Shown here one piece after another: positions 1 to 64,000 of a stretch of 64,000 nucleotides of DNA (positions are counted from its first letter, which is position 1; each line of letters begins with the position of its first letter). The DNA comes from Rhodopseudomonas palustris (lineage in GTDB: Bacteria > Pseudomonadota > Alphaproteobacteria > Rhizobiales > Xanthobacteraceae): positions 1 to 64,000 of the forward strand of contig NZ_QYYD01000011.1 in NCBI RefSeq assembly GCF_003591005.1, in the 5' to 3' direction. A program made the position numbers and the translations under genes. The notes under the pieces are model-generated. The model did no database searches and was not told the DNA's origin. It saw only the letters and a list, made by a program, of their open reading frames with translations.

Positions 1-130
<130 letters not shown>

Positions 131-170
131 TCTCCACGTCGCCGAGCCTCTCGGCCTCGTAGAGGCGCCC

Positions 171-209
171 CCTCACCCCAGCCCTCTCCCCGCAGGCGGG
201 GAGAGGGAG
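171..209. repeat. CTCTCCCC palindromic intergenic repeat (family D)
   Basis: The segment has the form CCTCACCCC-N-CCCTCTCCCCGC followed by its complement GCGGGGAGAGGG. The same unit recurs near 8797-9125 and 25431-25590. It lies just past the 3' end of the thiolase-like gene, the usual place for such REP-like elements in Bradyrhizobiaceae. It may act as a weak terminator or mRNA 3'-end structure, but no T tract follows. Confidence 0.7.
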
Positions 210-236
210 TGCGCCTCGCGGCGCGGAGAGGTTGAA

Positions 237-1376
237 CTACTTCTCGTTCGTGAAAATGATCGTGCCCGACGCGGCGAACATGCCGCCGACGCCGTGGCAG
301 ACCGAGATCTTGGCGCCTTCCACCTGCGCGGGCGCGATGCCGCGCATCTGGCGGACGCTCTCCTGCAGCGCGTACATGCCGTACATGCCGGAGTGCATGT
401 AGCTAAGGCCGCCGCCATTGGTGTTGAGCGGCAGCTTGCCGCCGGGGCGGGTGTTACCGTCGGCGATGAACTTGCCGGTCTCCTCATAGGGCATGAAGCC
501 GAGGTCGCCGAGGCCGAACAGCGGCAGATGCGCGAACGCGTCGTAGATCATCAGGTGATCGACGTCGCTGTGGCTGATACCAGCCTCGCGGAACGCGGTC
601 GGGCCCGCCACCTTGAAGGCGCGCGAGGAGTTGAAGCTCTCCATCTGGCTGACCATCGGCGTCTCGACGCTCTCGCCGGTGCCGAGCACATAGACCGGCT
701 TGTGCGGGAAGTCCTTGGCGCGATCGGCCGAGGTCATGATCAGCGCGCCGCCGCCGTCGGTGACAAGGCAGCACTGCAACAGCCGGAACGGATAGGCGAT
801 CATCCGCGAGTTGAGCACGTCCGCGACGGTGATCGGGTCCTTCATCATAGCGCGCGGATTCTTCGCCGCCCACTCGCGCTGCACCACCGCCACGGAGGCG
901 ATCTGCTCGTGGGTGATGCCGTGGGTCTTCATGAAGCGCAGCACCGGAATCGGAAACTGGCTCGGCGGCCCGTAGATGCCGTAGGGCGCTTCGAACTGGC
1001 CCTGCAGGCTGTCGGCGGGAATCGAGCGCGGCAGCTTGCCGATCATCGACTTGCCGCTCTCGGCGTGGGTGATCAGCACGGTCTTGCACAGCCCGGCCTC
1101 GATCGCCGCGGCGGCGTGGCGAACGTGCAGCATGAACGAGCAGCCGCCGACCGAGGTGCCGTCGACCCAGGTCGGGGTGATGCCGAGATAGTGGGCGATC
1201 TGCTGCGGCGTCTCCACCGCGGTGGCGATGCCGTCGATGTCCGACAGCTTCAGCCCGGCGTCGGCGATGGCGTTGAGCGCGGCATCGGCGTGCAGCTGGA
1301 TCTGCGACATGTCGGGAATGACGCCGAGCTTGGTGGTCTCGGCGGCGCCGACGATAGCAACCTGATTGCGACGCAT
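237..1376 (-). CDS. Thiolase-like acyltransferase (SCP2/lipid-transfer type)
   Basis: This 379-residue protein belongs to the thiolase superfamily branch that pairs with DUF35 proteins (SCP2-type thiolase or 'lipid-transfer protein'), expected to make or cleave beta-ketoacyl-CoA thioesters in the cytoplasm. The N-terminus has the typical VAIVGAAETTKLG strand-turn. A candidate nucleophile Cys sits in the VGGCSF segment near residue 80. The C-terminal half keeps the NGGGLSYMHSG segment with its His and a CHGVGG motif matching the second thiolase cysteine loop. The gene starts with ATG five bases after the DUF35 gene, so the two form an operon. The substrate is unknown; aromatic or acyl-CoA degradation is inferred from the surrounding locus. 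Confidence 0.85.
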   Translation of the reverse strand: MRRNQVAIVGAAETTKLGVIPDMSQIQLHADAALNAIADAGLKLSDIDGIATAVETPQQIAHYLGITPTWVDGTSVGGCSFMLHVRHAAAAIEAGLCKTVLITHAESGKSMIGKLPRSIPADSLQGQFEAPYGIYGPPSQFPIPVLRFMKTHGITHEQIASVAVVQREWAAKNPRAMMKDPITVADVLNSRMIAYPFRLLQCCLVTDGGGALIMTSADRAKDFPHKPVYVLGTGESVETPMVSQMESFNSSRAFKVAGPTAFREAGISHSDVDHLMIYDAFAHLPLFGLGDLGFMPYEETGKFIADGNTRPGGKLPLNTNGGGLSYMHSGMYGMYALQESVRQMRGIAPAQVEGAKISVCHGVGGMFAASGTIIFTNEK

Positions 1377-1381
1377 GGTGC

Positions 1382-1789
1382 TTACCCCTTCGCCGGACGG
1401 AATTGCGGAAGGGTGAGGTTGTCGTCGATCTGCTGAAAGGTGACTTCCAGCTTCATGTCGAGCTCGAGCGCCTCAGGGGTCTGCGGACACTCCAGGATGT
1501 TACTCATCATCCGCGGGCCCTCTTCGAGCTCGACCACGGCGATCGCGTAGGGTTCGGTGAAGCCGGCCGCCAGCGGGCGGTGATTGATCACGTAGGAATA
1601 CAGCGTGCCGTTGCCGGAGGCCTTGAACACGCTGACCTCGCGCGAGCCGCATTTCGGGCAGAACGGGCGGGGCGGGAAGTACGCATGGGCGCAGGAATCG
1701 CAGCGCTGCAGCCGCAATTCGCCCTGCTTGGCGCCGTCCCAGTAATGCTGGGTTTCGGGAGTGATCTTGGGACGTGCGCGTTCAGCCAT
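1382..1789 (-). CDS. Zn-ribbon/OB-fold DUF35 protein
   Basis: A 135-residue protein with an N-terminal rubredoxin-like zinc ribbon (CDSCAHAYFPPRPFCPKC, two CxxC pairs) followed by an OB fold. This is the DUF35 partner of SCP2-type thiolases, thought to bind acyl-CoA and help form an active complex. The frame stays open 51 codons upstream, but the ATG at 1789 is preceded by a good AGGGAGAA ribosome site and matches the family N-terminus (MAERARPKITPETQHYW), so I chose it. It is the first gene of the operon with the thiolase-like gene and is transcribed divergently from the amidase. Confidence 0.85.
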   Translation of the reverse strand: MAERARPKITPETQHYWDGAKQGELRLQRCDSCAHAYFPPRPFCPKCGSREVSVFKASGNGTLYSYVINHRPLAAGFTEPYAIAVVELEEGPRMMSNILECPQTPEALELDMKLEVTFQQIDDNLTLPQFRPAKG

Positions 1790-2036
1790 GTGTTGGTTTT
1801 CTCCCTGAGCTGGCTCGGTGGCCCATTGGTTGTGTGTCTTGATGCGATATCGCCCGGCCAGCGTCAACACGCGGCCGGCGCGTGGGGATGTGCGCCAAAC
1901 GTATTCCGGCGGGCGAACAATCAGCAGCGTCCGCATGGTCAAACGCCGCCTTGCGCGCTACAGGAGACGCCGATCCTCAATTCAGCGATCGGCGCTCCGA
2001 CTGCGCGCCGATCGCCCCTCCAGCGGAACGAACGCC

Positions 2037-3386
2037 ATGACCCATCAACCTACGCTTGCCGCGCTCGCGGCGGATCTCGACGCCGGCCGCACCACGGCGC
2101 GCAAGCTCGTCGAACAGTGCCTGGCGCGGATCGACGATGCGGCCGGCGAGGGCGCGCGCGCCTTCATCCGTGTCGACCGGGAGGCGGCGCTGAAGGCCGC
2201 GGACGCCATGGACGCGCTGCGCGCCATCAAGGCGGCGCCGTCGCCTTATGCGGGCATTCCGGTGTCGATCAAGGATCTGTTCGACATCAAGGGCCAGGTC
2301 ACCCGCGCCGGCTCGCGCGCGCTCGACGACAATCCGCCGGCGGAGAGCGACGCGCCCACGGTCGAGCGGCTGCGGCGCGCCGGCTTCGTGGTGATCGGCC
2401 GCACCAATATGACCGAATTCGCCTATTCGGGCATCGGCATCAATCCGCATTACGGCACGCCGAAATCGGTCTATGGCCGCGATGTCGGCTACGTCCCCGG
2501 CGGCTCGTCTTCGGGCGCCGCGGTGTCGGTGGTCGACGGCATGGCGCATGTCGGGCTCGGCACCGACACTGGTGGCTCGTGCCGCATCCCGGCGGCGTTC
2601 AACGGCATCGTCGGCTACAAGCCGTCGCAGAAGCGCGTGCCGCGCGACGGCGCGGTGCCGCTGTCGTTCTCGCTGGATTCGATCGGCCCGCTGGCGCGCA
2701 GCGTCGCCTGCTGCGCGGTGGTCGACGCCGTGCTGGCCGACGAAGAGGTCGTACCGCTGACGCCGCGCCCGGTGAAGGGCCTGCGCATCGCGGTGCCGAC
2801 CACGGTGGCGCTCGACGAGCTGGACGAAACGGTGCGCACCGCGTTCGAACGCGCGCTGAAGACGCTGGCGAGCCACGGCGCCATCGTCGAGAAGATCGAG
2901 GTGCCGGAATTCAACGACGTCGCGCCGCTCGGCGCCAAGGGCGGCCTGACCGCGGCGGAGAGCTATGCCTGGCATCGCTATCTGATCGTTGCGCAGGGCG
3001 ACGTCTACGATCCGCGGGTGCGCGAGCGCATCCTGCGCGGCGAAACCCAGAGCGCGGCGGAATACATCGACACGGTCGATGCCCGCAAATCGCTGATTAC
3101 CCGCGCCACCGCGCGGCTCGCGCCCTACGACGCCGTGGCGCTGCCGACCGCCGCGATCACCCCACCGAAGATCGCCGACTTGGCCGATGACAAGGCGTTC
3201 ACCAAAGCGAACCTACTGGCGCTGCGCAACTGCACGCTGATCAACATGATCGACGGCTGCGCCATCTCGCTGCCGTGCCACCAGGCCGGCGAAGCGCCGG
3301 TCGGCCTGATGCTGGCGGGCGTCAACGGTGCCGACCGCAAGCTGTTCGAGGTGGCCGCGGGCGTGGAGGCTGTGATCTGCGGCTGA
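2037..3386 (+). CDS. Amidase (amidase-signature family)
   Basis: A 449-residue amidase-signature hydrolase that cleaves a C-N amide bond. The Ser-cisSer-Lys machinery is visible: the lysine in VSIKDLFDIKG (near residue 80), the Gly/Ser-rich signature GGSSSGAAVSVV, and the nucleophile serine in GTDTGGSCRIPAAFNG. Length is typical. The frame is open upstream to 1818, but the ATG at 2037 gives the usual start, about 250 bases from the divergent DUF35 gene. No glutaminyl-tRNA amidotransferase partners (gatB, gatC) are near, so it is not gatA; the substrate cannot be read from sequence. Confidence 0.88.
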   Translation: MTHQPTLAALAADLDAGRTTARKLVEQCLARIDDAAGEGARAFIRVDREAALKAADAMDALRAIKAAPSPYAGIPVSIKDLFDIKGQVTRAGSRALDDNPPAESDAPTVERLRRAGFVVIGRTNMTEFAYSGIGINPHYGTPKSVYGRDVGYVPGGSSSGAAVSVVDGMAHVGLGTDTGGSCRIPAAFNGIVGYKPSQKRVPRDGAVPLSFSLDSIGPLARSVACCAVVDAVLADEEVVPLTPRPVKGLRIAVPTTVALDELDETVRTAFERALKTLASHGAIVEKIEVPEFNDVAPLGAKGGLTAAESYAWHRYLIVAQGDVYDPRVRERILRGETQSAAEYIDTVDARKSLITRATARLAPYDAVALPTAAITPPKIADLADDKAFTKANLLALRNCTLINMIDGCAISLPCHQAGEAPVGLMLAGVNGADRKLFEVAAGVEAVICG

Positions 3387-3410
3387 ACTAACTTCGCCCT
3401 GCCTCTGTTC

Positions 3411-3543
3411 CTCATGGTGCGGAGGCGCGCAGCGCCGTCTTGAACCATAAGGCGACGGGCGCCAGCCGCGTGCGTCGCGCGGCCCATCCTTCGAGACGTC
3501 CGGCTTTGCTCTTCGAGCTACGCCGGGCTCCTCAGGATGAGGG
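3411..3543. repeat. CATCCTTCGAGACG...CTCAGGATGAGG repeat (family E)
   Basis: The stretch holds the two halves of a common rhizobial intergenic palindrome: CCTCATGGTGCGGAGG at the left and CATCCTTCGAGACG ... CTCAGGATGAGG at the right. With the next repeat it fills most of the 326-base gap between the amidase and pobA 3' ends; no gene is seen in the gap. Confidence 0.65.
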
Positions 3544-3591
3544 TGTGCAGGTGGAAAAGTCTGATTCGGCGCTGGAAAGACAAACTCTCCC

Positions 3592-3673
3592 CGTCATTGC
3601 GAGGAGCGAAGCGACGAAGCAATCCAGCTCAGTGCACGGCGCTCTGGATTGCTTCGCTGCGCTCGCAATGACG
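3592..3673. repeat. CGTCATTGCGAG...CTCGCAATGACG palindrome (family A)
   Basis: Near-perfect inverted repeat of about 82 bases with arms that read CGTCATTGCGAGGAGCGAAG and GCGCTCGCAATGACG around AGCAATCCAG/CTGGATTGCT. A second copy sits between imuB and dnaE2. It lies in a convergent intergenic region. Confidence 0.85.
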
Positions 3674-3712
3674 GGGCAGATTCATCACAGCCAAACAGCT
3701 GCTACACGTAGT

Positions 3713-5021
<1,309 letters not shown>

Positions 5022-5068
5022 AATACAACCAAAGGCCGCTTGAAGCCATCCACCAGGGAGAGACCTCG

Positions 5069-6094
5069 ATGAGGAAAACGATGCTCGCGCTGCTGCTCGC
5101 AGCCAGCGTGACGCCCGCTTGCGTGACCGCCGCGTCGGCGCAGGACAAGACCGTCAATTGGAAGGTCTCGCTGTGGGTGCCGCCGGCGCATCCGCTGGTG
5201 CCCGCCACCAAGGAGTGGGCGGCCGACATCGAGAAGGCCTCGGGCGGCACCATCAAGATGGCCGTCTTCCCCTCCGAGCAACTCGGCAAAGCGTTCGACC
5301 ATTACGACATGGCGCGCGACGGCATCGCCGACGTCACCTATGTCAATCCCGGCTATCAGCCCGGCCGTTTCCCGATCGTCTCTGCCGGCCAGCTGCCGTT
5401 CACCTTCAAGGACGGCAAGAAGGGCACGCAGGCGTTCAACGAGTGGTACCACAAATACGCGCCGACCGAGATGAAGGACACCAAGCTGTGCTTCGCCTTC
5501 ATCCACGATCCGGGGGCGCTGCACGGCAAGAAGAAGGTGGTGCTGCCGGCCGACATGAAGGGCCTCAAGGTGCGCCCGGCGCAGTCGACCATCGGCGAAA
5601 TGGTCAAGCTGTTCGGCGGCACCAACGTGCAGGCCTCGGCGCCGGAATCGCGTGACGCGCTGGAGCGCGGCGTCGCCGACGAGATCACCTTCCCATGGGG
5701 TTCGATCTTCCTGTTCGGCATCGACAAGGTGGTCAAGTATCACATGGACGTGCCGCTGTACTCGACCGTGTTCACCTACAATATCGGCCTCAAGGCCTAC
5801 AACGCGCTGTCGCCGAACCAGAAGAAGGTCATCGACGATCACTGCACGCCGGAATGGGCCTCCAAGGTCACCGATCCGTGGGTCGACTTCGAAGCCAACG
5901 GGCGCACCAAAATGAAGGCGCTGGAAGGCCACGAGGTGTATCCGCTCACCGACGAGCAACTCGCCGAATGGAAGAAGGCCACCCAGCCGCTGCGCGACTC
6001 CTGGGCCGAAGGCGTCAAGAAGGCCGGCGGCGACGCGGCTGCGATCGACGCCGAACTGAAAGCCGCGCTGAAGAAGTACGACGCGGGGCTTTAA
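5069..6094 (+). CDS. tarP: TRAP transporter solute-binding protein
   Basis: A 341-residue DctP-family periplasmic binding protein. A signal peptide of about 27 residues ends in ASAQD. The mature part has the family pattern VSLWVPPAHPLV, then ELGKAF-like helices, the GLKVRPAQSTIGEMV segment carrying the substrate-pairing arginine, and the C-terminal helical tail. A GGGAGAG ribosome site precedes the ATG. It is followed by small and large TRAP membrane subunits. Position beside couAB and couP matches the R. palustris TarPQM aromatic-acid (p-coumarate type) uptake system as I recall it; the symbol rests on this synteny. Confidence 0.85.
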   Translation: MRKTMLALLLAASVTPACVTAASAQDKTVNWKVSLWVPPAHPLVPATKEWAADIEKASGGTIKMAVFPSEQLGKAFDHYDMARDGIADVTYVNPGYQPGRFPIVSAGQLPFTFKDGKKGTQAFNEWYHKYAPTEMKDTKLCFAFIHDPGALHGKKKVVLPADMKGLKVRPAQSTIGEMVKLFGGTNVQASAPESRDALERGVADEITFPWGSIFLFGIDKVVKYHMDVPLYSTVFTYNIGLKAYNALSPNQKKVIDDHCTPEWASKVTDPWVDFEANGRTKMKALEGHEVYPLTDEQLAEWKKATQPLRDSWAEGVKKAGGDAAAIDAELKAALKKYDAGL

Positions 6095-6103
6095 TCAGTG
6101 CCT

Positions 6104-6255
6104 CGTCATTCCGGGATGCACCGCGGCGGGCGAAGCCCGACGGGGTGCAGGCCCGGAATCCATATCCCCTGCAGGGCTTATGGATTCCGGGCTCGCGCGG
6201 AGCCTGTCATCGGGCCGGCCGAAGGCCGGACCCGGTGGCGCGCCCCGGAATGACG
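6104..6255. repeat. CGTCATTCCGGG...CCGGAATGACG repeat (family C)
   Basis: A 152-base compound palindrome that starts CGTCATTCCGGG and ends CCCCGGAATGACG, with internal GGAATCCATA / TATGGATTCC arms. Two more copies precede the thioesterase gene. It lies between tarP and tarQ and could set a stem-loop that keeps the binding-protein mRNA more abundant than the membrane-subunit mRNA; that role is inference. Confidence 0.8.
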
Positions 6256-6309
6256 ATACGTTTATGGTGATGACGGTACCAACTCTCCAAGCCAGAACCT
6301 CCAGGCCCC

Positions 6310-6879
6310 ATGACCTCCGACCTCGACAAGCTGGCCGATCGGCTGCCCGGTGCGCTGGAGACCAAGCGCGTCGCCAAGAACCGGATGGATCGGTTCATCG
6401 ACGTGATCGAATGGATCGCGGCGTTCTTCGTCGGCATCGTCGCGCTCAACACCTTCCTCGCGGTGTTCATGCGAAAATTCTTCGCGGTGACGATCCCGGA
6501 CTACTACAATTTCGGTCAGTTCATGCTCGGCGTGCTGATCTTCTGGGGCATCGCGGCGACCTCGTATCGCGGCTCGCACATCACAGTCGATCTGGTGTGG
6601 GCCGCAGCGTCGCCGCGCTGGCAGCGCATCATCGACATCTTCGCGACGCTTGTGCTGCTGTTTGTCGTTTCGGTGCAGACCTACACGCTGTTCGACAAGG
6701 TGGTGACCACCCGCGCCGACCACATCGTCACCATGGACCTGCAGGTGCCGATCTGGCCGTTCTATCTGGTGTCGTGGATCGGCGACGTCTCCGCCGTGCT
6801 GCTGATCGCAATTCGAACCTTCCGGCTGATCTTCCATCCGGAGCAGATGCGCGAGCAGCGCATGAAGCCGGTGGAGTAG
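6310..6879 (+). CDS. tarQ: TRAP transporter small permease subunit
   Basis: A 189-residue DctQ-family membrane protein with about four hydrophobic helices, the normal topology of the small TRAP subunit. The conserved core GVLIFWGIAATSYRGSHITV (helix 2 and the following loop) is present. It stops seven bases before tarM and forms the membrane complex with it. No strong ribosome site is visible before the ATG, so the exact start is less sure; the MTSDLDKLADRL start gives a normal length. Confidence 0.85.
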   Translation: MTSDLDKLADRLPGALETKRVAKNRMDRFIDVIEWIAAFFVGIVALNTFLAVFMRKFFAVTIPDYYNFGQFMLGVLIFWGIAATSYRGSHITVDLVWAAASPRWQRIIDIFATLVLLFVVSVQTYTLFDKVVTTRADHIVTMDLQVPIWPFYLVSWIGDVSAVLLIAIRTFRLIFHPEQMREQRMKPVE

Positions 6880-6885
6880 GCCGCG

Positions 6886-8190
6886 ATGTCCAACGAAATG
6901 GTTGCGCTGATCGGCTTCATCAGCCTGTTCGTGCTGATGCTGCTGCGGGTGCCGGTCGGCATGGCGATGGGCCTCGTCGGCGCCACCGGCTTCGGCTATC
7001 TCACCGGGCTTGATCCGGCGCTCAAGCTGGTCGGCCAGACCACGATGCGCACCGTCACCGACTACTCGTTCGGCGTGATCCCGATGTTCCTCTTGATGGG
7101 CGCCTTCGTGTCGGCGTCGGGCATCAGCCGCGAGCTGTTCCGCGCCGGCAACACCTTTGTCGGGCACTGGAAGGGCGGGCTCGGCATCGCCACGATCGGC
7201 GCCTGTGGCGGCTTTGCGGCGATCTCCGGCTCGTCGGTCGCGACCGCCGCGACGTTCTCGGCGGTGGCCTATCCGGAGATGCGGCGGTTCGGCTATCCGC
7301 AGTCGTTCTCGACCGGCGTGATCGCGGTCGGCGGCACGCTTGGCGCGATGCTGCCGCCATCGACGGTGCTGGCCGTCTACGGCATCATCACCCAGCAGGA
7401 CATCGGCAAACTGTTTATCGCCGGCATCGTGCCGGGCCTGCTGGCGATCGTGATGCACATGATCACCATCTGGATCATCGGCGTCGCCAAGCCGGGCTTC
7501 CTGCCAGCCGGCCCGAAGGCGTCGTGGAGCGAGCGCCTGTCGGCGTTTCGCGACGTGTGGTCGCCGCTGCTGCTGTTCGTGTTCGTCATCGGCGGTCTCT
7601 ACGGCGGCTTCTTCATTCCGACCGAGGCCGGCGCGGTCGGCGCCGTCGGGGCGTTCCTGATCGGCGTCCTGCGCGGCAAGCTGACCCGCGACGGCATCCT
7701 GCAGTCGCTGCTCCAGGCGACCCGCACCGCCGCGGCTGTGTTCACCGTGCTGATCGGCGCGCTGTGCTTCGGCTATTTTCTCACCATCACCCAGACGCCG
7801 CAGCTGATCACCGAATTCCTCACCGGCCTCGGCATCGGCCCCTACGGCGTGCTGGCGCTGATCCTCTTGATGTATCTGGTGCTCGGCTGCCTGATGGACG
7901 CGATGGCGATGGTGATCCTCACCGTGCCGATCGTGTTCCCGGTGATCATGGCGCTCGGCTTCGATCCGATCTGGTTCGGCATCATCATCGTCATGACGGT
8001 CGAACTCGGTCTGATCCATCCGCCGGTCGGCATGAACGTGTTCGTCATCAAGAGCGTGATCAAGGACGTCAGCATGGCGACGATCTTCAAGGGCGTGCTG
8101 CCGTTCGTCGCCACCGACCTGATCCGCCTCGCCATCCTGGTCGCCTTCCCGGTGATCGCCACCTGGCTGCCGATGCGGATGATCGGGTGA
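6886..8190 (+). CDS. tarM: TRAP transporter large permease subunit
   Basis: A 434-residue DctM-family protein with roughly twelve hydrophobic segments, forming the sodium-coupled transport channel. Typical family stretches are seen: PMFLLMGAFVSASGISRELF, GGTLGAMLPPSTVLAVYGI and VMTVELGLIHPPVGMNVFV. The ATG lies seven bases after the tarQ stop and uses a GGAG inside the end of tarQ. It completes tarPQM, a single-operon TRAP system that I expect imports aromatic acids such as p-coumarate. Confidence 0.9.
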   Translation: MSNEMVALIGFISLFVLMLLRVPVGMAMGLVGATGFGYLTGLDPALKLVGQTTMRTVTDYSFGVIPMFLLMGAFVSASGISRELFRAGNTFVGHWKGGLGIATIGACGGFAAISGSSVATAATFSAVAYPEMRRFGYPQSFSTGVIAVGGTLGAMLPPSTVLAVYGIITQQDIGKLFIAGIVPGLLAIVMHMITIWIIGVAKPGFLPAGPKASWSERLSAFRDVWSPLLLFVFVIGGLYGGFFIPTEAGAVGAVGAFLIGVLRGKLTRDGILQSLLQATRTAAAVFTVLIGALCFGYFLTITQTPQLITEFLTGLGIGPYGVLALILLMYLVLGCLMDAMAMVILTVPIVFPVIMALGFDPIWFGIIIVMTVELGLIHPPVGMNVFVIKSVIKDVSMATIFKGVLPFVATDLIRLAILVAFPVIATWLPMRMIG

Positions 8191-8205
8191 CCAGCTAACA
8201 AAGCC

Positions 8206-8295
8206 CGTCATGCCCGGGCTCGTCCCGGGCATCCACGCCTTGCTGACGTAAACGCAGGAAAGGCGTGGATGGCCGGGACAAGCCCGGCCATGACG
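8206..8295. repeat. CGTCATGCCCGGGC...GGCCATGACG 90-bp repeat (family B)
   Basis: A 90-base palindromic element: CGTCATGCCCGGGCTCGTCC on the left, GGACAAGCCCGGCCATGACG on the right, with inner arms ATCCACGCC / GGCGTGGAT. Copies occur at 21953-22044, 28670-28759 and inside dnaE2. Read through, it gives the peptide GRDKPGHD, which appears in false upstream extensions of the next gene. Confidence 0.9.
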
Positions 8296-8315
8296 AAGGA
8301 CAGAGGACTTCGCTC

Positions 8316-8777
8316 ATGACACCCACACTCGAGACCCGCTACGTCTTCACCATCACGGCGCATATCGGCGAGGTGATCTCGGCGGGCGACACCGGGGCCG
8401 GCGTACGCCGCGTGATTCCCGTGATCGGCGGCACCGTGAAAGGCGAGGGAGTGAACGGCCGGATACTGCCGTCCGGTGCCGACTTCCAGATTATCCGGCC
8501 GAATGAACTGATCGAGCTCGAAGCCAAATACGCGTTCGAGACCGACGACGGCGCGGTGGTCTATGTCGAGAATTTCGGTATCCGGTTCGGGCCGATCGAA
8601 CTGCTGCAGAAGCTGAAGCGCGGCGAGCCGGTCGATCCCAAGCTGATCTACTTCCGCACCCGCCCACGCTTCGAGACCGGGCATCGCAACTATCAGTGGC
8701 TGACCCAATATCTGTTCATCGGCTCCGCCGCCCGCCACGCCGATCGCGTCGTCGTCGACGTGCATCAGGTGTTGTAG
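8316..8777 (+). CDS. DUF3237 (UPF0311) protein
   Basis: A 153-residue protein of the DUF3237 family of small beta-barrels, which have no firmly assigned reaction. Recognisable stretches are GVRRVIPVIGGTVKGEGVNG near residues 32-50 and the YFRTRPRFETG segment followed by WLTQYLFIG near the C-terminus. The frame extends upstream through a palindromic repeat, so I start at the ATG at 8316. It lies downstream of tarM and upstream of couA, and homologues often sit in aromatic or acyl-CoA clusters. A role with a hydroxylated aromatic intermediate is only an inference. Confidence 0.75.
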   Translation: MTPTLETRYVFTITAHIGEVISAGDTGAGVRRVIPVIGGTVKGEGVNGRILPSGADFQIIRPNELIELEAKYAFETDDGAVVYVENFGIRFGPIELLQKLKRGEPVDPKLIYFRTRPRFETGHRNYQWLTQYLFIGSAARHADRVVVDVHQVL

Positions 8778-8796
8778 GCCGAGCAAAGCCGCCGCC

Positions 8797-9125
8797 TTCA
8801 CCTCTCCCCGCGCGCGGGGAGAGGTCGGCTTGCATCGCCAGATGCAAGCCGGGTGAGGGGGCGCCTCCGCGAAGCCGAGACTCAGTGCCCGCGGCGCCCC
8901 TCACCCCAACCCTCTCCCCGCAAGAGCGGGGCGAGGGAGCGCGCTGTGCTCGCAGTGAGGCTGTCGTTGAGAGACGCTTCTCCACGGGCACAGCGCAACC
9001 CTCTCCCCTCGTGGGAGAGAGTGGCTTCGCGCGGCGAAGCCCGGTGAGGGGGCGCCTCCGCGCGGCCGCGAGTCAGTGCTCGGGGCTCCCTCACCCCAAC
9101 CCTCTCCCGCAAGCGGGAGAGGGAG
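8797..9125. repeat. Cluster of CTCTCCCC/GGGGAGAG palindromes (family D)
   Basis: The 512-base gap between the DUF3237 gene and couA is filled by at least four related units of the form CCTCACCCCAACCCTCTCCC ... GGGAGAGGGAG, near 8800-8860, 8899-8940, 9001-9052 and 9089-9124. No gene is seen. The last ~70 bases before couA are free of repeats and carry the operator. Confidence 0.8.
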
Positions 9126-9252
9126 CGCGCCGTGCTAGCGGAGACTCCGACGTTACAAAGCGCCTTGCCACGCGCACAGCGCCACCGTCTCCCACGAGAA
9201 GGGAAGAAGTTCGCCGGCGGTCGCAACAGCCGCATTGACTCCCGCCGCATTC

Positions 9253-9267
9253 GTTATAGTCTATAAC
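9253..9267. promoter_or_regulatory. CouR operator upstream of couAB
   Basis: GTTATAGTCTATAAC is a perfect inverted repeat (6-bp arms GTTATA/TATAAC around GTC) ending 22 bases before the couA start. A TATAGT hexamer lies inside it and a TTGACT lies at 9235-9240, so a bound repressor would cover the promoter. CouR is known to repress couAB in R. palustris; this palindrome is the obvious candidate site. Confidence 0.75.
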
Positions 9268-9289
9268 TATTCTGCACAGGACCTAATAA

Positions 9290-10096
9290 GTGCTCACAGG
9301 AAACGCCTCTGCCGCGACGCTCGCGGACTCATCGACCCTCGTGGTCGAAACCGTTGGCTCGGTGCTGACGATCGGCCTCAATCGTCCGAAGAAGCGCAAC
9401 GCGCTGAACGACGGGCTGATGGCGGCGCTGAAAGACTGCTTCACCGATATCCCAGACGACATCCGCGCGGTGGTAATTCATGGCATCGGCGATCACTTCT
9501 CCGCCGGCCTCGATCTGTCCGAACTGCGCGAACGCGACGCCACCGAAGGGCTGGTGCATTCGCAGACCTGGCACCGGGTGTTCGACAAGGTTCAGTATTG
9601 CCGGGTGCCGGTGATCGCGGCGCTGAAGGGCGCGGTGATCGGCGGCGGGCTCGAGCTCGCCTGCGCGGCGCATATCCGCGTCGCCGAGAGCTCCGCTTAC
9701 TACGCGTTGCCGGAAGGCAGCCGCGGCATCTTCGTCGGGGGCGGCGGCTCGGTGCGGCTGCCGCGGCTGATCGGCGTGGCGCGGATGGCCGACATGATGC
9801 TGACCGGCCGGGTGTACTCGGCGGCGGACGGCGTGGTGCACGGCTTCTCGCAATATCTCGTCGAGGGCGGTTCGGCCTACGACAAGGCGCTCGAACTCGG
9901 CAACCGCGTCGCGCAGAACGCGCCACTGACCAATTTCGCCGTGCTGCAGGCGCTGCCGATGATCGCCGAGGCCAATCCGCAGACCGGCCTGTTGATGGAA
10001 TCGCTGATGGCCACCGTCGCGCAGAGCGATCAGGAAGCCAAGAACCGGATCCGCGCCTTCCTCGATCACAAGACCGCCAAGGTCAAACCCACCTGA
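9290..10096 (+). CDS. couA: p-Coumaroyl-CoA hydratase-lyase
   Basis: A 268-residue crotonase-family enzyme. In the R. palustris pathway CouA adds water to p-coumaroyl-CoA and cleaves it to 4-hydroxybenzaldehyde plus acetyl-CoA. Visible features are the oxyanion-hole segment DHFSAGLDLSEL (near residue 65), the second oxyanion loop AALKGAVIGGGLELAC, and the active-site region ALPEGSRGIFVGGGGS. The start is GTG with AGGA eight bases upstream. The stop overlaps the ribosome site of couB, so the two are co-translated. Assignment rests on family plus pairing with the ligase, the transporters and couR. Confidence 0.85.
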   Translation: MLTGNASAATLADSSTLVVETVGSVLTIGLNRPKKRNALNDGLMAALKDCFTDIPDDIRAVVIHGIGDHFSAGLDLSELRERDATEGLVHSQTWHRVFDKVQYCRVPVIAALKGAVIGGGLELACAAHIRVAESSAYYALPEGSRGIFVGGGGSVRLPRLIGVARMADMMLTGRVYSAADGVVHGFSQYLVEGGSAYDKALELGNRVAQNAPLTNFAVLQALPMIAEANPQTGLLMESLMATVAQSDQEAKNRIRAFLDHKTAKVKPT

Positions 10097-10106
10097 GGTG
10101 GATGTC

Positions 10107-11993
10107 ATGATGAACGCGACTGCACGCGCCGACACGGCCGGGAGCGACGGCGGGCTGCATCCGCTGCGCGACATCTCGTTCGGCCAGATCGGCATTACCA
10201 CCGATCGCGCCGCGGACGGCACGATCTATGTGCGCTCGACCACGACCCTGGCCGACTATCCGGTGCGCATCACCGACCGCCTGCATCATTTCGCCGAACA
10301 GAGCCCCGACCGGGTGTTCATGGCGGAGCGCGACAAGACCGGCGGCTGGCGTACGATCAGCTACGCGCAGATGCTGAGCGCGGCGCAGAAGATCGCCTCG
10401 GCGCTGCTGGCGCGCAGGCTGTCGGCCGAACGGCCGGTGATGATCCTGTCGGGCAATTCGATCGACCACGCCCAAGTGATGTTCGGTGCGCTGTATGCCG
10501 GCATCGCGATGTGTCCGGTGTCGCCGCCGTATTCGCTGGTGTCGAAGGATTTCGGCAAGCTGCGCTACATCGTCGGGCTGCTGACGCCCGGCCTGATCTT
10601 CGCCGACGACGTCACGCCGTTCGCGCCGGCGATCCTCGCCACCGTGGCGGAGGGCGTCGAGATCGCCGCGAGCCGCGGCGAGGTGGCGGGCCGCAAGGTG
10701 ACGTCACTCGATGAGCTCTTGAACGCCCCCGAGCATCCCGAGCTGTCGGCCAGGCACGACGCGATCGGCCACGACACCATCGCGAAGTTCCTGCTGACTT
10801 CCGGTTCGACCGGCAATCCCAAGGCGGTGATCAACACCCAGCGGATGATCTGCGCCAATCAGGTGATGATCCGCGAGGCGATGGCGTTCCTCAAGGACGA
10901 GCCGCCGGTGATCGTCGACTGGCTGCCGTGGAATCACACGTTTGGCGGCAATCACAATATCGGCCTGACGCTGTTCAACGGCGGCTCGATGTATATCGAC
11001 GACGGCAAGCCGACGCCGGCCGGCATCGCGGCGACCATCCGCAATCTGCGCGAGATCGCTCCCACGGTGTATTTCAACGTGCCGAAGGGTTACGAGTCGC
11101 TGCTGCCGGTGCTGCGCGAGGATACAGCGTTGCGGAAGCTGTTCTTCAGCAAGCTGCACGCGATGTTCTTCTCCGGGGCAAGTCTCGCGCGCCATGTCTG
11201 GGACGGGCTCGACGAGGTCGCCGTGCAGGAGACCGGCGCGCGCGTGCCGATGCTCACCGGCCTCGGCGCCACCGAGACCGCGCCGTTCTTCATGTCGGTG
11301 ACGCCGCAGACCTCGCGCTCGGGTCACGTCGGCCTGCCGGTGCCCGGCAACGAAGCCAAGCTGGTGCCGAACAACGGCAAGCTCGAAGTTCGCGCCAAGG
11401 GCCCGAATATCACGCCGGGCTACTGGCGCGCGCCCGAACTCACCGCGAAGGCGTTCGACGAGGAGGGCTACTACAAGCTTAACGATGCGCTGAAGCCGGT
11501 CGATCCGAACAATCTGTCTGCCGGCTTCGATTTCGACGGCCGCATCTCCGAGGATTTCAAGCTGGCATCGGGCACCTGGGTCAGCGTCGGCCCGCTGCGC
11601 GCCAGGTTCATCGCCGCCTGCGCGCCGCTGGTGCGCGACGTGGTGATCGCCGGGCTCGACCGCGACAGCGTGTCGGCGGTGGTGATCCTCGATGGCGACG
11701 GTTGCAAGCTGGTCAATCCGGCGCTGGCGCTCGACGATCTCGCCGCCATGGCGAAAGACGAGGGCATCCGCGACACGCTCCGCGAGCGTCTGCGCAAGCT
11801 GCTGGAGCAGGCGACCGGCTCGTCCAACCGCATCACCCGCGCCGTGCTGCTCGGCGAGCCGCTGTCGATCGACGCCGGCGAAGTCACCGACAAGGGCTCG
11901 GTCAACCAGCGCGCCGTGCTCGAACATCGCGCCGCCCTGATCGCCGACCTCTACACCGACCCGCCGCCGCCGCACGTCATCGCGGTGGATTAG
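10107..11993 (+). CDS. couB: p-Coumaroyl-CoA ligase (AMP-forming)
   Basis: A 628-residue ANL-family acyl-CoA synthetase, activating p-coumarate or a related hydroxycinnamate with ATP and CoA. The phosphate-binding loop LTSGSTGNPKAVI lies near residue 231, the adenine-binding GLGATETAP near residue 385, and GYWRAPELT near residue 440. At about 628 residues it is longer than common 4-coumarate ligases and resembles the feruloyl-CoA synthetase type. GTG 10098, ATG 10107 and ATG 10110 are all in frame; GAGGTGG at 10095-10101 best serves an ATG. It begins about ten bases after couA. Confidence 0.87.
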   Translation: MMNATARADTAGSDGGLHPLRDISFGQIGITTDRAADGTIYVRSTTTLADYPVRITDRLHHFAEQSPDRVFMAERDKTGGWRTISYAQMLSAAQKIASALLARRLSAERPVMILSGNSIDHAQVMFGALYAGIAMCPVSPPYSLVSKDFGKLRYIVGLLTPGLIFADDVTPFAPAILATVAEGVEIAASRGEVAGRKVTSLDELLNAPEHPELSARHDAIGHDTIAKFLLTSGSTGNPKAVINTQRMICANQVMIREAMAFLKDEPPVIVDWLPWNHTFGGNHNIGLTLFNGGSMYIDDGKPTPAGIAATIRNLREIAPTVYFNVPKGYESLLPVLREDTALRKLFFSKLHAMFFSGASLARHVWDGLDEVAVQETGARVPMLTGLGATETAPFFMSVTPQTSRSGHVGLPVPGNEAKLVPNNGKLEVRAKGPNITPGYWRAPELTAKAFDEEGYYKLNDALKPVDPNNLSAGFDFDGRISEDFKLASGTWVSVGPLRARFIAACAPLVRDVVIAGLDRDSVSAVVILDGDGCKLVNPALALDDLAAMAKDEGIRDTLRERLRKLLEQATGSSNRITRAVLLGEPLSIDAGEVTDKGSVNQRAVLEHRAALIADLYTDPPPPHVIAVD

Positions 11994-12009
11994 GCCATGT
12001 CTTCGCGAT

Positions 12010-12109
12010 CGTCATTCCGGGGCGCGCGTAGCGCGAGCCCGGAATCCATAACCACCGTCGGGGAATATGGATTCCGGGCCCGCGCCAAGAGGCGCGTCCC
12101 GGAATGACG
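12010..12109. repeat. CGTCATTCCGG palindrome, first copy (family C)
   Basis: A 100-base palindrome from CGTCATTCCGGGGCGCG to CGCGTCCCGGAATGACG. It is very similar to the copy at 12181-12282, and the resemblance continues downstream, as expected for a tandem duplication. Confidence 0.85.
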
Positions 12110-12141
12110 AACTTGAATGTTTTCGGATTGGATTAGCGCCT

Positions 12142-12168
12142 ATGCTCACCAACTGCCGCGCCGTGCAC
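12142..12168 (+). other. Duplicated 5' end of the thioesterase gene
   Basis: ATGCTCACCAACTGCCGCGC here matches ATGCTTACCAACCGCCGTGA at the real gene start 173 bases downstream, and the GGATTAG just upstream of each ATG is also shared. The first nine codons read MLTNCRAVH here and MLTNRRDVQ in the gene. The frame then runs into a palindromic repeat and ends five bases before the real ATG, so this is a remnant, not a gene. Confidence 0.75.
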
Positions 12169-12180
12169 AGTCTTAACGTT

Positions 12181-12282
12181 CGTCATTCCGGGGCGCCGCG
12201 TAGCGGCGAGCCCGGAATCCATAACCACCGCCAGGGGATATGGATTCCGGGCCCGCGCCAAGGGGCGCGTCCCGGAATGACG
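12181..12282. repeat. CGTCATTCCGG palindrome, second copy (family C)
   Basis: Second tandem copy, 102 bases, with the same internal GGAATCCATAACCACCG and TATGGATTCCGGGCCCGCGCC segments as the first. Together the two copies and the stub between them occupy the 321-base gap before the thioesterase gene. Confidence 0.85.
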
Positions 12283-12314
12283 AACTTTGATGTAGCCATA
12301 CTGGATTAGCCTCG

Positions 12315-12734
12315 ATGCTTACCAACCGCCGTGACGTGCAGATCCAGTGGGGCGATTGCGATCCCGCCAATATTGTTTACTACCCGCGCTATTTCGCGAT
12401 GTTCGACGACTCCACCTCGGCGCTGTTCGCCGCAGCGGGGTGCTCCAAGCAAGATCTCGTGAGGGTCTACGGACTGGTCGGCATCCCGATGGTCGACACC
12501 CGTGCCAAGTTCTACATCCCCTCGACCTACGGCGACGTGATCACGATCGAGAGCCGGATCGAGAAATTCAATCGTTCGAGCTTCGAGGTGAGCCACCGCG
12601 TGCTGAAGGGCGAGGCGCTGGCGATCGAGGCCTCCGAGACGCGGGTGCTGGTCGGCCGCGATCCGGCCGACCCGGACAAGTTGAAGTCGACGCCGGTCCC
12701 GGCGGAGATCGTCGAGAAGTTTAAGCGGGGCTGA
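12315..12734 (+). CDS. 4-hydroxybenzoyl-CoA-type thioesterase
   Basis: A 139-residue single hot-dog-fold thioesterase. The catalytic motif WGDCDPANIVYYPRY at residues 12-26 matches the Pseudomonas 4-hydroxybenzoyl-CoA thioesterase motif, with Asp16 in the place of the catalytic Asp17. The C-terminal half keeps the GIPMVDTRAKFYIPSTYGD and SFEVSHRV hot-dog strands. It would release a free aromatic acid from a CoA thioester in the cytoplasm. It lies between couB and couP, so 4-hydroxybenzoyl-CoA or p-coumaroyl-CoA is a reasonable substrate guess. The 5' end has been duplicated just upstream. Confidence 0.85.
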   Translation: MLTNRRDVQIQWGDCDPANIVYYPRYFAMFDDSTSALFAAAGCSKQDLVRVYGLVGIPMVDTRAKFYIPSTYGDVITIESRIEKFNRSSFEVSHRVLKGEALAIEASETRVLVGRDPADPDKLKSTPVPAEIVEKFKRG

Positions 12735-12811
12735 CTTGCGGCCGCGCATGACGTAAGAACACGACACCACAATCAGGCCGAACGGCCGCCAGCATTACGA
12801 GGGAGGAGCAG

Positions 12812-13969
12812 ATGAGACACTTCAAGCTGTCCGTTACCGCGATGGCCGTGGCGATCGCACTGCCGGCGTTGTCCGGCGCCGCGCTTGCGGAAACCAATGA
12901 AATCACGGTGGGCATCAGCATCACCACGACCGGTCCGGCCGCCGCGCTCGGCATTCCGGAGCGCAACGCGCTGGAGTTCGTGTCGAAGGAGATCGCCGGT
13001 CACCCGATCAAGATGATCGTGCTCGACGACGGCGGCGACCCGACGGCCGCGACCACCAATGCGCGTCGTTTCGTCACGGAATCGAAGGCCGATGTGATCA
13101 TGGGTTCGTCGGTGACGCCGCCGAGCGTGGCGATCTCCAATGTCGCCAACGAGGCCCAGGTGCCGCACTTCGCGCTGTCGCCGCTGCCGATCACGCCGGA
13201 GCGCGCCAAATGGTCGGTGGCGATGCCGCAGCCGATCCCGATCATGGGCAAGGTGCTGTACGAGCACATGAAGAAGAACAACATCAAGACCGTCGGCTAC
13301 ATCGGTTACTCCGACAGCTATGGCGATCTATGGTTCAACGATCTGAAGAAGCAGGGCGAGGCGATGGGCCTCAAGATCGTGGCCGAGGAACGCTTCGCGC
13401 GTCCCGACACCTCGGTCGCCGGCCAGGTGCTGAAGCTGGTCGCCGCCAATCCGGACGCCATCCTGGTCGGCGCCTCGGGCACCGCCGCGGCGTTGCCGCA
13501 GACGGCGCTGCGCGAGCGCGGTTACGCCGGCCTGATCTACCAGACCCATGGCGCCGCCTCGATGGACTTCATCCGCATCGCCGGCAAGTCGGCCGAAGGC
13601 GTGCTGATGGCGTCGGGACCGGTGATGGATCCGGAAGGTCAGGACGACAGCGTGCTGACCAAGAAGCCGGGCCTCGAACTCAACACCGCCTATGAGGCCA
13701 AGTACGGCCCGAACAGCCGCAGCCAGTTTGCCGGGCATTCGTTCGATGCCTTCAAGGTGCTGGAGCGCGTGGTTCCGGTCGCGCTGAAGACCGCCAAGCC
13801 CGGCACGCAGGAGTTCCGCGAAGCGATCCGCAAGGCGCTGATGACCGAGAAGGACATCGCCGCCAGCCAGGGTGTCTACAGCTTCACCGAAACCGATCGC
13901 TACGGTCTCGACGACCGCTCGCGCATTCTGCTGACGGTGAAGGGCGGCAAGTACGTCATGGTGAAGTAA
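12812..13969 (+). CDS. couP: ABC transporter substrate-binding protein for aromatic acids
   Basis: A 385-residue type-1 periplasmic binding protein of the branched-chain amino acid/aromatic group. A 26-residue signal peptide ends in GAALA. The mature protein starts with ITVGISITTTGPAAALGIP, the usual first strand and ligand loop. A strong GGGAGGAG precedes the ATG and a hairpin with a T run follows the stop. Its permease and ATPase genes lie on the other strand beyond a diguanylate cyclase gene. Synteny matches R. palustris CouP, which binds hydroxycinnamates. Confidence 0.87.
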   Translation: MRHFKLSVTAMAVAIALPALSGAALAETNEITVGISITTTGPAAALGIPERNALEFVSKEIAGHPIKMIVLDDGGDPTAATTNARRFVTESKADVIMGSSVTPPSVAISNVANEAQVPHFALSPLPITPERAKWSVAMPQPIPIMGKVLYEHMKKNNIKTVGYIGYSDSYGDLWFNDLKKQGEAMGLKIVAEERFARPDTSVAGQVLKLVAANPDAILVGASGTAAALPQTALRERGYAGLIYQTHGAASMDFIRIAGKSAEGVLMASGPVMDPEGQDDSVLTKKPGLELNTAYEAKYGPNSRSQFAGHSFDAFKVLERVVPVALKTAKPGTQEFREAIRKALMTEKDIAASQGVYSFTETDRYGLDDRSRILLTVKGGKYVMVK

Positions 13970-14278
13970 GCACCGCGGGGCGGACGCCCCGCATCGCGCC
14001 GCCTAGTCTATGCCGGCCTCGCTGATGCGGGGCCGGCCTTTTTCTTGGACGCCAGCGTAGCAGCGCACACGGGGAGAGCCATTGGTTCCGCCGCGGCCGC
14101 GCCGATCGTTCAATTGCGTTATCAATCCGTTAAGTCTGATCAAGCGGATTGATCGAATTTAACGTGTTTGCAGAGCCGAGGCTGGTAATACTACGCGCAT
14201 TCGAACAACTCGCCGACGAGCGAGGGGGGAGCGGCTCCTCAATTCGAGGCAAGCCGTTGCTCCGAAAGATTGCAGAGC
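13970..14278. other. Intergenic region after couP
   Basis: This 309-base gap holds the couP terminator, then about 230 bases with no credible gene. ATCAATCCG at 14121-14129 and its complement CGGATTGAT at 14145-14153 form a 9-bp inverted repeat around 15 bases, upstream of the diguanylate cyclase gene, and could be an operator. Confidence 0.5.
14012..14043 (+). terminator. Rho-independent terminator of couP
   Basis: GCCGGCC (14012-14018) pairs with GGCCGGC (14031-14037), followed by CTTTTT. It lies about 43 bases after the couP stop. Confidence 0.8.
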
Positions 14279-15064
14279 ATGCCGCATTCAATCGTCACGC
14301 GTCGCGACGTGATCCGCTACACCGCAGGCCGGGTGGCCATTGCCGGTGGTTTGACGGGTTTGGTGACGATGGCGTTCCTGGTCTCCGATCTCGGCACCAA
14401 TGAAAGCGCGCTGGTGCCGGTCGGCACCGTGACGCACGCCTCGATGATCCTGGCGCTGTCGGTCTCGATCCTGCTGTCGGGGGTGATGAGCTATCGCTCG
14501 GCCAGACTGATGCAACAGCTCGCGCTCACGCGCGCCGAGCTGCTGCGGGTATCGCGGACCGACCCGCTCACCGGCCTGCTCAACCGCCGCGGCTTCGACG
14601 AAGCCGCCACCGCGCTGCTGGCGCAGGCCGCTGCGGCCGGGCAGCGCGTCGTGGGGTTGATGTGCGACATCGATCGCTTCAAGGCGATCAACGATCGTTA
14701 CGGCCACGACGCCGGCGACCGCGTGCTGGCGCGGATCGGCGATATTCTCCGGGATTTCGGCGCGCGCAACGACGTGCTGATCGCCCGCCACGGCGGCGAG
14801 GAGTTCACCGGACTGATGATCGACGTCGGCGACGAGCAGGCGACGCGTGCGATGCAGACGCTGTGCCGGCTGTGTTCGACCAAGGTCAGCGGCGGCGGCG
14901 TCGATGTGCCGGTGACGATGAGCTTCGGGCTTGCAACTCACAACGCCGGCTGCGATCTGCCGTCGCTGATGCGGCGAGCCGATCAGGCGCTGTATCGCGC
15001 CAAGGATCTTGGCCGCAATTGCGTGGTGCAGATCAACGACCTCGAAGTCGCGATCGCCTGCTGA
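14279..15064 (+). CDS. Diguanylate cyclase (membrane GGDEF protein)
   Basis: A 261-residue protein with two N-terminal transmembrane segments (about residues 17-36 and 49-70), a short linker helix, and a C-terminal GGDEF domain. The domain has DPLTGLLNRRGFDE, the metal-binding DIDRFKAINDRYGHDAGD, and an intact catalytic RHGGEEF, so it should make cyclic di-GMP from GTP. A TTG nine bases upstream is an alternative start. It sits between couP and the rest of the same ABC system, on the opposite strand from the latter; whether it answers to aromatic acids is unknown. Confidence 0.85.
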   Translation: MPHSIVTRRDVIRYTAGRVAIAGGLTGLVTMAFLVSDLGTNESALVPVGTVTHASMILALSVSILLSGVMSYRSARLMQQLALTRAELLRVSRTDPLTGLLNRRGFDEAATALLAQAAAAGQRVVGLMCDIDRFKAINDRYGHDAGDRVLARIGDILRDFGARNDVLIARHGGEEFTGLMIDVGDEQATRAMQTLCRLCSTKVSGGGVDVPVTMSFGLATHNAGCDLPSLMRRADQALYRAKDLGRNCVVQINDLEVAIAC

Positions 15065-15078
15065 TCGCGGTCCCGCGC

Positions 15079-15795
15079 TCAGGCGTGCGAAAAGCCCAGA
15101 TAGCTCGCCACCACCTGCTCGTTCTCCGCGACCTCCGACGCCTTGCCGTCGAGCACGAACTCGCCGAGCTCCATGACGTAAGCGCGGTCGGCGATCGCCA
15201 GCGCCGCCTTGGCGTTCTGCTCGACCAGCAGCACCGAGACGCCGGCCTCGCGCAGTTCGCCGACGATGCGGAAGATATCGGCGACGATAATCGGGGCGAG
15301 GCCGAGGCTCGGCTCGTCGAGCATCAACAGTTTCGGCGCGCCCATTAGCGCCCGCCCCATCGCCAGCATCTGCTGCTCGCCGCCCGATAGTGTGCCGGCG
15401 AGCTGCTTGCGCCGTTCCTTGAGCCGCGGAAACAGCCCGTAGACGCGCTCCTGGGATTGCGCCGCGACCGACTTGGCGATGCGGAAGGCACCGAGTTCGA
15501 GATTGTCCTCCACCGTCATGGTGGCGAACAGCTCGCGATGCTCGGGCACCAGCGACAGACCGACGGCGACGCGGTCCTCGATGTCGAGGCGGGAGATGTC
15601 GACGCCGTCGAACATGACGCGGCCCTTGAGCGGGAAGATGCCCATGGTGGCGCTCAGCAGCGTGGTCTTGCCGGCGCCGTTGGCGCCGACCACGGTCACG
15701 ATCTCGCGCGAGCGCACCTCGAGATTGACGGAGCGGACCGCCTCGACTTTGCCGTACGACACCGACACGTCGGAGATCTGCAGCAGCGCGCTCAT
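15079..15795 (-). CDS. ABC transporter ATP-binding protein (LivF type)
   Basis: A 238-residue ATPase of the branched-chain/aromatic acid ABC class. Walker A is GANGAGKTT (residues 36-44), the signature is LSGGEQQM, and Walker B is LLMLDEPSLGL. The ATG overlaps the stop of the fused permease-ATPase gene by four bases (ATGA), which points to translational coupling. It supplies one of two nucleotide-binding domains for the CouP system; in R. palustris the components are named CouS, CouT and CouU, but I cannot assign the letters from sequence. Confidence 0.9.
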   Translation of the reverse strand: MSALLQISDVSVSYGKVEAVRSVNLEVRSREIVTVVGANGAGKTTLLSATMGIFPLKGRVMFDGVDISRLDIEDRVAVGLSLVPEHRELFATMTVEDNLELGAFRIAKSVAAQSQERVYGLFPRLKERRKQLAGTLSGGEQQMLAMGRALMGAPKLLMLDEPSLGLAPIIVADIFRIVGELREAGVSVLLVEQNAKAALAIADRAYVMELGEFVLDGKASEVAENEQVVASYLGFSHA

Positions 15796-17561
15796 GCCGA
15801 CGCTCCGAGATAGGCCTTGATCACTTCGGGATTGGTCTTGATCGTCTCCGGCGTGCCCTCGGCGATCCGTGTGCCGAAATCCAGCACGACGATGCGGTCG
15901 GCCAGATCCATCACGAAGCCCATGTCGTGTTCGACCAGCAGCACCGACATGCCGCCGTCGCGCAGTTGCCGCAGCAGCGCGGCGAGGCGCTGCTTTTCCA
16001 TATGGCGCAGGCCCGCCGCGGGCTCGTCCAGCAGCAGCAGCACCGGATCGGCGCACAGCGCACGCGCGATCTCGACGATGCGCTGTTGGCCAAGCGAGAG
16101 CGAGCCCGCGAGCTGATCGATCTCGGCGCCGAGCCCGACGCGCTCGATCTGCCGGGTCGCCTCGGCGAGGATCTTGGTTTCCTCGGCGCGGTCGAACCGC
16201 AGCATGCTGCTGATAGCGCCGGCGGTGCCGCGAAGATGCGCGCCGATCGCGACGTTCTCCAGTACGGTCATATCCGGCACCAGCTTGACGTGCTGGAAGG
16301 TGCGGGCGATGCCGAGTTGCACCACGTCCTGCGGCGGCGCGTTGTCGATCGGCTTGCCGTGCAGTTCGATGCGCCCGCCCGTAGTGGTGAGGATGCCGGT
16401 GATCAGGTTGAAGGTGGTCGACTTGCCGGCGCCGTTCGGGCCGATCAGCGCGACGATCTCGCGGGCGTGGACCTCGAACGACACGTCGTTGACCGCGACC
16501 ACGCCGCCGAATTGTTTGCGCGCGCGTTCGACCTTGAGCAGCGTGCCGGTCTCGGCCAGCGTGCGTTCGCGCGGCGGCGGCGCGGCGCCCGGATCGATCC
16601 GCGCGCGGCGCGTCTTGATCGGAACGAGATTGCTCAGCCACGGCCAGACGCCGCCCGGCGCGAGCTGCAGCAGGATCACCAAGAGGATGCCGAACACGAT
16701 GATCTCGAGCTGGCCCTGGCCGCCGAACAGCAGCGGCAGATAGCTCTGCAGAACTTCCTTCAGCACGATCACGATCGCCGCGCCGAGCACGCCGCCCCAG
16801 ACATATCCGGCGCCGCCGACTACGGCGATGAACAGATATTCGATGCCGGCCTGCGGACCGAACGGCGTCGGGTTCACGTTGCGCTGGAAGTGCGCGTAGA
16901 GCCAGCCGGACAGGCCCGCCAGCACCGCGGCGTAGATGAAGACGAGCAGCTTCGCCCGCGCGGTGCGCACGCCGAACGCTTCGGCGGCGATGTGGCCGCG
17001 GCGCAGCGCGCGGATGGCTCGGCCGGTGCGGCTGTCGAGCAGGTTCATGGTGAGGAGGGCGCTGATCAGCACCATCGCCCAGATCACGAAATAGATCGAC
17101 TGCGGCGACCACATCTCCAGCGAGCCGACCGACAGCGGCGGTATTCGCGAGATGCCGTCGTTGCGGCCGAGGAAGTCGAGCTTGCTGAACAGATAGAACA
17201 GCGCAATGCCCCAGGCGATAGTGCCGAGCGGCAGATAATGGCCGCTGAGCCGCACCGTCATCAGCCCCAGGATCACCGCGGCGCCGCCCGCGACCAGCAG
17301 CGACAGCGGCAGGGTCAGCCACGGCGACAGGCCGTACACCGTGGTCAGATAGGCGGTGGTGTAGGCGCCGAAGCCGCAGAACGCGGCTTGGCCGAACGAG
17401 GTGAGGCCGCCGACGCCGGTCAGCAGCACCAGGCCCATCGCCACCAGCGCGGCGAGGCCGATATTGTCGAGCAGCACGATCCAGAACGGCGGCATGCCGG
17501 GGATCAGCGGCAGCGCCGCCATCACGATGCCGAACACCAGAACAGGGAGCCAACGCGGCAT
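15792..17561 (-). CDS. Fused LivM permease-LivG ATPase
   Basis: A 589-residue fusion. Residues ~1-320 are a LivM-type permease with about eight to ten membrane helices, including the family signature [20 protein letters not shown]. Residues ~345-589 are a LivG-type ATPase with Walker [10 protein letters not shown], signature [15 protein letters not shown], Walker [12 protein letters not shown] and the LivG-specific [17 protein letters not shown] charged, proline-rich linker joins them. The frame is open much further upstream, but the [11 protein letters not shown] start places the gene five bases after livH. Such fusions are known in this family; here it halves the gene count of the p-coumarate ABC system. 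Confidence 0.9.
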
Positions 17562-17566
17562 CGCGC

Positions 17567-18607
17567 TCAATCCTTCTCTTCTTCGACCGCGGGAGCCGCG
17601 AGCGAGCGCAGCACCAGCACCGGCAGGATCAGCGTGAAGACGATGACCTCCTTGTAGTTCGAGGCGTAGAACGAGGAGAACGCCTCGACCACGCCGACCA
17701 CGATCGCCGCCACCGCGGTGAGCGGATAACTGATCAGGCCGCCGATGATCGCGGCGACGAAGCCCTTGAGACCGATCAGGAAACCGGTGTCGTAATAGAG
17801 CGTAGTGATCGGCACGATCAGGATGCCGGAGATCGCGCCGATGACGGAGGCGAGCAGGAAGGCGAGCTGGCCCGACAACGAGGTGCGGATGCCGACCAGT
17901 CGGGCGCCGAGACGGTTGACCGCGGTGGCGCGCAGCGCCTTGCCGTAGCGGGTGTAGCCGAAGAACAGCCACAAACCGATCATCACCACGATGGTGATGG
18001 CGTAGACGGCGAGGCTCTGGCCGGTGAAGCGCAGCGGCCCGAGCGTCACCGCCGCATCCGACAGCGGCGGACCGCGCAGGCCTTCGGCGCCAAAGAACAC
18101 CAGACCAAAGCCTTGCAGCGCCAGATGGGTGCCGACCGAGGCGATCAGCAGCACCAGTACGGATGTATGCGCCAGCGGCTGGAAGGCGATGCGATACAGA
18201 AACAGCCCGATCGCGGCGACGATCAGCAGCGACAGCGCGATGTTCACCGCGACGCCGGGCTTGGTGGCGGGCAGGGCCATCGTCAGCCCGAGCACGATCG
18301 CCGGAAACACCAGATAAATCAGCAAGGCGCGGACCACTTTGCCGGCCTGCAGCGACTTGCGGATGCCGAACATTTCGAACGCGAAGGCGACGACGCCCAT
18401 CACCATCGCCAGATACGCCGTGCCGGGCGAGCCGCCGGTCGACAACGTCGCGTAGGTCAGTGCGCCGAAGGTGATGAATTCGCCCTGTGGGATCAGGATC
18501 ACCCGCGTCACCGCGAAGACCAGCACCAGCGCCAACCCGAGCAGCGCGTAGATCGCGCCGTTGGTGATGCCGTCCTGCAGCAGAAATAGCAGAATCGTGG
18601 TGTTCAA
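17567..18607 (-). CDS. ABC transporter permease (LivH type)
   Basis: A 346-residue LivH-family permease with about eight membrane helices. Family stretches include QDGITNGAIYALLGLALVLV at the start and LKGFVAAIIGGLISYPLTAV near the C-terminus, in the EAA-like coupling region. The frame opens earlier, but TTG at 18607 (LNTTILLF) has GAGGGGAG six bases upstream and gives the normal N-terminus, so I chose it. It is first in the three-gene operon, and its promoter region is shared with couR and holds two predicted CouR sites. Confidence 0.87.
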   Translation of the reverse strand: MNTTILLFLLQDGITNGAIYALLGLALVLVFAVTRVILIPQGEFITFGALTYATLSTGGSPGTAYLAMVMGVVAFAFEMFGIRKSLQAGKVVRALLIYLVFPAIVLGLTMALPATKPGVAVNIALSLLIVAAIGLFLYRIAFQPLAHTSVLVLLIASVGTHLALQGFGLVFFGAEGLRGPPLSDAAVTLGPLRFTGQSLAVYAITIVVMIGLWLFFGYTRYGKALRATAVNRLGARLVGIRTSLSGQLAFLLASVIGAISGILIVPITTLYYDTGFLIGLKGFVAAIIGGLISYPLTAVAAIVVGVVEAFSSFYASNYKEVIVFTLILPVLVLRSLAAPAVEEEKD

Positions 18608-18684
18608 GCGGACGCTCCCCTCCCGCGGAGTGCGGCCCCCGCCGCGACCCGCCGGCTGCCAGTTGAATTCTGCGCAGCCAATTT

Positions 18685-18699
18685 GATATGATGCATAAC
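18685..18699. promoter_or_regulatory. Predicted CouR operator, couR/ABC intergenic site 1
   Basis: GATATGATGCATAAC aligns with the couA and tarP sites at the outer positions (TAT ... ATAAC). It lies 70-84 bases before couR and 78 bases upstream of the livH-type gene start on the other strand. It is followed after one base by a second copy. Confidence 0.5.
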
Positions 18700-18700
18700 A

Positions 18701-18715
18701 ATTATCGATTATAAG
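18701..18715. promoter_or_regulatory. Predicted CouR operator, couR/ABC intergenic site 2
   Basis: ATTATCGATTATAAG has the same TTAT-N4-TATAA core as the other sites and starts exactly 16 bases after site 1. The tandem pair sits between the divergent couR and ABC transporter genes and would let CouR regulate itself and the transporter. Confidence 0.5.
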
Positions 18716-18768
18716 CTCAAGGCCCCGCGCGAGGGTCGCACAATCGATCAGCACCAGGGGCCGAGGCA

Positions 18769-19281
18769 ATGACCGTTTCTAAACCTGCCGCCGGCAAGTC
18801 GATCTCAGACCGCAAACAGCATCCCGCCGGCGTCGTCCACGAGTCCGGCGAACTGGCGATGGGCGAGCTCGCCGGGCTGCTCGGCTACGCGCTGAAGCGG
18901 GCGCAGCTGCGCGTGTTCGAAGACTTCCTGCACTGCGTCGCGCCGGTGCAGCTGACCCCGGCGCAATTCTCGGTGCTGCTGCTGCTCGACGCCAATCCCG
19001 GCCGCAACCAGACCGAGATCGCCACCACGCTCGGCATCCTGCGACCGAACTTCGTGGCGATGCTCGACGCGCTGGAGGGGCGCGGCTTGTGCGTGCGCAC
19101 CCGCTCGCCGAACGATCGCCGCTCGCACATCCTGATGCTGACCGACAAGGGCCGCGCGACGCTGGCCCGTGCCAAGAAGCTGGTCGAGACCCAGCACGAA
19201 GCGCGGTTGATCGAGCTGATCGGCGAGGACAACCGCACGGCGCTGCTGGCGATGCTGGCGAAGATCGCGCGCGAGTTCTGA
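18769..19281 (+). CDS. couR: MarR-family repressor of p-coumarate genes
   Basis: A 170-residue MarR regulator. The winged helix-turn-helix is clear: NQTEIATTLGILRPNFVAML as the helix-turn-helix, then the wing RTRSPNDRRSHILMLTDKGR with the family DxRS/H motif. N- and C-terminal helices for dimerisation flank it. It is divergent from the aromatic-acid ABC operon and in the locus position of R. palustris CouR, a repressor of couAB released by p-coumaroyl-CoA. The symbol rests on synteny plus family; four matching palindromes in the locus support it. Confidence 0.85.
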   Translation: MTVSKPAAGKSISDRKQHPAGVVHESGELAMGELAGLLGYALKRAQLRVFEDFLHCVAPVQLTPAQFSVLLLLDANPGRNQTEIATTLGILRPNFVAMLDALEGRGLCVRTRSPNDRRSHILMLTDKGRATLARAKKLVETQHEARLIELIGEDNRTALLAMLAKIAREF

Positions 19282-19460
19282 TTGCGCGATCGGATCATTT
19301 GATGTCGCGCTGTGCGGTTAGTTGGCCGCGTGACGGTTTCCCCGAGTTCCCGTTCATGTCCCGCTAACGCTGAATCCAGCCCCAGCGACCGGTTACCCTG
19401 ACGTTAAAGCCTGAGTTAGCTGTGGGCGGTACGCAAGTGCCGTCGCTCAGCAGGTTTGGA

Positions 19461-21878
19461 ATGTTCAGGGTTTGGAATTGTCTCGAAACGCAGCATGACT
19501 GGAGACTTGTTCTCGTTGCTGGCGTCGTCTGCTTTCTCACCAGCCTTGCGGCCGTCAACCTGTATCAGCGCGCGCGCGTCGGTGACGAGCGCGCCGGCAC
19601 ATTCTGGTTGCTGACTGCCGGCGCGGTCACAGGCGGCGGCATCTGGGCCACGCACTTCATCGCGATGCTGGCCTACACGCCGGGTGTGGAGGTCGATTAC
19701 GATCTGAAGCTGACCGTGGCGTCGTTGATCCTCGCGACAGTGATGACGACGCTCGGCTTCGTGGCCGCCGCACATGGCGGCCGGCGGTGGAGCGTTGTGG
19801 CCGGCGGCGGTTTGATCGGCATCGGCATCGCAGCGATGCACTACACCGGCATGGCCTCGCTCAATCTGATGCTGGTCTGGAACAACAGCATCGTCGTCAC
19901 CTCGATCCTGTTCGGCATCCTTCTGGCGATCGGCGCTGTCGCGCTGGCCCAGGGCGGTGACTCGAAGTGGAAGCTGACAGGCGCCGGCGTGCTGCTGACG
20001 CTGGCGATCACCTCGCACCATTTCATCGCCATGGGCGCGATCGAACTGCTGCCCGCCGTCCAGGTCGATCCGCTGTCGCCGCGGTTGTCGCCGCTGGCGC
20101 TGTGTTTCACGGTCGCGCTCGCCACCTGCGCGATCGTCGGCGCCGGTCTGTTCGCGGCACTGATCGATCGCAGCAGCCATCGGCGCGTCACCGAACGCAG
20201 CCTGCAGCTCGACGCCGCTCTCAACAACATGGGCCAGGGCCTGTGCATGTATGATGCGGACGGCAAGCTGCAGCTCTGCAACGCCCAGTATCTCGAGCTG
20301 TATCGCCTGACGGATGGAGACGTCGTTTACGGCCGCGACTACAGCTATCAGCTGCAGTTGAAGGCGGCCGCAGGCACGATGTTCGCCGATGTCGACACCC
20401 ATCGCAGCAAGCTGGCCGCAGCGATCGCGGATCGCAAGGCGACGGACTGGATGGCATCGCTGACCGATGGCCGCGACATCCACATCACCTATCAGCCGAT
20501 GCCGAATGGCGGCTGGGTGATCACCTACGAAGACTACACCGAGCGCATGCAGAGCCGCGCGCGGATCGAGTTTCTGGCGCATCACGATGCGCTGACGCAG
20601 CTGCCGAACCGCATCACCTTCGACAAGCAGCTCGCCGACTTGACCGCGCGCGCGAGCGCCGGCGAGACCAGCTTCGCGGCGATTTGCGTCGACCTCGATC
20701 ACTTCAAGGAAATCAACGACGTCTACGGCCATGCCGCCGGTGATGAGTTCCTGCGCGAAGTGGCGCGGCGGCTGACCGAGGCGGGGACCGGCGCGTTCGT
20801 CGCCCGGATCGGCGGTGATGAGTTCGTGGTCCTGACCAAAGAGGGCACTCAGCCCGAAGATGCGGAGACGTTGTGCGAGCGCATTGTCGCCGCGTTTGCG
20901 CGCGACTTCCAGCTCAAGGGCGGAGCGATCCGCGCCAGCTGCTCGATGGGCGTGGCGATGTTTCCGGATAACGGTCGCACCGCTGAAGAATTGCTCGTCA
21001 ACGCTGACGCGGCCCTGTACCGGGTCAAGGGCGACCAGCGCGGCTCGTTCCGGTTTTTCGAGACCTCGCTCGACAACAGCCTGCGCGAGAAGCGCACCTT
21101 GCATCGCGACCTGCTCGAGGCGGTCGAGAGGAAATCGTTCGAGCCGTACTTCCAACCGCAGGTCTCCGCGTCCGGCGAGATCATCGGCTTCGAGGTGCTC
21201 GGCCGCTGGCGGCATCCAACGCGCGGCCTGGTGCCTCCGGCGGTTTTCATTCCACTGGCCGAGGAGACCGGCCTGATCAGCGAGATCGATGAACAGATCC
21301 TGCGCGCCGCGTGCCGCGAGGCCGCCGGCTGGGACAAGCCGCTGTCGATCGCCGTCAATCTGTCGCCGATCGATTTCAAGCGTGGCGACGTCCCGTCGAT
21401 GCTGCTGTCGATCCTGTTCGAGACCGGGCTGCAGCCCGACCGGCTGCACATCGAGATCACCGAAGGCGTGCTGATGCAGGACGACGGCCGCGCCATCGGC
21501 CAGCTCCGCCGCATCAAGGATCTCGGCGCGCATCTGGCGATGGACGATTTCGGTACCGGCTATTCGTCGCTGTCCTATCTGCAGTCGTTCCCGTTCGACA
21601 AGATCAAGATCGACCGCGGCTTCGTCGCGCAGCTGATGTCGAATCCGCAGTCGCGCGCCATCGTCAACGCCATCATAGGCCTCGGCCACAGCCTCGGCCT
21701 GTCGGTGATCGCCGAAGGCGTCGAGCAGGACGATCAGCTCGACTTTCTGATCCAGCAGGGCTGCGACGAGTTTCAGGGCTTCCTCACCGGGCGGCCTCAA
21801 CCGGCCGATCAGTATCGCGCCTGGACCGGGGGCTCGATGATTGCGGCAGGGCGGGAAACGGCTGCCGGCGCGAAGTGA
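19461..21878 (+). CDS. MHYT-PAS-GGDEF-EAL cyclic di-GMP protein
   Basis: An 805-residue membrane protein. The N-terminal MHYT sensor spans about residues 1-240 with seven helices and repeated motifs (THFIAM, MHYTGM, HHFIAM) thought to bind copper and sense O2, CO or NO. A PAS-like stretch (LNNMGQGLCMYDADGKLQLC) follows. The GGDEF domain has intact RIGGDEF and DLDHFKEINDVYGH. The EAL domain has EVLGRW, NLSP, DDFGTGYSSL and KIDRGFV, so key residues for hydrolysis are kept. It may both make and degrade cyclic di-GMP. A GTG 39 bases upstream is in frame, but MFRVWNCLETQHDW is the typical family start. Confidence 0.92.
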   Translation: MFRVWNCLETQHDWRLVLVAGVVCFLTSLAAVNLYQRARVGDERAGTFWLLTAGAVTGGGIWATHFIAMLAYTPGVEVDYDLKLTVASLILATVMTTLGFVAAAHGGRRWSVVAGGGLIGIGIAAMHYTGMASLNLMLVWNNSIVVTSILFGILLAIGAVALAQGGDSKWKLTGAGVLLTLAITSHHFIAMGAIELLPAVQVDPLSPRLSPLALCFTVALATCAIVGAGLFAALIDRSSHRRVTERSLQLDAALNNMGQGLCMYDADGKLQLCNAQYLELYRLTDGDVVYGRDYSYQLQLKAAAGTMFADVDTHRSKLAAAIADRKATDWMASLTDGRDIHITYQPMPNGGWVITYEDYTERMQSRARIEFLAHHDALTQLPNRITFDKQLADLTARASAGETSFAAICVDLDHFKEINDVYGHAAGDEFLREVARRLTEAGTGAFVARIGGDEFVVLTKEGTQPEDAETLCERIVAAFARDFQLKGGAIRASCSMGVAMFPDNGRTAEELLVNADAALYRVKGDQRGSFRFFETSLDNSLREKRTLHRDLLEAVERKSFEPYFQPQVSASGEIIGFEVLGRWRHPTRGLVPPAVFIPLAEETGLISEIDEQILRAACREAAGWDKPLSIAVNLSPIDFKRGDVPSMLLSILFETGLQPDRLHIEITEGVLMQDDGRAIGQLRRIKDLGAHLAMDDFGTGYSSLSYLQSFPFDKIKIDRGFVAQLMSNPQSRAIVNAIIGLGHSLGLSVIAEGVEQDDQLDFLIQQGCDEFQGFLTGRPQPADQYRAWTGGSMIAAGRETAAGAK

Positions 21879-21952
21879 TCGGCGTGATCTAGAACTGAGT
21901 GCCACAAGGCTGGCCGAAATTGCGTCCAGAGTTCAGGCTAATCCTCTCCACA

Positions 21953-22044
21953 CGTCATGCCCGGGCTCGTCCCGGGCATCCACGCCTCGCGGAAGTAGTA
22001 ACAAGAAAAGGGCGTAGATGGCCGGGACAAGCCTGGCCATGACG
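21953..22044. repeat. 90-bp palindromic repeat (family B)
   Basis: A 92-base copy, CGTCATGCCCGGGCTCGTCC to GGCCATGACG, in the convergent gap between the MHYT protein gene and the antiporter gene. One arm has drifted (GGCGTAGATG in place of GGCGTGGATG). Confidence 0.88.
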
Positions 22045-22106
22045 AAGGCATGGTGCGCACGACAGGCTTGAGCGGAAGCGGTGTCGAGACGCTTTGCCTT
22101 TAGGGT

Positions 22107-23831
22107 CTACGGCAGCACTTCTTTGCGCGTCGCCAGCAACGCATCGAGCGCTGCGCGCTTCTCGCCGAGCAGCCCGTTGTCGGCGGCTTCGATCACGCTG
22201 TACAGCTGCTCGGCTTCGCTGAGCCTTGGGACGGTGACGTAGTCGGCGCCGGCGGCGTACATCGCCTGGACGTCGGCGAGCAGATCCGCGGTTGCGACGA
22301 TCTTGGCGGTCGGGTTAAGGCCGCGGACGTGGCGCACCAGGCGCTCGTTGGTTGCCCCCTTGAGCAGCGAGTCCGGAATGCTGAGGATGATGATCTCGGC
22401 GTTGCCGACGCCGGCGTGCAGCAGCGTGTCGACGTTGCTGATGTCGCCATAGACGACGTGCATGCCGCGCTCCGCGAGTGCGCGATACACATTGGGATTG
22501 AAGTCGATCACGGTGATCTGCTGCAGCAGATCCTTGTTGCGGCGCTCGATCTCGCTGACCAGCGCACTGGCGGCGCGAAAGAAGCCCAGGATGACGATGC
22601 GCCGCGCGGCGCCGTGGCCGCCGCCGTGCTCGGCGGCTTCGGCTTGCTGATCGAGGTCGCGCAGCCCGAGCCGCTTGAGCAAAGGTATTGCGCGCCGGGT
22701 AATCTGGTCGCTACGGACCATCACGAAGGTCGACAGCACCGCCAGCAGAACGAAGGCGAACGACGCCGCGCTCGACGTCTCGGTGCGCAGATGGCCTGCC
22801 GGGATGCCGGTCTGGATCACCACCAGCGAGAACTCGCTGATCTGCGCCAGGTTGAGCGCCGGCAGCAGACTGGCGCGCAATCCCTGGCGCATCAGATACA
22901 GCGGCACGAAGGTGGTCAGCACGCGGCTGACGACGGTGAACACCGCGATCGCCAGCGCCATCGAGATGATCGAGCCGTTCGGGATCGGAATGGTCATGCC
23001 GAGGCCGACGAAGAACAGCGTGATGAAGAAGTCGCGCAGCGTCGTCACCTTGGCGGTGACGTCGAGCGCGTAAGGGAAGGTCGACAGCGACACGCCGGCC
23101 ACCAGCGAGCCCATCTCGCGCGACAGATGCAGGCGCTCGGCGATCTCGCCGATCAGGAAACACCACGCCAGCGCGCCGAGCAGCACCAGCTCTGGCGTGC
23201 GGGCGATGTGGTGAAACAGCCAGGGCAGCACATAGCGCGACAGCACCAGAGCGGTCGCGACCAGTGCTCCGACTCGGGCGATCGAGAGCACCAGCACGCC
23301 GATTTGCAGATCGGCCAGGCTGGGCTGCACGGCGAGAAACAGGATCGCGAAGATGTCCTGCAGCACCAGAATGCCGAGCGTGATGCGGCCGGGCAGGGTG
23401 TCGAGCTCACGCTTCTCGTACAGCACCTTGACGATGATCACGGTTGAGGACAGCGCGCAGGCGACCATCAGATACACGGCGTCGAACTGGCCGCCGCCGA
23501 TCGCCAGCCCGATGGTGGCGAAGAAGGCAATGCCGAGCAGGCAGCCGCCGATCAGCTGCACGCCGGCGGCGACAAGGATCACGCTGCCGGCGCGGATGAT
23601 CTTCTTCAGGTCGATCTCCAGCCCGATCATGAACAGCATGAAGATCAGGCCGAGCTCGGAAATCACCGCAATCGAGTCTTTCGACTGCACCAGACCGAGG
23701 CCGAATGGGCCGATCACGAAGCCGGCGACGAGATAAGCGAGGATCAGCGGCTGACGGAAAAAATGCGCCGAGAGGCCGAGCATCCAGGCGAACAGGATAC
23801 ACAGCGTGATGTCGCGGATCAGTTCGTGCAT
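22107..23831 (-). CDS. Kef/YbaL-type cation:proton antiporter
   Basis: A 574-residue CPA2-family antiporter. About twelve to thirteen membrane helices cover residues 1-385, with the conserved GFVIGPFGLGL and MLFMIGLEIDLKKI segments. A cytoplasmic nucleotide-binding (TrkA-N/RCK) domain follows from about residue 415 (RRIVILGFFRAASALVSEIE) and has the conserved acid in VIDFNPN. Such proteins exchange potassium or sodium for protons and are gated by NAD(H) or related ligands. It is transcribed alone, and the start codon is unambiguous. Confidence 0.88.
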   Translation of the reverse strand: MHELIRDITLCILFAWMLGLSAHFFRQPLILAYLVAGFVIGPFGLGLVQSKDSIAVISELGLIFMLFMIGLEIDLKKIIRAGSVILVAAGVQLIGGCLLGIAFFATIGLAIGGGQFDAVYLMVACALSSTVIIVKVLYEKRELDTLPGRITLGILVLQDIFAILFLAVQPSLADLQIGVLVLSIARVGALVATALVLSRYVLPWLFHHIARTPELVLLGALAWCFLIGEIAERLHLSREMGSLVAGVSLSTFPYALDVTAKVTTLRDFFITLFFVGLGMTIPIPNGSIISMALAIAVFTVVSRVLTTFVPLYLMRQGLRASLLPALNLAQISEFSLVVIQTGIPAGHLRTETSSAASFAFVLLAVLSTFVMVRSDQITRRAIPLLKRLGLRDLDQQAEAAEHGGGHGAARRIVILGFFRAASALVSEIERRNKDLLQQITVIDFNPNVYRALAERGMHVVYGDISNVDTLLHAGVGNAEIIILSIPDSLLKGATNERLVRHVRGLNPTAKIVATADLLADVQAMYAAGADYVTVPRLSEAEQLYSVIEAADNGLLGEKRAALDALLATRKEVLP

Positions 23832-23878
23832 GCCCTCGGCCGCCGTTGGATGAGTTGTCGCACAATAAGGGTAATGCC

Positions 23879-24093
23879 ATGCGACCGGAAGACATAACTC
23901 GGAGCGACAGCCGGACTGCCCAAATCGGCGGCGGCTCCCGATTTGCGCTAGCGATCGCCTGGTTGCTGCTCGCGGCGGTCCCGGCCGGCGCGCAGAGCGG
24001 GACGCAGCCGCCGAGCCTCAAGCAGAGCTTTGCGGCGTCGCTGACGGCATTGCCCGCCGAGCCGCTGCCGACCGCGGGACGGAGCCCTAACAT
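23879..24093 (+). pseudogene. Stub of a secreted-protein gene
   Basis: An ATG at 23879 with AAGGG seven bases upstream opens a frame with a convincing signal peptide (FALAIAWLLLAAVPAGAQSG, near residues 22-41) and about 30 mature residues. It then runs head-on into the 3' end of the glycerate kinase gene and stays open antisense to it until 24379, where the translation becomes Ser/Ala-rich and shadow-like. The natural reading is the intact 5' end of a periplasmic protein gene cut off by a rearrangement. A short real secreted protein is possible. I do not recognise the family. Confidence 0.4.
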
Positions 24094-25371
24094 TCACACC
24101 AGGATTACCCGGACATCGTTGACGTTGGTCAGCGTCGGGCCGGTCAGCAGCAGGTCGCCGGTCTGTTCGAAAAACGTGGTGGCGTCGTTAGCGGCGAGCG
24201 TCGCGGCGGGGTCGAGCTTCAGTTCGTCGATCTTGGCGAAGGTGCGGACATCGATCAGCGCGCCGGCCGGGTCGTCGGGGTTGCCGGCGCCGCCATCGGC
24301 GCCGTCGGTGTCGCCGGCGAGCGCGGCGATGTCCGGCAGATCCTTCAGATGCTGCGCCAACGCCAGCGCGTATTCCTGATTGGGCCCGCCGCGGCCATTG
24401 CCGCGCACCGTGACGGTGAGTTCGCCGCCGGACAAGATCGCCAGCTTCTTGCCCGCCGCCCGGGCTTCGCGCGCCAGCTTGGCATGGGCGGCGGCGACCT
24501 CGCGGGCTTCGCCTTCGAGATCGCCGAGATCGACCACCTCGTAGCCGGCATCGCGCGCGACCTTGATGGCGGCATCGAGTGATTGCCGCGGCGTCGCGAT
24601 GATCTCGAAACGGGCGCGGGCGAACGCGCCATCGCCGGCCTTGACGCTCTCGTTGCGCGGATCGTTCAGCGCCGCGCCGACGGCGTCGTCGAGCTCGAGC
24701 TGATAGCGCGCGACGATCGCCCGCGCGGCGGCCAGCGTGGTCGGATCCGGCACGGTGGGTCCCGACGCAATCGCGGACGGCTCGTCGCGCGGCACATCGG
24801 AGATCGCCAGCGTGACGATCTCGGCGGCGGCCTGGCCGGCGCGGGCGAGGCGGCCACCCTTGATCCGCGACAGATGCTTGCGCACCGCATTGACCTCGCC
24901 GATCGGCGCGCCGGAGCGCAGCAGCGCGCGGGTCGTCTGCTGCTTCTGCGCCAGCGTGATGTCCTCGGCGGGCAGGATCCAGTTCGCCGAGCCGCCCCCA
25001 GATAGCAGCACGAGCAGCAGATCATCGGGCGTTGCAGTGGCGGCCAGCGCCAGGCTGGCTTCGGCGCCGCGCAGGCCTTCGGCGTCCGGCATCGGATGCC
25101 CGGCCTCGATCACTTCGATCACGCGGGTCGGCACGCGATGGCCGTGGCGCGTGGTGGCGATGCCGACGAGCTTCGTCGGATCGAGCCCGAGCGCGTCGAG
25201 ATAATGCCGCTCGGCGGCAGCAGCCATTGCGGCCGCGCCTTTGCCTGCGGCCAGGCAGATGATCCGGCCTCGCGGCGCGGGGGGCAGATGGGCGGCGAGG
25301 ATGCTGTCGGGATGGGCCGCCGCGACAGCGGCGTCGAAGATGGCGTGAAGCAGCGGACGATGGTCGGTCAT
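24094..25371 (-). CDS. Glycerate 2-kinase (MOFRL family)
   Basis: A 425-residue protein of the D-glycerate 2-kinase family, sometimes annotated as hydroxypyruvate reductase TtuD. It phosphorylates glycerate in glyoxylate or tartrate metabolism. The N-terminal domain has CLAAGKGAAAMA near residue 40 and LLSGGGSANW near 125. The C-terminal MOFRL domain is evident in the Gly-rich GELTVTVRGNGRGGPNQEYA and LAGDTDGADG motifs. The frame is open upstream through a repeat; ATG at 25371 (MTDHRPLLHAIFDAA) is the family start. No glyoxylate-pathway partner lies beside it. Confidence 0.88.
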   Translation of the reverse strand: MTDHRPLLHAIFDAAVAAAHPDSILAAHLPPAPRGRIICLAAGKGAAAMAAAAERHYLDALGLDPTKLVGIATTRHGHRVPTRVIEVIEAGHPMPDAEGLRGAEASLALAATATPDDLLLVLLSGGGSANWILPAEDITLAQKQQTTRALLRSGAPIGEVNAVRKHLSRIKGGRLARAGQAAAEIVTLAISDVPRDEPSAIASGPTVPDPTTLAAARAIVARYQLELDDAVGAALNDPRNESVKAGDGAFARARFEIIATPRQSLDAAIKVARDAGYEVVDLGDLEGEAREVAAAHAKLAREARAAGKKLAILSGGELTVTVRGNGRGGPNQEYALALAQHLKDLPDIAALAGDTDGADGGAGNPDDPAGALIDVRTFAKIDELKLDPAATLAANDATTFFEQTGDLLLTGPTLTNVNDVRVILV

Positions 25372-25430
25372 GCCGCCGTTGTGGCAGGCGCCAGGCGAGG
25401 CGGCAAGAGCGGGAGGCACGGCACTGCGAG

Positions 25431-25590
25431 CCTCTCCCCTTGTGGGAGAGGGTGCCGTCGGGCAGCGACGGCGGGTGAGGGGGCGCGGCGCGGAACGACC
25501 TGTCTTTGCAGCACGAGCGCCTGCCGCGTGGCGCCCCCTCATCCGGCATGGACTTACGTCCGTGCCACCTTCTCCCACGAGGGGGGAAGG
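25431..25590. repeat. CTCTCCCC palindromic repeats (family D)
   Basis: Two units, GCCTCTCCCCTTGTGGGAGAGG near 25431 and CCTTCTCCCACGAGGGGGGAAGG near 25568, each with a GTGAGGGGGCG or CGCCCCCTCA end. With the terminator they fill the 301-base gap between the glycerate kinase start and the binding-protein 3' end; no gene is seen. Confidence 0.75.
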
Positions 25591-25615
25591 AAAGAGCGGC
25601 GGCATGCGCTCAACG

Positions 25616-25650
25616 AAAAGGCCCTCCGCGGGGATCGCGGAGGGCCTTTT
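25616..25650. terminator. Bidirectional Rho-independent terminator
   Basis: AAAAGGCCCTCCGCG (25616-25630) pairs perfectly with CGCGGAGGGCCTTTT (25636-25650) around a 5-base loop. The T run on each strand makes it work both ways. It lies 23 bases after the stop of the ABC binding-protein gene on the minus strand. Confidence 0.92.
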
Positions 25651-25672
25651 GCCGGAGAGGTCGGGCAGCGAA

Positions 25673-26908
25673 CTAGCCGCCGGTCGGCGCGGCGACTTCG
25701 CCTTCGATGACGTCGCCGAACAGCTTCCAGTTCTCGCCTTCAAACTTCATCATCTGCAGCTGCTCGATCGGCGCGAAGTCGGTGGCCGAGGTGTTCAGCG
25801 TCACGCCCGGCAGCAGGCCGCCGAGTTGCACGGCCTTGAGGCTCGCCGCCTGCTTCATGACGTTCTCGCGGGTGAGGTCGTCACCGCACTGCTTGATCAG
25901 CACCGCGACGGTTTCGGCGATGTTGTAGCCGGTCATGAACGAGCTATCGGCGCGGCTGGCGTCCGGCGCGTACTTCGCCATGAACTCGTAATACGCCTTC
26001 ATGCCGGGATCCTCCGCCCACTGCTTGTCGGTGGCGTCCTTGGCGTAGGAGGCGGAGATGATGCCCTGCGCGTTCTCGAAGCCGGCCGGCTTCATCACGC
26101 TGCCGGTCGAGGCCGAGACGTTCGGCACGATCATCATTGGTTTCCACGCCAGCTCGGCGACCTTTTTGATGGTCTGCGCGGCGAATTTCGGCGTCGCGAA
26201 GATCACCAGCACGTCCGGATTGGCCGCCTTGATCTTGACGATATGCGAGTCGACGGTCGGCTCGGTCAGCTCGTAGCTGTCCTCGACCACGACCTGCGAG
26301 GCCTTGGCGCCGAGGCCGTCCTTGAGGCCCTTGAGATAGTCCTTGCCGAAATCGTCGCCCTGATACAGCACGGCGATCTTGGCGTCCGGCTTCTCCTTCA
26401 TCAGGTACTTGGCGTAGATCCGGCCTTCGCTCTGGTAGCTCGGCAGCCAGCCCATCGTCCACGGAAACTTCTTCGGATCGTTCCACTTGGTGGCGCCCGA
26501 CGCCAGGAAAAGATGCGGCACCTTCTTGGCATTGAGATACTTCTGGATCGCGGTGTTCGACGGCGTGCCGAGCGGCGAGAACATGAACAGCACTTCGTCG
26601 CTCTCAACCAGCTTGCGGGTCTGCTCGACCGCCTTCGGCGGTGAATAGGCGTCGTCGTAAGAGATGTAGACAATCTTGCGGCCGTTGATGCCGCCCTTGT
26701 CGTTGATCATCTTGAAATAGGCGTCCTGCGCGCGGCCGACGCTGCCATAGGCCGAGGCCGGGCCGGAATACGGCACGATGTTGCCGATCTTGACTTCGGT
26801 ATCGCTGGCGCCGGGGCCGTATTTCTTCTGCGCCATGGCCTGGCCGCCAGCGGCGGACAGCACGGCGGCGGTCGCCAGGGTGGCGATCGTGCGGGAAAGA
26901 ACGGACAT
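25673..26908 (-). CDS. ABC transporter substrate-binding protein (Liv/HAAT type)
   Basis: A 411-residue type-1 periplasmic binding protein. A signal peptide of about 27 residues ends in GGQAMAQ. The first strand VKIGNIVPYSGPASAYGSVG and the MINDKGGINGRKI helix-loop are typical of the branched-chain amino acid/aromatic group. AGGAA lies five bases before the ATG (a TTG codon one position earlier is not needed). No permease or ATPase gene is adjacent, so it is an orphan that may feed an ABC system encoded elsewhere, possibly the one next to couR; the ligand is unknown. Confidence 0.85.
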   Translation of the reverse strand: MSVLSRTIATLATAAVLSAAGGQAMAQKKYGPGASDTEVKIGNIVPYSGPASAYGSVGRAQDAYFKMINDKGGINGRKIVYISYDDAYSPPKAVEQTRKLVESDEVLFMFSPLGTPSNTAIQKYLNAKKVPHLFLASGATKWNDPKKFPWTMGWLPSYQSEGRIYAKYLMKEKPDAKIAVLYQGDDFGKDYLKGLKDGLGAKASQVVVEDSYELTEPTVDSHIVKIKAANPDVLVIFATPKFAAQTIKKVAELAWKPMMIVPNVSASTGSVMKPAGFENAQGIISASYAKDATDKQWAEDPGMKAYYEFMAKYAPDASRADSSFMTGYNIAETVAVLIKQCGDDLTRENVMKQAASLKAVQLGGLLPGVTLNTSATDFAPIEQLQMMKFEGENWKLFGDVIEGEVAAPTGG

Positions 26909-27110
26909 CAAATTCCTCGCGATTGTTGTTGTTGGTCTTGCTGCAGGCGCTGCTCTGCAGTGCAGCAGTGGGCGCAGCGTTAGCCGGTTCGGCGGGGCGG
27001 CTCAACCCGTGGCCCGGCATGGCGGCGCGAATTTGGAAAAAACGAAAGTGCCAAGGCCTGTGCGCAATTGTCGCGGGAGACGGTGGCGGTGCTCGCATGG
27101 CGCGAGAAGG

Positions 27111-28616
27111 TTAGGCGGCGTGCGCCTTTTTCAGATGCGCGGCGACGAGTTTGAGGTCGTCGACGAAGCGTGCGTATTCGCGCTCCTTGGCGTCCGCATC
27201 GGGCAGCCGCAGCAGATACGACGGATGCACCGTCACCAGCACCTGCGGGCCGTCCTCGCGGTCGATCAGATGGCCGCGATTGGCGTTGATCGGCGTCACC
27301 TTGCCGAGCACGCTCTGCGCCGCGGTCGCGCCCATCGCCACCACCAGCAGCGGCTTGATGGTGGCGAGCTCGCGCTCGTACCATTGCCGGCAGGCCTTGA
27401 TCTCCGGCGTGTTCGGCTTCTGGTGCAGGCGGATCTTGCCGCGCGGCACGAATTTGAAATGCTTCACCGCATTGGTGACGTAGGTTTTGTCGCGATCGAC
27501 GCCGGCTTCGGCGAGTGCGCGGTCGAGCATCTGCCCGGCGGGGCCGACGAACGGCTTGCCGGCGAGGTCCTCCTTGTCGCCGGGCTGCTCGCCGACCAGC
27601 ATGACAGTGGCATGCGACGGGCCTTCGCCGAACACGGTCTGGGTCGCTGGCTTCCACAGGTCGCAGTCGCGGCACTCGCGTGCCTGCTCGCGCAGCGCCT
27701 CGAGCGTATCACCGCTGTGCTTCGCCTTGGTCATCGGCTGCTCCTGTCGCTGCGGCTTCTTCGGCGCGGTGGCCTCGGCCGCAACCATCGCGTGGGTCTT
27801 GCGCTCGGCGTCCTCGATCAGCGGCTTGATCAGCGCTGCCTCGGGCAGATTGCGCCAATATTTCTTCGGCATCTCGGCCTGCATCGCCTTGGTCTTCAGC
27901 CGCGCCGGGTTGAAGATGCTGGCGTAGTAGGTGAGCCAGGTCTCCTCGAGCCGATCCTCCGACGGCGCCATCGATTTCGCCACGCCCGGCGTGAACGCCA
28001 CCTTGTGGCCGTCCCAATGCGCGCACAGATCCGGCGTCAGGATCGACCACTCCATATCGGCGAAGCGGTGCGCGAAAAACGGTGCGGCGAGTTCGACGAT
28101 GTGGTGCTCGGGTTCGAACCAGGCGACGTAGCGCGACTTCGGCTCGCGGCCGATCTCGCGGAAGCGGACGAAGGCGTGCATCTTGTGCTCGTCGCGCCGG
28201 ATCGCCTTGGCCATCGCCTGCAGCCGCACGACGTCCGGATCGGTCGCGATGTGCATCAGTTCCGGATTGGCACGCAGCCGCCACAGCAGCTGATACAGAT
28301 ACGCAAAGCGCTGCGGATCGCGGTGCAGGATCGCGGTCTTGGCGAGCTCGACGAAGCGGGCGGGGACGTTGAAGGTCTGATTGGGAATAGGCGAGGCGGC
28401 GGACGGCAATGAAGGCTGCGTGGGCGAGGCCGGCTGTGCGAACGGCGCCTGAGCCTCGGCGAACGCCCCTGCGCCCGGCGCATCGAACAATTCCGGCTCG
28501 TCGCCCGCGACCGTCCAGGTGACATCCGCCGACGCCACATCCGCCAGCACCAACTCCCGCGCCGCCTTGCGCCAGCCATCGAAGTCGGTGTCGCTGTCGA
28601 GGCGAATGTGATGCAT
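27111..28616 (-). CDS. udgX: UdgX-type uracil-DNA glycosylase with N-terminal DUF4130 domain
   Basis: A 501-residue two-domain protein. The N-terminal ~230 residues match the DUF4130/TIGR03915 domain that accompanies this family. The C-terminal domain is a family-4-like uracil-DNA glycosylase: CRDCDLW iron-sulfur cysteines, GEQPGDKEDLAGKPFVGPAG as the catalytic water motif, and VHPSYLLR near the end. The UdgX loop appears as GKIRLH after VKHFKFVPR; in Mycobacterium UdgX the loop is KRRIH and its histidine links covalently to the abasic site. The histidine is kept here. The gene lies downstream of the radical-SAM repair gene, separated by a family B repeat. Confidence 0.87.
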   Translation of the reverse strand: MHHIRLDSDTDFDGWRKAARELVLADVASADVTWTVAGDEPELFDAPGAGAFAEAQAPFAQPASPTQPSLPSAASPIPNQTFNVPARFVELAKTAILHRDPQRFAYLYQLLWRLRANPELMHIATDPDVVRLQAMAKAIRRDEHKMHAFVRFREIGREPKSRYVAWFEPEHHIVELAAPFFAHRFADMEWSILTPDLCAHWDGHKVAFTPGVAKSMAPSEDRLEETWLTYYASIFNPARLKTKAMQAEMPKKYWRNLPEAALIKPLIEDAERKTHAMVAAEATAPKKPQRQEQPMTKAKHSGDTLEALREQARECRDCDLWKPATQTVFGEGPSHATVMLVGEQPGDKEDLAGKPFVGPAGQMLDRALAEAGVDRDKTYVTNAVKHFKFVPRGKIRLHQKPNTPEIKACRQWYERELATIKPLLVVAMGATAAQSVLGKVTPINANRGHLIDREDGPQVLVTVHPSYLLRLPDADAKEREYARFVDDLKLVAAHLKKAHAA

Positions 28617-28669
28617 GGCGGTGATTAGTTCGTCTCCCTCTAAAATTAGTAAGCGACCACCTCTCAACC

Positions 28670-28759
28670 CGTCATGGCCGGGCTTGTCCCGGCCATCCAC
28701 GCCTTCTCTTGCGGTTGCGCTTAAAGGCGTGGATGCCCGGCACAAGGCCGGGCATGACG
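28670..28759. repeat. 90-bp palindromic repeat (family B)
   Basis: A 90-base copy from CGTCATGGCCGGGCTTGTCC to CAAGGCCGGGCATGACG. It occupies most of the gap between the radical-SAM gene end and the udgX start, so udgX may have its own promoter or be attenuated relative to its upstream neighbour. Confidence 0.9.
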
Positions 28760-28783
28760 AAGGTTGTTAGTGTAGCGCGGACC

Positions 28784-30034
28784 TCAAAACCCAAATCCCA
28801 ATTGCTGCGCCTTCGGCTTGAAGCGCTCTGCCAGCCGCGCGCCGTCGAGCAAGTACGTCGGCGGGCGATGGTCGGGGAGAACGATGAAGGGGAGCGCCTT
28901 GTTCCTTGGGATGTGGAGTTTCGCCAGATCCGCCGCGCGGATCGCGCTGTGGCGCCGTGTATCGATGATGCGGTCGACCGCTTTGCGGCCGAAGCCCGGC
29001 ACGCGCAGCAGGTCCTCGCGGCTGGCGCGGTTGACGTCGAGCGGGAAGCGGTCGCGGTGGCGCAGTGCCCAGGCCAGCTTCGGGTCCATTTCCAGCGACA
29101 GCATGCCGACCGAGGGATCGATGATCTCCTGCGCGCCGAAGCCGTAGAAGCGCATCAGCCAGTCGGCCTGATACAGCCGATGCTCGCGCACCAGCGGCGG
29201 CGCCTGTAGCGGCAAAGCGCGGCTGGAATCCGGGATCGGGCTGAACGCCGAGTAGTACACCCGCTTGAGATTGTACGAACCATACAGATTGGCGCTGGTG
29301 TCGAGGATGGTCTGATCGGTGGCGGCGTCGGCGCCGATGATCATCTGCGTGCTCTGTCCGGCCGGCGCAAAGCGCGGCGGCTTGGCGCGGCTCGGCTGCT
29401 TGCGCGCCTCGGCCTTGGCCTCGGTCGCCTCGTCCAGCCGCAGCCGCAGCCGGCCCATGGTGCGGCGGATGGCGCGGACGTCCTTCTCCGGCGCCAGCTT
29501 GGCCAGGCTGTTTTCCTCCGGCACCTCGATGTTGATGCTGAGCCGGTCGGCATAGCGGCCGGCCTTGGCGATTAGCGCCTCGTCGGCTTCGGGAATGGTC
29601 TTCAGATGGATATAGCCGCGGAAGTGATGCTCTTCCCGCAGCCGCCGTGCCACTTCGACGACCTGCTCCATGGTGTAGTCGGCGCTGCGGATAATGCCCG
29701 AGGACAGGAACAGCCCCTCGATGTAGTTGCGGCGATAGAAGTCGAGCGTCAGCTGCACCACCTCGTCAACGGTGAAGCGGGCGCGAGCGACGTTCGACGA
29801 GGCGCGGTTGACGCAATACAGGCAATCGTAGTTACAGGCATTGGTCATCAGCACCTTCAAGAGCGAGATGCAGCGGCCATCCGGCGCGTAGGAATGGCAG
29901 ATGCCCATGCCGGGCGCGGTCGAGCCCACCCCCTTGCCGTCGCGGCTGTCGCGTTTCTCCGTCCCGCTGGAGGCGCAGGAGGCGTCGTACTTCGCCGCAT
30001 CAGCCAGGATGGCCAGCTTACGCTGCACGTCCAT
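28784..30034 (-). CDS. Putative DNA modification/repair radical SAM protein
   Basis: A 416-residue radical-SAM protein of the TIGR03916 type that travels with UdgX. The cluster motif CNYDCLYC (CxxxCxxC) lies near residue 75. A helix-hairpin-helix DNA-binding segment, DLLRVPGFGRKAVDRII, lies near the C-terminus and supports action on DNA. The reaction is not known. I start at ATG 30034 (MDVQRKLAILADAAKYDA), which has AAGGAGA seven bases upstream, rather than a TTG 21 bases earlier. It diverges from imuA across a LexA box and is probably SOS-regulated. Confidence 0.87.
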   Translation of the reverse strand: MDVQRKLAILADAAKYDASCASSGTEKRDSRDGKGVGSTAPGMGICHSYAPDGRCISLLKVLMTNACNYDCLYCVNRASSNVARARFTVDEVVQLTLDFYRRNYIEGLFLSSGIIRSADYTMEQVVEVARRLREEHHFRGYIHLKTIPEADEALIAKAGRYADRLSINIEVPEENSLAKLAPEKDVRAIRRTMGRLRLRLDEATEAKAEARKQPSRAKPPRFAPAGQSTQMIIGADAATDQTILDTSANLYGSYNLKRVYYSAFSPIPDSSRALPLQAPPLVREHRLYQADWLMRFYGFGAQEIIDPSVGMLSLEMDPKLAWALRHRDRFPLDVNRASREDLLRVPGFGRKAVDRIIDTRRHSAIRAADLAKLHIPRNKALPFIVLPDHRPPTYLLDGARLAERFKPKAQQLGFGF

Positions 30035-30127
30035 AGGGGAATCTCCTTGATTCAACTGCCGAAAAAATTTTGCTCCGGAGACTCGGGCTGAACCCGATTG
30101 ACTCTCTCCCAGGGCAGGGATTTATTA

Positions 30128-30142
30128 GAACATATCATGAAC
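30128..30142. promoter_or_regulatory. LexA (SOS) box
   Basis: GAACATATCATGAAC is a perfect GAAC-N7-GAAC, the reverse-complement form of the alphaproteobacterial LexA site GTTC-N7-GTTC. It lies 60 bases before the imuA start and 94 bases before the divergent radical-SAM gene, so it can control both units. Confidence 0.88.
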
Positions 30143-30201
30143 AAATGAGCCGGCAACGGGTTCATCGACTCTTCGTGTTGGCAAAGAAAAAGGAGCGGCG
30201 C

Positions 30202-30987
30202 ATGGACGGCGCGCGCCACAGCATGCTTGCGCGCCTGAAAGGCGAAATCGACCGGCTTGAAAGCGGGACGGCCGAGACGCTGCGCCGCGTGTCGCTCGGT
30301 CATGCCGAAGCCGACGCCGTGTTGCAAGGCGGGCTGGTGCAGGGCGCCCTGCATGAAGTGTTTTGCGACGGGCATCACAGCGCGGCGGCGACCGGTTTCA
30401 CCGCGGGCGTGGCGCGGCGGCTGGCCGAGCAGAGGTTCCTGCTGTGGATCCGCCAGGATTTTTCCGCACGTGAGAACGGCGAGCTGGCGATGGAAGGCTT
30501 TGCCGAACTCGGCCTCGACCCGCGCCGCCTGGTGATGGTGCGGGCTCATGATGCCGACAGCGCGCTGCGCGCCGCCGCCGATGCGCTGGCGTGTAACGGC
30601 CTCGGCGCGGTGATCACCGAGCTGTGGGGCGAGACCCGCGGCTTCGATCAAGTCGCCTCGCGAAAGCTGACTCTGGCGGCGCAGGACAGCGGCGTCACCG
30701 CGCTGATGCTGCGCATCGCCGCCGCGCCGCAGGCCTCGACTGCGGAGACGCGCTGGATGGTGCGCGCGGCGCATTCGCCGCCCAGCGAGGACTGGGGCGC
30801 GCCGGTACTGGAGACTTCGCTTATCCGCAATCGTCACGGCCAGACCGGCCATTGGATCATGGAATGGAACTGTGATGCGTGCCACTTCCGTGAACCGCAG
30901 ACGCATCCTCGGCCTGTGGCTGCCGAGGTTGCCGACCGATCGGTTCGAACGTCAGTTACTTCTACCGGGCAGCGGCTCGCCGGCTGA
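30202..30987 (+). CDS. imuA: Mutasome accessory protein ImuA
   Basis: A 261-residue SulA/RecA-like protein, first gene of the imuA-imuB-dnaE2 SOS mutagenesis cassette. Typical family stretches are MDGARHSMLARLKGEIDRLE at the start and LHEVFCDG... near residue 50. The frame opens 44 codons upstream, but ATG 30202 has AAGGAG seven bases before it. It lies downstream of a LexA box and overlaps the start of imuB by over 100 bases, which implies coupled translation. It supports damage-induced translesion synthesis; its exact role is not settled. Confidence 0.88.
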   Translation: MDGARHSMLARLKGEIDRLESGTAETLRRVSLGHAEADAVLQGGLVQGALHEVFCDGHHSAAATGFTAGVARRLAEQRFLLWIRQDFSARENGELAMEGFAELGLDPRRLVMVRAHDADSALRAAADALACNGLGAVITELWGETRGFDQVASRKLTLAAQDSGVTALMLRIAAAPQASTAETRWMVRAAHSPPSEDWGAPVLETSLIRNRHGQTGHWIMEWNCDACHFREPQTHPRPVAAEVADRSVRTSVTSTGQRLAG

Positions 30988-32473
30988 GACGCCGCGCCCC
31001 CCGCGTGTCGTCGCCGCCAAGCGTGACAACGCGCTGGTGGTGGTTGCCTGCGACGCGCGCGCCAGTCAGGGCGGGGTGATGCCGGGGATGCCGCTCGCCA
31101 CCGTGCGGGCGATGCATCCGGCGCTCGACGTCATCGATCACGATCCGCACGCCGATGCGGTGTTGCTGAATGCGGTCGCCGACTGGTGCGACCGCTTCAC
31201 CCCGCTGGTGGCGCTCGACGGCGCCGACGGCTTGTTACTTGATATCACCGGCTGTGCGCATCTGTTCGGCGACGAAGCGGCGTTGCTCGATACGTTGACG
31301 GCGTCGCTGACCCGACAGGGTTTCGCCACCAGCGCGGCGATCGCCGGCACCGCGGTGGCGGCGCGGGCGCTGACCCGCGGCGCGTCGCGGACCATCGTGG
31401 CGCCGGGTGAGGAGAGGCGCGCGGTGGCGCCGCTGCCGGTGGCGGCGCTCGGCGTCGATGATGCCATCGTGCGCGGACTGCGCCGCGCCGGGCTCAAGAC
31501 CATCGGCGAGGTGCTGGCGCGGCAATCGTCCGAACTCGCGGCGCGGTTCGGCGAAGGGTTTGTCGCGGTGCTGCGCCAGGCGACCGGCGACGACGACGCG
31601 CCGATCTCGCCGCGCCGGCCGGCGCCGGACTACGTGATCGACAAGCGGTTCCCTGAACCGGTCGCCACCATCGAGGTGATCCTGCCGACGCTGCTTGGGC
31701 TGGCCAAGCTCTTGATCGGCGCGATGGAGAAGAGCGGCAAGGGCGCGCGGCAGCTGGTCGCCAGCTTCTTCCGCAGCGACGGCGCGGTGCGCAGCATCAG
31801 CGTCGAAACCGGCCAGCCGGTGACGCGGGTCGAGGTGGTGCAGCGGCTGTTCGCCGAGAAGCTGGATGCGCTCGCCGATCCGCTCGATCCCGGCTTCGGC
31901 TACGATCTGATCCGGCTCGCCGCCAGCGTCAGCGTGACCACCACCGAGGCGCAGCGCGGCTTCGACACCCAGGCGCATCAGGCCGAGGACGTCGCTTTGC
32001 TGGCCGATACGCTGGCGGCGCGGCTCGGCGCCCGGCGCGTGGTGCGCTATTTGCCGCAGGACACGCATATTCCCGAACGCGCGGCGCTCGCCGTGCCGGT
32101 GCAGCACTGTCCGCCGGATGCCGGCGATGCACCGTGGCCGGCCCGCGCCGACGAGCCGCCGCTGCGTCCGCTGCGGCTGCTGCTGCAGCCCGAGCCGATC
32201 GAGGTGCTGGCCGGCGTGCCGGACGGCCCGCCCGCGCAGTTCATCTGGCGCCGCGTTACCCACCGCGTCGCCCGCGCCGAAGGCCCGGAGCGCATCGCCG
32301 CCGAATGGTGGCGCGCCGCCGAACCCGGCCTGACCCGCGATTACTTCCGCATCGAGGACGAAGCCGGCGCGCGGTTCTGGCTGTATCGCGACGGCCTCTA
32401 CGCAGTCGAGGTGATGCCGCAGCAAGGCGGCACCGGCCAGCCGCGCTGGTACATGCACGGGCTGTTCGCGTGA
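30875..32473 (+). CDS. imuB: Y-family polymerase-like mutasome protein ImuB
   Basis: A 532-residue protein related to Y-family polymerases. ImuB proteins lack the polymerase catalytic acids and act as the hub joining DnaE2 and the beta clamp. The N-terminal LGLWLPRLPTDRFERQ and the AITGTAVAARALTRGA-like finger region are typical. GTG 30872 and ATG 30875 are both in frame; I chose the ATG. It overlaps imuA by about 110 bases. A family A repeat separates it from dnaE2, yet the order and direction match the standard cassette. Confidence 0.9.
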   Translation: MRATSVNRRRILGLWLPRLPTDRFERQLLLPGSGSPAETPRPPRVVAAKRDNALVVVACDARASQGGVMPGMPLATVRAMHPALDVIDHDPHADAVLLNAVADWCDRFTPLVALDGADGLLLDITGCAHLFGDEAALLDTLTASLTRQGFATSAAIAGTAVAARALTRGASRTIVAPGEERRAVAPLPVAALGVDDAIVRGLRRAGLKTIGEVLARQSSELAARFGEGFVAVLRQATGDDDAPISPRRPAPDYVIDKRFPEPVATIEVILPTLLGLAKLLIGAMEKSGKGARQLVASFFRSDGAVRSISVETGQPVTRVEVVQRLFAEKLDALADPLDPGFGYDLIRLAASVSVTTTEAQRGFDTQAHQAEDVALLADTLAARLGARRVVRYLPQDTHIPERAALAVPVQHCPPDAGDAPWPARADEPPLRPLRLLLQPEPIEVLAGVPDGPPAQFIWRRVTHRVARAEGPERIAAEWWRAAEPGLTRDYFRIEDEAGARFWLYRDGLYAVEVMPQQGGTGQPRWYMHGLFA

Positions 32474-32493
32474 GGTCGGCACATGCCTCTCCC

Positions 32494-32579
32494 CGTCATT
32501 GCGAGCGCAGCGAAGCAATCCAGACGCCGTGCCCGGCGCTCCTGGATTGCTTCGTCGGCTTCGCCTCCTCGCAATGACG
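32494..32579. repeat. CGTCATTGCGAG palindrome (family A)
   Basis: An 86-base palindrome, CGTCATTGCGAGCGCAGCGA to CCTCGCAATGACG, occupying nearly all of the 119-base gap between imuB and dnaE2. It ends 13 bases before the dnaE2 ATG, so it could limit read-through or hide the ribosome site in a stem. Confidence 0.88.
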
Positions 32580-32592
32580 AGGGGAGAAGCCC

Positions 32593-35500
32593 ATGACCCC
32601 CCCGCGCTACGCCGAGATCGGCGTCACCACCAATTTCTCGTTCCTGGAGGGCGGCTCGCATCCGCAGGACTATGTGCATCAGGCGGGCGCGCTCGGGCTC
32701 GACGCCATCGGCATCGCCGACCGCAACACGCTGGCCGGCGTGGTCCGCGCCTATAGCGAGCTCGACAATGAGGAGGTGGTGCACAAGCCAAAACTGCTGA
32801 TCGGCACCCGGCTGTGCTTCATCGACGGCACGCCGGACCTCTTGGCCTATCCGACCGACCGCGCCGCCTACGGCCGGCTCTGCCGCCTGCTCAGCGCCGG
32901 CAAGCTGCGCGCCGACAAGGGTGAGTGCCACCTGACGTTCGCCGATCTGGAAGCGTTCATCCACGAAGCTCCGACGACTTTCCATCAGCCTTCCGCCTCC
33001 ATCCACCACTTCTCCCCGCCGTCAGGACCGGGCTCGTCCCGGCCATCCACGCCCGTGCTGCAGTTCCGCACGCAAGGCGTGGATGCCCGGCACAAGGCCG
33101 GGCATGACGGGGGGAGGGGCACGGCTGAAAGCTCGAAGATCTTGCTGGTGGTGATGCCGTCGTACCGCTTCCAGACCAAGGCGATCGCCCACGCCCTCAC
33201 ACGCCTCACCACCCTCACACCCGCCGTCTGGCTCGGCCTCGCGCCGTATTATCGCGGCGACGACAAGCGGCGGCTCGATCGGCTGCGCCGCATCGCGGCG
33301 GCGGCTCAGGTCCCGGGCATTGCCACCAACGACGTGCTGTATCACCACCCCGCGCGCCGCGCGCTGCAGGACGTGCTCACCTGTGTGCGCGACAAGACCA
33401 CGATCGACAAGGCCGGCCGCCGGCTCGAGGGCAACGCCGAGCGGCATCTCAAGCCTGCCATCGAGATGGCGCGGCTGTTCCGGACCGATCCGGACGCCAT
33501 AGCCGAAACGCTGCGGTTCGCGGACCGCATCAGCTTCACGCTGGACGAGCTGAAGTATCACTATCCCGACGAGCCGGTGCCGCCGGGCAAGACCGCGCAG
33601 CAGCATCTCGAAGACCTGACCTGGCAGGGCGTGAAGGATTACTTCCCGGACGGCCTCGGCGAAAAGCTGGAAGCGACGCTGCACAAAGAGCTCGCGATCA
33701 TCAAGAAGCGCGGCTACGCGCATTACTTCCTCACCGTGCACGACATCGTCCGCTATGCGCGCTCGCAGGACATCCTGTGCCAGGGGCGCGGCTCGGCGGC
33801 GAATTCCTCGGTGTGCTACGTGCTCGGCATCACCTGCGTCGATCCGACCGAGATCGACCTGTTGTTCGAGCGCTTCGTCTCCGAGGAGCGTAACGAGCCG
33901 CCGGATATCGACGTCGATTTCGAGCATTCGCGCCGCGAAGAGGTGATGCAATACATCTATCGCCGCTACGGCCGGCATCGCGCCGCGATCGTCGCCACCG
34001 TGATCCACTATCGGCCGCGCTCGGCGATCCGCGACGTCGGCAAGGCGCTGGGCCTCAGCGAAGACGTCACCGCCGCGCTCGCCGACACGGTGTGGGGCTC
34101 GTGGGGCAAGGGCCTCAACGAAATGCAGGTGCGCCAGGCCGGGCTCGATCCGCAAAATCCCATGATCGTGCGCGCGGTCGAGCTCGCCACCGAGCTGATC
34201 GGCTTTCCGCGGCATCTGTCGCAGCATGTCGGCGGCTATGTGCTGACCCAGGACCGGCTTGATACGTACGTGCCGATCGGCAATGCGGCGATGGAAGGTC
34301 GCACCTTCATCGAGTGGGACAAGGACGACATCGACGCGGTGCAGATGATGAAGGTCGACGTGCTGGCACTCGGCATGCTGACCTGCCTGCGCAAGGGCTT
34401 TCATCTGATCGAGCAGCACAAGGGCGTGCGCTTCCAGCTGTCCGATATCAAGTCGGAGGACGACAACAGCGTGTACCAGATGCTGCAGCGTGGCGAGTCG
34501 CTCGGCGTGTTCCAGGTTGAGAGCCGGGCGCAGATGAACATGCTGCCGCGGCTCAAGCCGCGCTGCTTCTACGACCTCGTCATCGAAGTCGCGATCGTGC
34601 GGCCGGGGCCGATCCAGGGCGACATGGTGCATCCATACTTGCGGCGTCGGAACGGCCAGGAGCCGGTGGTGTATCCGCAGCCGTCCGGCGACGCCGGCGC
34701 TACCAACGAGTTGCAGCAGATCCTCGGCAAGACGCTCGGCGTGCCGCTGTTCCAGGAGCAGGCGATGCGCATCGCCATCGAGGCCGCGCACTTCACGCCC
34801 GACGAGGCCAATCAGCTGCGCCGTGCCATGGCGACGTTCCGCAACGTCGGCACCATCGGCAAGTTCGAGAGCAAGATGATCGGCAATCTGGTGGCGCGCG
34901 GCTATCCGAAGGAGTTCGCCGAGAACTGCTTCAACCAGATCAAGGGATTCGGCACCTACGGCTTTCCCGAAAGCCACGCCGCCAGCTTCGCTAAGCTGGT
35001 CTACGTCTCGTCCTGGATGAAGCATTTTCATCCCGACGCGTTCTGCTGCGCGCTGCTGAATTCGCAGCCGATGGGCTTCTACGCGCCGGCGCAGATCGTC
35101 GGCGATGCACGGACTAACAAAGTCGAGGTGCGGCCGGTCGACGTGTCGCACAGCGACGGCCAGTGCACGCTCGAAGAACCAACCGGCCCATATCACGCGG
35201 TGCGGCTCGGCTTCCGGATGATCGACGGCTTCCGCTGGGCCGATCCGGACGAGGAGCGGGTGCGGCGCGAAGCCGGCGAAGCGCCGAGCGACGACTGGGC
35301 GGCGCGCATCGTCGCGGCGCGGGCGCGGGGGCCGTTCGGCTCGCTCGAACACTTCGCCCGCATCACCGCGTTGCCGAAGCGCGCGCTGATCCTGCTGGCT
35401 GATGCCGACGCGTTCCGCTCGCTCGGGCTCGATCGCCGCGCCGCGCTGTGGGCGGTGCGGCGTTTGCCCGATGATGTGCCGCTGCCGCTGTTCGAGGCCG

Positions 35501-36129
35501 CCCAGGCGCGCGAGCAGCAGGACGAGCAGGCGGCGCCGCTGCCGCAGATGCCGATGGCCGAGCACGTCGTCGCCGATTATCAGACAGTGCGGCTGTCCCT
35601 GAAGGGGCATCCGTTGGAATTTCTGCGCGCGACGTTTGCGGCTGAGCGGGTCGTGACTTGCCGCGAGGTCTCGGACACCCGCCGCAACGGCCGCCGCGCG
35701 CGCTGCGCCGGCGTCGTGCTGGTGCGGCAGCGGCCGGGCAGCGCCAAGGGCGTGATCTTCATGACGATCGAGGACGAGACCGGCATCGCCAACATCGTGG
35801 TGTGGCCGGCGGTGATGGAGAAGTTTCGCAAGGAGGTGATGGGCGCCCGGCTGGTCTTGGTCGAAGGCCGGATCCAGGCGAGCCCGGAAGGCGTCGTGCA
35901 TCTCGTCGCCGAGCGGCTGGTCGATCGCAGCTACGAGATGGGGCGCCTCGCCGACGGTCTGGTCCGCCCGGCGCTGCCGTCCGGATTGGAGCGCTACGAG
36001 CAATTGACCTCGGAGCGCAATCACGACGGCCTCAACAACGACCGCCGCGATCTGCCCGATGCGCCCGCGCAGAAAACCCGCCACCCCCGCGACGTCCGCA
36101 TCCTGCCGCCGTCGCGGGATTTTCATTGA
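32593..36129 (+). CDS. dnaE2: Error-prone DNA polymerase DnaE2 (ImuC)
   Basis: An 1178-residue C-family polymerase alpha subunit of the error-prone DnaE2 type, acting with ImuA and ImuB in SOS mutagenesis. The PHP domain is at the N-terminus (EIGVTTNFSFLEGGSHPQDY). The polymerase catalytic acids are in PPDIDVDFEH near residue 435. The helix-hairpin-helix region follows residue 850 and the OB fold near residue 1030 (GVIFMTIEDETGIANIVVW). It is about 60-80 residues longer than I expect; part of the excess is a 30-codon in-frame palindromic repeat at residues ~143-172 in the PHP domain. GGGGAGAAG precedes the ATG. Confidence 0.93.
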   Translation: MTPPRYAEIGVTTNFSFLEGGSHPQDYVHQAGALGLDAIGIADRNTLAGVVRAYSELDNEEVVHKPKLLIGTRLCFIDGTPDLLAYPTDRAAYGRLCRLLSAGKLRADKGECHLTFADLEAFIHEAPTTFHQPSASIHHFSPPSGPGSSRPSTPVLQFRTQGVDARHKAGHDGGRGTAESSKILLVVMPSYRFQTKAIAHALTRLTTLTPAVWLGLAPYYRGDDKRRLDRLRRIAAAAQVPGIATNDVLYHHPARRALQDVLTCVRDKTTIDKAGRRLEGNAERHLKPAIEMARLFRTDPDAIAETLRFADRISFTLDELKYHYPDEPVPPGKTAQQHLEDLTWQGVKDYFPDGLGEKLEATLHKELAIIKKRGYAHYFLTVHDIVRYARSQDILCQGRGSAANSSVCYVLGITCVDPTEIDLLFERFVSEERNEPPDIDVDFEHSRREEVMQYIYRRYGRHRAAIVATVIHYRPRSAIRDVGKALGLSEDVTAALADTVWGSWGKGLNEMQVRQAGLDPQNPMIVRAVELATELIGFPRHLSQHVGGYVLTQDRLDTYVPIGNAAMEGRTFIEWDKDDIDAVQMMKVDVLALGMLTCLRKGFHLIEQHKGVRFQLSDIKSEDDNSVYQMLQRGESLGVFQVESRAQMNMLPRLKPRCFYDLVIEVAIVRPGPIQGDMVHPYLRRRNGQEPVVYPQPSGDAGATNELQQILGKTLGVPLFQEQAMRIAIEAAHFTPDEANQLRRAMATFRNVGTIGKFESKMIGNLVARGYPKEFAENCFNQIKGFGTYGFPESHAASFAKLVYVSSWMKHFHPDAFCCALLNSQPMGFYAPAQIVGDARTNKVEVRPVDVSHSDGQCTLEEPTGPYHAVRLGFRMIDGFRWADPDEERVRREAGEAPSDDWAARIVAARARGPFGSLEHFARITALPKRALILLADADAFRSLGLDRRAALWAVRRLPDDVPLPLFEAAQAREQQDEQAAPLPQMPMAEHVVADYQTVRLSLKGHPLEFLRATFAAERVVTCREVSDTRRNGRRARCAGVVLVRQRPGSAKGVIFMTIEDETGIANIVVWPAVMEKFRKEVMGARLVLVEGRIQASPEGVVHLVAERLVDRSYEMGRLADGLVRPALPSGLERYEQLTSERNHDGLNNDRRDLPDAPAQKTRHPRDVRILPPSRDFH
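33020..33109. repeat. 90-bp palindromic repeat inserted in frame in dnaE2 (family B)
   Basis: Bases 33020-33109, from CGTCAGGACCGGGCTCGTCC to CAAGGCCGGGCATGACG, match the intergenic copies at 8206-8295 and 28670-28759 in arms, inner ATCCACGCC/GGCGTGGAT and exact 90-base length. Ninety bases is 30 codons, so the dnaE2 frame is kept. The encoded peptide includes GVDARHKAGHDG, the same reading seen as GVDGRDKPGHDG at other copies. Confidence 0.88.
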
Positions 36130-36284
36130 GGAGGGCGGCTTGCCGCTTAGGCCCCAAGCGGACGTTCAACGAGGATCGAGACCTTCCGAACCAAGAGTTA
36201 AGCGCTGCCGCCTTGCGCCGACGTCTCGTGCCAGCGCCGCCGGCGCGCCCAAGCGGCGCCGCAATACGGGCCTCTTGCAATTCG

Positions 36285-36298
36285 GGACCGATTGGTCC
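36285..36298. promoter_or_regulatory. Candidate TetR operator
   Basis: GGACCGATTGGTCC is an inverted repeat with 5-bp arms around GATT, ending 11 bases before the TetR-family start. Its position suits autoregulation. Its GGACC/GGTCC arms resemble GGAACC/GGTTCC in the long inverted repeat just after the gene. Confidence 0.45.
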
Positions 36299-36309
36299 AT
36301 ATTGCGTGC

Positions 36310-36918
36310 ATGATGGCTGTCAATTCGCAACTCCCCGTCGGTCGCCCCCGAGAGTTCGATGTCGACGAGGCGGTGCGGCGCGCCATGCAGATCTTCTGGA
36401 ATCGTGGGTTTCACGACGCGTCGTTGCCTGATCTGCTCGCCGGGATGAAGCTTTCGAAGGGCAGTTTCTACAAAGCCTTCGGTGACAAGAAGTCGATCTT
36501 TCTGCGCGCTCTCGAACTCTACACCGAGGATGGCGTGCGAAACGTCAGCGAGGTTCTGCAATCGGATCCGTCGCCGAAGGCGGCCATCCGCAACGCACTC
36601 ATCAGGTATGCGGACCTGTCGTCTGGAAGCAAGGGCGTCCGCGGATGCTTCGGCGTCTTGACCGCTGCTGAGTTGTTACCGGCAGATCCGGACGTTGCAG
36701 ACCTGATCAAGCGCCTCTTCACTCGACTTCAAAGCTTGTTCGCCGCCACGGTCGCGAACGGGCAGGCTGCCGGCGAAATCAAGAATACGTCCGCCCCCGA
36801 GGTGATCGCCCACTTCATCGTCTCCCATGCACAAGGCATGCGGGTTCTCGGAAAAGTCGGATCACGTCGCGACGAGATGCTGAAGCATGTTGATCTCCTC
36901 ATGGAGATCCTTTTTTAA
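36310..36918 (+). CDS. TetR-family transcriptional regulator
   Basis: A 202-residue TetR/AcrR regulator. The N-terminal helix-turn-helix is clear: FDVDEAVRRAMQIFWNRGFH, then DASLPDLLAGMKLSKGSFYKAFGDKKSIF, with the typical GSFYKAF recognition helix. The C-terminal ligand domain is of the LmrA/YxaF-like sort (RGCFGVLTAAELLPADPDV). ATG 36310 and ATG 36313 are equally possible starts. It likely controls the enzyme genes downstream (37.9-40.7 kb) or itself through the palindromes on either side; the ligand is unknown. Confidence 0.87.
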   Translation: MMAVNSQLPVGRPREFDVDEAVRRAMQIFWNRGFHDASLPDLLAGMKLSKGSFYKAFGDKKSIFLRALELYTEDGVRNVSEVLQSDPSPKAAIRNALIRYADLSSGSKGVRGCFGVLTAAELLPADPDVADLIKRLFTRLQSLFAATVANGQAAGEIKNTSAPEVIAHFIVSHAQGMRVLGKVGSRRDEMLKHVDLLMEILF

Positions 36919-36954
36919 AACCGCATTAGGAACCAAACGGTTCCTAATGCGGTT
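36919..36954. repeat. Perfect 16-bp inverted repeat after TetR gene
   Basis: AACCGCATTAGGAACC (36919-36934) and its exact complement GGTTCCTAATGCGGTT (36939-36954) flank AAAC. It begins immediately after the TetR stop. No T run follows on the plus strand, so it is not a standard terminator. It could be an operator for the TetR protein upstream of the lipoprotein gene, or a stable 3' mRNA hairpin. Confidence 0.8.
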
Positions 36955-36988
36955 GTGTCGAAGTCGCGCTTGGCCCTTCGGAGGTTCG

Positions 36989-37759
36989 ATGTTCGGTTAT
37001 CCAGCAAGACAAACGCCGGCCCGGCGGCGGCATTGGATGGGGCGCTTGGGCTCCTGCCGCGTGCGTATTTGCCGCCCAACATCCGCCCGTGTGGTTTCCG
37101 CATTCCCCTTTGCGCGCCTCTCGGCGATCGGTGCACTTGCGATCTTGCTATCAGGTTGCGCCAGCAGCAGCGACCTGATCGAGACGGCGATCATCAGCCC
37201 GCCCACGGAGTACTCCGAACTCGTCGACGGGCTTCATACGATCCCGGCAGTCGACACCTCCGACATCGATCCAGCGATGTTGCGCCAGCGCGTCGACTAC
37301 ACCACGCGTGAGCCCGTCGGCACGATCGTCATCGATACGGCTGCTCGCCATCTCTACCTCGTGGAGGGTGACGGAAAGGCCATGCGCTACGGCATCGGAG
37401 TCGGCAAAGAAGGCCTGGCTTTCGCCGGCACCGCGATTATCAAGCGAAAGGCTGAATGGCCGCATTGGACCCCGACCAGGAACATGATGGAGCGGGAGCC
37501 TGCGCGCTACGGACATCTCGCCGGCGGGATGGTCGGCGGGCTCGCCAATCCGCTCGGCCCTCGCGCGCTGTACCTCTATCAGGGCGAGCGAGACACGATG
37601 TTCCGTATTCATGGAACGACCGAGCCCGAAACGATCGGTGGCGCCGTTTCGAGCGGATGCATTCGGCTGATCAATCAGGACATCATTGATCTCTATAGCC
37701 GGGTCAAAATCGGAAGCCGTGTCGTCGTCATCCAGGGCAGTCGAGCGATGAGTTCGTGA
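36989..37759 (+). CDS. L,D-transpeptidase lipoprotein (YkuD family)
   Basis: A 256-residue YkuD-domain L,D-transpeptidase that cross-links peptidoglycan or attaches proteins to it. The N-terminal part is a lipoprotein signal with lipobox LLSGC near residue 54, preceded by a long basic n-region. The catalytic domain starts at VGTIVIDTAARHLYLVEGDG and ends with the active-site HGTTEPETIGGAVSSGCIRL (His, Ser-x-Gly-Cys, Arg). I chose ATG 36989 because GGAGG lies four bases before it; an internal Met nearer the lipobox would give a more usual signal length. Confidence 0.88.
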   Translation: MFGYPARQTPARRRHWMGRLGSCRVRICRPTSARVVSAFPFARLSAIGALAILLSGCASSSDLIETAIISPPTEYSELVDGLHTIPAVDTSDIDPAMLRQRVDYTTREPVGTIVIDTAARHLYLVEGDGKAMRYGIGVGKEGLAFAGTAIIKRKAEWPHWTPTRNMMEREPARYGHLAGGMVGGLANPLGPRALYLYQGERDTMFRIHGTTEPETIGGAVSSGCIRLINQDIIDLYSRVKIGSRVVVIQGSRAMSS

Positions 37760-37863
37760 GGCTGGCCTTTGAGAGCAGAGAGTTGGTCGATCATGGCCGA
37801 TAGGACGGTTCGCAGCGGCGGCGTCAGTGTGGCGCCGTCTGACAACAACCCGGAGAGAAACTC

Positions 37864-38688
37864 ATGAAAACCTGGCTCATCACCGGCTGCTCGAGCGGCT
37901 TCGGCCGGCGGCTCGCAATCGCAGCCGCGCAGCGCGGCGATCAGGTCGTCGCGACGGCCCGCAATGTGGAGACGATCGTGGACATGGCCGAGCCTTTCGA
38001 AGGCCGCATGATCACCGTGCCGCTCGACGTGACCGATGCGGCGGCCGCCAAGGCCGCGGTCGCACAGGCGGTCGAGACTTTTGGCGGGTTCGACGTGCTG
38101 GTCAACAATGCCGGTTACGGATTGTTCGGCGCGATCGAGGAAGGCACGCCCGAGGAATATCGGCCGATGTTCGAGGTCAACGTCTTCGGCCTGATCGAAA
38201 CTACCAGAGCCGCCCTTCCTGTGCTGCGACGTGCGGGCGGAACGATCGTCAACATGTCGTCGGGCGCCGGCATCGCCGGCGGCGGCGGGGGCGGTTACTA
38301 CAACGCAGCCAAGTTCGCCGTGGAAGGGATCTCCGAAGCGCTCGCCGGCGAGCTCAAGCCGTTCGGCATCCGTGTGTTGATCGTCGAGCCCGGGCCGTTT
38401 CGCACCGATTTCCTCGGCCGCTCGATCACGGTCGCGGCCCACGAGATGCCGGAATATGCCGGGAGCTCGCGCCGGCACTATCGCGAAACCAACAATGGCA
38501 ATCAGGCGGGCGATCCCGACAAGGCGATCGCGGTGATCCTGCAGGCGGTCGACGCCGATGACGCTCCGCTGCATCTGCCGCTCGGTCCGGTCGCGCACGC
38601 GATCGCCGAGCGCAAGCTGGCGGCCTTCCGCAGCGATATCGACGCCTGGCGCGCCATCACGATCGCCACGGATTTCGACCAGCGCTGA
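37864..38688 (+). CDS. Short-chain dehydrogenase/reductase
   Basis: A 274-residue classical SDR oxidoreductase using NAD(P). The cofactor motif TGCSSGFG is at residues 8-15, NNAGYG near 80, the catalytic serine in NMSSGAG near 137, and YYNAAKFAVEG carries the YxxxK pair near 150. The PGPFRTDF segment is typical of the SDR group that oxidises or reduces small carbonyl compounds. GGAGAGAAA precedes the ATG. It heads a run of four small enzyme genes in one direction, likely one transcription unit. Confidence 0.88.
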   Translation: MKTWLITGCSSGFGRRLAIAAAQRGDQVVATARNVETIVDMAEPFEGRMITVPLDVTDAAAAKAAVAQAVETFGGFDVLVNNAGYGLFGAIEEGTPEEYRPMFEVNVFGLIETTRAALPVLRRAGGTIVNMSSGAGIAGGGGGGYYNAAKFAVEGISEALAGELKPFGIRVLIVEPGPFRTDFLGRSITVAAHEMPEYAGSSRRHYRETNNGNQAGDPDKAIAVILQAVDADDAPLHLPLGPVAHAIAERKLAAFRSDIDAWRAITIATDFDQR

Positions 38689-38741
38689 GCACTGGCCGCG
38701 CGCTCTGATTGAACGTCGCCAACATCGATTGGACAGCTATC

Positions 38742-39590
38742 ATGATCGCAGCTTTGAAAGGCTTTACGCAGCAGCTGGTGCCGGTGAACGGCATCAGGAT
38801 CAACGCCGTCACGGGCGGGTCCGGCCCGCCGATCCTGCTGCTACACGGCTGGCCGGAGACATGGTGGGAATGGCATCATGTGATGCCGCTGCTCGCCCCA
38901 CATTTCAGCGTCGTTGCGATCGATCTGCGCGGCGCTGGGTTTTCCGACTGCCCGCAGGGCGGCTATGACAAGGCGACCATGGCGCGCGACGCACACGAAG
39001 TCATGATCGCCCTCGGGCATAACCGCTACGCCGTGTGCGGCCATGACATCGGCGGCATGGTGGCGCTGCCGCAGGCAGCGCTCTATCGCGACGCCGTGAC
39101 CCACCTGGCCGTCCTCGACGTTCCGCTGCCCGGCTGGAGCGGATGGGTGGCGACGTCCGCAAGGCTGTGGCACTTCGGCTTCCACGCGAGCCGGGATCTG
39201 CCCGAGCGTCTGCTCCACGGCCGCGAATACGACTACGTATCGACCTTCATGGCCGAGCGGTTCTACGATCACAACAGCTTCAATCCGGCCGACATCGAGA
39301 TCTACGCCAAAGCGATGGCGCTGCCGGGCCGCACCCGCGGCGGCATGGAATGGTATCGCAGCTTCGCCGCCGATCACGCGGCTGCGCTCGACTACAAGAA
39401 GCAACCGCTCGAAATCCCGGTGCTTGGCCTCGGCGGCGATCAGCGCTTCGGCCCGCAGATGGTCCCGATGCTCCAGGAGTTCGCCGGCAACGTCAGCGGC
39501 GGCTCGATCCCGCGATGCAGTCACTACGTCGCCGACGAACGGCCGGATGAAGTCGCGGCTGCTCTGATCGAGTTCGTCAGGCCCAACTGA
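38742..39590 (+). CDS. Alpha/beta hydrolase (epoxide hydrolase/dehalogenase type)
   Basis: A 282-residue alpha/beta-hydrolase. The oxyanion-hole motif HGWPETWWEWH lies near residue 35, and the nucleophile elbow CGHDIGGMVA carries Asp rather than Ser near residue 100. Asp places it with soluble epoxide hydrolases and haloalkane/haloacetate dehalogenases. The catalytic His is in CSHYVADERPDEV near the C-terminus. A TTG 33 bases upstream is an alternative start; neither has a strong ribosome site. It follows the SDR gene after about 50 bases. Confidence 0.85.
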   Translation: MIAALKGFTQQLVPVNGIRINAVTGGSGPPILLLHGWPETWWEWHHVMPLLAPHFSVVAIDLRGAGFSDCPQGGYDKATMARDAHEVMIALGHNRYAVCGHDIGGMVALPQAALYRDAVTHLAVLDVPLPGWSGWVATSARLWHFGFHASRDLPERLLHGREYDYVSTFMAERFYDHNSFNPADIEIYAKAMALPGRTRGGMEWYRSFAADHAAALDYKKQPLEIPVLGLGGDQRFGPQMVPMLQEFAGNVSGGSIPRCSHYVADERPDEVAAALIEFVRPN

Positions 39591-39696
39591 ACACTCTGCG
39601 CCCGCGCCGGTGTCCGCCGCGCGGATCGCGACGCTGCGGCCGCATTGCGCCCGTTCTCATCCCGAACAAACGAGACCATCAGAAAGGACGACTGTC

Positions 39697-40227
39697 ATGA
39701 CCACACCCGTCATTCGCGGCGTCAACCACATCGGCATCACGGTGCCCGACATCGAAGCCGCCAAATCGTTCCTGGTCGAAGCGTTCGGCGGCCAGGTGAT
39801 CTATCAGTCCTTCGGACCGCAGGATCCGCCGCGGCGGGGCCCCGAGTTCGAACGGGCCGTCGGCGCTTTCCCCGGGACGGTCGTGCGCGGGCAGGCGATG
39901 GTCAAGCTCGGCACCGGCGCCGACATCGAGCTGTTCGAGATGCACGGCCCTGAGCAAGCCCAGCCGGTCCGCGCCAGCGACTTCGGCATCACCCACTTCG
40001 CGCTCTACACCGACGATATCGATGCCGCGGTCGCGCGGTTCGAAAAGGCCGGAGGCACTTCGCTCACCGCACCGCGCGAGATCCCCTATGCCACGGAGAA
40101 AGGCCCTGGCAACAGAGTCTGCTACTGCCGCATGCCCTGGGGCACGACGATCGAGTTTATCACCACGCCCGCCCGCATGGCCTATCACGACCAGACCGAT
40201 CTGCGCAGATGGCAGGACGAGGAGTGA
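39697..40227 (+). CDS. VOC-family (glyoxalase/dioxygenase-fold) protein
   Basis: A 176-residue protein of the vicinal-oxygen-chelate fold. The first module starts with VNHIGITVPDIEAAKSFLVE, which carries the first metal-ligand His. The second starts with THFALYTDDIDAAVARFEKA, with another His, and a late Glu lies in PWGTTIEFIT. These are the usual VOC metal ligands. AAGGACG precedes ATG 39697; the frame is open upstream. It may be a lyase, isomerase or ring-cleavage enzyme; its partners (SDR, hydrolase, EthD-like) suggest catabolism of a small xenobiotic-like substrate. Confidence 0.82.
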   Translation: MTTPVIRGVNHIGITVPDIEAAKSFLVEAFGGQVIYQSFGPQDPPRRGPEFERAVGAFPGTVVRGQAMVKLGTGADIELFEMHGPEQAQPVRASDFGITHFALYTDDIDAAVARFEKAGGTSLTAPREIPYATEKGPGNRVCYCRMPWGTTIEFITTPARMAYHDQTDLRRWQDEE

Positions 40228-40434
40228 GGCGGGTGAGGGCGCCGAGTCGAGCAGTCGATATGCCTGCACTCGGTTCGGCTCGGCATTCGCCCCGTCGCCT
40301 GTCGTTGCCAAGCAGTGATCCACCGGCGCTGCTGTCTCGACCGTGATCTGCGCCCGAACCGATCGCGCGAGCTGCCTCCGGACGATTTCACATCCTGTCG
40401 TGACCATCGAATAGCGCAATCAGAAAGTCCTCTC

Positions 40435-40734
40435 ATGGCAAACGCAACAATGGTCGTCACCTGCAGCGGCGGCACATACTTCGATCGGGACTACTATGTC
40501 GATGTGCACCTGCCGCTCGCCCTCGCACACTGGCAAAAGCACGGCCTCGAAAGCGCCGCCGCCTTCTTCCCCCGATCCGTCGATGCGGAAGACGTGTCGG
40601 TCGGAGTCTACCAGTTTCGTGACGAAGCGGCGCTCCGCGCTGCGCTCGCATCGGCCGACGCCAAAGCAGTCATGGACGATGTCCCCCGATTCACCGACGC
40701 TAACGTGTCCCGGATGATCGGAGCGCCGCTGTGA
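40435..40734 (+). CDS. EthD-like small protein
   Basis: A 99-residue ferredoxin-like dimeric alpha/beta-barrel protein of the EthD type. The conserved YFDRDYYVDVHLPLALAHW segment at residues 14-32 has the HLPL motif of this family, and the C-terminal half (FRDEAALRAALAS ... DVPRFTDA) is also typical. EthD proteins assist degradation of ethers or ketones, but no reaction is established for most members. It ends the plus-strand run started by the SDR gene. The ATG at 40435 is chosen from family length. Confidence 0.78.
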   Translation: MANATMVVTCSGGTYFDRDYYVDVHLPLALAHWQKHGLESAAAFFPRSVDAEDVSVGVYQFRDEAALRAALASADAKAVMDDVPRFTDANVSRMIGAPL

Positions 40735-41102
40735 TGGGGGGGCTAAGCAGAGATGGGATACGTCCGCCGCAACCGATGCGGATCACACCGCATCATCGGC
40801 GAAATTGTTGCTGTTGGCGCTTGTCCAGCGGAGTGTCGCCCGTCGACGTCCGCTTATGACCCAAAGGGGACCTCGGGCGGCTACGGCGCAAGAACGGCTG
40901 TCGCCAGCAGACAAAAGGCACCGCCTGTCTACTCCCAGTTCCAGCAATGCCTGCGCGTTCTAGTATTGCGTTTCGTTGAATTGCCGCGCTTCAGACCAAC
41001 AGGAAGAAACCCGTCCACTTCCGATTGGAAGGGAGGGTTTCCTATACGACGTTGGGTTCTCCAGGTATGCCGAAAAGGACGACCTGGACCTTAATGGACC
41101 GG
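40735..41102. other. Gene-free gap at the left edge of the low-GC region
   Basis: In these 368 bases I see no supportable gene. GACGTCCGCTTATGACCC at about 40846 resembles, in inverted orientation, GGGCCCCAAGCGGACGTTC-like sequence at about 36150, a short dispersed motif in this genome type. Base composition begins to fall here toward the HEPN gene. Confidence 0.4.
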
Positions 41103-42020
41103 CTATGGCGGCAGCGCGGGAAGCTCGCCATCTATGAGGACGCGCTCGAAGACGCAGCGCGCAAGGGAGGCTGATTGCATGAAGGCCTCTGGGTCGAGTT
41201 GCCGGGCAGCATGCACGACCTTACTTCGCCACCGATACATCTCGTCCACTACTTCATAGGCCTGTGCCTTGTCCTCAGTTGAAGCGCCGACGTAGTCTGA
41301 AAGAGCGGTCGCGATCGACTTCGTCTTTTGTGAAACGGAGCTGATACCGAAGAGAACCTCCATCGCGGTCCAAATGAGCGTCATCGCTTGTTCTATGCTC
41401 GGGCTCCAAGAAGCCGCATCGAAGAGGCTGAAGGCGCGGTAGAAGCGGTCCTGATGATAGAGGCGTCCTGCCGGGGGAAGCAGGTCGCGGACGAAAGACA
41501 GGTCGTCCTCAGTAGCCGTCCACGATTCAGTTTTGAATACGCCAAGGTGCTGCTGTGCGTCCTCGAAGGCGTGCGCCAGAGCCGTCCGCCACTGTGCGCC
41601 CATTTCCATGAATGGCATGCTGCCGACCACTGCCATACGTACCGGCGCGTACACTCTTAATCGGAAGAGAGCCGCGACAAGCCACGCCGTCAGGGTAGGG
41701 GTCAGAGAACTGACGACGCCGTTCCCATTAATTGTCAGCTCTACCCGACTTTTGAATGAAAACCCGCCATTCACCGCTACCCAAGGCGTAGGATGAGCCG
41801 TACCCATTTTGATCGGGGGAGCGAAGGCCATCATCGGGGCGTCGAAGATGTCGACGTATACGCGGCGTAAGAGCAGTCCCGGGCCGAGGTCGTAAGTTTC
41901 TCCTGGCAACTCTAAAGCGGTCAGGCACCCGTACAGAGGCGCGCTGTCGGGATTCCATGCCCGACGCGTCGCCGCACGCTTCATGATTTCAAAGGGGTCA
42001 TATCCCATCGACTGGCCCAT
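41103..42020 (-). CDS. HEPN-domain (Apea-like) protein
   Basis: A 305-residue protein with a C-terminal HEPN-like domain. [14 protein letters not shown] begins the helical bundle, and RSKVVH at residues 265-270 is an R-x4-H motif, the catalytic signature of HEPN ribonucleases. The ~200 N-terminal residues are not recognised and may bind a partner or signal. Apea-like HEPN proteins act in abortive defence against phage, so an RNase role is possible but unproven. ATG 42020 and ATG 42008 are both plausible. GC is lower than in the flanks, and the nuclease gene upstream runs in the same direction. Confidence 0.72.
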
Positions 42021-42159
42021 ATCGCGAAGGTTCCGAGTGTTGCTGTTGAGAGCAAGCTGCGTAGAAAGGGGCGTGCATTGGAGCCGACGGTCTAATCCGC
42101 CCTAGCTCGACAAATTCTCGACCACGGCAAAGATAGTGTCCAGCACTGCTAGTTGATAG

Positions 42160-42764
42160 CTACTTAAACTCGTAGGCAGACTTGTCGCGCCGGTTGATCG
42201 TTAGATAGTAGTCCTTGCCCTTTATCTCGGCGTTCATGGCTTCCATGGCCTGGCTGATGGTGCAGCGGCGAAGCTCAATCGACTGCTGAAGCACGCCGTC
42301 TTTCCAGTAGTCGGAATCGATAGAATGATGGCCCAACCTGCTGAGCACTCGGTCCTCGATTTCGCCTGCTCGCTCGATTTCTACGGCATAGATGACTTCC
42401 CAGTCGCGTGCGGCTCCATGTCCCTCGGCGCAGATTTGGCGAATGCGCTGCCCTAGGTCTTTGCAGACACCAATCTTGATAAGACGGGCGTGCAAAGATC
42501 CCGCAATGTAGAGGTGCTGCTTAAGTCTGAACCGGTTGGCGAAAGCGAGGATCTTTGTGTCGCACTGTACGCAATGGCCCTTTGTGGACCTGAGCCTGTG
42601 CCCCGCTTTTCGGCATCTGGTGCCGAGCGCAATCGTCTTGCCTCTCTCTTTGATCTCCTGAAACCACATTCGCTGGGCATATGCCGAACGTCCATGACGT
42701 CATTCGGTCCGAGGCCCTGGCTCGTCAGAAACTTCAGCTCGCTTGCGGTAAGAAGGTCTTCCAT
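42160..42764 (-). pseudogene. GIY-YIG nuclease-like gene with a frameshift
   Basis: Two minus-strand frames join into one protein. The first, from ATG 42764, reads MEDLLTASELKFLTSQGLG and then DVMDVRHMPSE; the second, from about 42669, continues WFQEIKERGKTIALGTRC. The shift falls at about 42669-42690. The body has a zinc-knuckle-like C..C..H segment (CRKAGHRLRSTKGHCVQC) and a GIY-YIG-type domain (LYIAGSLHARLIKIGVCKDL, then GEIEDRVLSRL with its Glu). About 200 residues in total if repaired. A sequencing error or programmed shift cannot be excluded. Confidence 0.65.
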
Positions 42765-42934
42765 TTTCGGCCCTCGACAGAAGCGTCGCAGTATACGACA
42801 GTCAGCCGGATAGCTTAATAAGCATGTGGTGCTCTAACCCTTCGCTGCTTGACTTCGGAAGTGTGCCCCGCAGCAGCGCGGAAATCCTGCGAAGCCTCTT
42901 TGAGTGTGGTCAAATCAGTTCGGGGAGGCTTTAG

Positions 42935-43690
42935 TTGGTCGATAATTTCGTCAAGATCATCACCGCCATCGCAACACTCATCAATTCCCTAGCATGGCCA
43001 CTTGTCGTCGCCTGGCTCATTTGGAGATTTGCGCCGGTAGTCCGTGACTTTCTTGCAAATATATCCGAAGGTTCTGTAAAGGCTTTTGGTGTCGAGGCGT
43101 CAGCAAAGCGGAGGGCGGCCGAGGCCATTGCGATAGCCGACCTCAAGCAAGAACTGCCTTCGTCGCCTGCCACCCTGAAGTTTCTTGCGCAGGCTCAAAA
43201 CCGCATTCGCTACACGGAAAACATCACCCAAATTTTTCCGGTAGAATCTCTGCGCGGAAAGCGGATCTTGTGGGTCGACGATGAACCAGAAAGCAATTGG
43301 TTCGAACGCAGTGCGTTGACCGAACTTGGTTTAGACCTTCACATCGTCACAGATCTGGACGCCGCGCTGCGATCACTAGCAGAAAGAAGGTTCGATGCAG
43401 CCATAATCGTTCCAAGGCATATCGTGGTGGCTGAGGCTTGGAAGCAACTTGAACGTCAGCTCTACCAGCGAAGTATCCCTGTTGTCGTTTATGACCCTGA
43501 ACGTCCGCACAATTGGCCCGAGGCCCTTCTAAGCCCAGCGGTGTACTCAGTTGCTACCGACGCTTCGGACCTGCTTGTAACCGTTTCAGGAGCCTTGCAA
43601 GGCCTTCACGCATCATCTGACCGAATGCTCTATTGGGTTGAGAATATCGAGCGTATTAGAAGCGTCTTGGGACATCGGATCAAAAAATAG
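42935..43690 (+). CDS. Membrane-anchored pseudo-receiver protein
   Basis: A 251-residue protein. A hydrophobic helix (about residues 8-30) anchors the N-terminus, a charged linker follows, and a receiver-like domain begins at RGKRILWVDDEPESN near residue 107. The acidic pair VDDEP is kept, but where a response regulator has its phosphoacceptor Asp after strand 3 this protein reads FDAAIIVPRHIV, so phosphorylation at the normal site looks impossible. The start is TTG with an excellent GGGGAGG six bases upstream. GC is lower than the genome norm. Function is unknown; similar domains occur in mobile and defence-like settings. Confidence 0.7.
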   Translation: MVDNFVKIITAIATLINSLAWPLVVAWLIWRFAPVVRDFLANISEGSVKAFGVEASAKRRAAEAIAIADLKQELPSSPATLKFLAQAQNRIRYTENITQIFPVESLRGKRILWVDDEPESNWFERSALTELGLDLHIVTDLDAALRSLAERRFDAAIIVPRHIVVAEAWKQLERQLYQRSIPVVVYDPERPHNWPEALLSPAVYSVATDASDLLVTVSGALQGLHASSDRMLYWVENIERIRSVLGHRIKK

Positions 43691-44517
43691 GCTCTTTGCT
43701 CTTTTAACGACAAGGTGATCTGCCGGTGCATGGCTGATTTGAGTGTGTTGCCCATGTCGCGACTCTCTAGATCAGCCCAACGTCTGTGCCAAAGGTATTC
43801 ACCACGCTTCGACCGGATTCATTGTCCTCTAAGCGCTGCAGTTGCTCACGTCCGCTCCTGGCCCGTTGCAGACAAGATGAGTTTGCCTCATCCGCTCCGA
43901 CCCATCAAATTTTCCCGTCCCGATATATTGACAAAATTCCTACCATGACTATATTCCCTTCCGTCCTGTCCGGCGAGGGGCGCATCATGAGGCGTCTTGG
44001 TGTGGGGCAGATCGGTCGGCTGGGCAACCAGCCGGGCGAGCCTGGCGAAGCCAGCACTGGCTGGCGAAGTCGGGTCGACGCGGCGTCCTGCGCGCGGGTC
44101 TCGCAAGCCTGCGTCCGGGAGGCATCGGGTCTCCGTCCGAGCCTACTACGAGGCTCCGCGACTTATTAGCTCGCTGGACGAGGGACGGGTGAAGGCGGGG
44201 AAAGCCCGTCGGATGAAACGATGCAAAACATCGAGCCCGTCGCCGGAAGCACGGACCTGATCGCCCAAAACCGCCGCCGGTGGCGCGCCGCAAGGCGACG
44301 CGCGGGCGTGGCGTTGCTCTCGCAAGGCGACGACATGACCGCGAACCACTACCTGTTTGCGCCGCGCGGCGCGCCGCCTCCCCTCGGGGAGGAGCTTCCC
44401 TGCAACACTCGGGCGCAGCGCGCCGCGAGGCCGAAAACGCTTGGCTGCGATGCGCGACACGCCGAGCCGAAGCCTGCTAATCAGATCGCCATTCCGCGAC
44501 GGCAAGGATTCGACGTC
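43691..44517. other. Gene-free structured stretch before CoA transferase gene
   Basis: These 827 bases hold no gene I can support. From about 43960 the GC content rises and short complementary segments are frequent, for example GGCTGGGCAACCAGCC and GCCTGGCGAAGCCAGCACTGG, followed by GACGGGTGAAGGCGGGGAAA/GCCCGTC near 44190. The frame from 44221 is open into the CoA transferase but reads Arg/Ala-rich and unlike a protein. A structured RNA, or remnant of a retroelement, is possible. Confidence 0.45.
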
Positions 44518-45915
44518 ATGCAATCTTCCCGCGATCTACTCACCGAGCTGTGGACCTCTGTTGGCGGCGATGCCGCTGCGCTCTCGCGCGTCACGCTGAC
44601 CGGCGACGAGCCGCAGCTGCCGTCGTCGTTTCGCGTCGATGCCGCCGCGCAGGTGTCGATCGCGGCGAGCGCGATGGCGGCGGCCCAGATCTGGCAGATG
44701 CGCAGCGGGCAGGCGCAGAGCATCGGCGTCGACATCCGCCACGCCGCGATCGAGTGCCGGTCCGAGCGTTACTTGCGGCGTGACGGCGAACCGCCGCCGC
44801 CGATGTGGGATCCGATCGCCGGCGTGTACCAGGTCAAGGGCGGCCGTTACGTTCGCCTGCATACGAACTTCCCGCATCACCGCGACGCGATCTGCAAGGT
44901 GCTGAACTGCGATGCGACCCGAGACGCCGTGCAGGGCGCGCTAACGAGCTGGGACGGCGAGGCGCTCGAGACCGCGGCCTACGCGGCCGGCGGCGTGGTG
45001 GCGCTGATGCGCTCGCGCGACGAATGGCAGGCGCTGCCGCAGGCCATGGCGCTGGCCGGGCTGCCGCTGGTGGAAATCAGCAGGATCGGCGAGTCGGCGC
45101 CGAAGCCGTGGCCGGCGGGTGATCGGCCGCTGGCCGGGCTGCGGGTGCTGGATCTGTCGCGGGTGATCGCCGGCCCGGTCGCCGGCCGCACGCTGGCGGC
45201 GCACGGCGCGGACGTGATGCTGGTGTCGAGTCCGAAGCTCCCGTCGATCCCGTGGCTGGTGATCGACACCGGCCGCGGCAAGCTGTCGAGCTACGCCGAT
45301 CTGACGACGCCCGAGGGGCACGGCGCGCTGCGCGAGTTGCTGAGTGAGGCCGATATCTTCAGCCAGGGCTATCGGCCGCGCTCGCTCGCCGCGCTCGGTT
45401 TCTCGCCTGAAGAGGCGGCCGCGATCAATCCGGGCATCGTCTACGTGTCGCTGTCGGCCTATGGCCGCAGTGGACCGTGGGCGGAGCGGCGCGGCTTCGA
45501 TTCCCTGGTGCAATGCGCCACCGGCTTCAATCATGCCGAAGGGCAGGCGGCCGGCGTGAGTGGACCGAAGGAATTGCCGATGCAGATCCTCGATCACGCC
45601 ACCGGCTATCTGATGGCGTTCGGCGCGATGATCGCCAGGGCGCGGCAGGCGCGCGAGGGCGGCAGCTGGCACGTCGAGGTGTCGTTGGCCCGGACCGGGC
45701 AATGGCTGTGGCAGATGGGGCGGCTGCCCGAGGGACTCGCGACGCCGGACATCACTCCAGCAGCAGCGGCTCCTCATCTTGCATCGCTGCCGTCCGGCTT
45801 CGGGATGCTGACGGCGGTGCGGCACGCGGCGGAGATGTCGAAAACGCCGGCGCACTGGGCCTTGCCGTCGGTGCCGCTCGGCGCGAGCCCGCCGCATTGG
45901 CCGGTGCACGGTTGA
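44518..45915 (+). CDS. Family III CoA transferase (CaiB/BaiF type)
   Basis: A 465-residue class III CoA transferase, moving CoA between carboxylic acids through an Asp-linked anhydride. The signature GLRVLDLSRVIAGPVAGRTL lies near residue 205, and YVSLSAYGRSGPWAERRGFD and QILDHATGY lie further on. The N-terminal ~190 residues are an extra half-like domain, as in some two-part family members. I start at ATG 44518 with AAGGA eight bases upstream; the open extension to 44221 is not protein-like. The 3' end overlaps the oppositely oriented PilZ gene by 164 bases. Confidence 0.85.
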   Translation: MQSSRDLLTELWTSVGGDAAALSRVTLTGDEPQLPSSFRVDAAAQVSIAASAMAAAQIWQMRSGQAQSIGVDIRHAAIECRSERYLRRDGEPPPPMWDPIAGVYQVKGGRYVRLHTNFPHHRDAICKVLNCDATRDAVQGALTSWDGEALETAAYAAGGVVALMRSRDEWQALPQAMALAGLPLVEISRIGESAPKPWPAGDRPLAGLRVLDLSRVIAGPVAGRTLAAHGADVMLVSSPKLPSIPWLVIDTGRGKLSSYADLTTPEGHGALRELLSEADIFSQGYRPRSLAALGFSPEEAAAINPGIVYVSLSAYGRSGPWAERRGFDSLVQCATGFNHAEGQAAGVSGPKELPMQILDHATGYLMAFGAMIARARQAREGGSWHVEVSLARTGQWLWQMGRLPEGLATPDITPAAAAPHLASLPSGFGMLTAVRHAAEMSKTPAHWALPSVPLGASPPHWPVHG

Positions 45916-46255
45916 AGGTCTCGCCGAGCTCAGCGGCGCAGCGCGGGCAGAAGCCGTCGCCATGGGCTTGATGCGGCACGGCGTCGGACATCTTGGCGGC
46001 GACGAACCGCACGCCGGCGAGCTCGCCGTCGCGCCAGATCGGCTTGCACACGCGATACACCGATCCGGACGGCGTCAGCCGCAGCACGAAGCAGTCGCTC
46101 AGCTGCTGAGAGCCGAGCCAGAGGCAGGCCCCGCCTTCCGACACGTCGACCAGATAGCAGTCGACAGGTTGAGTATCGGGCGCCAGCACCACCGACGCTG
46201 GCCGGTTCAGCATGACCCTTTTGTGCCCATGTCGCCGCCTGTCAGCTTCGACCAT
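45752..46255 (-). CDS. PilZ-domain protein
   Basis: A 167-residue protein with one PilZ domain, expected to bind cyclic di-GMP. Both binding motifs are present: an Arg-rich RRRHGHKR segment near the N-terminus and DVSEGGACLWL (DxSxxG) near residue 55. The C-terminal ~60 residues are Ala/Pro/Arg-rich and disordered-looking, and this is the part that lies antisense to the CoA transferase gene, so the real stop could be questioned. A TTG 42 bases upstream is an alternative start. Confidence 0.75.
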   Translation of the reverse strand: MVEADRRRHGHKRVMLNRPASVVLAPDTQPVDCYLVDVSEGGACLWLGSQQLSDCFVLRLTPSGSVYRVCKPIWRDGELAGVRFVAAKMSDAVPHQAHGDGFCPRCAAELGETFNRAPANAAGSRRAAPTARPSAPAFSTSPPRAAPPSASRSRTAAMQDEEPLLLE

Positions 46256-46554
46256 CACCACGACCGACCCCCCGGTTGTATGATCCGAATTAGACAATCG
46301 GCACTCTAGGACAGCGGTTTCATAGTAAGGTAGAAAAGCGCGGCCGAGGGTTAACGAGAAATTGACCCGGTTAATCGGCCATTCAGGTTTCTTTCGTTAC
46401 GAACATCCATCCGGGCGTGTTCAGCCAGGGTGGTGCGCTGCAGTGCTGGAAATTCGATGTGATCGGCGCTTTTTTGATTGGCCCGTCACATGAACTCGGC
46501 ATGATGAGCCGCCGGGAGGCAACGCGGCGATCAAGCCGGATCTCGAGCTGGGCC
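46256..46554. other. Divergent promoter region, PilZ/efflux genes
   Basis: This 299-base gap is AT-richer than its flanks. GGTTAACGAGAAATTGACCC and CCGGTTAATCGGCC around 46349-46380 look like promoter or regulator half-sites, including a one-mismatch CtrA-like TTAA-N7-TTGA, but I would not call a site. The efflux frame is open upstream to 46417. Confidence 0.4.
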
Positions 46555-47796
46555 ATGCTGAACGATTTCACTCAACGTCTGCGGACATCGCCGCGCAAAT
46601 GGCTGGTGCTGGCCGGCTGCTTGACGGCAGGCGCGGCCGTTGCCGGCTACGGCATGATCCAGAGCTTCGAAGCCCCCGAAGTGCATTCGGAGATTTCCAG
46701 CCAGTCGCGCCGCAGCGCCGATCGCTACACGCCGAGCCCGTCCGAATGGGCCAGCCTGACGATCGAGCCGGTGAGTGATTTCAGCTTCCGTGCCGAACAC
46801 ATCACCGAAGGCAAGATCGCCATCGACGAGGATCGCTCGACGCCGGTATTCTCGCCGTATGCCGGGCGAGTGACCAAGCTGCTGGCGCGCCCCGGTGATC
46901 ACGTCCAGCAGGGCCAGCCGCTGTTCACCATCGAGGCGCCCGATACGGTGCAGGCGCAGAACGATTTCATCGTCGCCTCGACCGCGCTCAACAAAGCCAA
47001 ATCGCAACTCGAACTGGCGCAGCTGCAGGACAAGCGGGCCCGCGATCTGTTCGAAGGCAAGGCGGTGCCGCTGAAGGATTATCAGCAGGCGCAGACCACG
47101 CTGATCGGCGCGCAGAACGACATGCAGTCGGCCACCACGGCGCTCGAAGCGGCGCGCAACCGGCTGCGCATCCTCGGCCTCACCGAGGCGGCGATCGCTG
47201 CCTTCCAGGACAAGGGCAAGATCAATCCCGAGACCACGATCTACGCGCCGATCGCCGGCACGGTCGTGCAGCGCAAGATCGGCCCCGGCCAATACGTCAA
47301 CGCCGGCGCCAGCGATCCGGTGTTCGTGATCGGCGATTTGTCGACGGTGTGGCTCACCGCTTTCGTTCGCGAGTCGGAGGCGGCCGCGGTCGAGATCGGC
47401 CAGGACGTCAGCTTCAAGGTGCTGGCGCTGCCGAACCGCACGCTGACGGCCCGGGTCAACTACGTCGCCACGGCGATCGACCCGAACACGCGCCGACTGA
47501 TGGTCCGCGCCACGCTGGACAATCCGGACGGCGCGCTGAAGCCGGAAATGTTCGCCAACGTCACGATCTATTCGGCGTCCGACCACCCAGCGGTCGGCGT
47601 GCCGCGCACCGCGCTGATCTATGAAGGCGACCAGGTCCGCGTCTGGGTCGCCCGCGACGATCGCTCGATCGAGCTGCGGACCATCAAGCCGGGTCTCACC
47701 GCGGGCAATCTGGTCGAAGTGATCGGCAACCTGAAGCCCGGCGAGAAGATCGTCACCAAGGGCAGCCTGTTCATCGACCGCGCTGCCACCGGCTGA
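46555..47796 (+). CDS. RND efflux membrane fusion protein (HlyD/CusB type)
   Basis: A 413-residue periplasmic adaptor. One N-terminal hydrophobic helix (WLVLAGCLTAGAAVAGYGMI) anchors or exports it. The barrel and lipoyl halves are visible (VFSPYAGRVTKLLARPGDHV and TTIYAPIAGTVVQRKIGPGQ), split by a coiled-coil hairpin between residues ~130 and 220. It connects the RND pump to an outer-membrane channel. ATG 46555 is chosen from the position of the anchor; no strong ribosome site is seen. It is co-directional with the pump gene 199 bases downstream. Confidence 0.87.
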   Translation: MLNDFTQRLRTSPRKWLVLAGCLTAGAAVAGYGMIQSFEAPEVHSEISSQSRRSADRYTPSPSEWASLTIEPVSDFSFRAEHITEGKIAIDEDRSTPVFSPYAGRVTKLLARPGDHVQQGQPLFTIEAPDTVQAQNDFIVASTALNKAKSQLELAQLQDKRARDLFEGKAVPLKDYQQAQTTLIGAQNDMQSATTALEAARNRLRILGLTEAAIAAFQDKGKINPETTIYAPIAGTVVQRKIGPGQYVNAGASDPVFVIGDLSTVWLTAFVRESEAAAVEIGQDVSFKVLALPNRTLTARVNYVATAIDPNTRRLMVRATLDNPDGALKPEMFANVTIYSASDHPAVGVPRTALIYEGDQVRVWVARDDRSIELRTIKPGLTAGNLVEVIGNLKPGEKIVTKGSLFIDRAATG

Positions 47797-47995
47797 TGGC
47801 CGCCCGCGCGTGCTGCGTACTTCTCCTTCCTGATCTCCTCTCTTGCTCTCATCTGATCGTATCCTGCCCGAGAACGGCGGCCTCCGCACAACCTGTCGCA
47901 GAGTTCATTTGACGGCGCGGGACGATGACCGAGAGAACATACCGGACGCCTGATCGCGGCTCCCGCCGCTCGCCTGCCTGAAAGGTTCGATCCGG

Positions 47996-50900
47996 ATGGG
48001 TCGCCTCGTCGCTCTTGCCGTCAACCGACGCTATCTGATGCTCCTGATGTTCGTGCTGGTGATGGCCGGCGGCGTCATCGCCTTCAAGCAACTCAACATC
48101 GAGGCCTATCCCGATCCGACGCCGCCGATGGTCGACATCGTGACCCAGGGGCCGGGCCTCTCGGCTGAGGAGATCGAGCGCTACATCACCATCCCGATCG
48201 AGACCCAGGTCTCCGGCATCAAGAACCTGAAGACGATCCGCACGATATCGCTGTACGGCCTGTCCGACGTCAAACTGCAGTTCTCGTTCGACTACACCTA
48301 CGACGAAGCGCTGCAGCAGGTGCTCAACCGGCTGTCGCAATTGCCGCCGCTGCCGGGCGGCGCGCAGCCGGGCATCTCGCCGCTCAGCCCGATCGGCGAG
48401 ATCTTCCGCTATCGGCTGGTCGGCCCGCCGGGCTACAGCGTGCTCGACCTCAAGACCCTGCAGGACTGGGTGCTGCAGCGCCGCTTCCGCGCGGTGCCTG
48501 GCGTCATCGACGTCACCGGGTGGGGCGGCAAGACCAAGACCTATGAGGTTCAGGTCGACTTCAACAAGCTGGTCGCCAATTCCCTGACTTTGCCGCAAGT
48601 GCTGCAGGCGGTTTCCAATTCGAACATCAATGTCGGCGGCAACACCGTCGACATCGGTGCCCAGTCGGCGGTGGTGCGCGGCGTTGGTTTGATCCGATCG
48701 ATCGACGATCTCGCTAACACCATGGTGACTTCGAGCAACGGCAACCCCGTGCTGGTCAAGGACATCGCCACCGTCAGTGTTGGTGAAAAGCCGCGGCTCG
48801 GCATTGCCGGCATGAACAACGACGACGACATCGTGCAAGGCATCGTGCTGATGCGGCGCGGCGAGAAGAGCTCGCCGACCATTGCGCGGGTCGAGCAGAC
48901 CGTGAAGGCGATCAACGCTTCAGGCGTGCTGCCGCCCGGGGTACGGATTGAGCGCATCTACGACCGCAAGGACCTGATCGACACCACCACCCACACCGTT
49001 TTGCACAATATGGTCGTCGGCATCCTGCTGATCGTCGTGCTGCAATGGGTCTTCCTCGGCGACCTGCGCAGCGCGCTGATCGTCGGCGCCACGATTCCGT
49101 TCGCGCTGTTTTTCGCCGTGATCATCATGGTGCTGCGCGGCGAGTCGGCGAATTTGCTGTCGGTGGGAGCGATCGATTTCGGCCTGATTGTCGACGCCAC
49201 CGTGATCATGGTCGAGGCGATCTTCAGGCGCTTGTCGCACACCACCGCATTGTCGCCCGAAGAGCGCAGCCAGATCTCGCCCGAGACCGTGATGGGCATG
49301 AAGAGCCACGCGATTCTGTCGGCCGCCGCCGACGTGTCGCGTTCGATCTTCTTCGCCGCGGCCATCATCATCGCGGCGTTTCTGCCGCTGTTCACGCTGT
49401 CCGGCGTCGAGGGCAACATCTTCGGCCCGATGGCAAAAACCTATGCTTACGCGCTCGCCGGTGGTCTGCTCGCCACATTCACGGTGACGCCGGCGCTGTC
49501 GGCCATCATCCTGCCGTCGCATGTGCAGGAGACCGAAACCTTCCTGATGCGCTGGCTGCATCGCCTGTACATGCCGCTGCTCGGCTGGGCGGTGCGCAAC
49601 CGCCGCCTGGTGATGGCGGGCGCCGTCGGCCTGGTGCTGATGACCGCGCTGGCGACGCGCTTCCTCGGCCTGGAATTCCTGCCCAAGCTGGAGGAGGGCA
49701 ACCTCTGGGTGCGCGCGACGCTGCCGCCGACGATTTCGCTGGCCGAGGGCAACACCTACGTCAATCAGATGCGCAAGCTGATCCAGAGCTTCCCTGAAGT
49801 CGAGTCGGTGGTCTCGCAACACGGCCGGCCGGATGACGGCACCGATGCCGCAGGCCTGTTCAATGCCGAATTCTTCGCGCCGCTGAAGCCCGTCTCACAA
49901 TGGCCCGGAGATAAGGACAAGGACGATCTCACCGCGCGAATGCTGAAGCAGCTGCAGCAGAAATTCCCGGGCGTCGAGTTCAACTTCTCGCAATATCTCC
50001 AGGACAACGTCTCCGAAGCGGTCTCTGGCGTGAAGGGTGAAAACTCGATCAAGCTATTCGGCAACGATCTGCAGGCACTCACCGACACCGCTAACAAGAT
50101 CAAGGCGGTGCTGGCGACGGTGCAGGGCGTGCAGGACCTCGCGGTGTTCACCTCGCTGGGGCAGCCGACGATCCAGATCGATGTCGACCGGGCCCGCGCG
50201 GCACGCTACGGCCTGACACCGGGCGACATCAATTCGACCATTCGTGTGGCGATCGGCGGCGACAGCGCCGGCGACCTTTACGAGCCCGGCAGCGACCGCC
50301 ATTTCCCGATCATCATCCGGCTGGCTCCGGAGTATCGCAAGAGCGCCGAGGCGATCCACAATCTGCGGATCGGCGTCCAGGGGGCCAACGGCATCACGCA
50401 GATCCCGCTGAGCGAAGTGGCGTCGATCCAGTTGGTGTCGGGCGCCGCCTATATCTATCGCGAGCAGCAGGAGCGCTATCTGCCGATCAAGTTCTCGGTG
50501 CGCGAGCGCGACCTCGGCAGCGCGATCCAGGAGGCGCAGCAGAAGGTCGCCGAGCAGGTGCAACTGCCGCCCGGCTCGCGGGCCGAGTGGGTCGGCGAAT
50601 TCGGCAATCTGCAGGATGCGATCAAGCGGCTGTCGATCGTCGTGCCGATCAGCTTGCTGTTGATCGGCGTGCTGTTGTTCTTCAACTTCGGCTCGTTCAC
50701 CGATACGCTGCTGGCGATGAGCGTGATCCCGATGGCGATCTTCGGGGGCGTGATGGGGCTGCTGGTCAGCGGCATTCCGTTCAGCGTCTCGGCGGCGATC
50801 GGCTTCATCGCGCTGTTCGGCATCGCGGTGATGGACGGCATCATCATTCTGTCGCAGTACAACCAGCTCATTGATCAGGGCTTCGATCGCATCAAGGCGG

Positions 50901-51118
50901 TGATCCGGACCGGCGAGTTGCAGTTGCGACCGGTGCTGATGACCTGTGTCATCGCCGGCGTCGGCCTGTTGCCGGCGGCCATGTCGCACGGCATCGGTTC
51001 GCAGGTGCAAAAGCCGCTGGCGGTTGTCGTCGTCACCGGGATGATGCTCGCACCCCTCGTGATTCTGATCACCCTTCCGATTCTGATCTCCTACTTCTCT
51101 CGCCGTCGCCTCGGATGA
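47996..51118 (+). CDS. RND efflux pump (CusA/CzcA-like)
   Basis: A 1040-residue inner-membrane RND transporter with the usual 12 helices and two large periplasmic loops. Helix 4 reads DFGLIVDATVIMVEA and keeps the acidic triad (Asp, Asp, Glu) of the heavy-metal CzcA/CusA branch rather than the Asp-Asp pair of AcrB. The second repeat has FIALFGIAVMDGIIIL. The methionine relay of CusA cannot be confirmed by eye, so the substrate (divalent metal, copper or organic) is open. It begins 199 bases after the adaptor gene. A TolC-family gene lies 0.6 kb downstream on the other strand. Confidence 0.88.
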   Translation: MGRLVALAVNRRYLMLLMFVLVMAGGVIAFKQLNIEAYPDPTPPMVDIVTQGPGLSAEEIERYITIPIETQVSGIKNLKTIRTISLYGLSDVKLQFSFDYTYDEALQQVLNRLSQLPPLPGGAQPGISPLSPIGEIFRYRLVGPPGYSVLDLKTLQDWVLQRRFRAVPGVIDVTGWGGKTKTYEVQVDFNKLVANSLTLPQVLQAVSNSNINVGGNTVDIGAQSAVVRGVGLIRSIDDLANTMVTSSNGNPVLVKDIATVSVGEKPRLGIAGMNNDDDIVQGIVLMRRGEKSSPTIARVEQTVKAINASGVLPPGVRIERIYDRKDLIDTTTHTVLHNMVVGILLIVVLQWVFLGDLRSALIVGATIPFALFFAVIIMVLRGESANLLSVGAIDFGLIVDATVIMVEAIFRRLSHTTALSPEERSQISPETVMGMKSHAILSAAADVSRSIFFAAAIIIAAFLPLFTLSGVEGNIFGPMAKTYAYALAGGLLATFTVTPALSAIILPSHVQETETFLMRWLHRLYMPLLGWAVRNRRLVMAGAVGLVLMTALATRFLGLEFLPKLEEGNLWVRATLPPTISLAEGNTYVNQMRKLIQSFPEVESVVSQHGRPDDGTDAAGLFNAEFFAPLKPVSQWPGDKDKDDLTARMLKQLQQKFPGVEFNFSQYLQDNVSEAVSGVKGENSIKLFGNDLQALTDTANKIKAVLATVQGVQDLAVFTSLGQPTIQIDVDRARAARYGLTPGDINSTIRVAIGGDSAGDLYEPGSDRHFPIIIRLAPEYRKSAEAIHNLRIGVQGANGITQIPLSEVASIQLVSGAAYIYREQQERYLPIKFSVRERDLGSAIQEAQQKVAEQVQLPPGSRAEWVGEFGNLQDAIKRLSIVVPISLLLIGVLLFFNFGSFTDTLLAMSVIPMAIFGGVMGLLVSGIPFSVSAAIGFIALFGIAVMDGIIILSQYNQLIDQGFDRIKAVIRTGELQLRPVLMTCVIAGVGLLPAAMSHGIGSQVQKPLAVVVVTGMMLAPLVILITLPILISYFSRRRLG

Positions 51119-51303
51119 TTACTTAGGGCGGACGTAGCTCTGCGAAGATGCGAAATTGACTTCAAGAAAGCCCTGCAAAATAGCAGGAAATGCTATGTTG
51201 CAGCGCGATGACGGCGGCCCGGGCGGGCGTCGCGTCATTTGTTCGCAGCGATCCATTGACTTGCATCAAGCGTCATGCGCTCACGCCGTGCCAGCATGCG
51301 CTT

Positions 51304-51624
51304 ATGGCTAGGCTCTTGGTATATCGATGTCCGCAAAGCGGTCTGATGGCTCAGACCTGGCTGGCCGATGACACGTCGGGGCTCGATCGGCTGACCTACG
51401 AGCCCGTGTTTTGCCTGGCCTGTTCGCAACAACATTTCATCTGCACAGAGACCGGCCGGGCTCTCGGCGATCGGGTTGAAGCCGCCACCGTGACGCATGG
51501 CCCGACGTTTCCGCCGGACCAGAGCCGCCCGCAGAGTCCTCGTGCCGCAGTGCAGCCTCAAGCCGACTCGCTGGGACGGTCAGGCGTCGGCGCGCCGCAT
51601 CGCAATCACGCCAAGGCCTGCTGA
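51304..51624 (+). CDS. Small cysteine-motif hypothetical protein
   Basis: A 106-residue protein. The first ~55 residues look like a small zinc-ribbon: YRCPQSG followed by VFCLACSQQH, giving three or four Cys, and ICTETGRALG after. This pattern recurs in short hypothetical proteins of Bradyrhizobiaceae. The C-terminal half is low-complexity and may not be conserved. The frame is open to 51190, but ATG 51304 puts the Cys motif at the N-terminus as expected. Function unknown. Confidence 0.55.
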   Translation: MARLLVYRCPQSGLMAQTWLADDTSGLDRLTYEPVFCLACSQQHFICTETGRALGDRVEAATVTHGPTFPPDQSRPQSPRAAVQPQADSLGRSGVGAPHRNHAKAC

Positions 51625-51748
51625 TGAACGGGGCCTGATCATCGAAAAGGCCAGATAATCGAAGAGCGATTAGTAAAGAGGCTCAAGGTTTATTGATCGC
51701 ATCAGCGATTGTCGGGCCTATCTGCCGGGTCTCGCACCGGTGCTACGC

Positions 51749-53191
51749 TTATTGTCCGGACGGCGTGCGCAGGCCATGCCAAGCGTCGCGCACCTGGTGA
51801 TAGTGGACCTCGGGCAGGTAGTCAGGCGTGTTCAACCCGAGCGTTTGCACGTCGAGACGGCCGATGGCGCTGAGCAGGGTATAGGAGGCGACGACGCGGT
51901 CGCGCTGTGCGCCGATCAGACGGGCCCGTGCCAGGATCAGGTCCTGCTGCGAGTTGAGCACGTCGACTGTGGTGCGCTGCCCGCCTTGCGCTTCGCGGCT
52001 CACGCCCTTGAGGGCGATTTCGGCGGCCCGGACTTCCGCCTCTGAGGCGCTGACGGCGATCTTCGCGCCTTCGTTGCTGACCCAAGCGGCAATCGCGGCG
52101 GTGCGCGACTGATTGCGGACTTGATCGAGCACCAACCGGCTTTGCGCGGCGATTTCCTTTGACTGCCGGGTCTGCGCGGCGGCAAGGCCGCCATCGTAGA
52201 TCGGCGCATTGATCTGGCCGAGGATCGAAGCCTGATCGGTCCCGGCGCTGCCGAGCGTCTGGTCGGAGCCGCGGCTGCGGCTCGCACTGCCCTGCACGGT
52301 GACGGTGGGCAACAATGCGCCTTCGGCGACCTTGATCGTCGTGGTCGCGACGTCGACATCGTAGCTGGCCGCCAGCACGGCCGGATTACCTTGCATCGCG
52401 AGCGACATCGCATCCTCGCGGCTGCGCGGCAGCAGACGGTCGACGGGCGAGGCGGGACCAAGCCGCGAGGGTGCGTTACCGATCACTTCGGCATACGTCG
52501 CTTGGCTGACCGCGAGATTGACTTCTGCAGAATTGAGATCGGCGCGACCGCGACTAAGACGCGCTTCGGCTTGCGCGGTATCGGTCGGCGTTACATCGCC
52601 TGCTGCGAGCCTCTTCTGGGTGATATCCAAAGTCTGGCTGAGGAAGTCGACGTTGGCTTTCTGTGCTGCTACCAGCGCCTGATTGGCGAGAACGTTGGTG
52701 TAGGCGGTGACCGCGTCGAGCAGCACGCCCTGGCCGACATTGCGCAGCGCTTCGCGACCGGATTTCACCTGGAGTTCGGCAACGCGCACGCTGTTGGCGG
52801 TGCGGAAACCGTTGAACAGCGTCTGCGTCACGGTGACGCCGATGGTCCAGGGCTTCAGGTTCGCGGTCTGCACCGTATTGTCCGGGAGCAAATTGCGGAT
52901 CGCCTGCATTCCGGCGCCGAGGCTGGCAATGATCTGCGGCCGGTAGCCGGACAGTTGAGCGGGCACGTTCTCGTCCGTGGCGCGCTGTCGGGCGCGCTCG
53001 GCGTTCAACTGCGGATTGCTCTGATAGGCTTTGGCCAATGCATCAACGAGGCTCTCGGCACTTGCCGGAGTGATCAGCAGCAGGGCGATAGCCGTGGCGG
53101 CGTAGAAGCTGCGCCGCGCCAGGCGCAGGCGATTTTCAACACCGTTGATGTGGGCGTATTCGTCCATTCCGTCCCGCTGCAGTTTGAGCAT
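51749..53191 (-). CDS. TolC-family outer-membrane channel protein
   Basis: A 480-residue type I secretion/efflux outer-membrane protein of the TolC family. A hydrophobic signal near residues 30-46 ends in ITPASAES. Two OEP repeats follow: QSNPQLNAERARQRATDENV opens the first, and QGNPAVLAASYDVDVATTTI opens the second, with the FNGFRTANSV beta-strand between. It forms the outer-membrane exit duct. The N-terminus before the signal is long; MDEY at residue 9 is an alternative start. It faces the RND pump gene and may serve that pump. Confidence 0.87.
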   Translation of the reverse strand: MLKLQRDGMDEYAHINGVENRLRLARRSFYAATAIALLLITPASAESLVDALAKAYQSNPQLNAERARQRATDENVPAQLSGYRPQIIASLGAGMQAIRNLLPDNTVQTANLKPWTIGVTVTQTLFNGFRTANSVRVAELQVKSGREALRNVGQGVLLDAVTAYTNVLANQALVAAQKANVDFLSQTLDITQKRLAAGDVTPTDTAQAEARLSRGRADLNSAEVNLAVSQATYAEVIGNAPSRLGPASPVDRLLPRSREDAMSLAMQGNPAVLAASYDVDVATTTIKVAEGALLPTVTVQGSASRSRGSDQTLGSAGTDQASILGQINAPIYDGGLAAAQTRQSKEIAAQSRLVLDQVRNQSRTAAIAAWVSNEGAKIAVSASEAEVRAAEIALKGVSREAQGGQRTTVDVLNSQQDLILARARLIGAQRDRVVASYTLLSAIGRLDVQTLGLNTPDYLPEVHYHQVRDAWHGLRTPSGQ

Positions 53192-53365
53192 CCGCGCCCC
53201 CGCCGATGTGCTGCATGTTTAGAACGCGGGGCGACGAGAGGCAAACCGCACGGGCCGCTGTGTCGATGTGCCGGACGCACTGTGGTGATGCGGCAACGCT
53301 GCGACGATGCAGCGCGCGACAAATGCGGCGATCGCCCGGCGGTCACCGCATTTGTCAGCGGGACG

Positions 53366-54145
53366 TCAGCGGTTCTTGATGTTCGGCTTGCGCTTCTCGA
53401 TGAACGCCGCCATGCCTTCCGAGCGATCCTCCAACGCGAAGGTGGCGTGGAAGAGATCGCGCTCGACCGCGAGGCCTTCGGCCAGAGTGCTCTCCAGCGC
53501 ACGGTTGACGGCGTTCTTGGCCATCGCCGCAGCCGGACGCGACATCGACGCGATCTTCTCGGCGGCAGCCAGTGCTTCTTCCATCAGCTTGTCGGCCGGA
53601 ACGATACGGCTGACCAGACCGGAGCGTTCGGCCTCCTGCGCGTCCATCATACGGCCGGTGAGGCATAGGTCCATCGCCTTGGCCTTGCCGATTGCGCGCG
53701 TGAGGCGCTGCGTTCCCCCGATGCCCGGAATGGTGCCGAGGGTGATCTCCGGCTGCCCGAACTTTGCGGTATCTGCGGCGATGATGAAATCGGCCATCAT
53801 CGCCAGCTCGCAGCCGCCGCCAAGCGCGTAGCCCGAGACGGCCGCAATTGTCGGCTTGCGGCAGCGCGCCAGTCGGTCGCCGCCAATCGCGGTGAAGTCC
53901 TCGTTGAACATGTCGATGAAGCTCTTCGGCTGCATCTCCTTGATGTCGGCACCGGCCGCGAATGCCTTCTCGCTGCCGGTGATCAGGATGCAACCGATCG
54001 CGTCGTCAGCCTCGAGGTCCTCGACCGCGGCTCCGATCTCGCCAAACACGCCAAACGACAGCGCATTCAGCATTTTCGGCCGATTGAGCTTGATGATGCC
54101 GACCGCGTTTTGGCGCTCGACTATGATGAATTCGAATGTGCTCAT
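53366..54145 (-). CDS. Enoyl-CoA hydratase
   Basis: A 259-residue crotonase, the normal length for short-chain enoyl-CoA hydratase (EchA/FadB1 type), hydrating trans-2-enoyl-CoA in beta-oxidation. The oxyanion hole is made by [15 protein letters not shown] and [15 protein letters not shown]. The two catalytic glutamates are present, in GGCELAM and in [16 protein letters not shown] 54145 is the family start; the frame is open 22 codons further. It is monocistronic by eye and unrelated in orientation to its neighbours. Confidence 0.92.
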
Positions 54146-54221
54146 GTTGCATTCCCGTTGAGGGCCGGTCGCGGCCGCGGGCAATCTGCCCGCTGGCGCG
54201 GGGCGCTTCAAGGGGAGGGGG

Positions 54222-54947
54222 TCAGGCCATGAACATCCGCGCGGCCGAGGCCAGCGTCAGTAAACCACCGGCGGCAATGAAGATTTTGCCGACCAGCGAC
54301 GCCTTGTCCCAGGCGCCGTCGTTGCTGGTGGCCGACTCGACCTGCGCGGTGCCGACCGTGGGCGGCTGCGCGGCCGTGGTGGGCGCGGCGGCGTTGGCGG
54401 CCGTCGTGGCCGGCTGAGGCTCGGCCTCGGCTGCGCGGTCGAGTTCGTTCACCTCGTCAGGCGCCATCACCGGGACATCGGCCGCGGGCTTGGCGGCAGG
54501 GTCGGAGCCGGCAGGCTGAGACGCCGCAGGCATCCCGCCAGGCGTCGCGCCATCGGCGGCAGCGACCTCCGGGAACTGCGCATTGGCATTGGCGACGGAC
54601 GCCGGCAAAGCGGCTGACGCCGGCGCATCTGCGGCGGCCTGAGCTTCGTCCTGGGGTGTCGCCTCAGGCACGGGCTTGGCGGCGAGCTTGCTCTGGTCCT
54701 TGGTTTTGACGCCGTCACCGGCATTTTCAGCGGTCGGCTTGGCCTGTTTGGCGGGAGCGGGCTTTTTCTTCACCTGCTTGGCGTGCGGCCTTGCCACCTT
54801 CTTCTTGGCGACGGGCGCGGTGCTCTGCTGAGTCGCGCTGTCCTGCGGCGCGGCGGCGGCCGGTGCCGCCTGAAGCGGCCCCCCCAGCAACGCCAGCAAT
54901 CCTGCTGCGACGATCAATGCGAAGCGCCCACTGGCTTCGTGGCTCAT
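54222..54947 (-). CDS. Ala/Pro-rich exported protein with C-terminal helix
   Basis: A 241-residue protein of no recognised family. A signal segment ([21 protein letters not shown]) covers residues 8-28. A Lys-rich stretch ([20 protein letters not shown]) follows, then a long Ala/Pro/Asp low-complexity region, and a hydrophobic C-terminal helix ([20 protein letters not shown]). It probably spans the periplasm and is held at the inner membrane. GGGGAGA lies five bases before ATG 54947. It follows the enoyl-CoA hydratase promoter region and has no clear partner. Confidence 0.65.
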
Positions 54948-55204
54948 AACGGTCTCCCCAGTTGCCAACCCTGGGGCAGAATGTCCCCGCGGCAATGGCG
55001 TGACCGGGGCCAAAACGTGAGAAATCCTCGGCGGCGCGCGGCAATATTTTGGCAACCTCTATGGCAGCCCGCCTCATTCGTGCGGCGAGCGCAAAACGGG
55101 AATGTTCTCCATGCCCGTGCGGCAGACGCTTCCGGTGTGTCACGGATGGCCAATGAAATTGACTTGGGCTTGCACTGTGCTAGCAAAACAGCGGGGGTAT
55201 TATT

Positions 55205-55582
55205 GTGGGCCATCTCGCACGAAAGCGCAGGATTGCATGGGGCGCCGCTTGGGCGGCTGTCTATGCGCTGGTGCTGAATGTGCTGCTCACCAGTGCGCTG
55301 CTTGCGGCCCAATCGCCCGTGCAGCTTCAGGCCGGCCACGAACTCTGCCTGCCGAGCGGCGACGCAGCCGGACCTGCGGAGCCCGGCAAGGCCAAACCCG
55401 CGCCTGTGCATTGCCCGCTATGCATCGGCCATCATGTCAGCGCTGCGCCACCGCCGGTCGCGCCCGCGGTCGCCATTCGGCTGGCGTTCGGCACTGCGTA
55501 TGATCCGCCGCGCGACACCCCCTTCGTCGCCTTCACCCAAAGCCGGGATCACCAGCCGCGCGGACCTCCGGCCCTGAGCTGA
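55205..55582 (+). CDS. DUF2946-family membrane protein
   Basis: A 125-residue protein with an N-terminal hydrophobic helix (AAWAAVYALVLNVLLTSALL) and a conserved HCPLCIGHH motif near residue 70, typical of the DUF2946 family. Members usually sit beside TonB-dependent receptor or copper genes, as here, 59 bases upstream of the first receptor. The Cys/His motif suggests metal contact, but no function is known. The start is GTG at 55205 with GGGGG upstream. Confidence 0.7.
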   Translation: MGHLARKRRIAWGAAWAAVYALVLNVLLTSALLAAQSPVQLQAGHELCLPSGDAAGPAEPGKAKPAPVHCPLCIGHHVSAAPPPVAPAVAIRLAFGTAYDPPRDTPFVAFTQSRDHQPRGPPALS

Positions 55583-55641
55583 CGACCTGCGCCGCTTGCG
55601 GCGCGCCCATACTCGTCACCTCAGCTTTCGGAGTCGTATCC

Positions 55642-57873
55642 ATGCCGTCCGCATCTGTGCGGCCGCGCCGCCGCGTGCTCGCGCACGCCGCCGCGCTCGT
55701 CACCACGTCTATCGTCACGACCTCTTTGTTCAGCACGGCTGCCTCGGCCCAAAGCCGCGACGCTGTGCTGCCTGCGGTCACCGTCCAGGCTCCCGACCAG
55801 GCGCGTCCGGCGACACCGCGTCCGCAACGACGCAGTGCCACCGCCGGCAATGCGCGCGTACGGATCACCGCTCCGACTCCTTCCGCCGCGCCCCAGGCCG
55901 CGCCGGCCGCGGCGCGAGGGCCCGCTCTGACGGTGCTCACCGTGCAGCAGGCGCTCGCCGACATCCAGCAGACGCCAGGCGGCGTCGCATTGGTGCCGGC
56001 GAACGCCTATCGCAACTCGACCGTGTCCAACACCATCAAGGATATTCTGGATTACGTGCCCGGCGTGTTTGCCCAGCCGAAATGGGGCGACGATACGCGG
56101 CTGTCGATCCGCGGTTCTGGTCTGTCACGCAACTTCCACCTGCGCGGCGTGCAGCTCTACATGGACGGCATTCCGATCAACACCGCCGATGGCTACGGCG
56201 ATTTTCAGGAGATCGACCCGACGGCCTACAAGTACGTCGCGGTCTACAAGGGCGCCAACGCGCTGCAATTCGGCGCCAATTCGCTCGGCGGCGCCATCAA
56301 TTTTGTGACCAAGACCGGGCGCGATCCGTTCCCGAACGGTGTCAGCGTCGACGCCGGTGCGTTTGGCTATCGCCGGCTGCAGGCCAATGCCGGCGGCGCC
56401 AACGGCGTCTGGGATGGTTACGTCACCGCGTCGGCGCAAGCCGCGGACGGCTTCCGCGACCACAGCAACGGCCAGGCCTATCGGCTGAGCGCCAATATCG
56501 GCTATCAGATTACGCCGGACATCGAGACGCGGTTCTATCTCAACGCCAACAGCGTCCGCCAGCGGATACCCGGCACGGTCAGCAAGGACGTCGCGCTGAA
56601 CTCACCGCAGACCGCGGCGCCGAACAACGTCGCGCTTGATCAGCAGCGCAACATCGACACCGTGCGGCTCGCCAACAAGACCACGATCCGCTTCGACAAT
56701 ACGGTGGTGGATTTCGGCGCGTTCGGTGTCGATCGCCATCTGATGCATCCGATCTTCCAATGGCTGGACTATCGCTATCAGGACTACGGCGGCTTCGCCA
56801 AAGTCACCGACGACCGCGAGATCGGCGGCTATCGCAATCGCCTGGTCGCTGGCGTCAACATCCTCAACGGCCGTCTCGACAACAAACAATATGTCAACAT
56901 CGCCGGGCAGAAGGGCGCGCTGGCGTCGTCGTCGCTCGACAGCTCGACCAACACCTCGGTGTATATCGAGGATTCGTTCTACGTTCTGCGCAACGTCGCG
57001 CTGGTCGCCGGCACGCAGTTCCTGCACGCGACCCGCGACCGCCGCGATCGCTTCCTGTCCGATGGCAATCAGTCGGGCTCGACGGAGTTCAATCTGTGGA
57101 GCCCGAAGGGCGGCCTGTTATGGCAGATCGATCCGACATGGCAGGCCTACGCCAACATTTCGCGCAGCGCCGAAGTGCCGAGCTTCGGCGAGAGCTCGTC
57201 GGGCGTCGGCATTCCGACCATCCCGTTCACCAGTATCCGGCCGCAGCGCGCGACGACCTACGAGATCGGCACGCGTGGCAACCGACCCGATCTGACCTGG
57301 GAGCTGACCGGCTACCGCGCCGAGATCAAGGACGAACTGCTGTGCCTGTACAGCGCGTTCGGCAATTGCAACGTCACCAACGCCGACCGCACCGTGCACC
57401 AGGGCATCGAGGCCGGGCTCGGTGTCGCGTTGTTCAAAAATCTGTTCGAGCACGGACCGGCCGCGGATCGGCTGTGGCTCAACATGGCCTACACGCTGAA
57501 CGACTTCCGTTTCGACAACGACGCCAAGTTCGGCACCAACCTACTGCCAGGCGCCCCCCGGCACTATCTGCGTGCCGAGCTGCTCTACAAGAACCCGAAC
57601 GGCTTTTACGTCGGCCCGAACGTCGAGTGGGTGCCGCAGGCTTACTACGTCGACAGCGCCAACACCCAGCAGACCGAGCCCTACGCGCTGCTCGGCCTCA
57701 AGGCCGGCATCGACAATGGCGGACCGTACTCGATCTACATCGAAGGCCGCAACATCCTCAACAAGACCTACATCGCCTCCGCCAGCATCATCGACAAGGC
57801 GACCGCGTCCTCGCCGCTGTTCGAGCCGGGCACCGGCCGTGCGGTCTATGCCGGATTGAAGGTCCGGTGGTGA
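55642..57873 (+). CDS. TonB-dependent outer-membrane receptor 1
   Basis: A 743-residue TonB-dependent receptor. The signal peptide ends near residue 37 (TAASAQSR). A Pro/Ala-rich stretch replaces a clear TonB box; PAVTVQAP at about residue 44 is the best candidate. The plug domain is at residues ~110-230, with RLSIRGSGLSRNFHLRGVQL and the YGANALQFGANSLGGAINF-like segment. The barrel ends in YAGLKVRW with a terminal aromatic residue. It resembles the FecA-type group. GGAG lies seven bases before the ATG. It is the first of two overlapping paralogues. Confidence 0.9.
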   Translation: MPSASVRPRRRVLAHAAALVTTSIVTTSLFSTAASAQSRDAVLPAVTVQAPDQARPATPRPQRRSATAGNARVRITAPTPSAAPQAAPAAARGPALTVLTVQQALADIQQTPGGVALVPANAYRNSTVSNTIKDILDYVPGVFAQPKWGDDTRLSIRGSGLSRNFHLRGVQLYMDGIPINTADGYGDFQEIDPTAYKYVAVYKGANALQFGANSLGGAINFVTKTGRDPFPNGVSVDAGAFGYRRLQANAGGANGVWDGYVTASAQAADGFRDHSNGQAYRLSANIGYQITPDIETRFYLNANSVRQRIPGTVSKDVALNSPQTAAPNNVALDQQRNIDTVRLANKTTIRFDNTVVDFGAFGVDRHLMHPIFQWLDYRYQDYGGFAKVTDDREIGGYRNRLVAGVNILNGRLDNKQYVNIAGQKGALASSSLDSSTNTSVYIEDSFYVLRNVALVAGTQFLHATRDRRDRFLSDGNQSGSTEFNLWSPKGGLLWQIDPTWQAYANISRSAEVPSFGESSSGVGIPTIPFTSIRPQRATTYEIGTRGNRPDLTWELTGYRAEIKDELLCLYSAFGNCNVTNADRTVHQGIEAGLGVALFKNLFEHGPAADRLWLNMAYTLNDFRFDNDAKFGTNLLPGAPRHYLRAELLYKNPNGFYVGPNVEWVPQAYYVDSANTQQTEPYALLGLKAGIDNGGPYSIYIEGRNILNKTYIASASIIDKATASSPLFEPGTGRAVYAGLKVRW

Positions 57874-60101
57874 TGGAGCGTTCAAAGTCATTGTTATCCG
57901 TGTCGGTCCGCTGTGCGCTGCTGGCCTCTGCCGCTGTCGTTGCGTCCACGGCGTTGTCGAGCCGGTCCGCGCTGGCGCAGAGCCCGTCCAGTTCGCTGCC
58001 GCCAGTGACTGTTCAGGCGCCGGACGAGGCTCCGCGTCCAGCGGCTCGGCCGAAGCCCCGCGCTGTCTCAATCGGCGCTCGTGCTGTGAGAGCGAGCAGC
58101 ATCGGTGCAACCGCCGCGCCGCCGGTCGCGGGCGGCGTGCAGTCACCAGGAGCCCGCGCACCAGCGAGCCTGACCGTGCCGACCACCGAACAGGCCCGCC
58201 GAGAGATAGAGCGTGTTCCCGGCGGCGTCGCGCTTGTGCCCGACACCGAATTCAAGAATACGCCGGCCAACACCATCAAGGACGCGCTCGGCTGGGTTCC
58301 GGGCGTCCTGATCCAACAGCGCTGGGGGCCGGATGCGCGGATTTCGATCCGCGGTTCGGGCCTGTCGCGCGCTTACGGCAACCGCGGCATCAACCCGTTG
58401 ATGGACGGCATTCCGATCAGCACCGCCGACGGCCTGTTCGACTTGTTCGAGATCGATCCGACCGCGTATCGCTACATCGAAGTCTACAAGGGCGCCAATG
58501 CGCTACGTTACGGCGCCAATTCGCTAGGCGGTGCGATCAATTTCGTGATGCCGACCGGGCGCAATTCGCCGGAGTTCGAGGCGCGGATCGACGGCGGCAG
58601 CTTCGGCTATCTGAAGTCCGCCACGAGCGTCGGCGGCTTCGCCGGGCCATTCGACTGGTACATGACGATGTCGGCGCAGCGCGAGGAGGGCTATCGTGAG
58701 CACAGCAAGACCGACGCCGAACGCCTCAATGCAAATTTCGGCTACCAGTTTTCGCCGGACGCCGAAACCAGGTTCTATCTCACTGCCGGGCGCTGGCGTT
58801 CTGAGATCCCCGGCGAAGTAACCAAGGATGCGGCGCTGACAACGCCGCGCGCCGCCAATCCGGTCTGGGTGCAGCAGGACCAGCAGCGCAACATCGATTC
58901 GGTGCGGGTTGCCAACAAAACCACGTTGCGATTCGACGAGACGACCGTGGATTTCGGTGCCTTCGTGCTCGAACGCCACGTCATGCATCCGATCTATCAG
59001 TGGCTCGATTTCCACGTCCACGACTATGGCGGCTTCGCGCGCGCCACCGACGACCGGCTGATCGGTGGCTTCCGCAATCGCCTGATCACCGGCGTCAACA
59101 TCCAGAACGGGACGATCGACATCAATCAGTACTGGAACGTCGGAGCGGCGGTGAAGGGACCGCTGGCGGCTTCCTATTTGTGGAAATCGCAGAACGTCTC
59201 CGCCTATGCGGACAACTCGTTCTACGTCTTGCCTAACGTCGCACTGGTCGCCGGCGCGCAATTCCTCCATGCGGTGCGCGACCAGCAGGATCGCTTTCTG
59301 ACAAATGGCGATCAGTCCGGGCGGCGCACCTACAACCCCTTCAGTCCCAAGATGGGGCTGCTGTGGGACGTCGATTCAACCTGGCAGGTGTATGGCAATA
59401 TCTCGCGCAGCGCCGAGGTGCCGACCTACGACGTCACCACCTTCGCGTCGCCTGCGAGTACGGACATCAACGCCCAAACCGCCACAACCTATGAAATCGG
59501 TACCCGTGGTCGGCGTCCGGACCTCACCTGGGACATCTCGCTGTATCGCGCCGACATCCGCAACGAGCTGCAATGTCTGACCAGCCCATCGACGCCGGGG
59601 GCCTGCACGATCCGCAATGCCGATCGCACCGTGCATCAGGGCGTCGAAGCCGGGCTGGGCGTCGCGTTCCTGAAGTCGATTTTCGCGCAGGAGGACCGGT
59701 TCTGGTTCAACGTCGCCTACACCTACAGCGACTTCCGCTTCGACGGCGACGTCACCTGGGGCAACAACCAATTGCCGGCGGTGCCGGCACATTGGGTCCG
59801 GGCCGAGGTGCTATACAAGCACGCCAACGGCTTTTACGCCGGTCCCAATGTCGAATGGATGCCGCAAGCGTTCTTCGCCGACAACGCCAATACTTTGACG
59901 GTCGATCCTTACGCGCTGTTGAACTTCAAGCTCGGCTACGACCGCGGCACCGGCTGGTCCGGTTATATTGAAGCCCGCAATCTGTTGGACAAGCGCTACA
60001 TCTCGACCGCGATCGCGGTGGAAGCGGCTACGGCCGCGTCGGCGCTGTTCAATCCGGGCATGGGGCGGGCGGTCTATGCCGGCTTGCGGACGCGGTGGTG
60101 A
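57873..60101 (+). CDS. TonB-dependent outer-membrane receptor 2
   Basis: A 742-residue paralogue of the preceding receptor, the same length and with plug and barrel alignable throughout (RISIRGSGLSRAYGNRGINP, LRYGANSLGGAINFV, GAQFLHAVRDQQDRFLTNG, ending VYAGLRTRW). The signal ends at SALAQS near residue 36. Its ATG overlaps the stop of receptor 1 in TGATG, so the two are translationally coupled. The frame is open far upstream inside receptor 1, but that part is a shadow. The ligand is unknown; ferric siderophore or copper complex uptake is typical. Confidence 0.9.
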   Translation: MERSKSLLSVSVRCALLASAAVVASTALSSRSALAQSPSSSLPPVTVQAPDEAPRPAARPKPRAVSIGARAVRASSIGATAAPPVAGGVQSPGARAPASLTVPTTEQARREIERVPGGVALVPDTEFKNTPANTIKDALGWVPGVLIQQRWGPDARISIRGSGLSRAYGNRGINPLMDGIPISTADGLFDLFEIDPTAYRYIEVYKGANALRYGANSLGGAINFVMPTGRNSPEFEARIDGGSFGYLKSATSVGGFAGPFDWYMTMSAQREEGYREHSKTDAERLNANFGYQFSPDAETRFYLTAGRWRSEIPGEVTKDAALTTPRAANPVWVQQDQQRNIDSVRVANKTTLRFDETTVDFGAFVLERHVMHPIYQWLDFHVHDYGGFARATDDRLIGGFRNRLITGVNIQNGTIDINQYWNVGAAVKGPLAASYLWKSQNVSAYADNSFYVLPNVALVAGAQFLHAVRDQQDRFLTNGDQSGRRTYNPFSPKMGLLWDVDSTWQVYGNISRSAEVPTYDVTTFASPASTDINAQTATTYEIGTRGRRPDLTWDISLYRADIRNELQCLTSPSTPGACTIRNADRTVHQGVEAGLGVAFLKSIFAQEDRFWFNVAYTYSDFRFDGDVTWGNNQLPAVPAHWVRAEVLYKHANGFYAGPNVEWMPQAFFADNANTLTVDPYALLNFKLGYDRGTGWSGYIEARNLLDKRYISTAIAVEAATAASALFNPGMGRAVYAGLRTRW

Positions 60102-60133
60102 CGAGCTGCTGCTGACTGAAACGCGCCGGTCGC

Positions 60134-61249
60134 TCAGGCGGCCGGCGGCTTGGCGACCGCTGCGGATTGCTGCATGCGGTGGAAGCGTAGCACCTGCTGG
60201 GCGGTCGAGGTGCGCAGCCGTTCATATGTGAAGCGACACTCATCGAGGTCGGCGGATTTGATACCGGTCAGCTCGTCGCGCATATGGATGATTGCCTTGA
60301 CGGTGTTCCAGCTCAGCTTGCACACCTTGGCGAGGATCAGCAGGCCTTCGTCGCGCGACTCGACCATCAACGCCTCGACGGTTTCCACCGACGTGCCGGC
60401 CAGGCAGGCGATGGCCTGATTGATTTCGTCGAATTTGCGATCGTCCGCAAAGGCGCTGATCTGCTCTTCGTTGAGGCGACCGTCTTCGTAGAGCGCTCTC
60501 ACCAGACCATGAGCGATGTTGGTCTGCCGACTGATCGCCGCAGGCGCGGAACGCGCCAGCCGGGTCGCTGTCTTCACGGCGTTGCTGACCTCTGCGGCGG
60601 CATCGGGATTGGCAGCCTTCAGCTTGGCACGGACGGAGGCCGAAGCGAGCGCGATCATCTTGAGAACTTGCGCACGCGGAATCGAACGCTGGCTCAGCGC
60701 GGTCGCCAGCGCCTCATCCAGCTCGGCGCGCTTGACCAGGATCGAGTAGCCGTTGTCGGAGAACTCCGCGCCTGGGTTGCGCACGGTGCTGTGCACCACA
60801 TCCTGACTGCCGAGCTCGACCAGGACATCGGTGACGGCACCGCTCAGCGAGCGCCGGGTCGAGATTGCCAGCATGTGGCGCTGCCCCTTGGTCCGGGCAT
60901 TTGCGATCAGCGTCGCGTCATCAAGCTGTTCGGATTGCGACAGCACCGGCGCGGCGATCTCGATCATGTCTTCGAAGGCGAGGTGGTGGATGATCCGCGG
61001 TGGCGCCTTCACCTGGGCCAACCGCTGCGCCAGCAGCACCTTGGCGTTGCATTCAATGTTCCTGACGAGGCAGGTGAAGACGTCGTCGAACACGGCAACC
61101 TGATCGTCGCTGTAGTCGACCTCGCCATCGAGATAAAGGTCGGTGACGCGGCGCAGGGTTTCGACCCGGCGTGCCACCGTTCCGTGCATCAGCGTGGCCT
61201 GCAATTCATCGAGGAGATTGGCCGCGGTAAGGGCCGGCTGAGAGCTCAT
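60134..61249 (-). CDS. DUF2336-domain protein
   Basis: A 371-residue protein of the alphaproteobacterial DUF2336 family, alpha-helical HEAT-like proteins. Recognisable are RRVTDLYLDGEVDYSDDQVAVFDD near residue 40 and VLLAQRLAQVKAPPRIIHHLAFED around 85. Some relatives take part in cell-envelope or cell-cycle signalling, but no biochemical function is set. ATG 61249 has AGGA about seven bases upstream; an ATG eight codons earlier is in frame. It lies 35 bases downstream of a diguanylate cyclase gene in the same direction and is probably co-transcribed with it. Confidence 0.75.
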   Translation of the reverse strand: MSSQPALTAANLLDELQATLMHGTVARRVETLRRVTDLYLDGEVDYSDDQVAVFDDVFTCLVRNIECNAKVLLAQRLAQVKAPPRIIHHLAFEDMIEIAAPVLSQSEQLDDATLIANARTKGQRHMLAISTRRSLSGAVTDVLVELGSQDVVHSTVRNPGAEFSDNGYSILVKRAELDEALATALSQRSIPRAQVLKMIALASASVRAKLKAANPDAAAEVSNAVKTATRLARSAPAAISRQTNIAHGLVRALYEDGRLNEEQISAFADDRKFDEINQAIACLAGTSVETVEALMVESRDEGLLILAKVCKLSWNTVKAIIHMRDELTGIKSADLDECRFTYERLRTSTAQQVLRFHRMQQSAAVAKPPAA

Positions 61250-61284
61250 CGTCCATCCTGGCGTCGCGTTCAAATCTGAATTCT

Positions 61285-62430
61285 TCAGATTGTAAAGATC
61301 CGGTTGCGTCCCATTTCCTTGGCGGTGTAGAGCGCGCCGTCGGCGCGGGCGAGAGCGGCGTCCGCAGTCTCGCCGAGCGTCATCGTGGCGATGCCGGCGG
61401 AAAGCGTTACCCGCATGCCCGGCGAAAATGCCGTCCAGTCAAGCTCCGCCACGATCTCCCGCAATCGCTCGAGCATGGCATGGGATTGCTCGCGGGACGT
61501 GTTCGGTAGCAGCAGCAGGAATTCCTCGCCGCCGTAGCGGCCGAACCGGTCGAAGCTGCGAATGTTGGCGAAGATGGTGATGGCGAAGGTGCGCAGCACC
61601 TCGTCGCCGATCGGATGGCCGAAGCCGTCGTTGATGCGCTTGAACCAGTCGAGGTCGATCAGCGCCAGCGACAGCGGCGTGGCGTTGCGCTCGGCACGCG
61701 CGATCTCTTCGTTGAGCATCCGCATGATGCAGCGGCGGTTGAACGCGCCGGTGAGTTCGTCGAGCTCGGCGAGCTCCTCGATGCGCTGATAGGCTTCGCG
61801 CAACTCCACGCCGCGCTTGTACAGCGTCTCCCGCAGGCTGGCGGAGTACATGCTCACGAACATGCAGCGGCCGATCGTCAGAACCAGCACCAGCAGCGTG
61901 GTCAGACGCTCCAACAGCGATCCGCCCGGCACCGAAATCGGATGGTCAGTGAACAGGAAGAGCACCGCCAGTGCGATCGTCAGCACGCTCCAGCCGACCA
62001 CACACTCTTTGCGGCTGGCGTGCAGCGACGCGACGCTGAAGATGATCAGGAGCGTACCCGTGAACACCAAGGCGGCCTGCGGCACGCACGCCATGAAGCC
62101 GAGCGCCAGTCCGATGAGGACCGCCGAGGTCGGCAGGACCAGAAAATAGTCCTTGTAGCGGTCGTGGAAGCCGTGCTCGGACAACGTGACGGTTGCAACC
62201 AGGATCAGCAGCACACAGCCGAGGTAGGCCGGCACGGCACCAAACGGGATGGTGTCGGCGAACGCGTACATCAGCAACAGCGTCGCATCGATCAGATAGC
62301 TGACGGCGATGAGGTCGAAGATCTGCCGCCGTTGCTTGACCCGCTTGGCACGCACCGCGAGCGTCCGGGCCCAATCGACCTCGTCCGCTGGCGCTGCTGA
62401 AAGGGCAGGAATTGCGGCAGTTGAATTCAT
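61285..62430 (-). CDS. Membrane diguanylate cyclase (GGDEF)
   Basis: A 381-residue protein. Six hydrophobic helices cover residues ~35-205. A GGDEF domain follows, with DELTGAFNRRCIMRML, the metal site DLDWFKRINDGFGHPIGDEV and catalytic RYGGEEF, so it should make cyclic di-GMP. An inhibitory RxxD site is not evident. It is upstream of the DUF2336 gene in one probable operon and divergent from the ECF sigma gene across a 415-base gap. Confidence 0.88.
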   Translation of the reverse strand: MNSTAAIPALSAAPADEVDWARTLAVRAKRVKQRRQIFDLIAVSYLIDATLLLMYAFADTIPFGAVPAYLGCVLLILVATVTLSEHGFHDRYKDYFLVLPTSAVLIGLALGFMACVPQAALVFTGTLLIIFSVASLHASRKECVVGWSVLTIALAVLFLFTDHPISVPGGSLLERLTTLLVLVLTIGRCMFVSMYSASLRETLYKRGVELREAYQRIEELAELDELTGAFNRRCIMRMLNEEIARAERNATPLSLALIDLDWFKRINDGFGHPIGDEVLRTFAITIFANIRSFDRFGRYGGEEFLLLLPNTSREQSHAMLERLREIVAELDWTAFSPGMRVTLSAGIATMTLGETADAALARADGALYTAKEMGRNRIFTI

Positions 62431-62845
62431 CGCTTGCTTCGATGCGCCTGAGTTGAGGGAACTTACGAGGAAAGCCTTTAGGTTTCGTATCCTTTGAGAT
62501 TCGTCATTTTTCGAGGTGCGGTGTCTATGCGCTTGCTCAAATTGATCTTTTTTCTCACTCCGAGCCGCTGGGACAGCTTGCCGCGGGGACGGGTCAAGAT
62601 TTGGAGCAGAGCGGATATGGCCGCCAAGGTGTCGCGACGCCGGCCGGCCCCTCGGCCAAGCCGCCGGAGACGAATCGGTCTAAACATCGGACTGTGGGGG
62701 GCAGCGGACGCGGGGCGCCGGTGAGAGGTAACTGCTTCCGTGGTCGACGTCACAGAGGCGCTGCGCAGCCGGGCAGGATGATAAATTTGCCTTTTACTAT
62801 CGAACCTTCCGCAGGTTTCGGCCGACCTATGTTGCGAGGCGGCCA
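62431..62845. other. Intergenic gap between cyclase and ECF sigma genes
   Basis: In these 415 bases I see no gene I can support; short Arg-rich frames near 62494-62849 look accidental. ATAAATTTGCCTTTTACTATC around 62779-62800 is AT-rich and could be part of the sigma-gene promoter. No clear ECF-type promoter pair could be fixed. Confidence 0.4.
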
Positions 62846-63415
62846 GTGATTACCAGGCAGGGGACTGCGGACGAGGATCTGATCGCTCGGATCGCCCAGG
62901 GCGACCGAATGGCGATGCAAGTCCTCTATGGCAGGCATCACGTGCGGGTCTTTCGCTTCGGGCTGAGGCTGGTGCGGAACGAACAGATCGCTGAAGAACT
63001 TATCAGCGAGGTTTTTCTGGACGTCTGGCGCCAGGCGGGGAAGTTCGAGGGGCGGTCATCTGTTTCCACCTGGCTGCTGGCGATCACGCGGTTCAAGGCG
63101 CTGTCGGCGCTGCGACGCCGCAAGGACGCCGAACTCGACGATGAAGCCGCTGCCGCGATCGAAGACCCTTCCGACGATCCGGAAGTGACTGTCCAGAAGA
63201 AGGACACGGGCGATGTTTTGCGGAAGTGCCTTGAAGGTCTTTCGCCCGACCATCGGGAAATCATCGATCTCGTCTACTACCACGAGAAGTCGGTGGAAGA
63301 GGTCGCCACTATCGTCGGCATTCCGGAGAACACCGTGAAGACCCGATTGTTTTATGCGCGCAAGAAACTGGCCGATCTGCTTCAGGCAGCCGGCGTGCAG
63401 CGAGGCTGGCCATGA
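62846..63415 (+). CDS. ECF-family RNA polymerase sigma factor
   Basis: A 189-residue group IV sigma factor. Region 2 is at residues ~10-80 (MQVLYGRHHVRVFRFGLRLV ... ISEVFLDVWRQAGKFEGRSS). Region 4 is near 125-180, with LSPDHREIIDLVYYHEKSVE and the helix-turn-helix VEEVATIVGIPENTVKTRLF. The start is GTG with GAGGCGG upstream. Its stop overlaps the ATG of the anti-sigma gene (ATGA), the usual sigma/anti-sigma coupling. Target promoters are unknown. Confidence 0.92.
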   Translation: MITRQGTADEDLIARIAQGDRMAMQVLYGRHHVRVFRFGLRLVRNEQIAEELISEVFLDVWRQAGKFEGRSSVSTWLLAITRFKALSALRRRKDAELDDEAAAAIEDPSDDPEVTVQKKDTGDVLRKCLEGLSPDHREIIDLVYYHEKSVEEVATIVGIPENTVKTRLFYARKKLADLLQAAGVQRGWP

Positions 63416-64000
63416 TGGCGATGAGCAAATCGATGCTTGAGCATCGGGAGCCGGGCGACATCGAGGCGCTGTTGCCGTGGTATGCGGCCGGCACGTTGAG
63501 CGCTCGCGACATGCGCCTGGTCGGCGAGGCACTGGACCGCGATCCTGAACTCGCCAAGCAATACGCAGCGGTGCTGGAAGAATATGCCGCGACCATTGAG
63601 CTGAACGAGAGCCTCGGCGCGCCGTCGTCGAAGGCGATGCACAAGCTGTTCGCAGCGATCGATGCCGAGCCGGCGCAGGCGGCGCGGGCAGGCATGAAGC
63701 CGGCCGGGCCGGGTTTCGGCACTCGCTTCGCGGGCTTCGTGAAGGGGCTCTCGCCGAAGGTGCTGACCTGGTCGGCTTCCGTGGCAAGCATGGCGCTGGT
63801 CCTGCAGGCTGGGCTGATCGGCGCGATGCTGGTGTGGTCACCGGGCGGAGTGCTGGAAACCGGCACCTATCAGCCACAATTTGATCGCGCACCGGCGCCG
63901 CGCGGCGAGGAGCGCCTACCGGCGCCAGCGGCTCCCGCGCCGTCGTCACCGCCTGCTGCGACACCGCCGCCCGCTGCTGCACCGCCTACGGCGGACACGT
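63412..64000 (+). CDS. Putative anti-sigma factor (cut by window end)
   Basis: A frame from ATG 63412 stays open to the end of the window (196 codons seen). The N-terminus, DIEALLPWYAAGTLSARDMR, is typical of anti-sigma domains that bind ECF sigma factors. No HxxxCxxC zinc motif is seen, so it is not of the ZAS type. A hydrophobic segment (SASVASMALVLQAGLIGAML) near residue 125 would cross the membrane. A Pro/Ala-rich periplasmic part follows. It overlaps the sigma gene by four bases, so it is its likely regulator. Confidence 0.82.
   Translation, partial: MMAMSKSMLEHREPGDIEALLPWYAAGTLSARDMRLVGEALDRDPELAKQYAAVLEEYAATIELNESLGAPSSKAMHKLFAAIDAEPAQAARAGMKPAGPGFGTRFAGFVKGLSPKVLTWSASVASMALVLQAGLIGAMLVWSPGGVLETGTYQPQFDRAPAPRGEERLPAPAAPAPSSPPAATPPPAAAPPTADT

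Follow-up and report, generated by a model that had tools for sequence, protein, structure and literature searches.

A CGTC-tagged REP dimer lying in frame in the PHP domain of Rhodopseudomonas DnaE2, a probably old and tolerated insertion, and unrelated repeats at a second DnaE2 loop in relatives

The window (the whole stretch of 64,000 nucleotides of Rhodopseudomonas palustris that we analysed, from contig NZ_QYYD01000011.1) carries an imuA-like gene, an imuB-like gene, and dnaE2, with a palindromic repeat inside the last one. The open reading frame at 32593-36129 was assigned to DnaE2 by its match to NCBIfam PRK05672 (1573 bits, cut-off 939). The features of the locus are:

30070..30987, + strand: imuA-like gene, start uncertain; its NCBIfam ImuA match lies under the cut-off
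30872..32473, + strand: imuB-like relative of the Y-family polymerases, directly upstream of dnaE2
32494..32579, no strand assigned: another CGTC-tagged palindromic dimer, in the imuB-dnaE2 spacer, recognised by eye from the sequence
32593..36129, + strand: dnaE2, error-prone DNA polymerase, 1178 aa
32959..33019, + strand: left spacer, a hypervariable linker, 20 aa in the window
33020..33109, + strand: head-to-head dimer of CGTC-tagged REP palindromes, 90 nt, in frame in dnaE2 (residues 143-173)
33020..33049, + strand: left REP, with CGTC tag, 9-bp stem (7/9 pairs kept), 5-nt loop, and CCA tail, a layout also found in the available text of PMC3733652
33080..33109, - strand: right REP, inverted, stem with 9/9 pairs, CGTC tag at the outer end
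33110..33138, + strand: right spacer, a variable linker preceding the strand ILLVVMP

We considered whether dnaE2 is a pseudogene and rejected it: the frame is open, the dN/dS of the parts flanking the insert is 0.19, and the best structural matches of the predicted protein model are Pol III alpha chains. Asp 438, 440, and 589, which we take to be the catalytic residues, are invariant in 36 sequences. Upstream, the dimer at 32494-32579 (CGTCATTGCGAGC...) fills most of the imuB-dnaE2 spacer and stops just before the dnaE2 ATG, and part of it is found again, inverted, at 3643-3676. At the start of imuA, a GTTCN7GTTC box (the alphaproteobacterial LexA-type motif) lies at 30128-30142; it is the sole one in the window, where 1.5 are expected by chance, so only its position is suggestive.

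The 90-bp palindrome that an earlier note on this DNA had placed in frame within dnaE2 was confirmed. Its first base is codon position 2 of residue 143 and its last base falls in codon 173. Both inverted units present the CGTC motif outside, a 9-bp stem, a 5-nt loop, and CCA inside; at both outer ends the CGTC motif is unpaired, and the GTAG motif is absent there. The 90-mer has a folding energy of -54.8 kcal/mol, and shuffled sequences average -36.9 (z = -5.2). Rfam matches in 32500-33700 (three hits to two human-type microRNA models, far under the gathering scores) were discarded as palindrome artefacts. An assembly artefact was ruled out, as the insert is present in the single-contig genomes G004, G005, G006, G008, and G010 (G numbers denote genomes and L numbers loci).

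Between the same anchors, DnaE2 has 71 residues in the window and 14 in most Bradyrhizobium, and these 57 extra residues exceed the repeat because variable spacers lie on both flanks. Imperfect PSASIHQ-like repeats occur in the left spacer (32959-33019), whose length varies between 6 and 34 aa across relatives (L093 and L095 were noted). Empty sites were available to look for a target duplication (G012 and Bradyrhizobium), but variable spacers border the element in 13/13 complete orthologues; the insertion would be old, with hypervariable flanks.

The earlier note knew of no description of this repeat family, and here it must be corrected: this kind of feature is already known. In the part of Di Nocera et al. 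(2013; PMC3733652) drawn on here, CGTC-tagged REPs are described in R. palustris, together with head-to-head dimers and intragenic REPs, and DnaE2 is named among the REP-tagged proteins, the species not being stated. Our element probably belongs to the CGTC-3 family of that report, judging from the sequence and the available portion of its text: it shares the CGTC tag, the 9-bp stems opening with AT pairs, the 5-nt loops, the CCA tails, and the head-to-head (hetero)dimer arrangement that prevails among CGTC-3 REPs, which are also present in R. palustris. The likeness is one of layout. The same part of PMC3733652 differs from our account in that genus-wide conservation, peptide neutrality, and cassette exchange are not treated in it. 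Two Rickettsia palindromic elements, RPE-4 (CGTC-4) and RPE-6 (CGTC-1), are assigned there to the CGTC superfamily. The comparison with Rickettsia elements made in the earlier note is supported, as is its placing of a tolerated insert in the PHP domain: in both cases palindromic repeats lie in frame in conserved proteins and the gene stays intact. They differ in that in-frame copies are rare in the window genome (1/57 examined, in a non-random sample).

REPINs, which are mobilised by RAYT transposases, consist of two inverted REPs with a spacer, occur in many copies, and are GTAG-tagged in their classical form. The element at 33020-33109 is likewise made of two inverted REPs with a spacer and has many copies in the genome, but its tag is CGTC, not GTAG, and it differs further in that no RAYT-like gene with REPs on both flanks was found among the seven Y1_Tnp loci of the genus (the search covered Y1 transposases only). 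These loci come from 6/16 Rhodopseudomonas genomes, and one of them (L147) lies near a single weak REP arm. In its available text, PMC3733652 discusses RAYTs and gives no dedicated transposase for CGTC REPs.

Three further copies of the same dimer lie in the window outside dnaE2:

8206..8295, no strand assigned: copy of the dimer, 90 nt
21953..22044, no strand assigned: copy of the dimer, 92 nt
28670..28759, no strand assigned: copy of the dimer, 90 nt

A comparison of the window repeats grouped the dnaE2 element with these three (families D4 and D6), and the kinship proposed by the earlier note holds. Within the 5.62-Mb genome of the window, the arm pattern (up to three mismatches) was found 421 times (214 forward and 207 reverse), and the reversed-pattern control gave 0 and 0, so the abundance greatly exceeds what chance would give. 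With a slightly wider pattern, arms were found in 16/16 Rhodopseudomonas genomes, from 16 in G012 to 424 in G000. In the 24 dimers listed in detail, the two arms carry different stems (heterodimers). The length of exactly 30 codons, singled out in the earlier note, is right but ordinary for the family: among the 58 head-to-head dimers outside dnaE2 in the stretches read (other arm arrangements were left uncounted), 42 are 90 nt long, and the usual unit is therefore frame-neutral by length. Of the 16 copies with other lengths, 15 are not divisible by three.

Among the Rhodopseudomonas stretches examined, we found such a repeat open and in frame within a gene in dnaE2 alone. A codon-usage test, optimistic in that it recovered 430/441 positions on its own training genes, was applied to 57 own-genome copies that form a non-random set (4 from the window, 44 around the first-listed zero-mismatch copies, and 9 from stretches chosen for long frames), and gave one same-frame open case, which is dnaE2, and two same-frame cases with a stop. 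We also fetched 20 Rhodopseudomonas stretches for in-frame cases. One (L130) is the dnaE2 of G004, and none of the 19 others displayed one coding frame on both sides, as judged by eye from codon-position composition; several of these candidates were rejected as N-terminal frame extensions. On the side of the repeat, 134 of 348 insertion geometries of REP dimers would leave the frame open. The dimer is typically 90 nt and stop-free in several frames, so many insertions would keep the reading frame, and selection presumably purges REP dimers from other genes.

At the genus level, the complete element is present at the same dnaE2 site in 13/16 Rhodopseudomonas genomes. In G013 and G014 the contigs end at or soon after the element and its sequence is present, so that carriers amount to 15/16; the earlier note had taken the element to be mobile, but this widespread sharing does not support recent mobility at the dnaE2 site. 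From the sequence comparisons, the insertion is not recent and likely predates the split of the sampled Rhodopseudomonas species. The one empty site is that of G012. Both the dnaE2 tree and a midpoint-rooted gyrB tree of 15 genomes nest this genome within the carriers; loss or replacement is therefore likelier than primary absence, and its empty site is probably a secondary loss. The MAG L029, named Rhodopseudomonas, falls outside the carriers in the dnaE2 tree and is without the element. The element peptide was absent from the DnaE2 of all non-Rhodopseudomonas relatives in the parsed set, so the same peptide was not found in a species lacking the repeat family, the case that the earlier note had named as speaking against it. 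Sequences with no usable anchor were left out of the DnaE2 alignment (L004 and L038) or the orthologue set (L092, L094, and L099).

The dnaE2 and gyrB trees conflict for several Rhodopseudomonas genomes (e.g., G004 and G009), which suggests that dnaE2 may have been exchanged between species.

At the protein level, the prediction for the REP peptide is a disordered loop of the PHP domain. The AlphaFold2 model of the window DnaE2 has a mean pLDDT of 78 and a confident PHP fold, and residues 128-180 fall below 50 (block values of 24-31 across residues 131-180); this stretch lies between the PHP helix 116-124 and the strand 183-188. The DnaE2 of L015 has no PHP-loop insert, and in its model strand 131-136 comes almost immediately after helix 121-126. 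The PHP metal site itself differs between the paralogues. DnaE1 presents HLH in 28/29 sequences (27 FVHLHVHS and 1 FVHLHVQS; it was not found in the remaining one), whereas DnaE2, in an alignment of 79 proteins (78 loci and the window), has TTN at that position in 51/79 and HxH in 0/79 (5/79 not readable). This is in line with PMC12926913, which, in its accessible part, describes the PHP sites of DnaE2 as substituted with few exceptions and terms DnaE2 non-essential.

The insert peptide evolves neutrally: selection keeps the frame open, not the peptide. Across 11 species, dN/dS was 1.16 for the insert, as opposed to 0.19 for the remainder of dnaE2. The same was observed within groups of related inserts: 1.09 and 0.20 for type A, 0.84 and 0.19 for type B with G008, and 1.05 and 0.08 for G001 with G003 (insert and rest of the gene, respectively; the types are given below). 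Regarding the frame, the length of the element is divisible by three in 13/13 complete orthologues (90 nt in 11, 87 in G001, and 75 in G003) against 1/16 of the copies elsewhere that are not 90 nt, and thus deletions in dnaE2 are held to multiples of three.

These results bear on the proposal of the earlier note that the insert may alter mutasome function. It could be, for example through PHP contacts or folding, that the insert changes the activity of DnaE2 or the mutasome and has been kept since a changed mutation rate was useful, which is also what the available text of PMC3733652 speculates for repair genes generally. Retention in 15/16 genomes would fit it, and so would the statement in that text that many REP-tagged proteins serve DNA synthesis and repair, where chance is doubted. 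However, a peptide with dN/dS near 1, predicted to be disordered, decayed in G001 and G003, and missing from the nested G012 points to neutrality. A functional effect is possible, though these results do not support it, and we consider this explanation unlikely; most likely, the insert does nothing specific.

For the palindrome itself, at least 16/18 stem pairs are kept in 11/13 orthologues, and 8 or 9 in both stems in 10/13. The left stem has decayed in G001 and G003 to 3 and 6 of 9 pairs, with the gene still open; pairs were counted at fixed offsets, which undercounts them where deletions shift the register. The inserts fall into cassettes: type A (G004, G007, G009, G010, G011, and G015) with 91-99% identity, type B (G000, G002, G005, and G006) with 84-99%, and G008 between both. 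In the dnaE2 tree, the neighbours of G005 are G007 and G011 and that of G006 is G015, yet the cassettes of G005 and G006 are 99% identical. In 30-codon windows, the identity of G006 to G005 is 97% over the insert but 74-79% in the adjoining sequence; to G015 it is 61% over the insert and 85-92% in the adjoining sequence. This mosaic means that the cassette was replaced at the insert, swapped between lineages; we infer that donor and route would be other REP copies through ectopic conversion, or another species through short-tract exchange. Other repeat copies in the G005 genome share 92% identity with its dnaE2 cassette. The exact type-A core was found only in dnaE2 among the genomes searched, copies elsewhere having two or three mismatches, so type A is not accounted for by ordinary conversion from those copies.

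The type-A inserts also differ little at synonymous positions. Among the six type-A orthologues, 11/288 fourfold comparisons differ in the insert (0.038), below all 673 same-size gene windows (mean 0.216, lowest 0.039); over the 11 species the insert value is 0.085, equalled by 11/673 windows. Such depletion is unexpected under simple drift after one old insertion, and reflects either a constraint at the DNA level or cassette spread by recombination after the species split. A constraint would agree with the palindrome acting as nucleic acid, either as an mRNA hairpin that slows translation or changes decay, or as a DNA cruciform that binds a protein, with its sequence preserved for that reason. 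The very stable fold, the stem pairs kept in most orthologues, and the second CGTC dimer immediately before the dnaE2 start all suit this idea. Nevertheless, stem pairing is intrinsic to the repeat and would also be renewed by cassette replacement, the gene stays open in G001 and G003 despite their damaged left stem, and type A shows equally low values for dN and dS, a result that recent spread accounts for as well. We regard a role as nucleic acid as very unlikely.

Apart from the PHP loop, DnaE2 of Bradyrhizobium and kin takes inserts at a second place, which lies between two helices close to window residue 896. A long segment is found there in 25 relatives, and for 22/25 a matching copy exists beyond dnaE2, either in the window or at another locus; the segments of L030, L031, and L008 had no such match. 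The families at this site are unrelated, as judged by eye, and include a TGTC/CGTC-ATTCCGGGG composite, a CCCTCCCCC hairpin family that is also found in the ImuB of L019, and others. The window holds the composite as well:

12002..12283, no strand assigned: two copies of the TGTC/CGTC-ATTCCGGGG composite (family D5) that is in frame at the second DnaE2 site of Bradyrhizobium; at most 93% identical to the L039 insert

The second-site insert of L015 has relatives in 24/26 genomes searched, where 34 candidates were scored per genome and copy counts are lower bounds; it is also predicted to be disordered (residues 846-879). The core of Br-REP1 was found within the second-site inserts of L031 (one mismatch) and L010 (two mismatches). 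The accessible part of PMC5082802 presents Br-REP1 and Br-REP2 of Bradyrhizobium as repeats of intergenic regions or 3'-UTRs; they differ from the dnaE2 element at 33020, which is another family.

In ImuB, repeat-like inserts of at least 25 aa were observed near residue 38 in 6/76 sequences (L005, L019, L022, L031, L033, and L038), five of them within the 29 control genomes; that of L033 looks tandem rather than palindromic. In matched genomes we counted inserts that span 12 residues or more, in columns occupied by fewer than 75% of the sequences: DnaE2 had them in 21/29, its paralogue DnaE1 in 0/29, and AddA in 0/27 (two of the 29 genomes were left out as fragmentary). The DnaE1 set includes a 953-aa piece of a broken frame (L182) and two sequences cut near the C-terminus (L174 and L179). 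A biotin-carboxylase subunit, a weak control with one per genome, had an insert in 1/29, not repeat-like by eye. The cut misses repeat inserts such as those of L005, L018, and L031, and therefore 21 is low for DnaE2, although not all counted inserts are proven repeats (that of L030 has no match elsewhere). Since the control genomes share ancestry, any P value is inflated and a Fisher value is not a true probability.

The DnaE2 of L078, a Hyphomicrobium MAG, contains repeat-like in-frame peptides of PHPNPLP type after residue 192 and near residue 910 (window numbering).

What the present analysis adds is that, in Bradyrhizobium and kin, unrelated palindromic repeats are in frame at a second DnaE2 loop and in some ImuB. 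In the open-access literature we found no earlier account of the genus-wide orthologous history, a neutrality test, the second site with its unrelated families, ImuB, or a paralogue control. That repeats recur in DnaE2 and some ImuB, while the DnaE1 and AddA of these genomes are free of them, again favours an altered mutasome activity, but the second site holds unrelated peptides, and therefore no particular sequence is selected there. Another explanation is that mutasome genes are preferred insertion targets, through single-stranded DNA at the time of the SOS response, transcription, or a target feature, beyond mere tolerance. It would account for several unrelated families at the same second site and for the second-family repeat, which requires at least four changes of state on the DnaE1 tree (labels are by eye and L053 is not counted as family 2, so four is a minimum). 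Tolerance, however, gives the same pattern, both modelled inserts are predicted to lie in loops, no new insertion was observed, and the Y1 search tied no transposase to the repeat; we find target preference highly improbable. It is also conceivable, though rather doubtful, that DnaE2 and ImuB of Bradyrhizobium, Rhodopseudomonas, and kin recurrently accept in-frame palindromic repeats of several unrelated families at fixed loops, and that the exchange of these disordered loops either affects how the polymerase is regulated or is promoted by the damage-induced state during which the operon is expressed. If true, it would represent a feedback between repeat mobility and mutagenesis.

Overall, we consider it likely that the element is an old CGTC REP-dimer insertion in a tolerated PHP loop of DnaE2, neutral, with its cassette replaced now and then. 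A head-to-head dimer would have entered dnaE2 before the sampled Rhodopseudomonas species diverged, landing in the PHP loop between helix 116-124 and strand 183-188, and would presumably be translated as a disordered loop. Tolerance by DnaE2 would stem from a PHP metal site that had already degenerated and from the role of the enzyme as a non-essential SOS polymerase, presumably dispensable in the window species too. Once in DnaE2, the insert would be overwritten, decay, or be lost. In Bradyrhizobium and kin, DnaE2 loops, and less often ImuB, would repeatedly receive such repeats, and DnaE1 and AddA of the same genomes would not. Three points run against the simplest form of this history: the synonymous depletion of type A, the type-A core found only in dnaE2, and the retention in 15/16 genomes, which can be read as selection.

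In this orthologous, nearly genus-wide case, the fate of an intragenic REP can be traced as it is retained, decays, has its cassette swapped, and is probably lost, which makes it testable whether such REPs are tools or neutral passengers. The contrast between DnaE2 and its paralogue turns an earlier remark on REPs favouring repair genes into a controlled comparison. For annotation, length differences of DnaE2 (and some ImuB) in this group are often due to in-frame repeats, presumably translated. The draft assemblies G013 and G014 (L092, L094, and L099) and the locus L004 are interrupted within the dnaE2 repeat or shortly past it, and automated annotation may call their dnaE2 truncated.

Finally, elsewhere in the window, two adjacent gene-sized stretches at 56027-59942 share 71-74% identity and form a tandem duplication with a spacing of about 2.24 kb.
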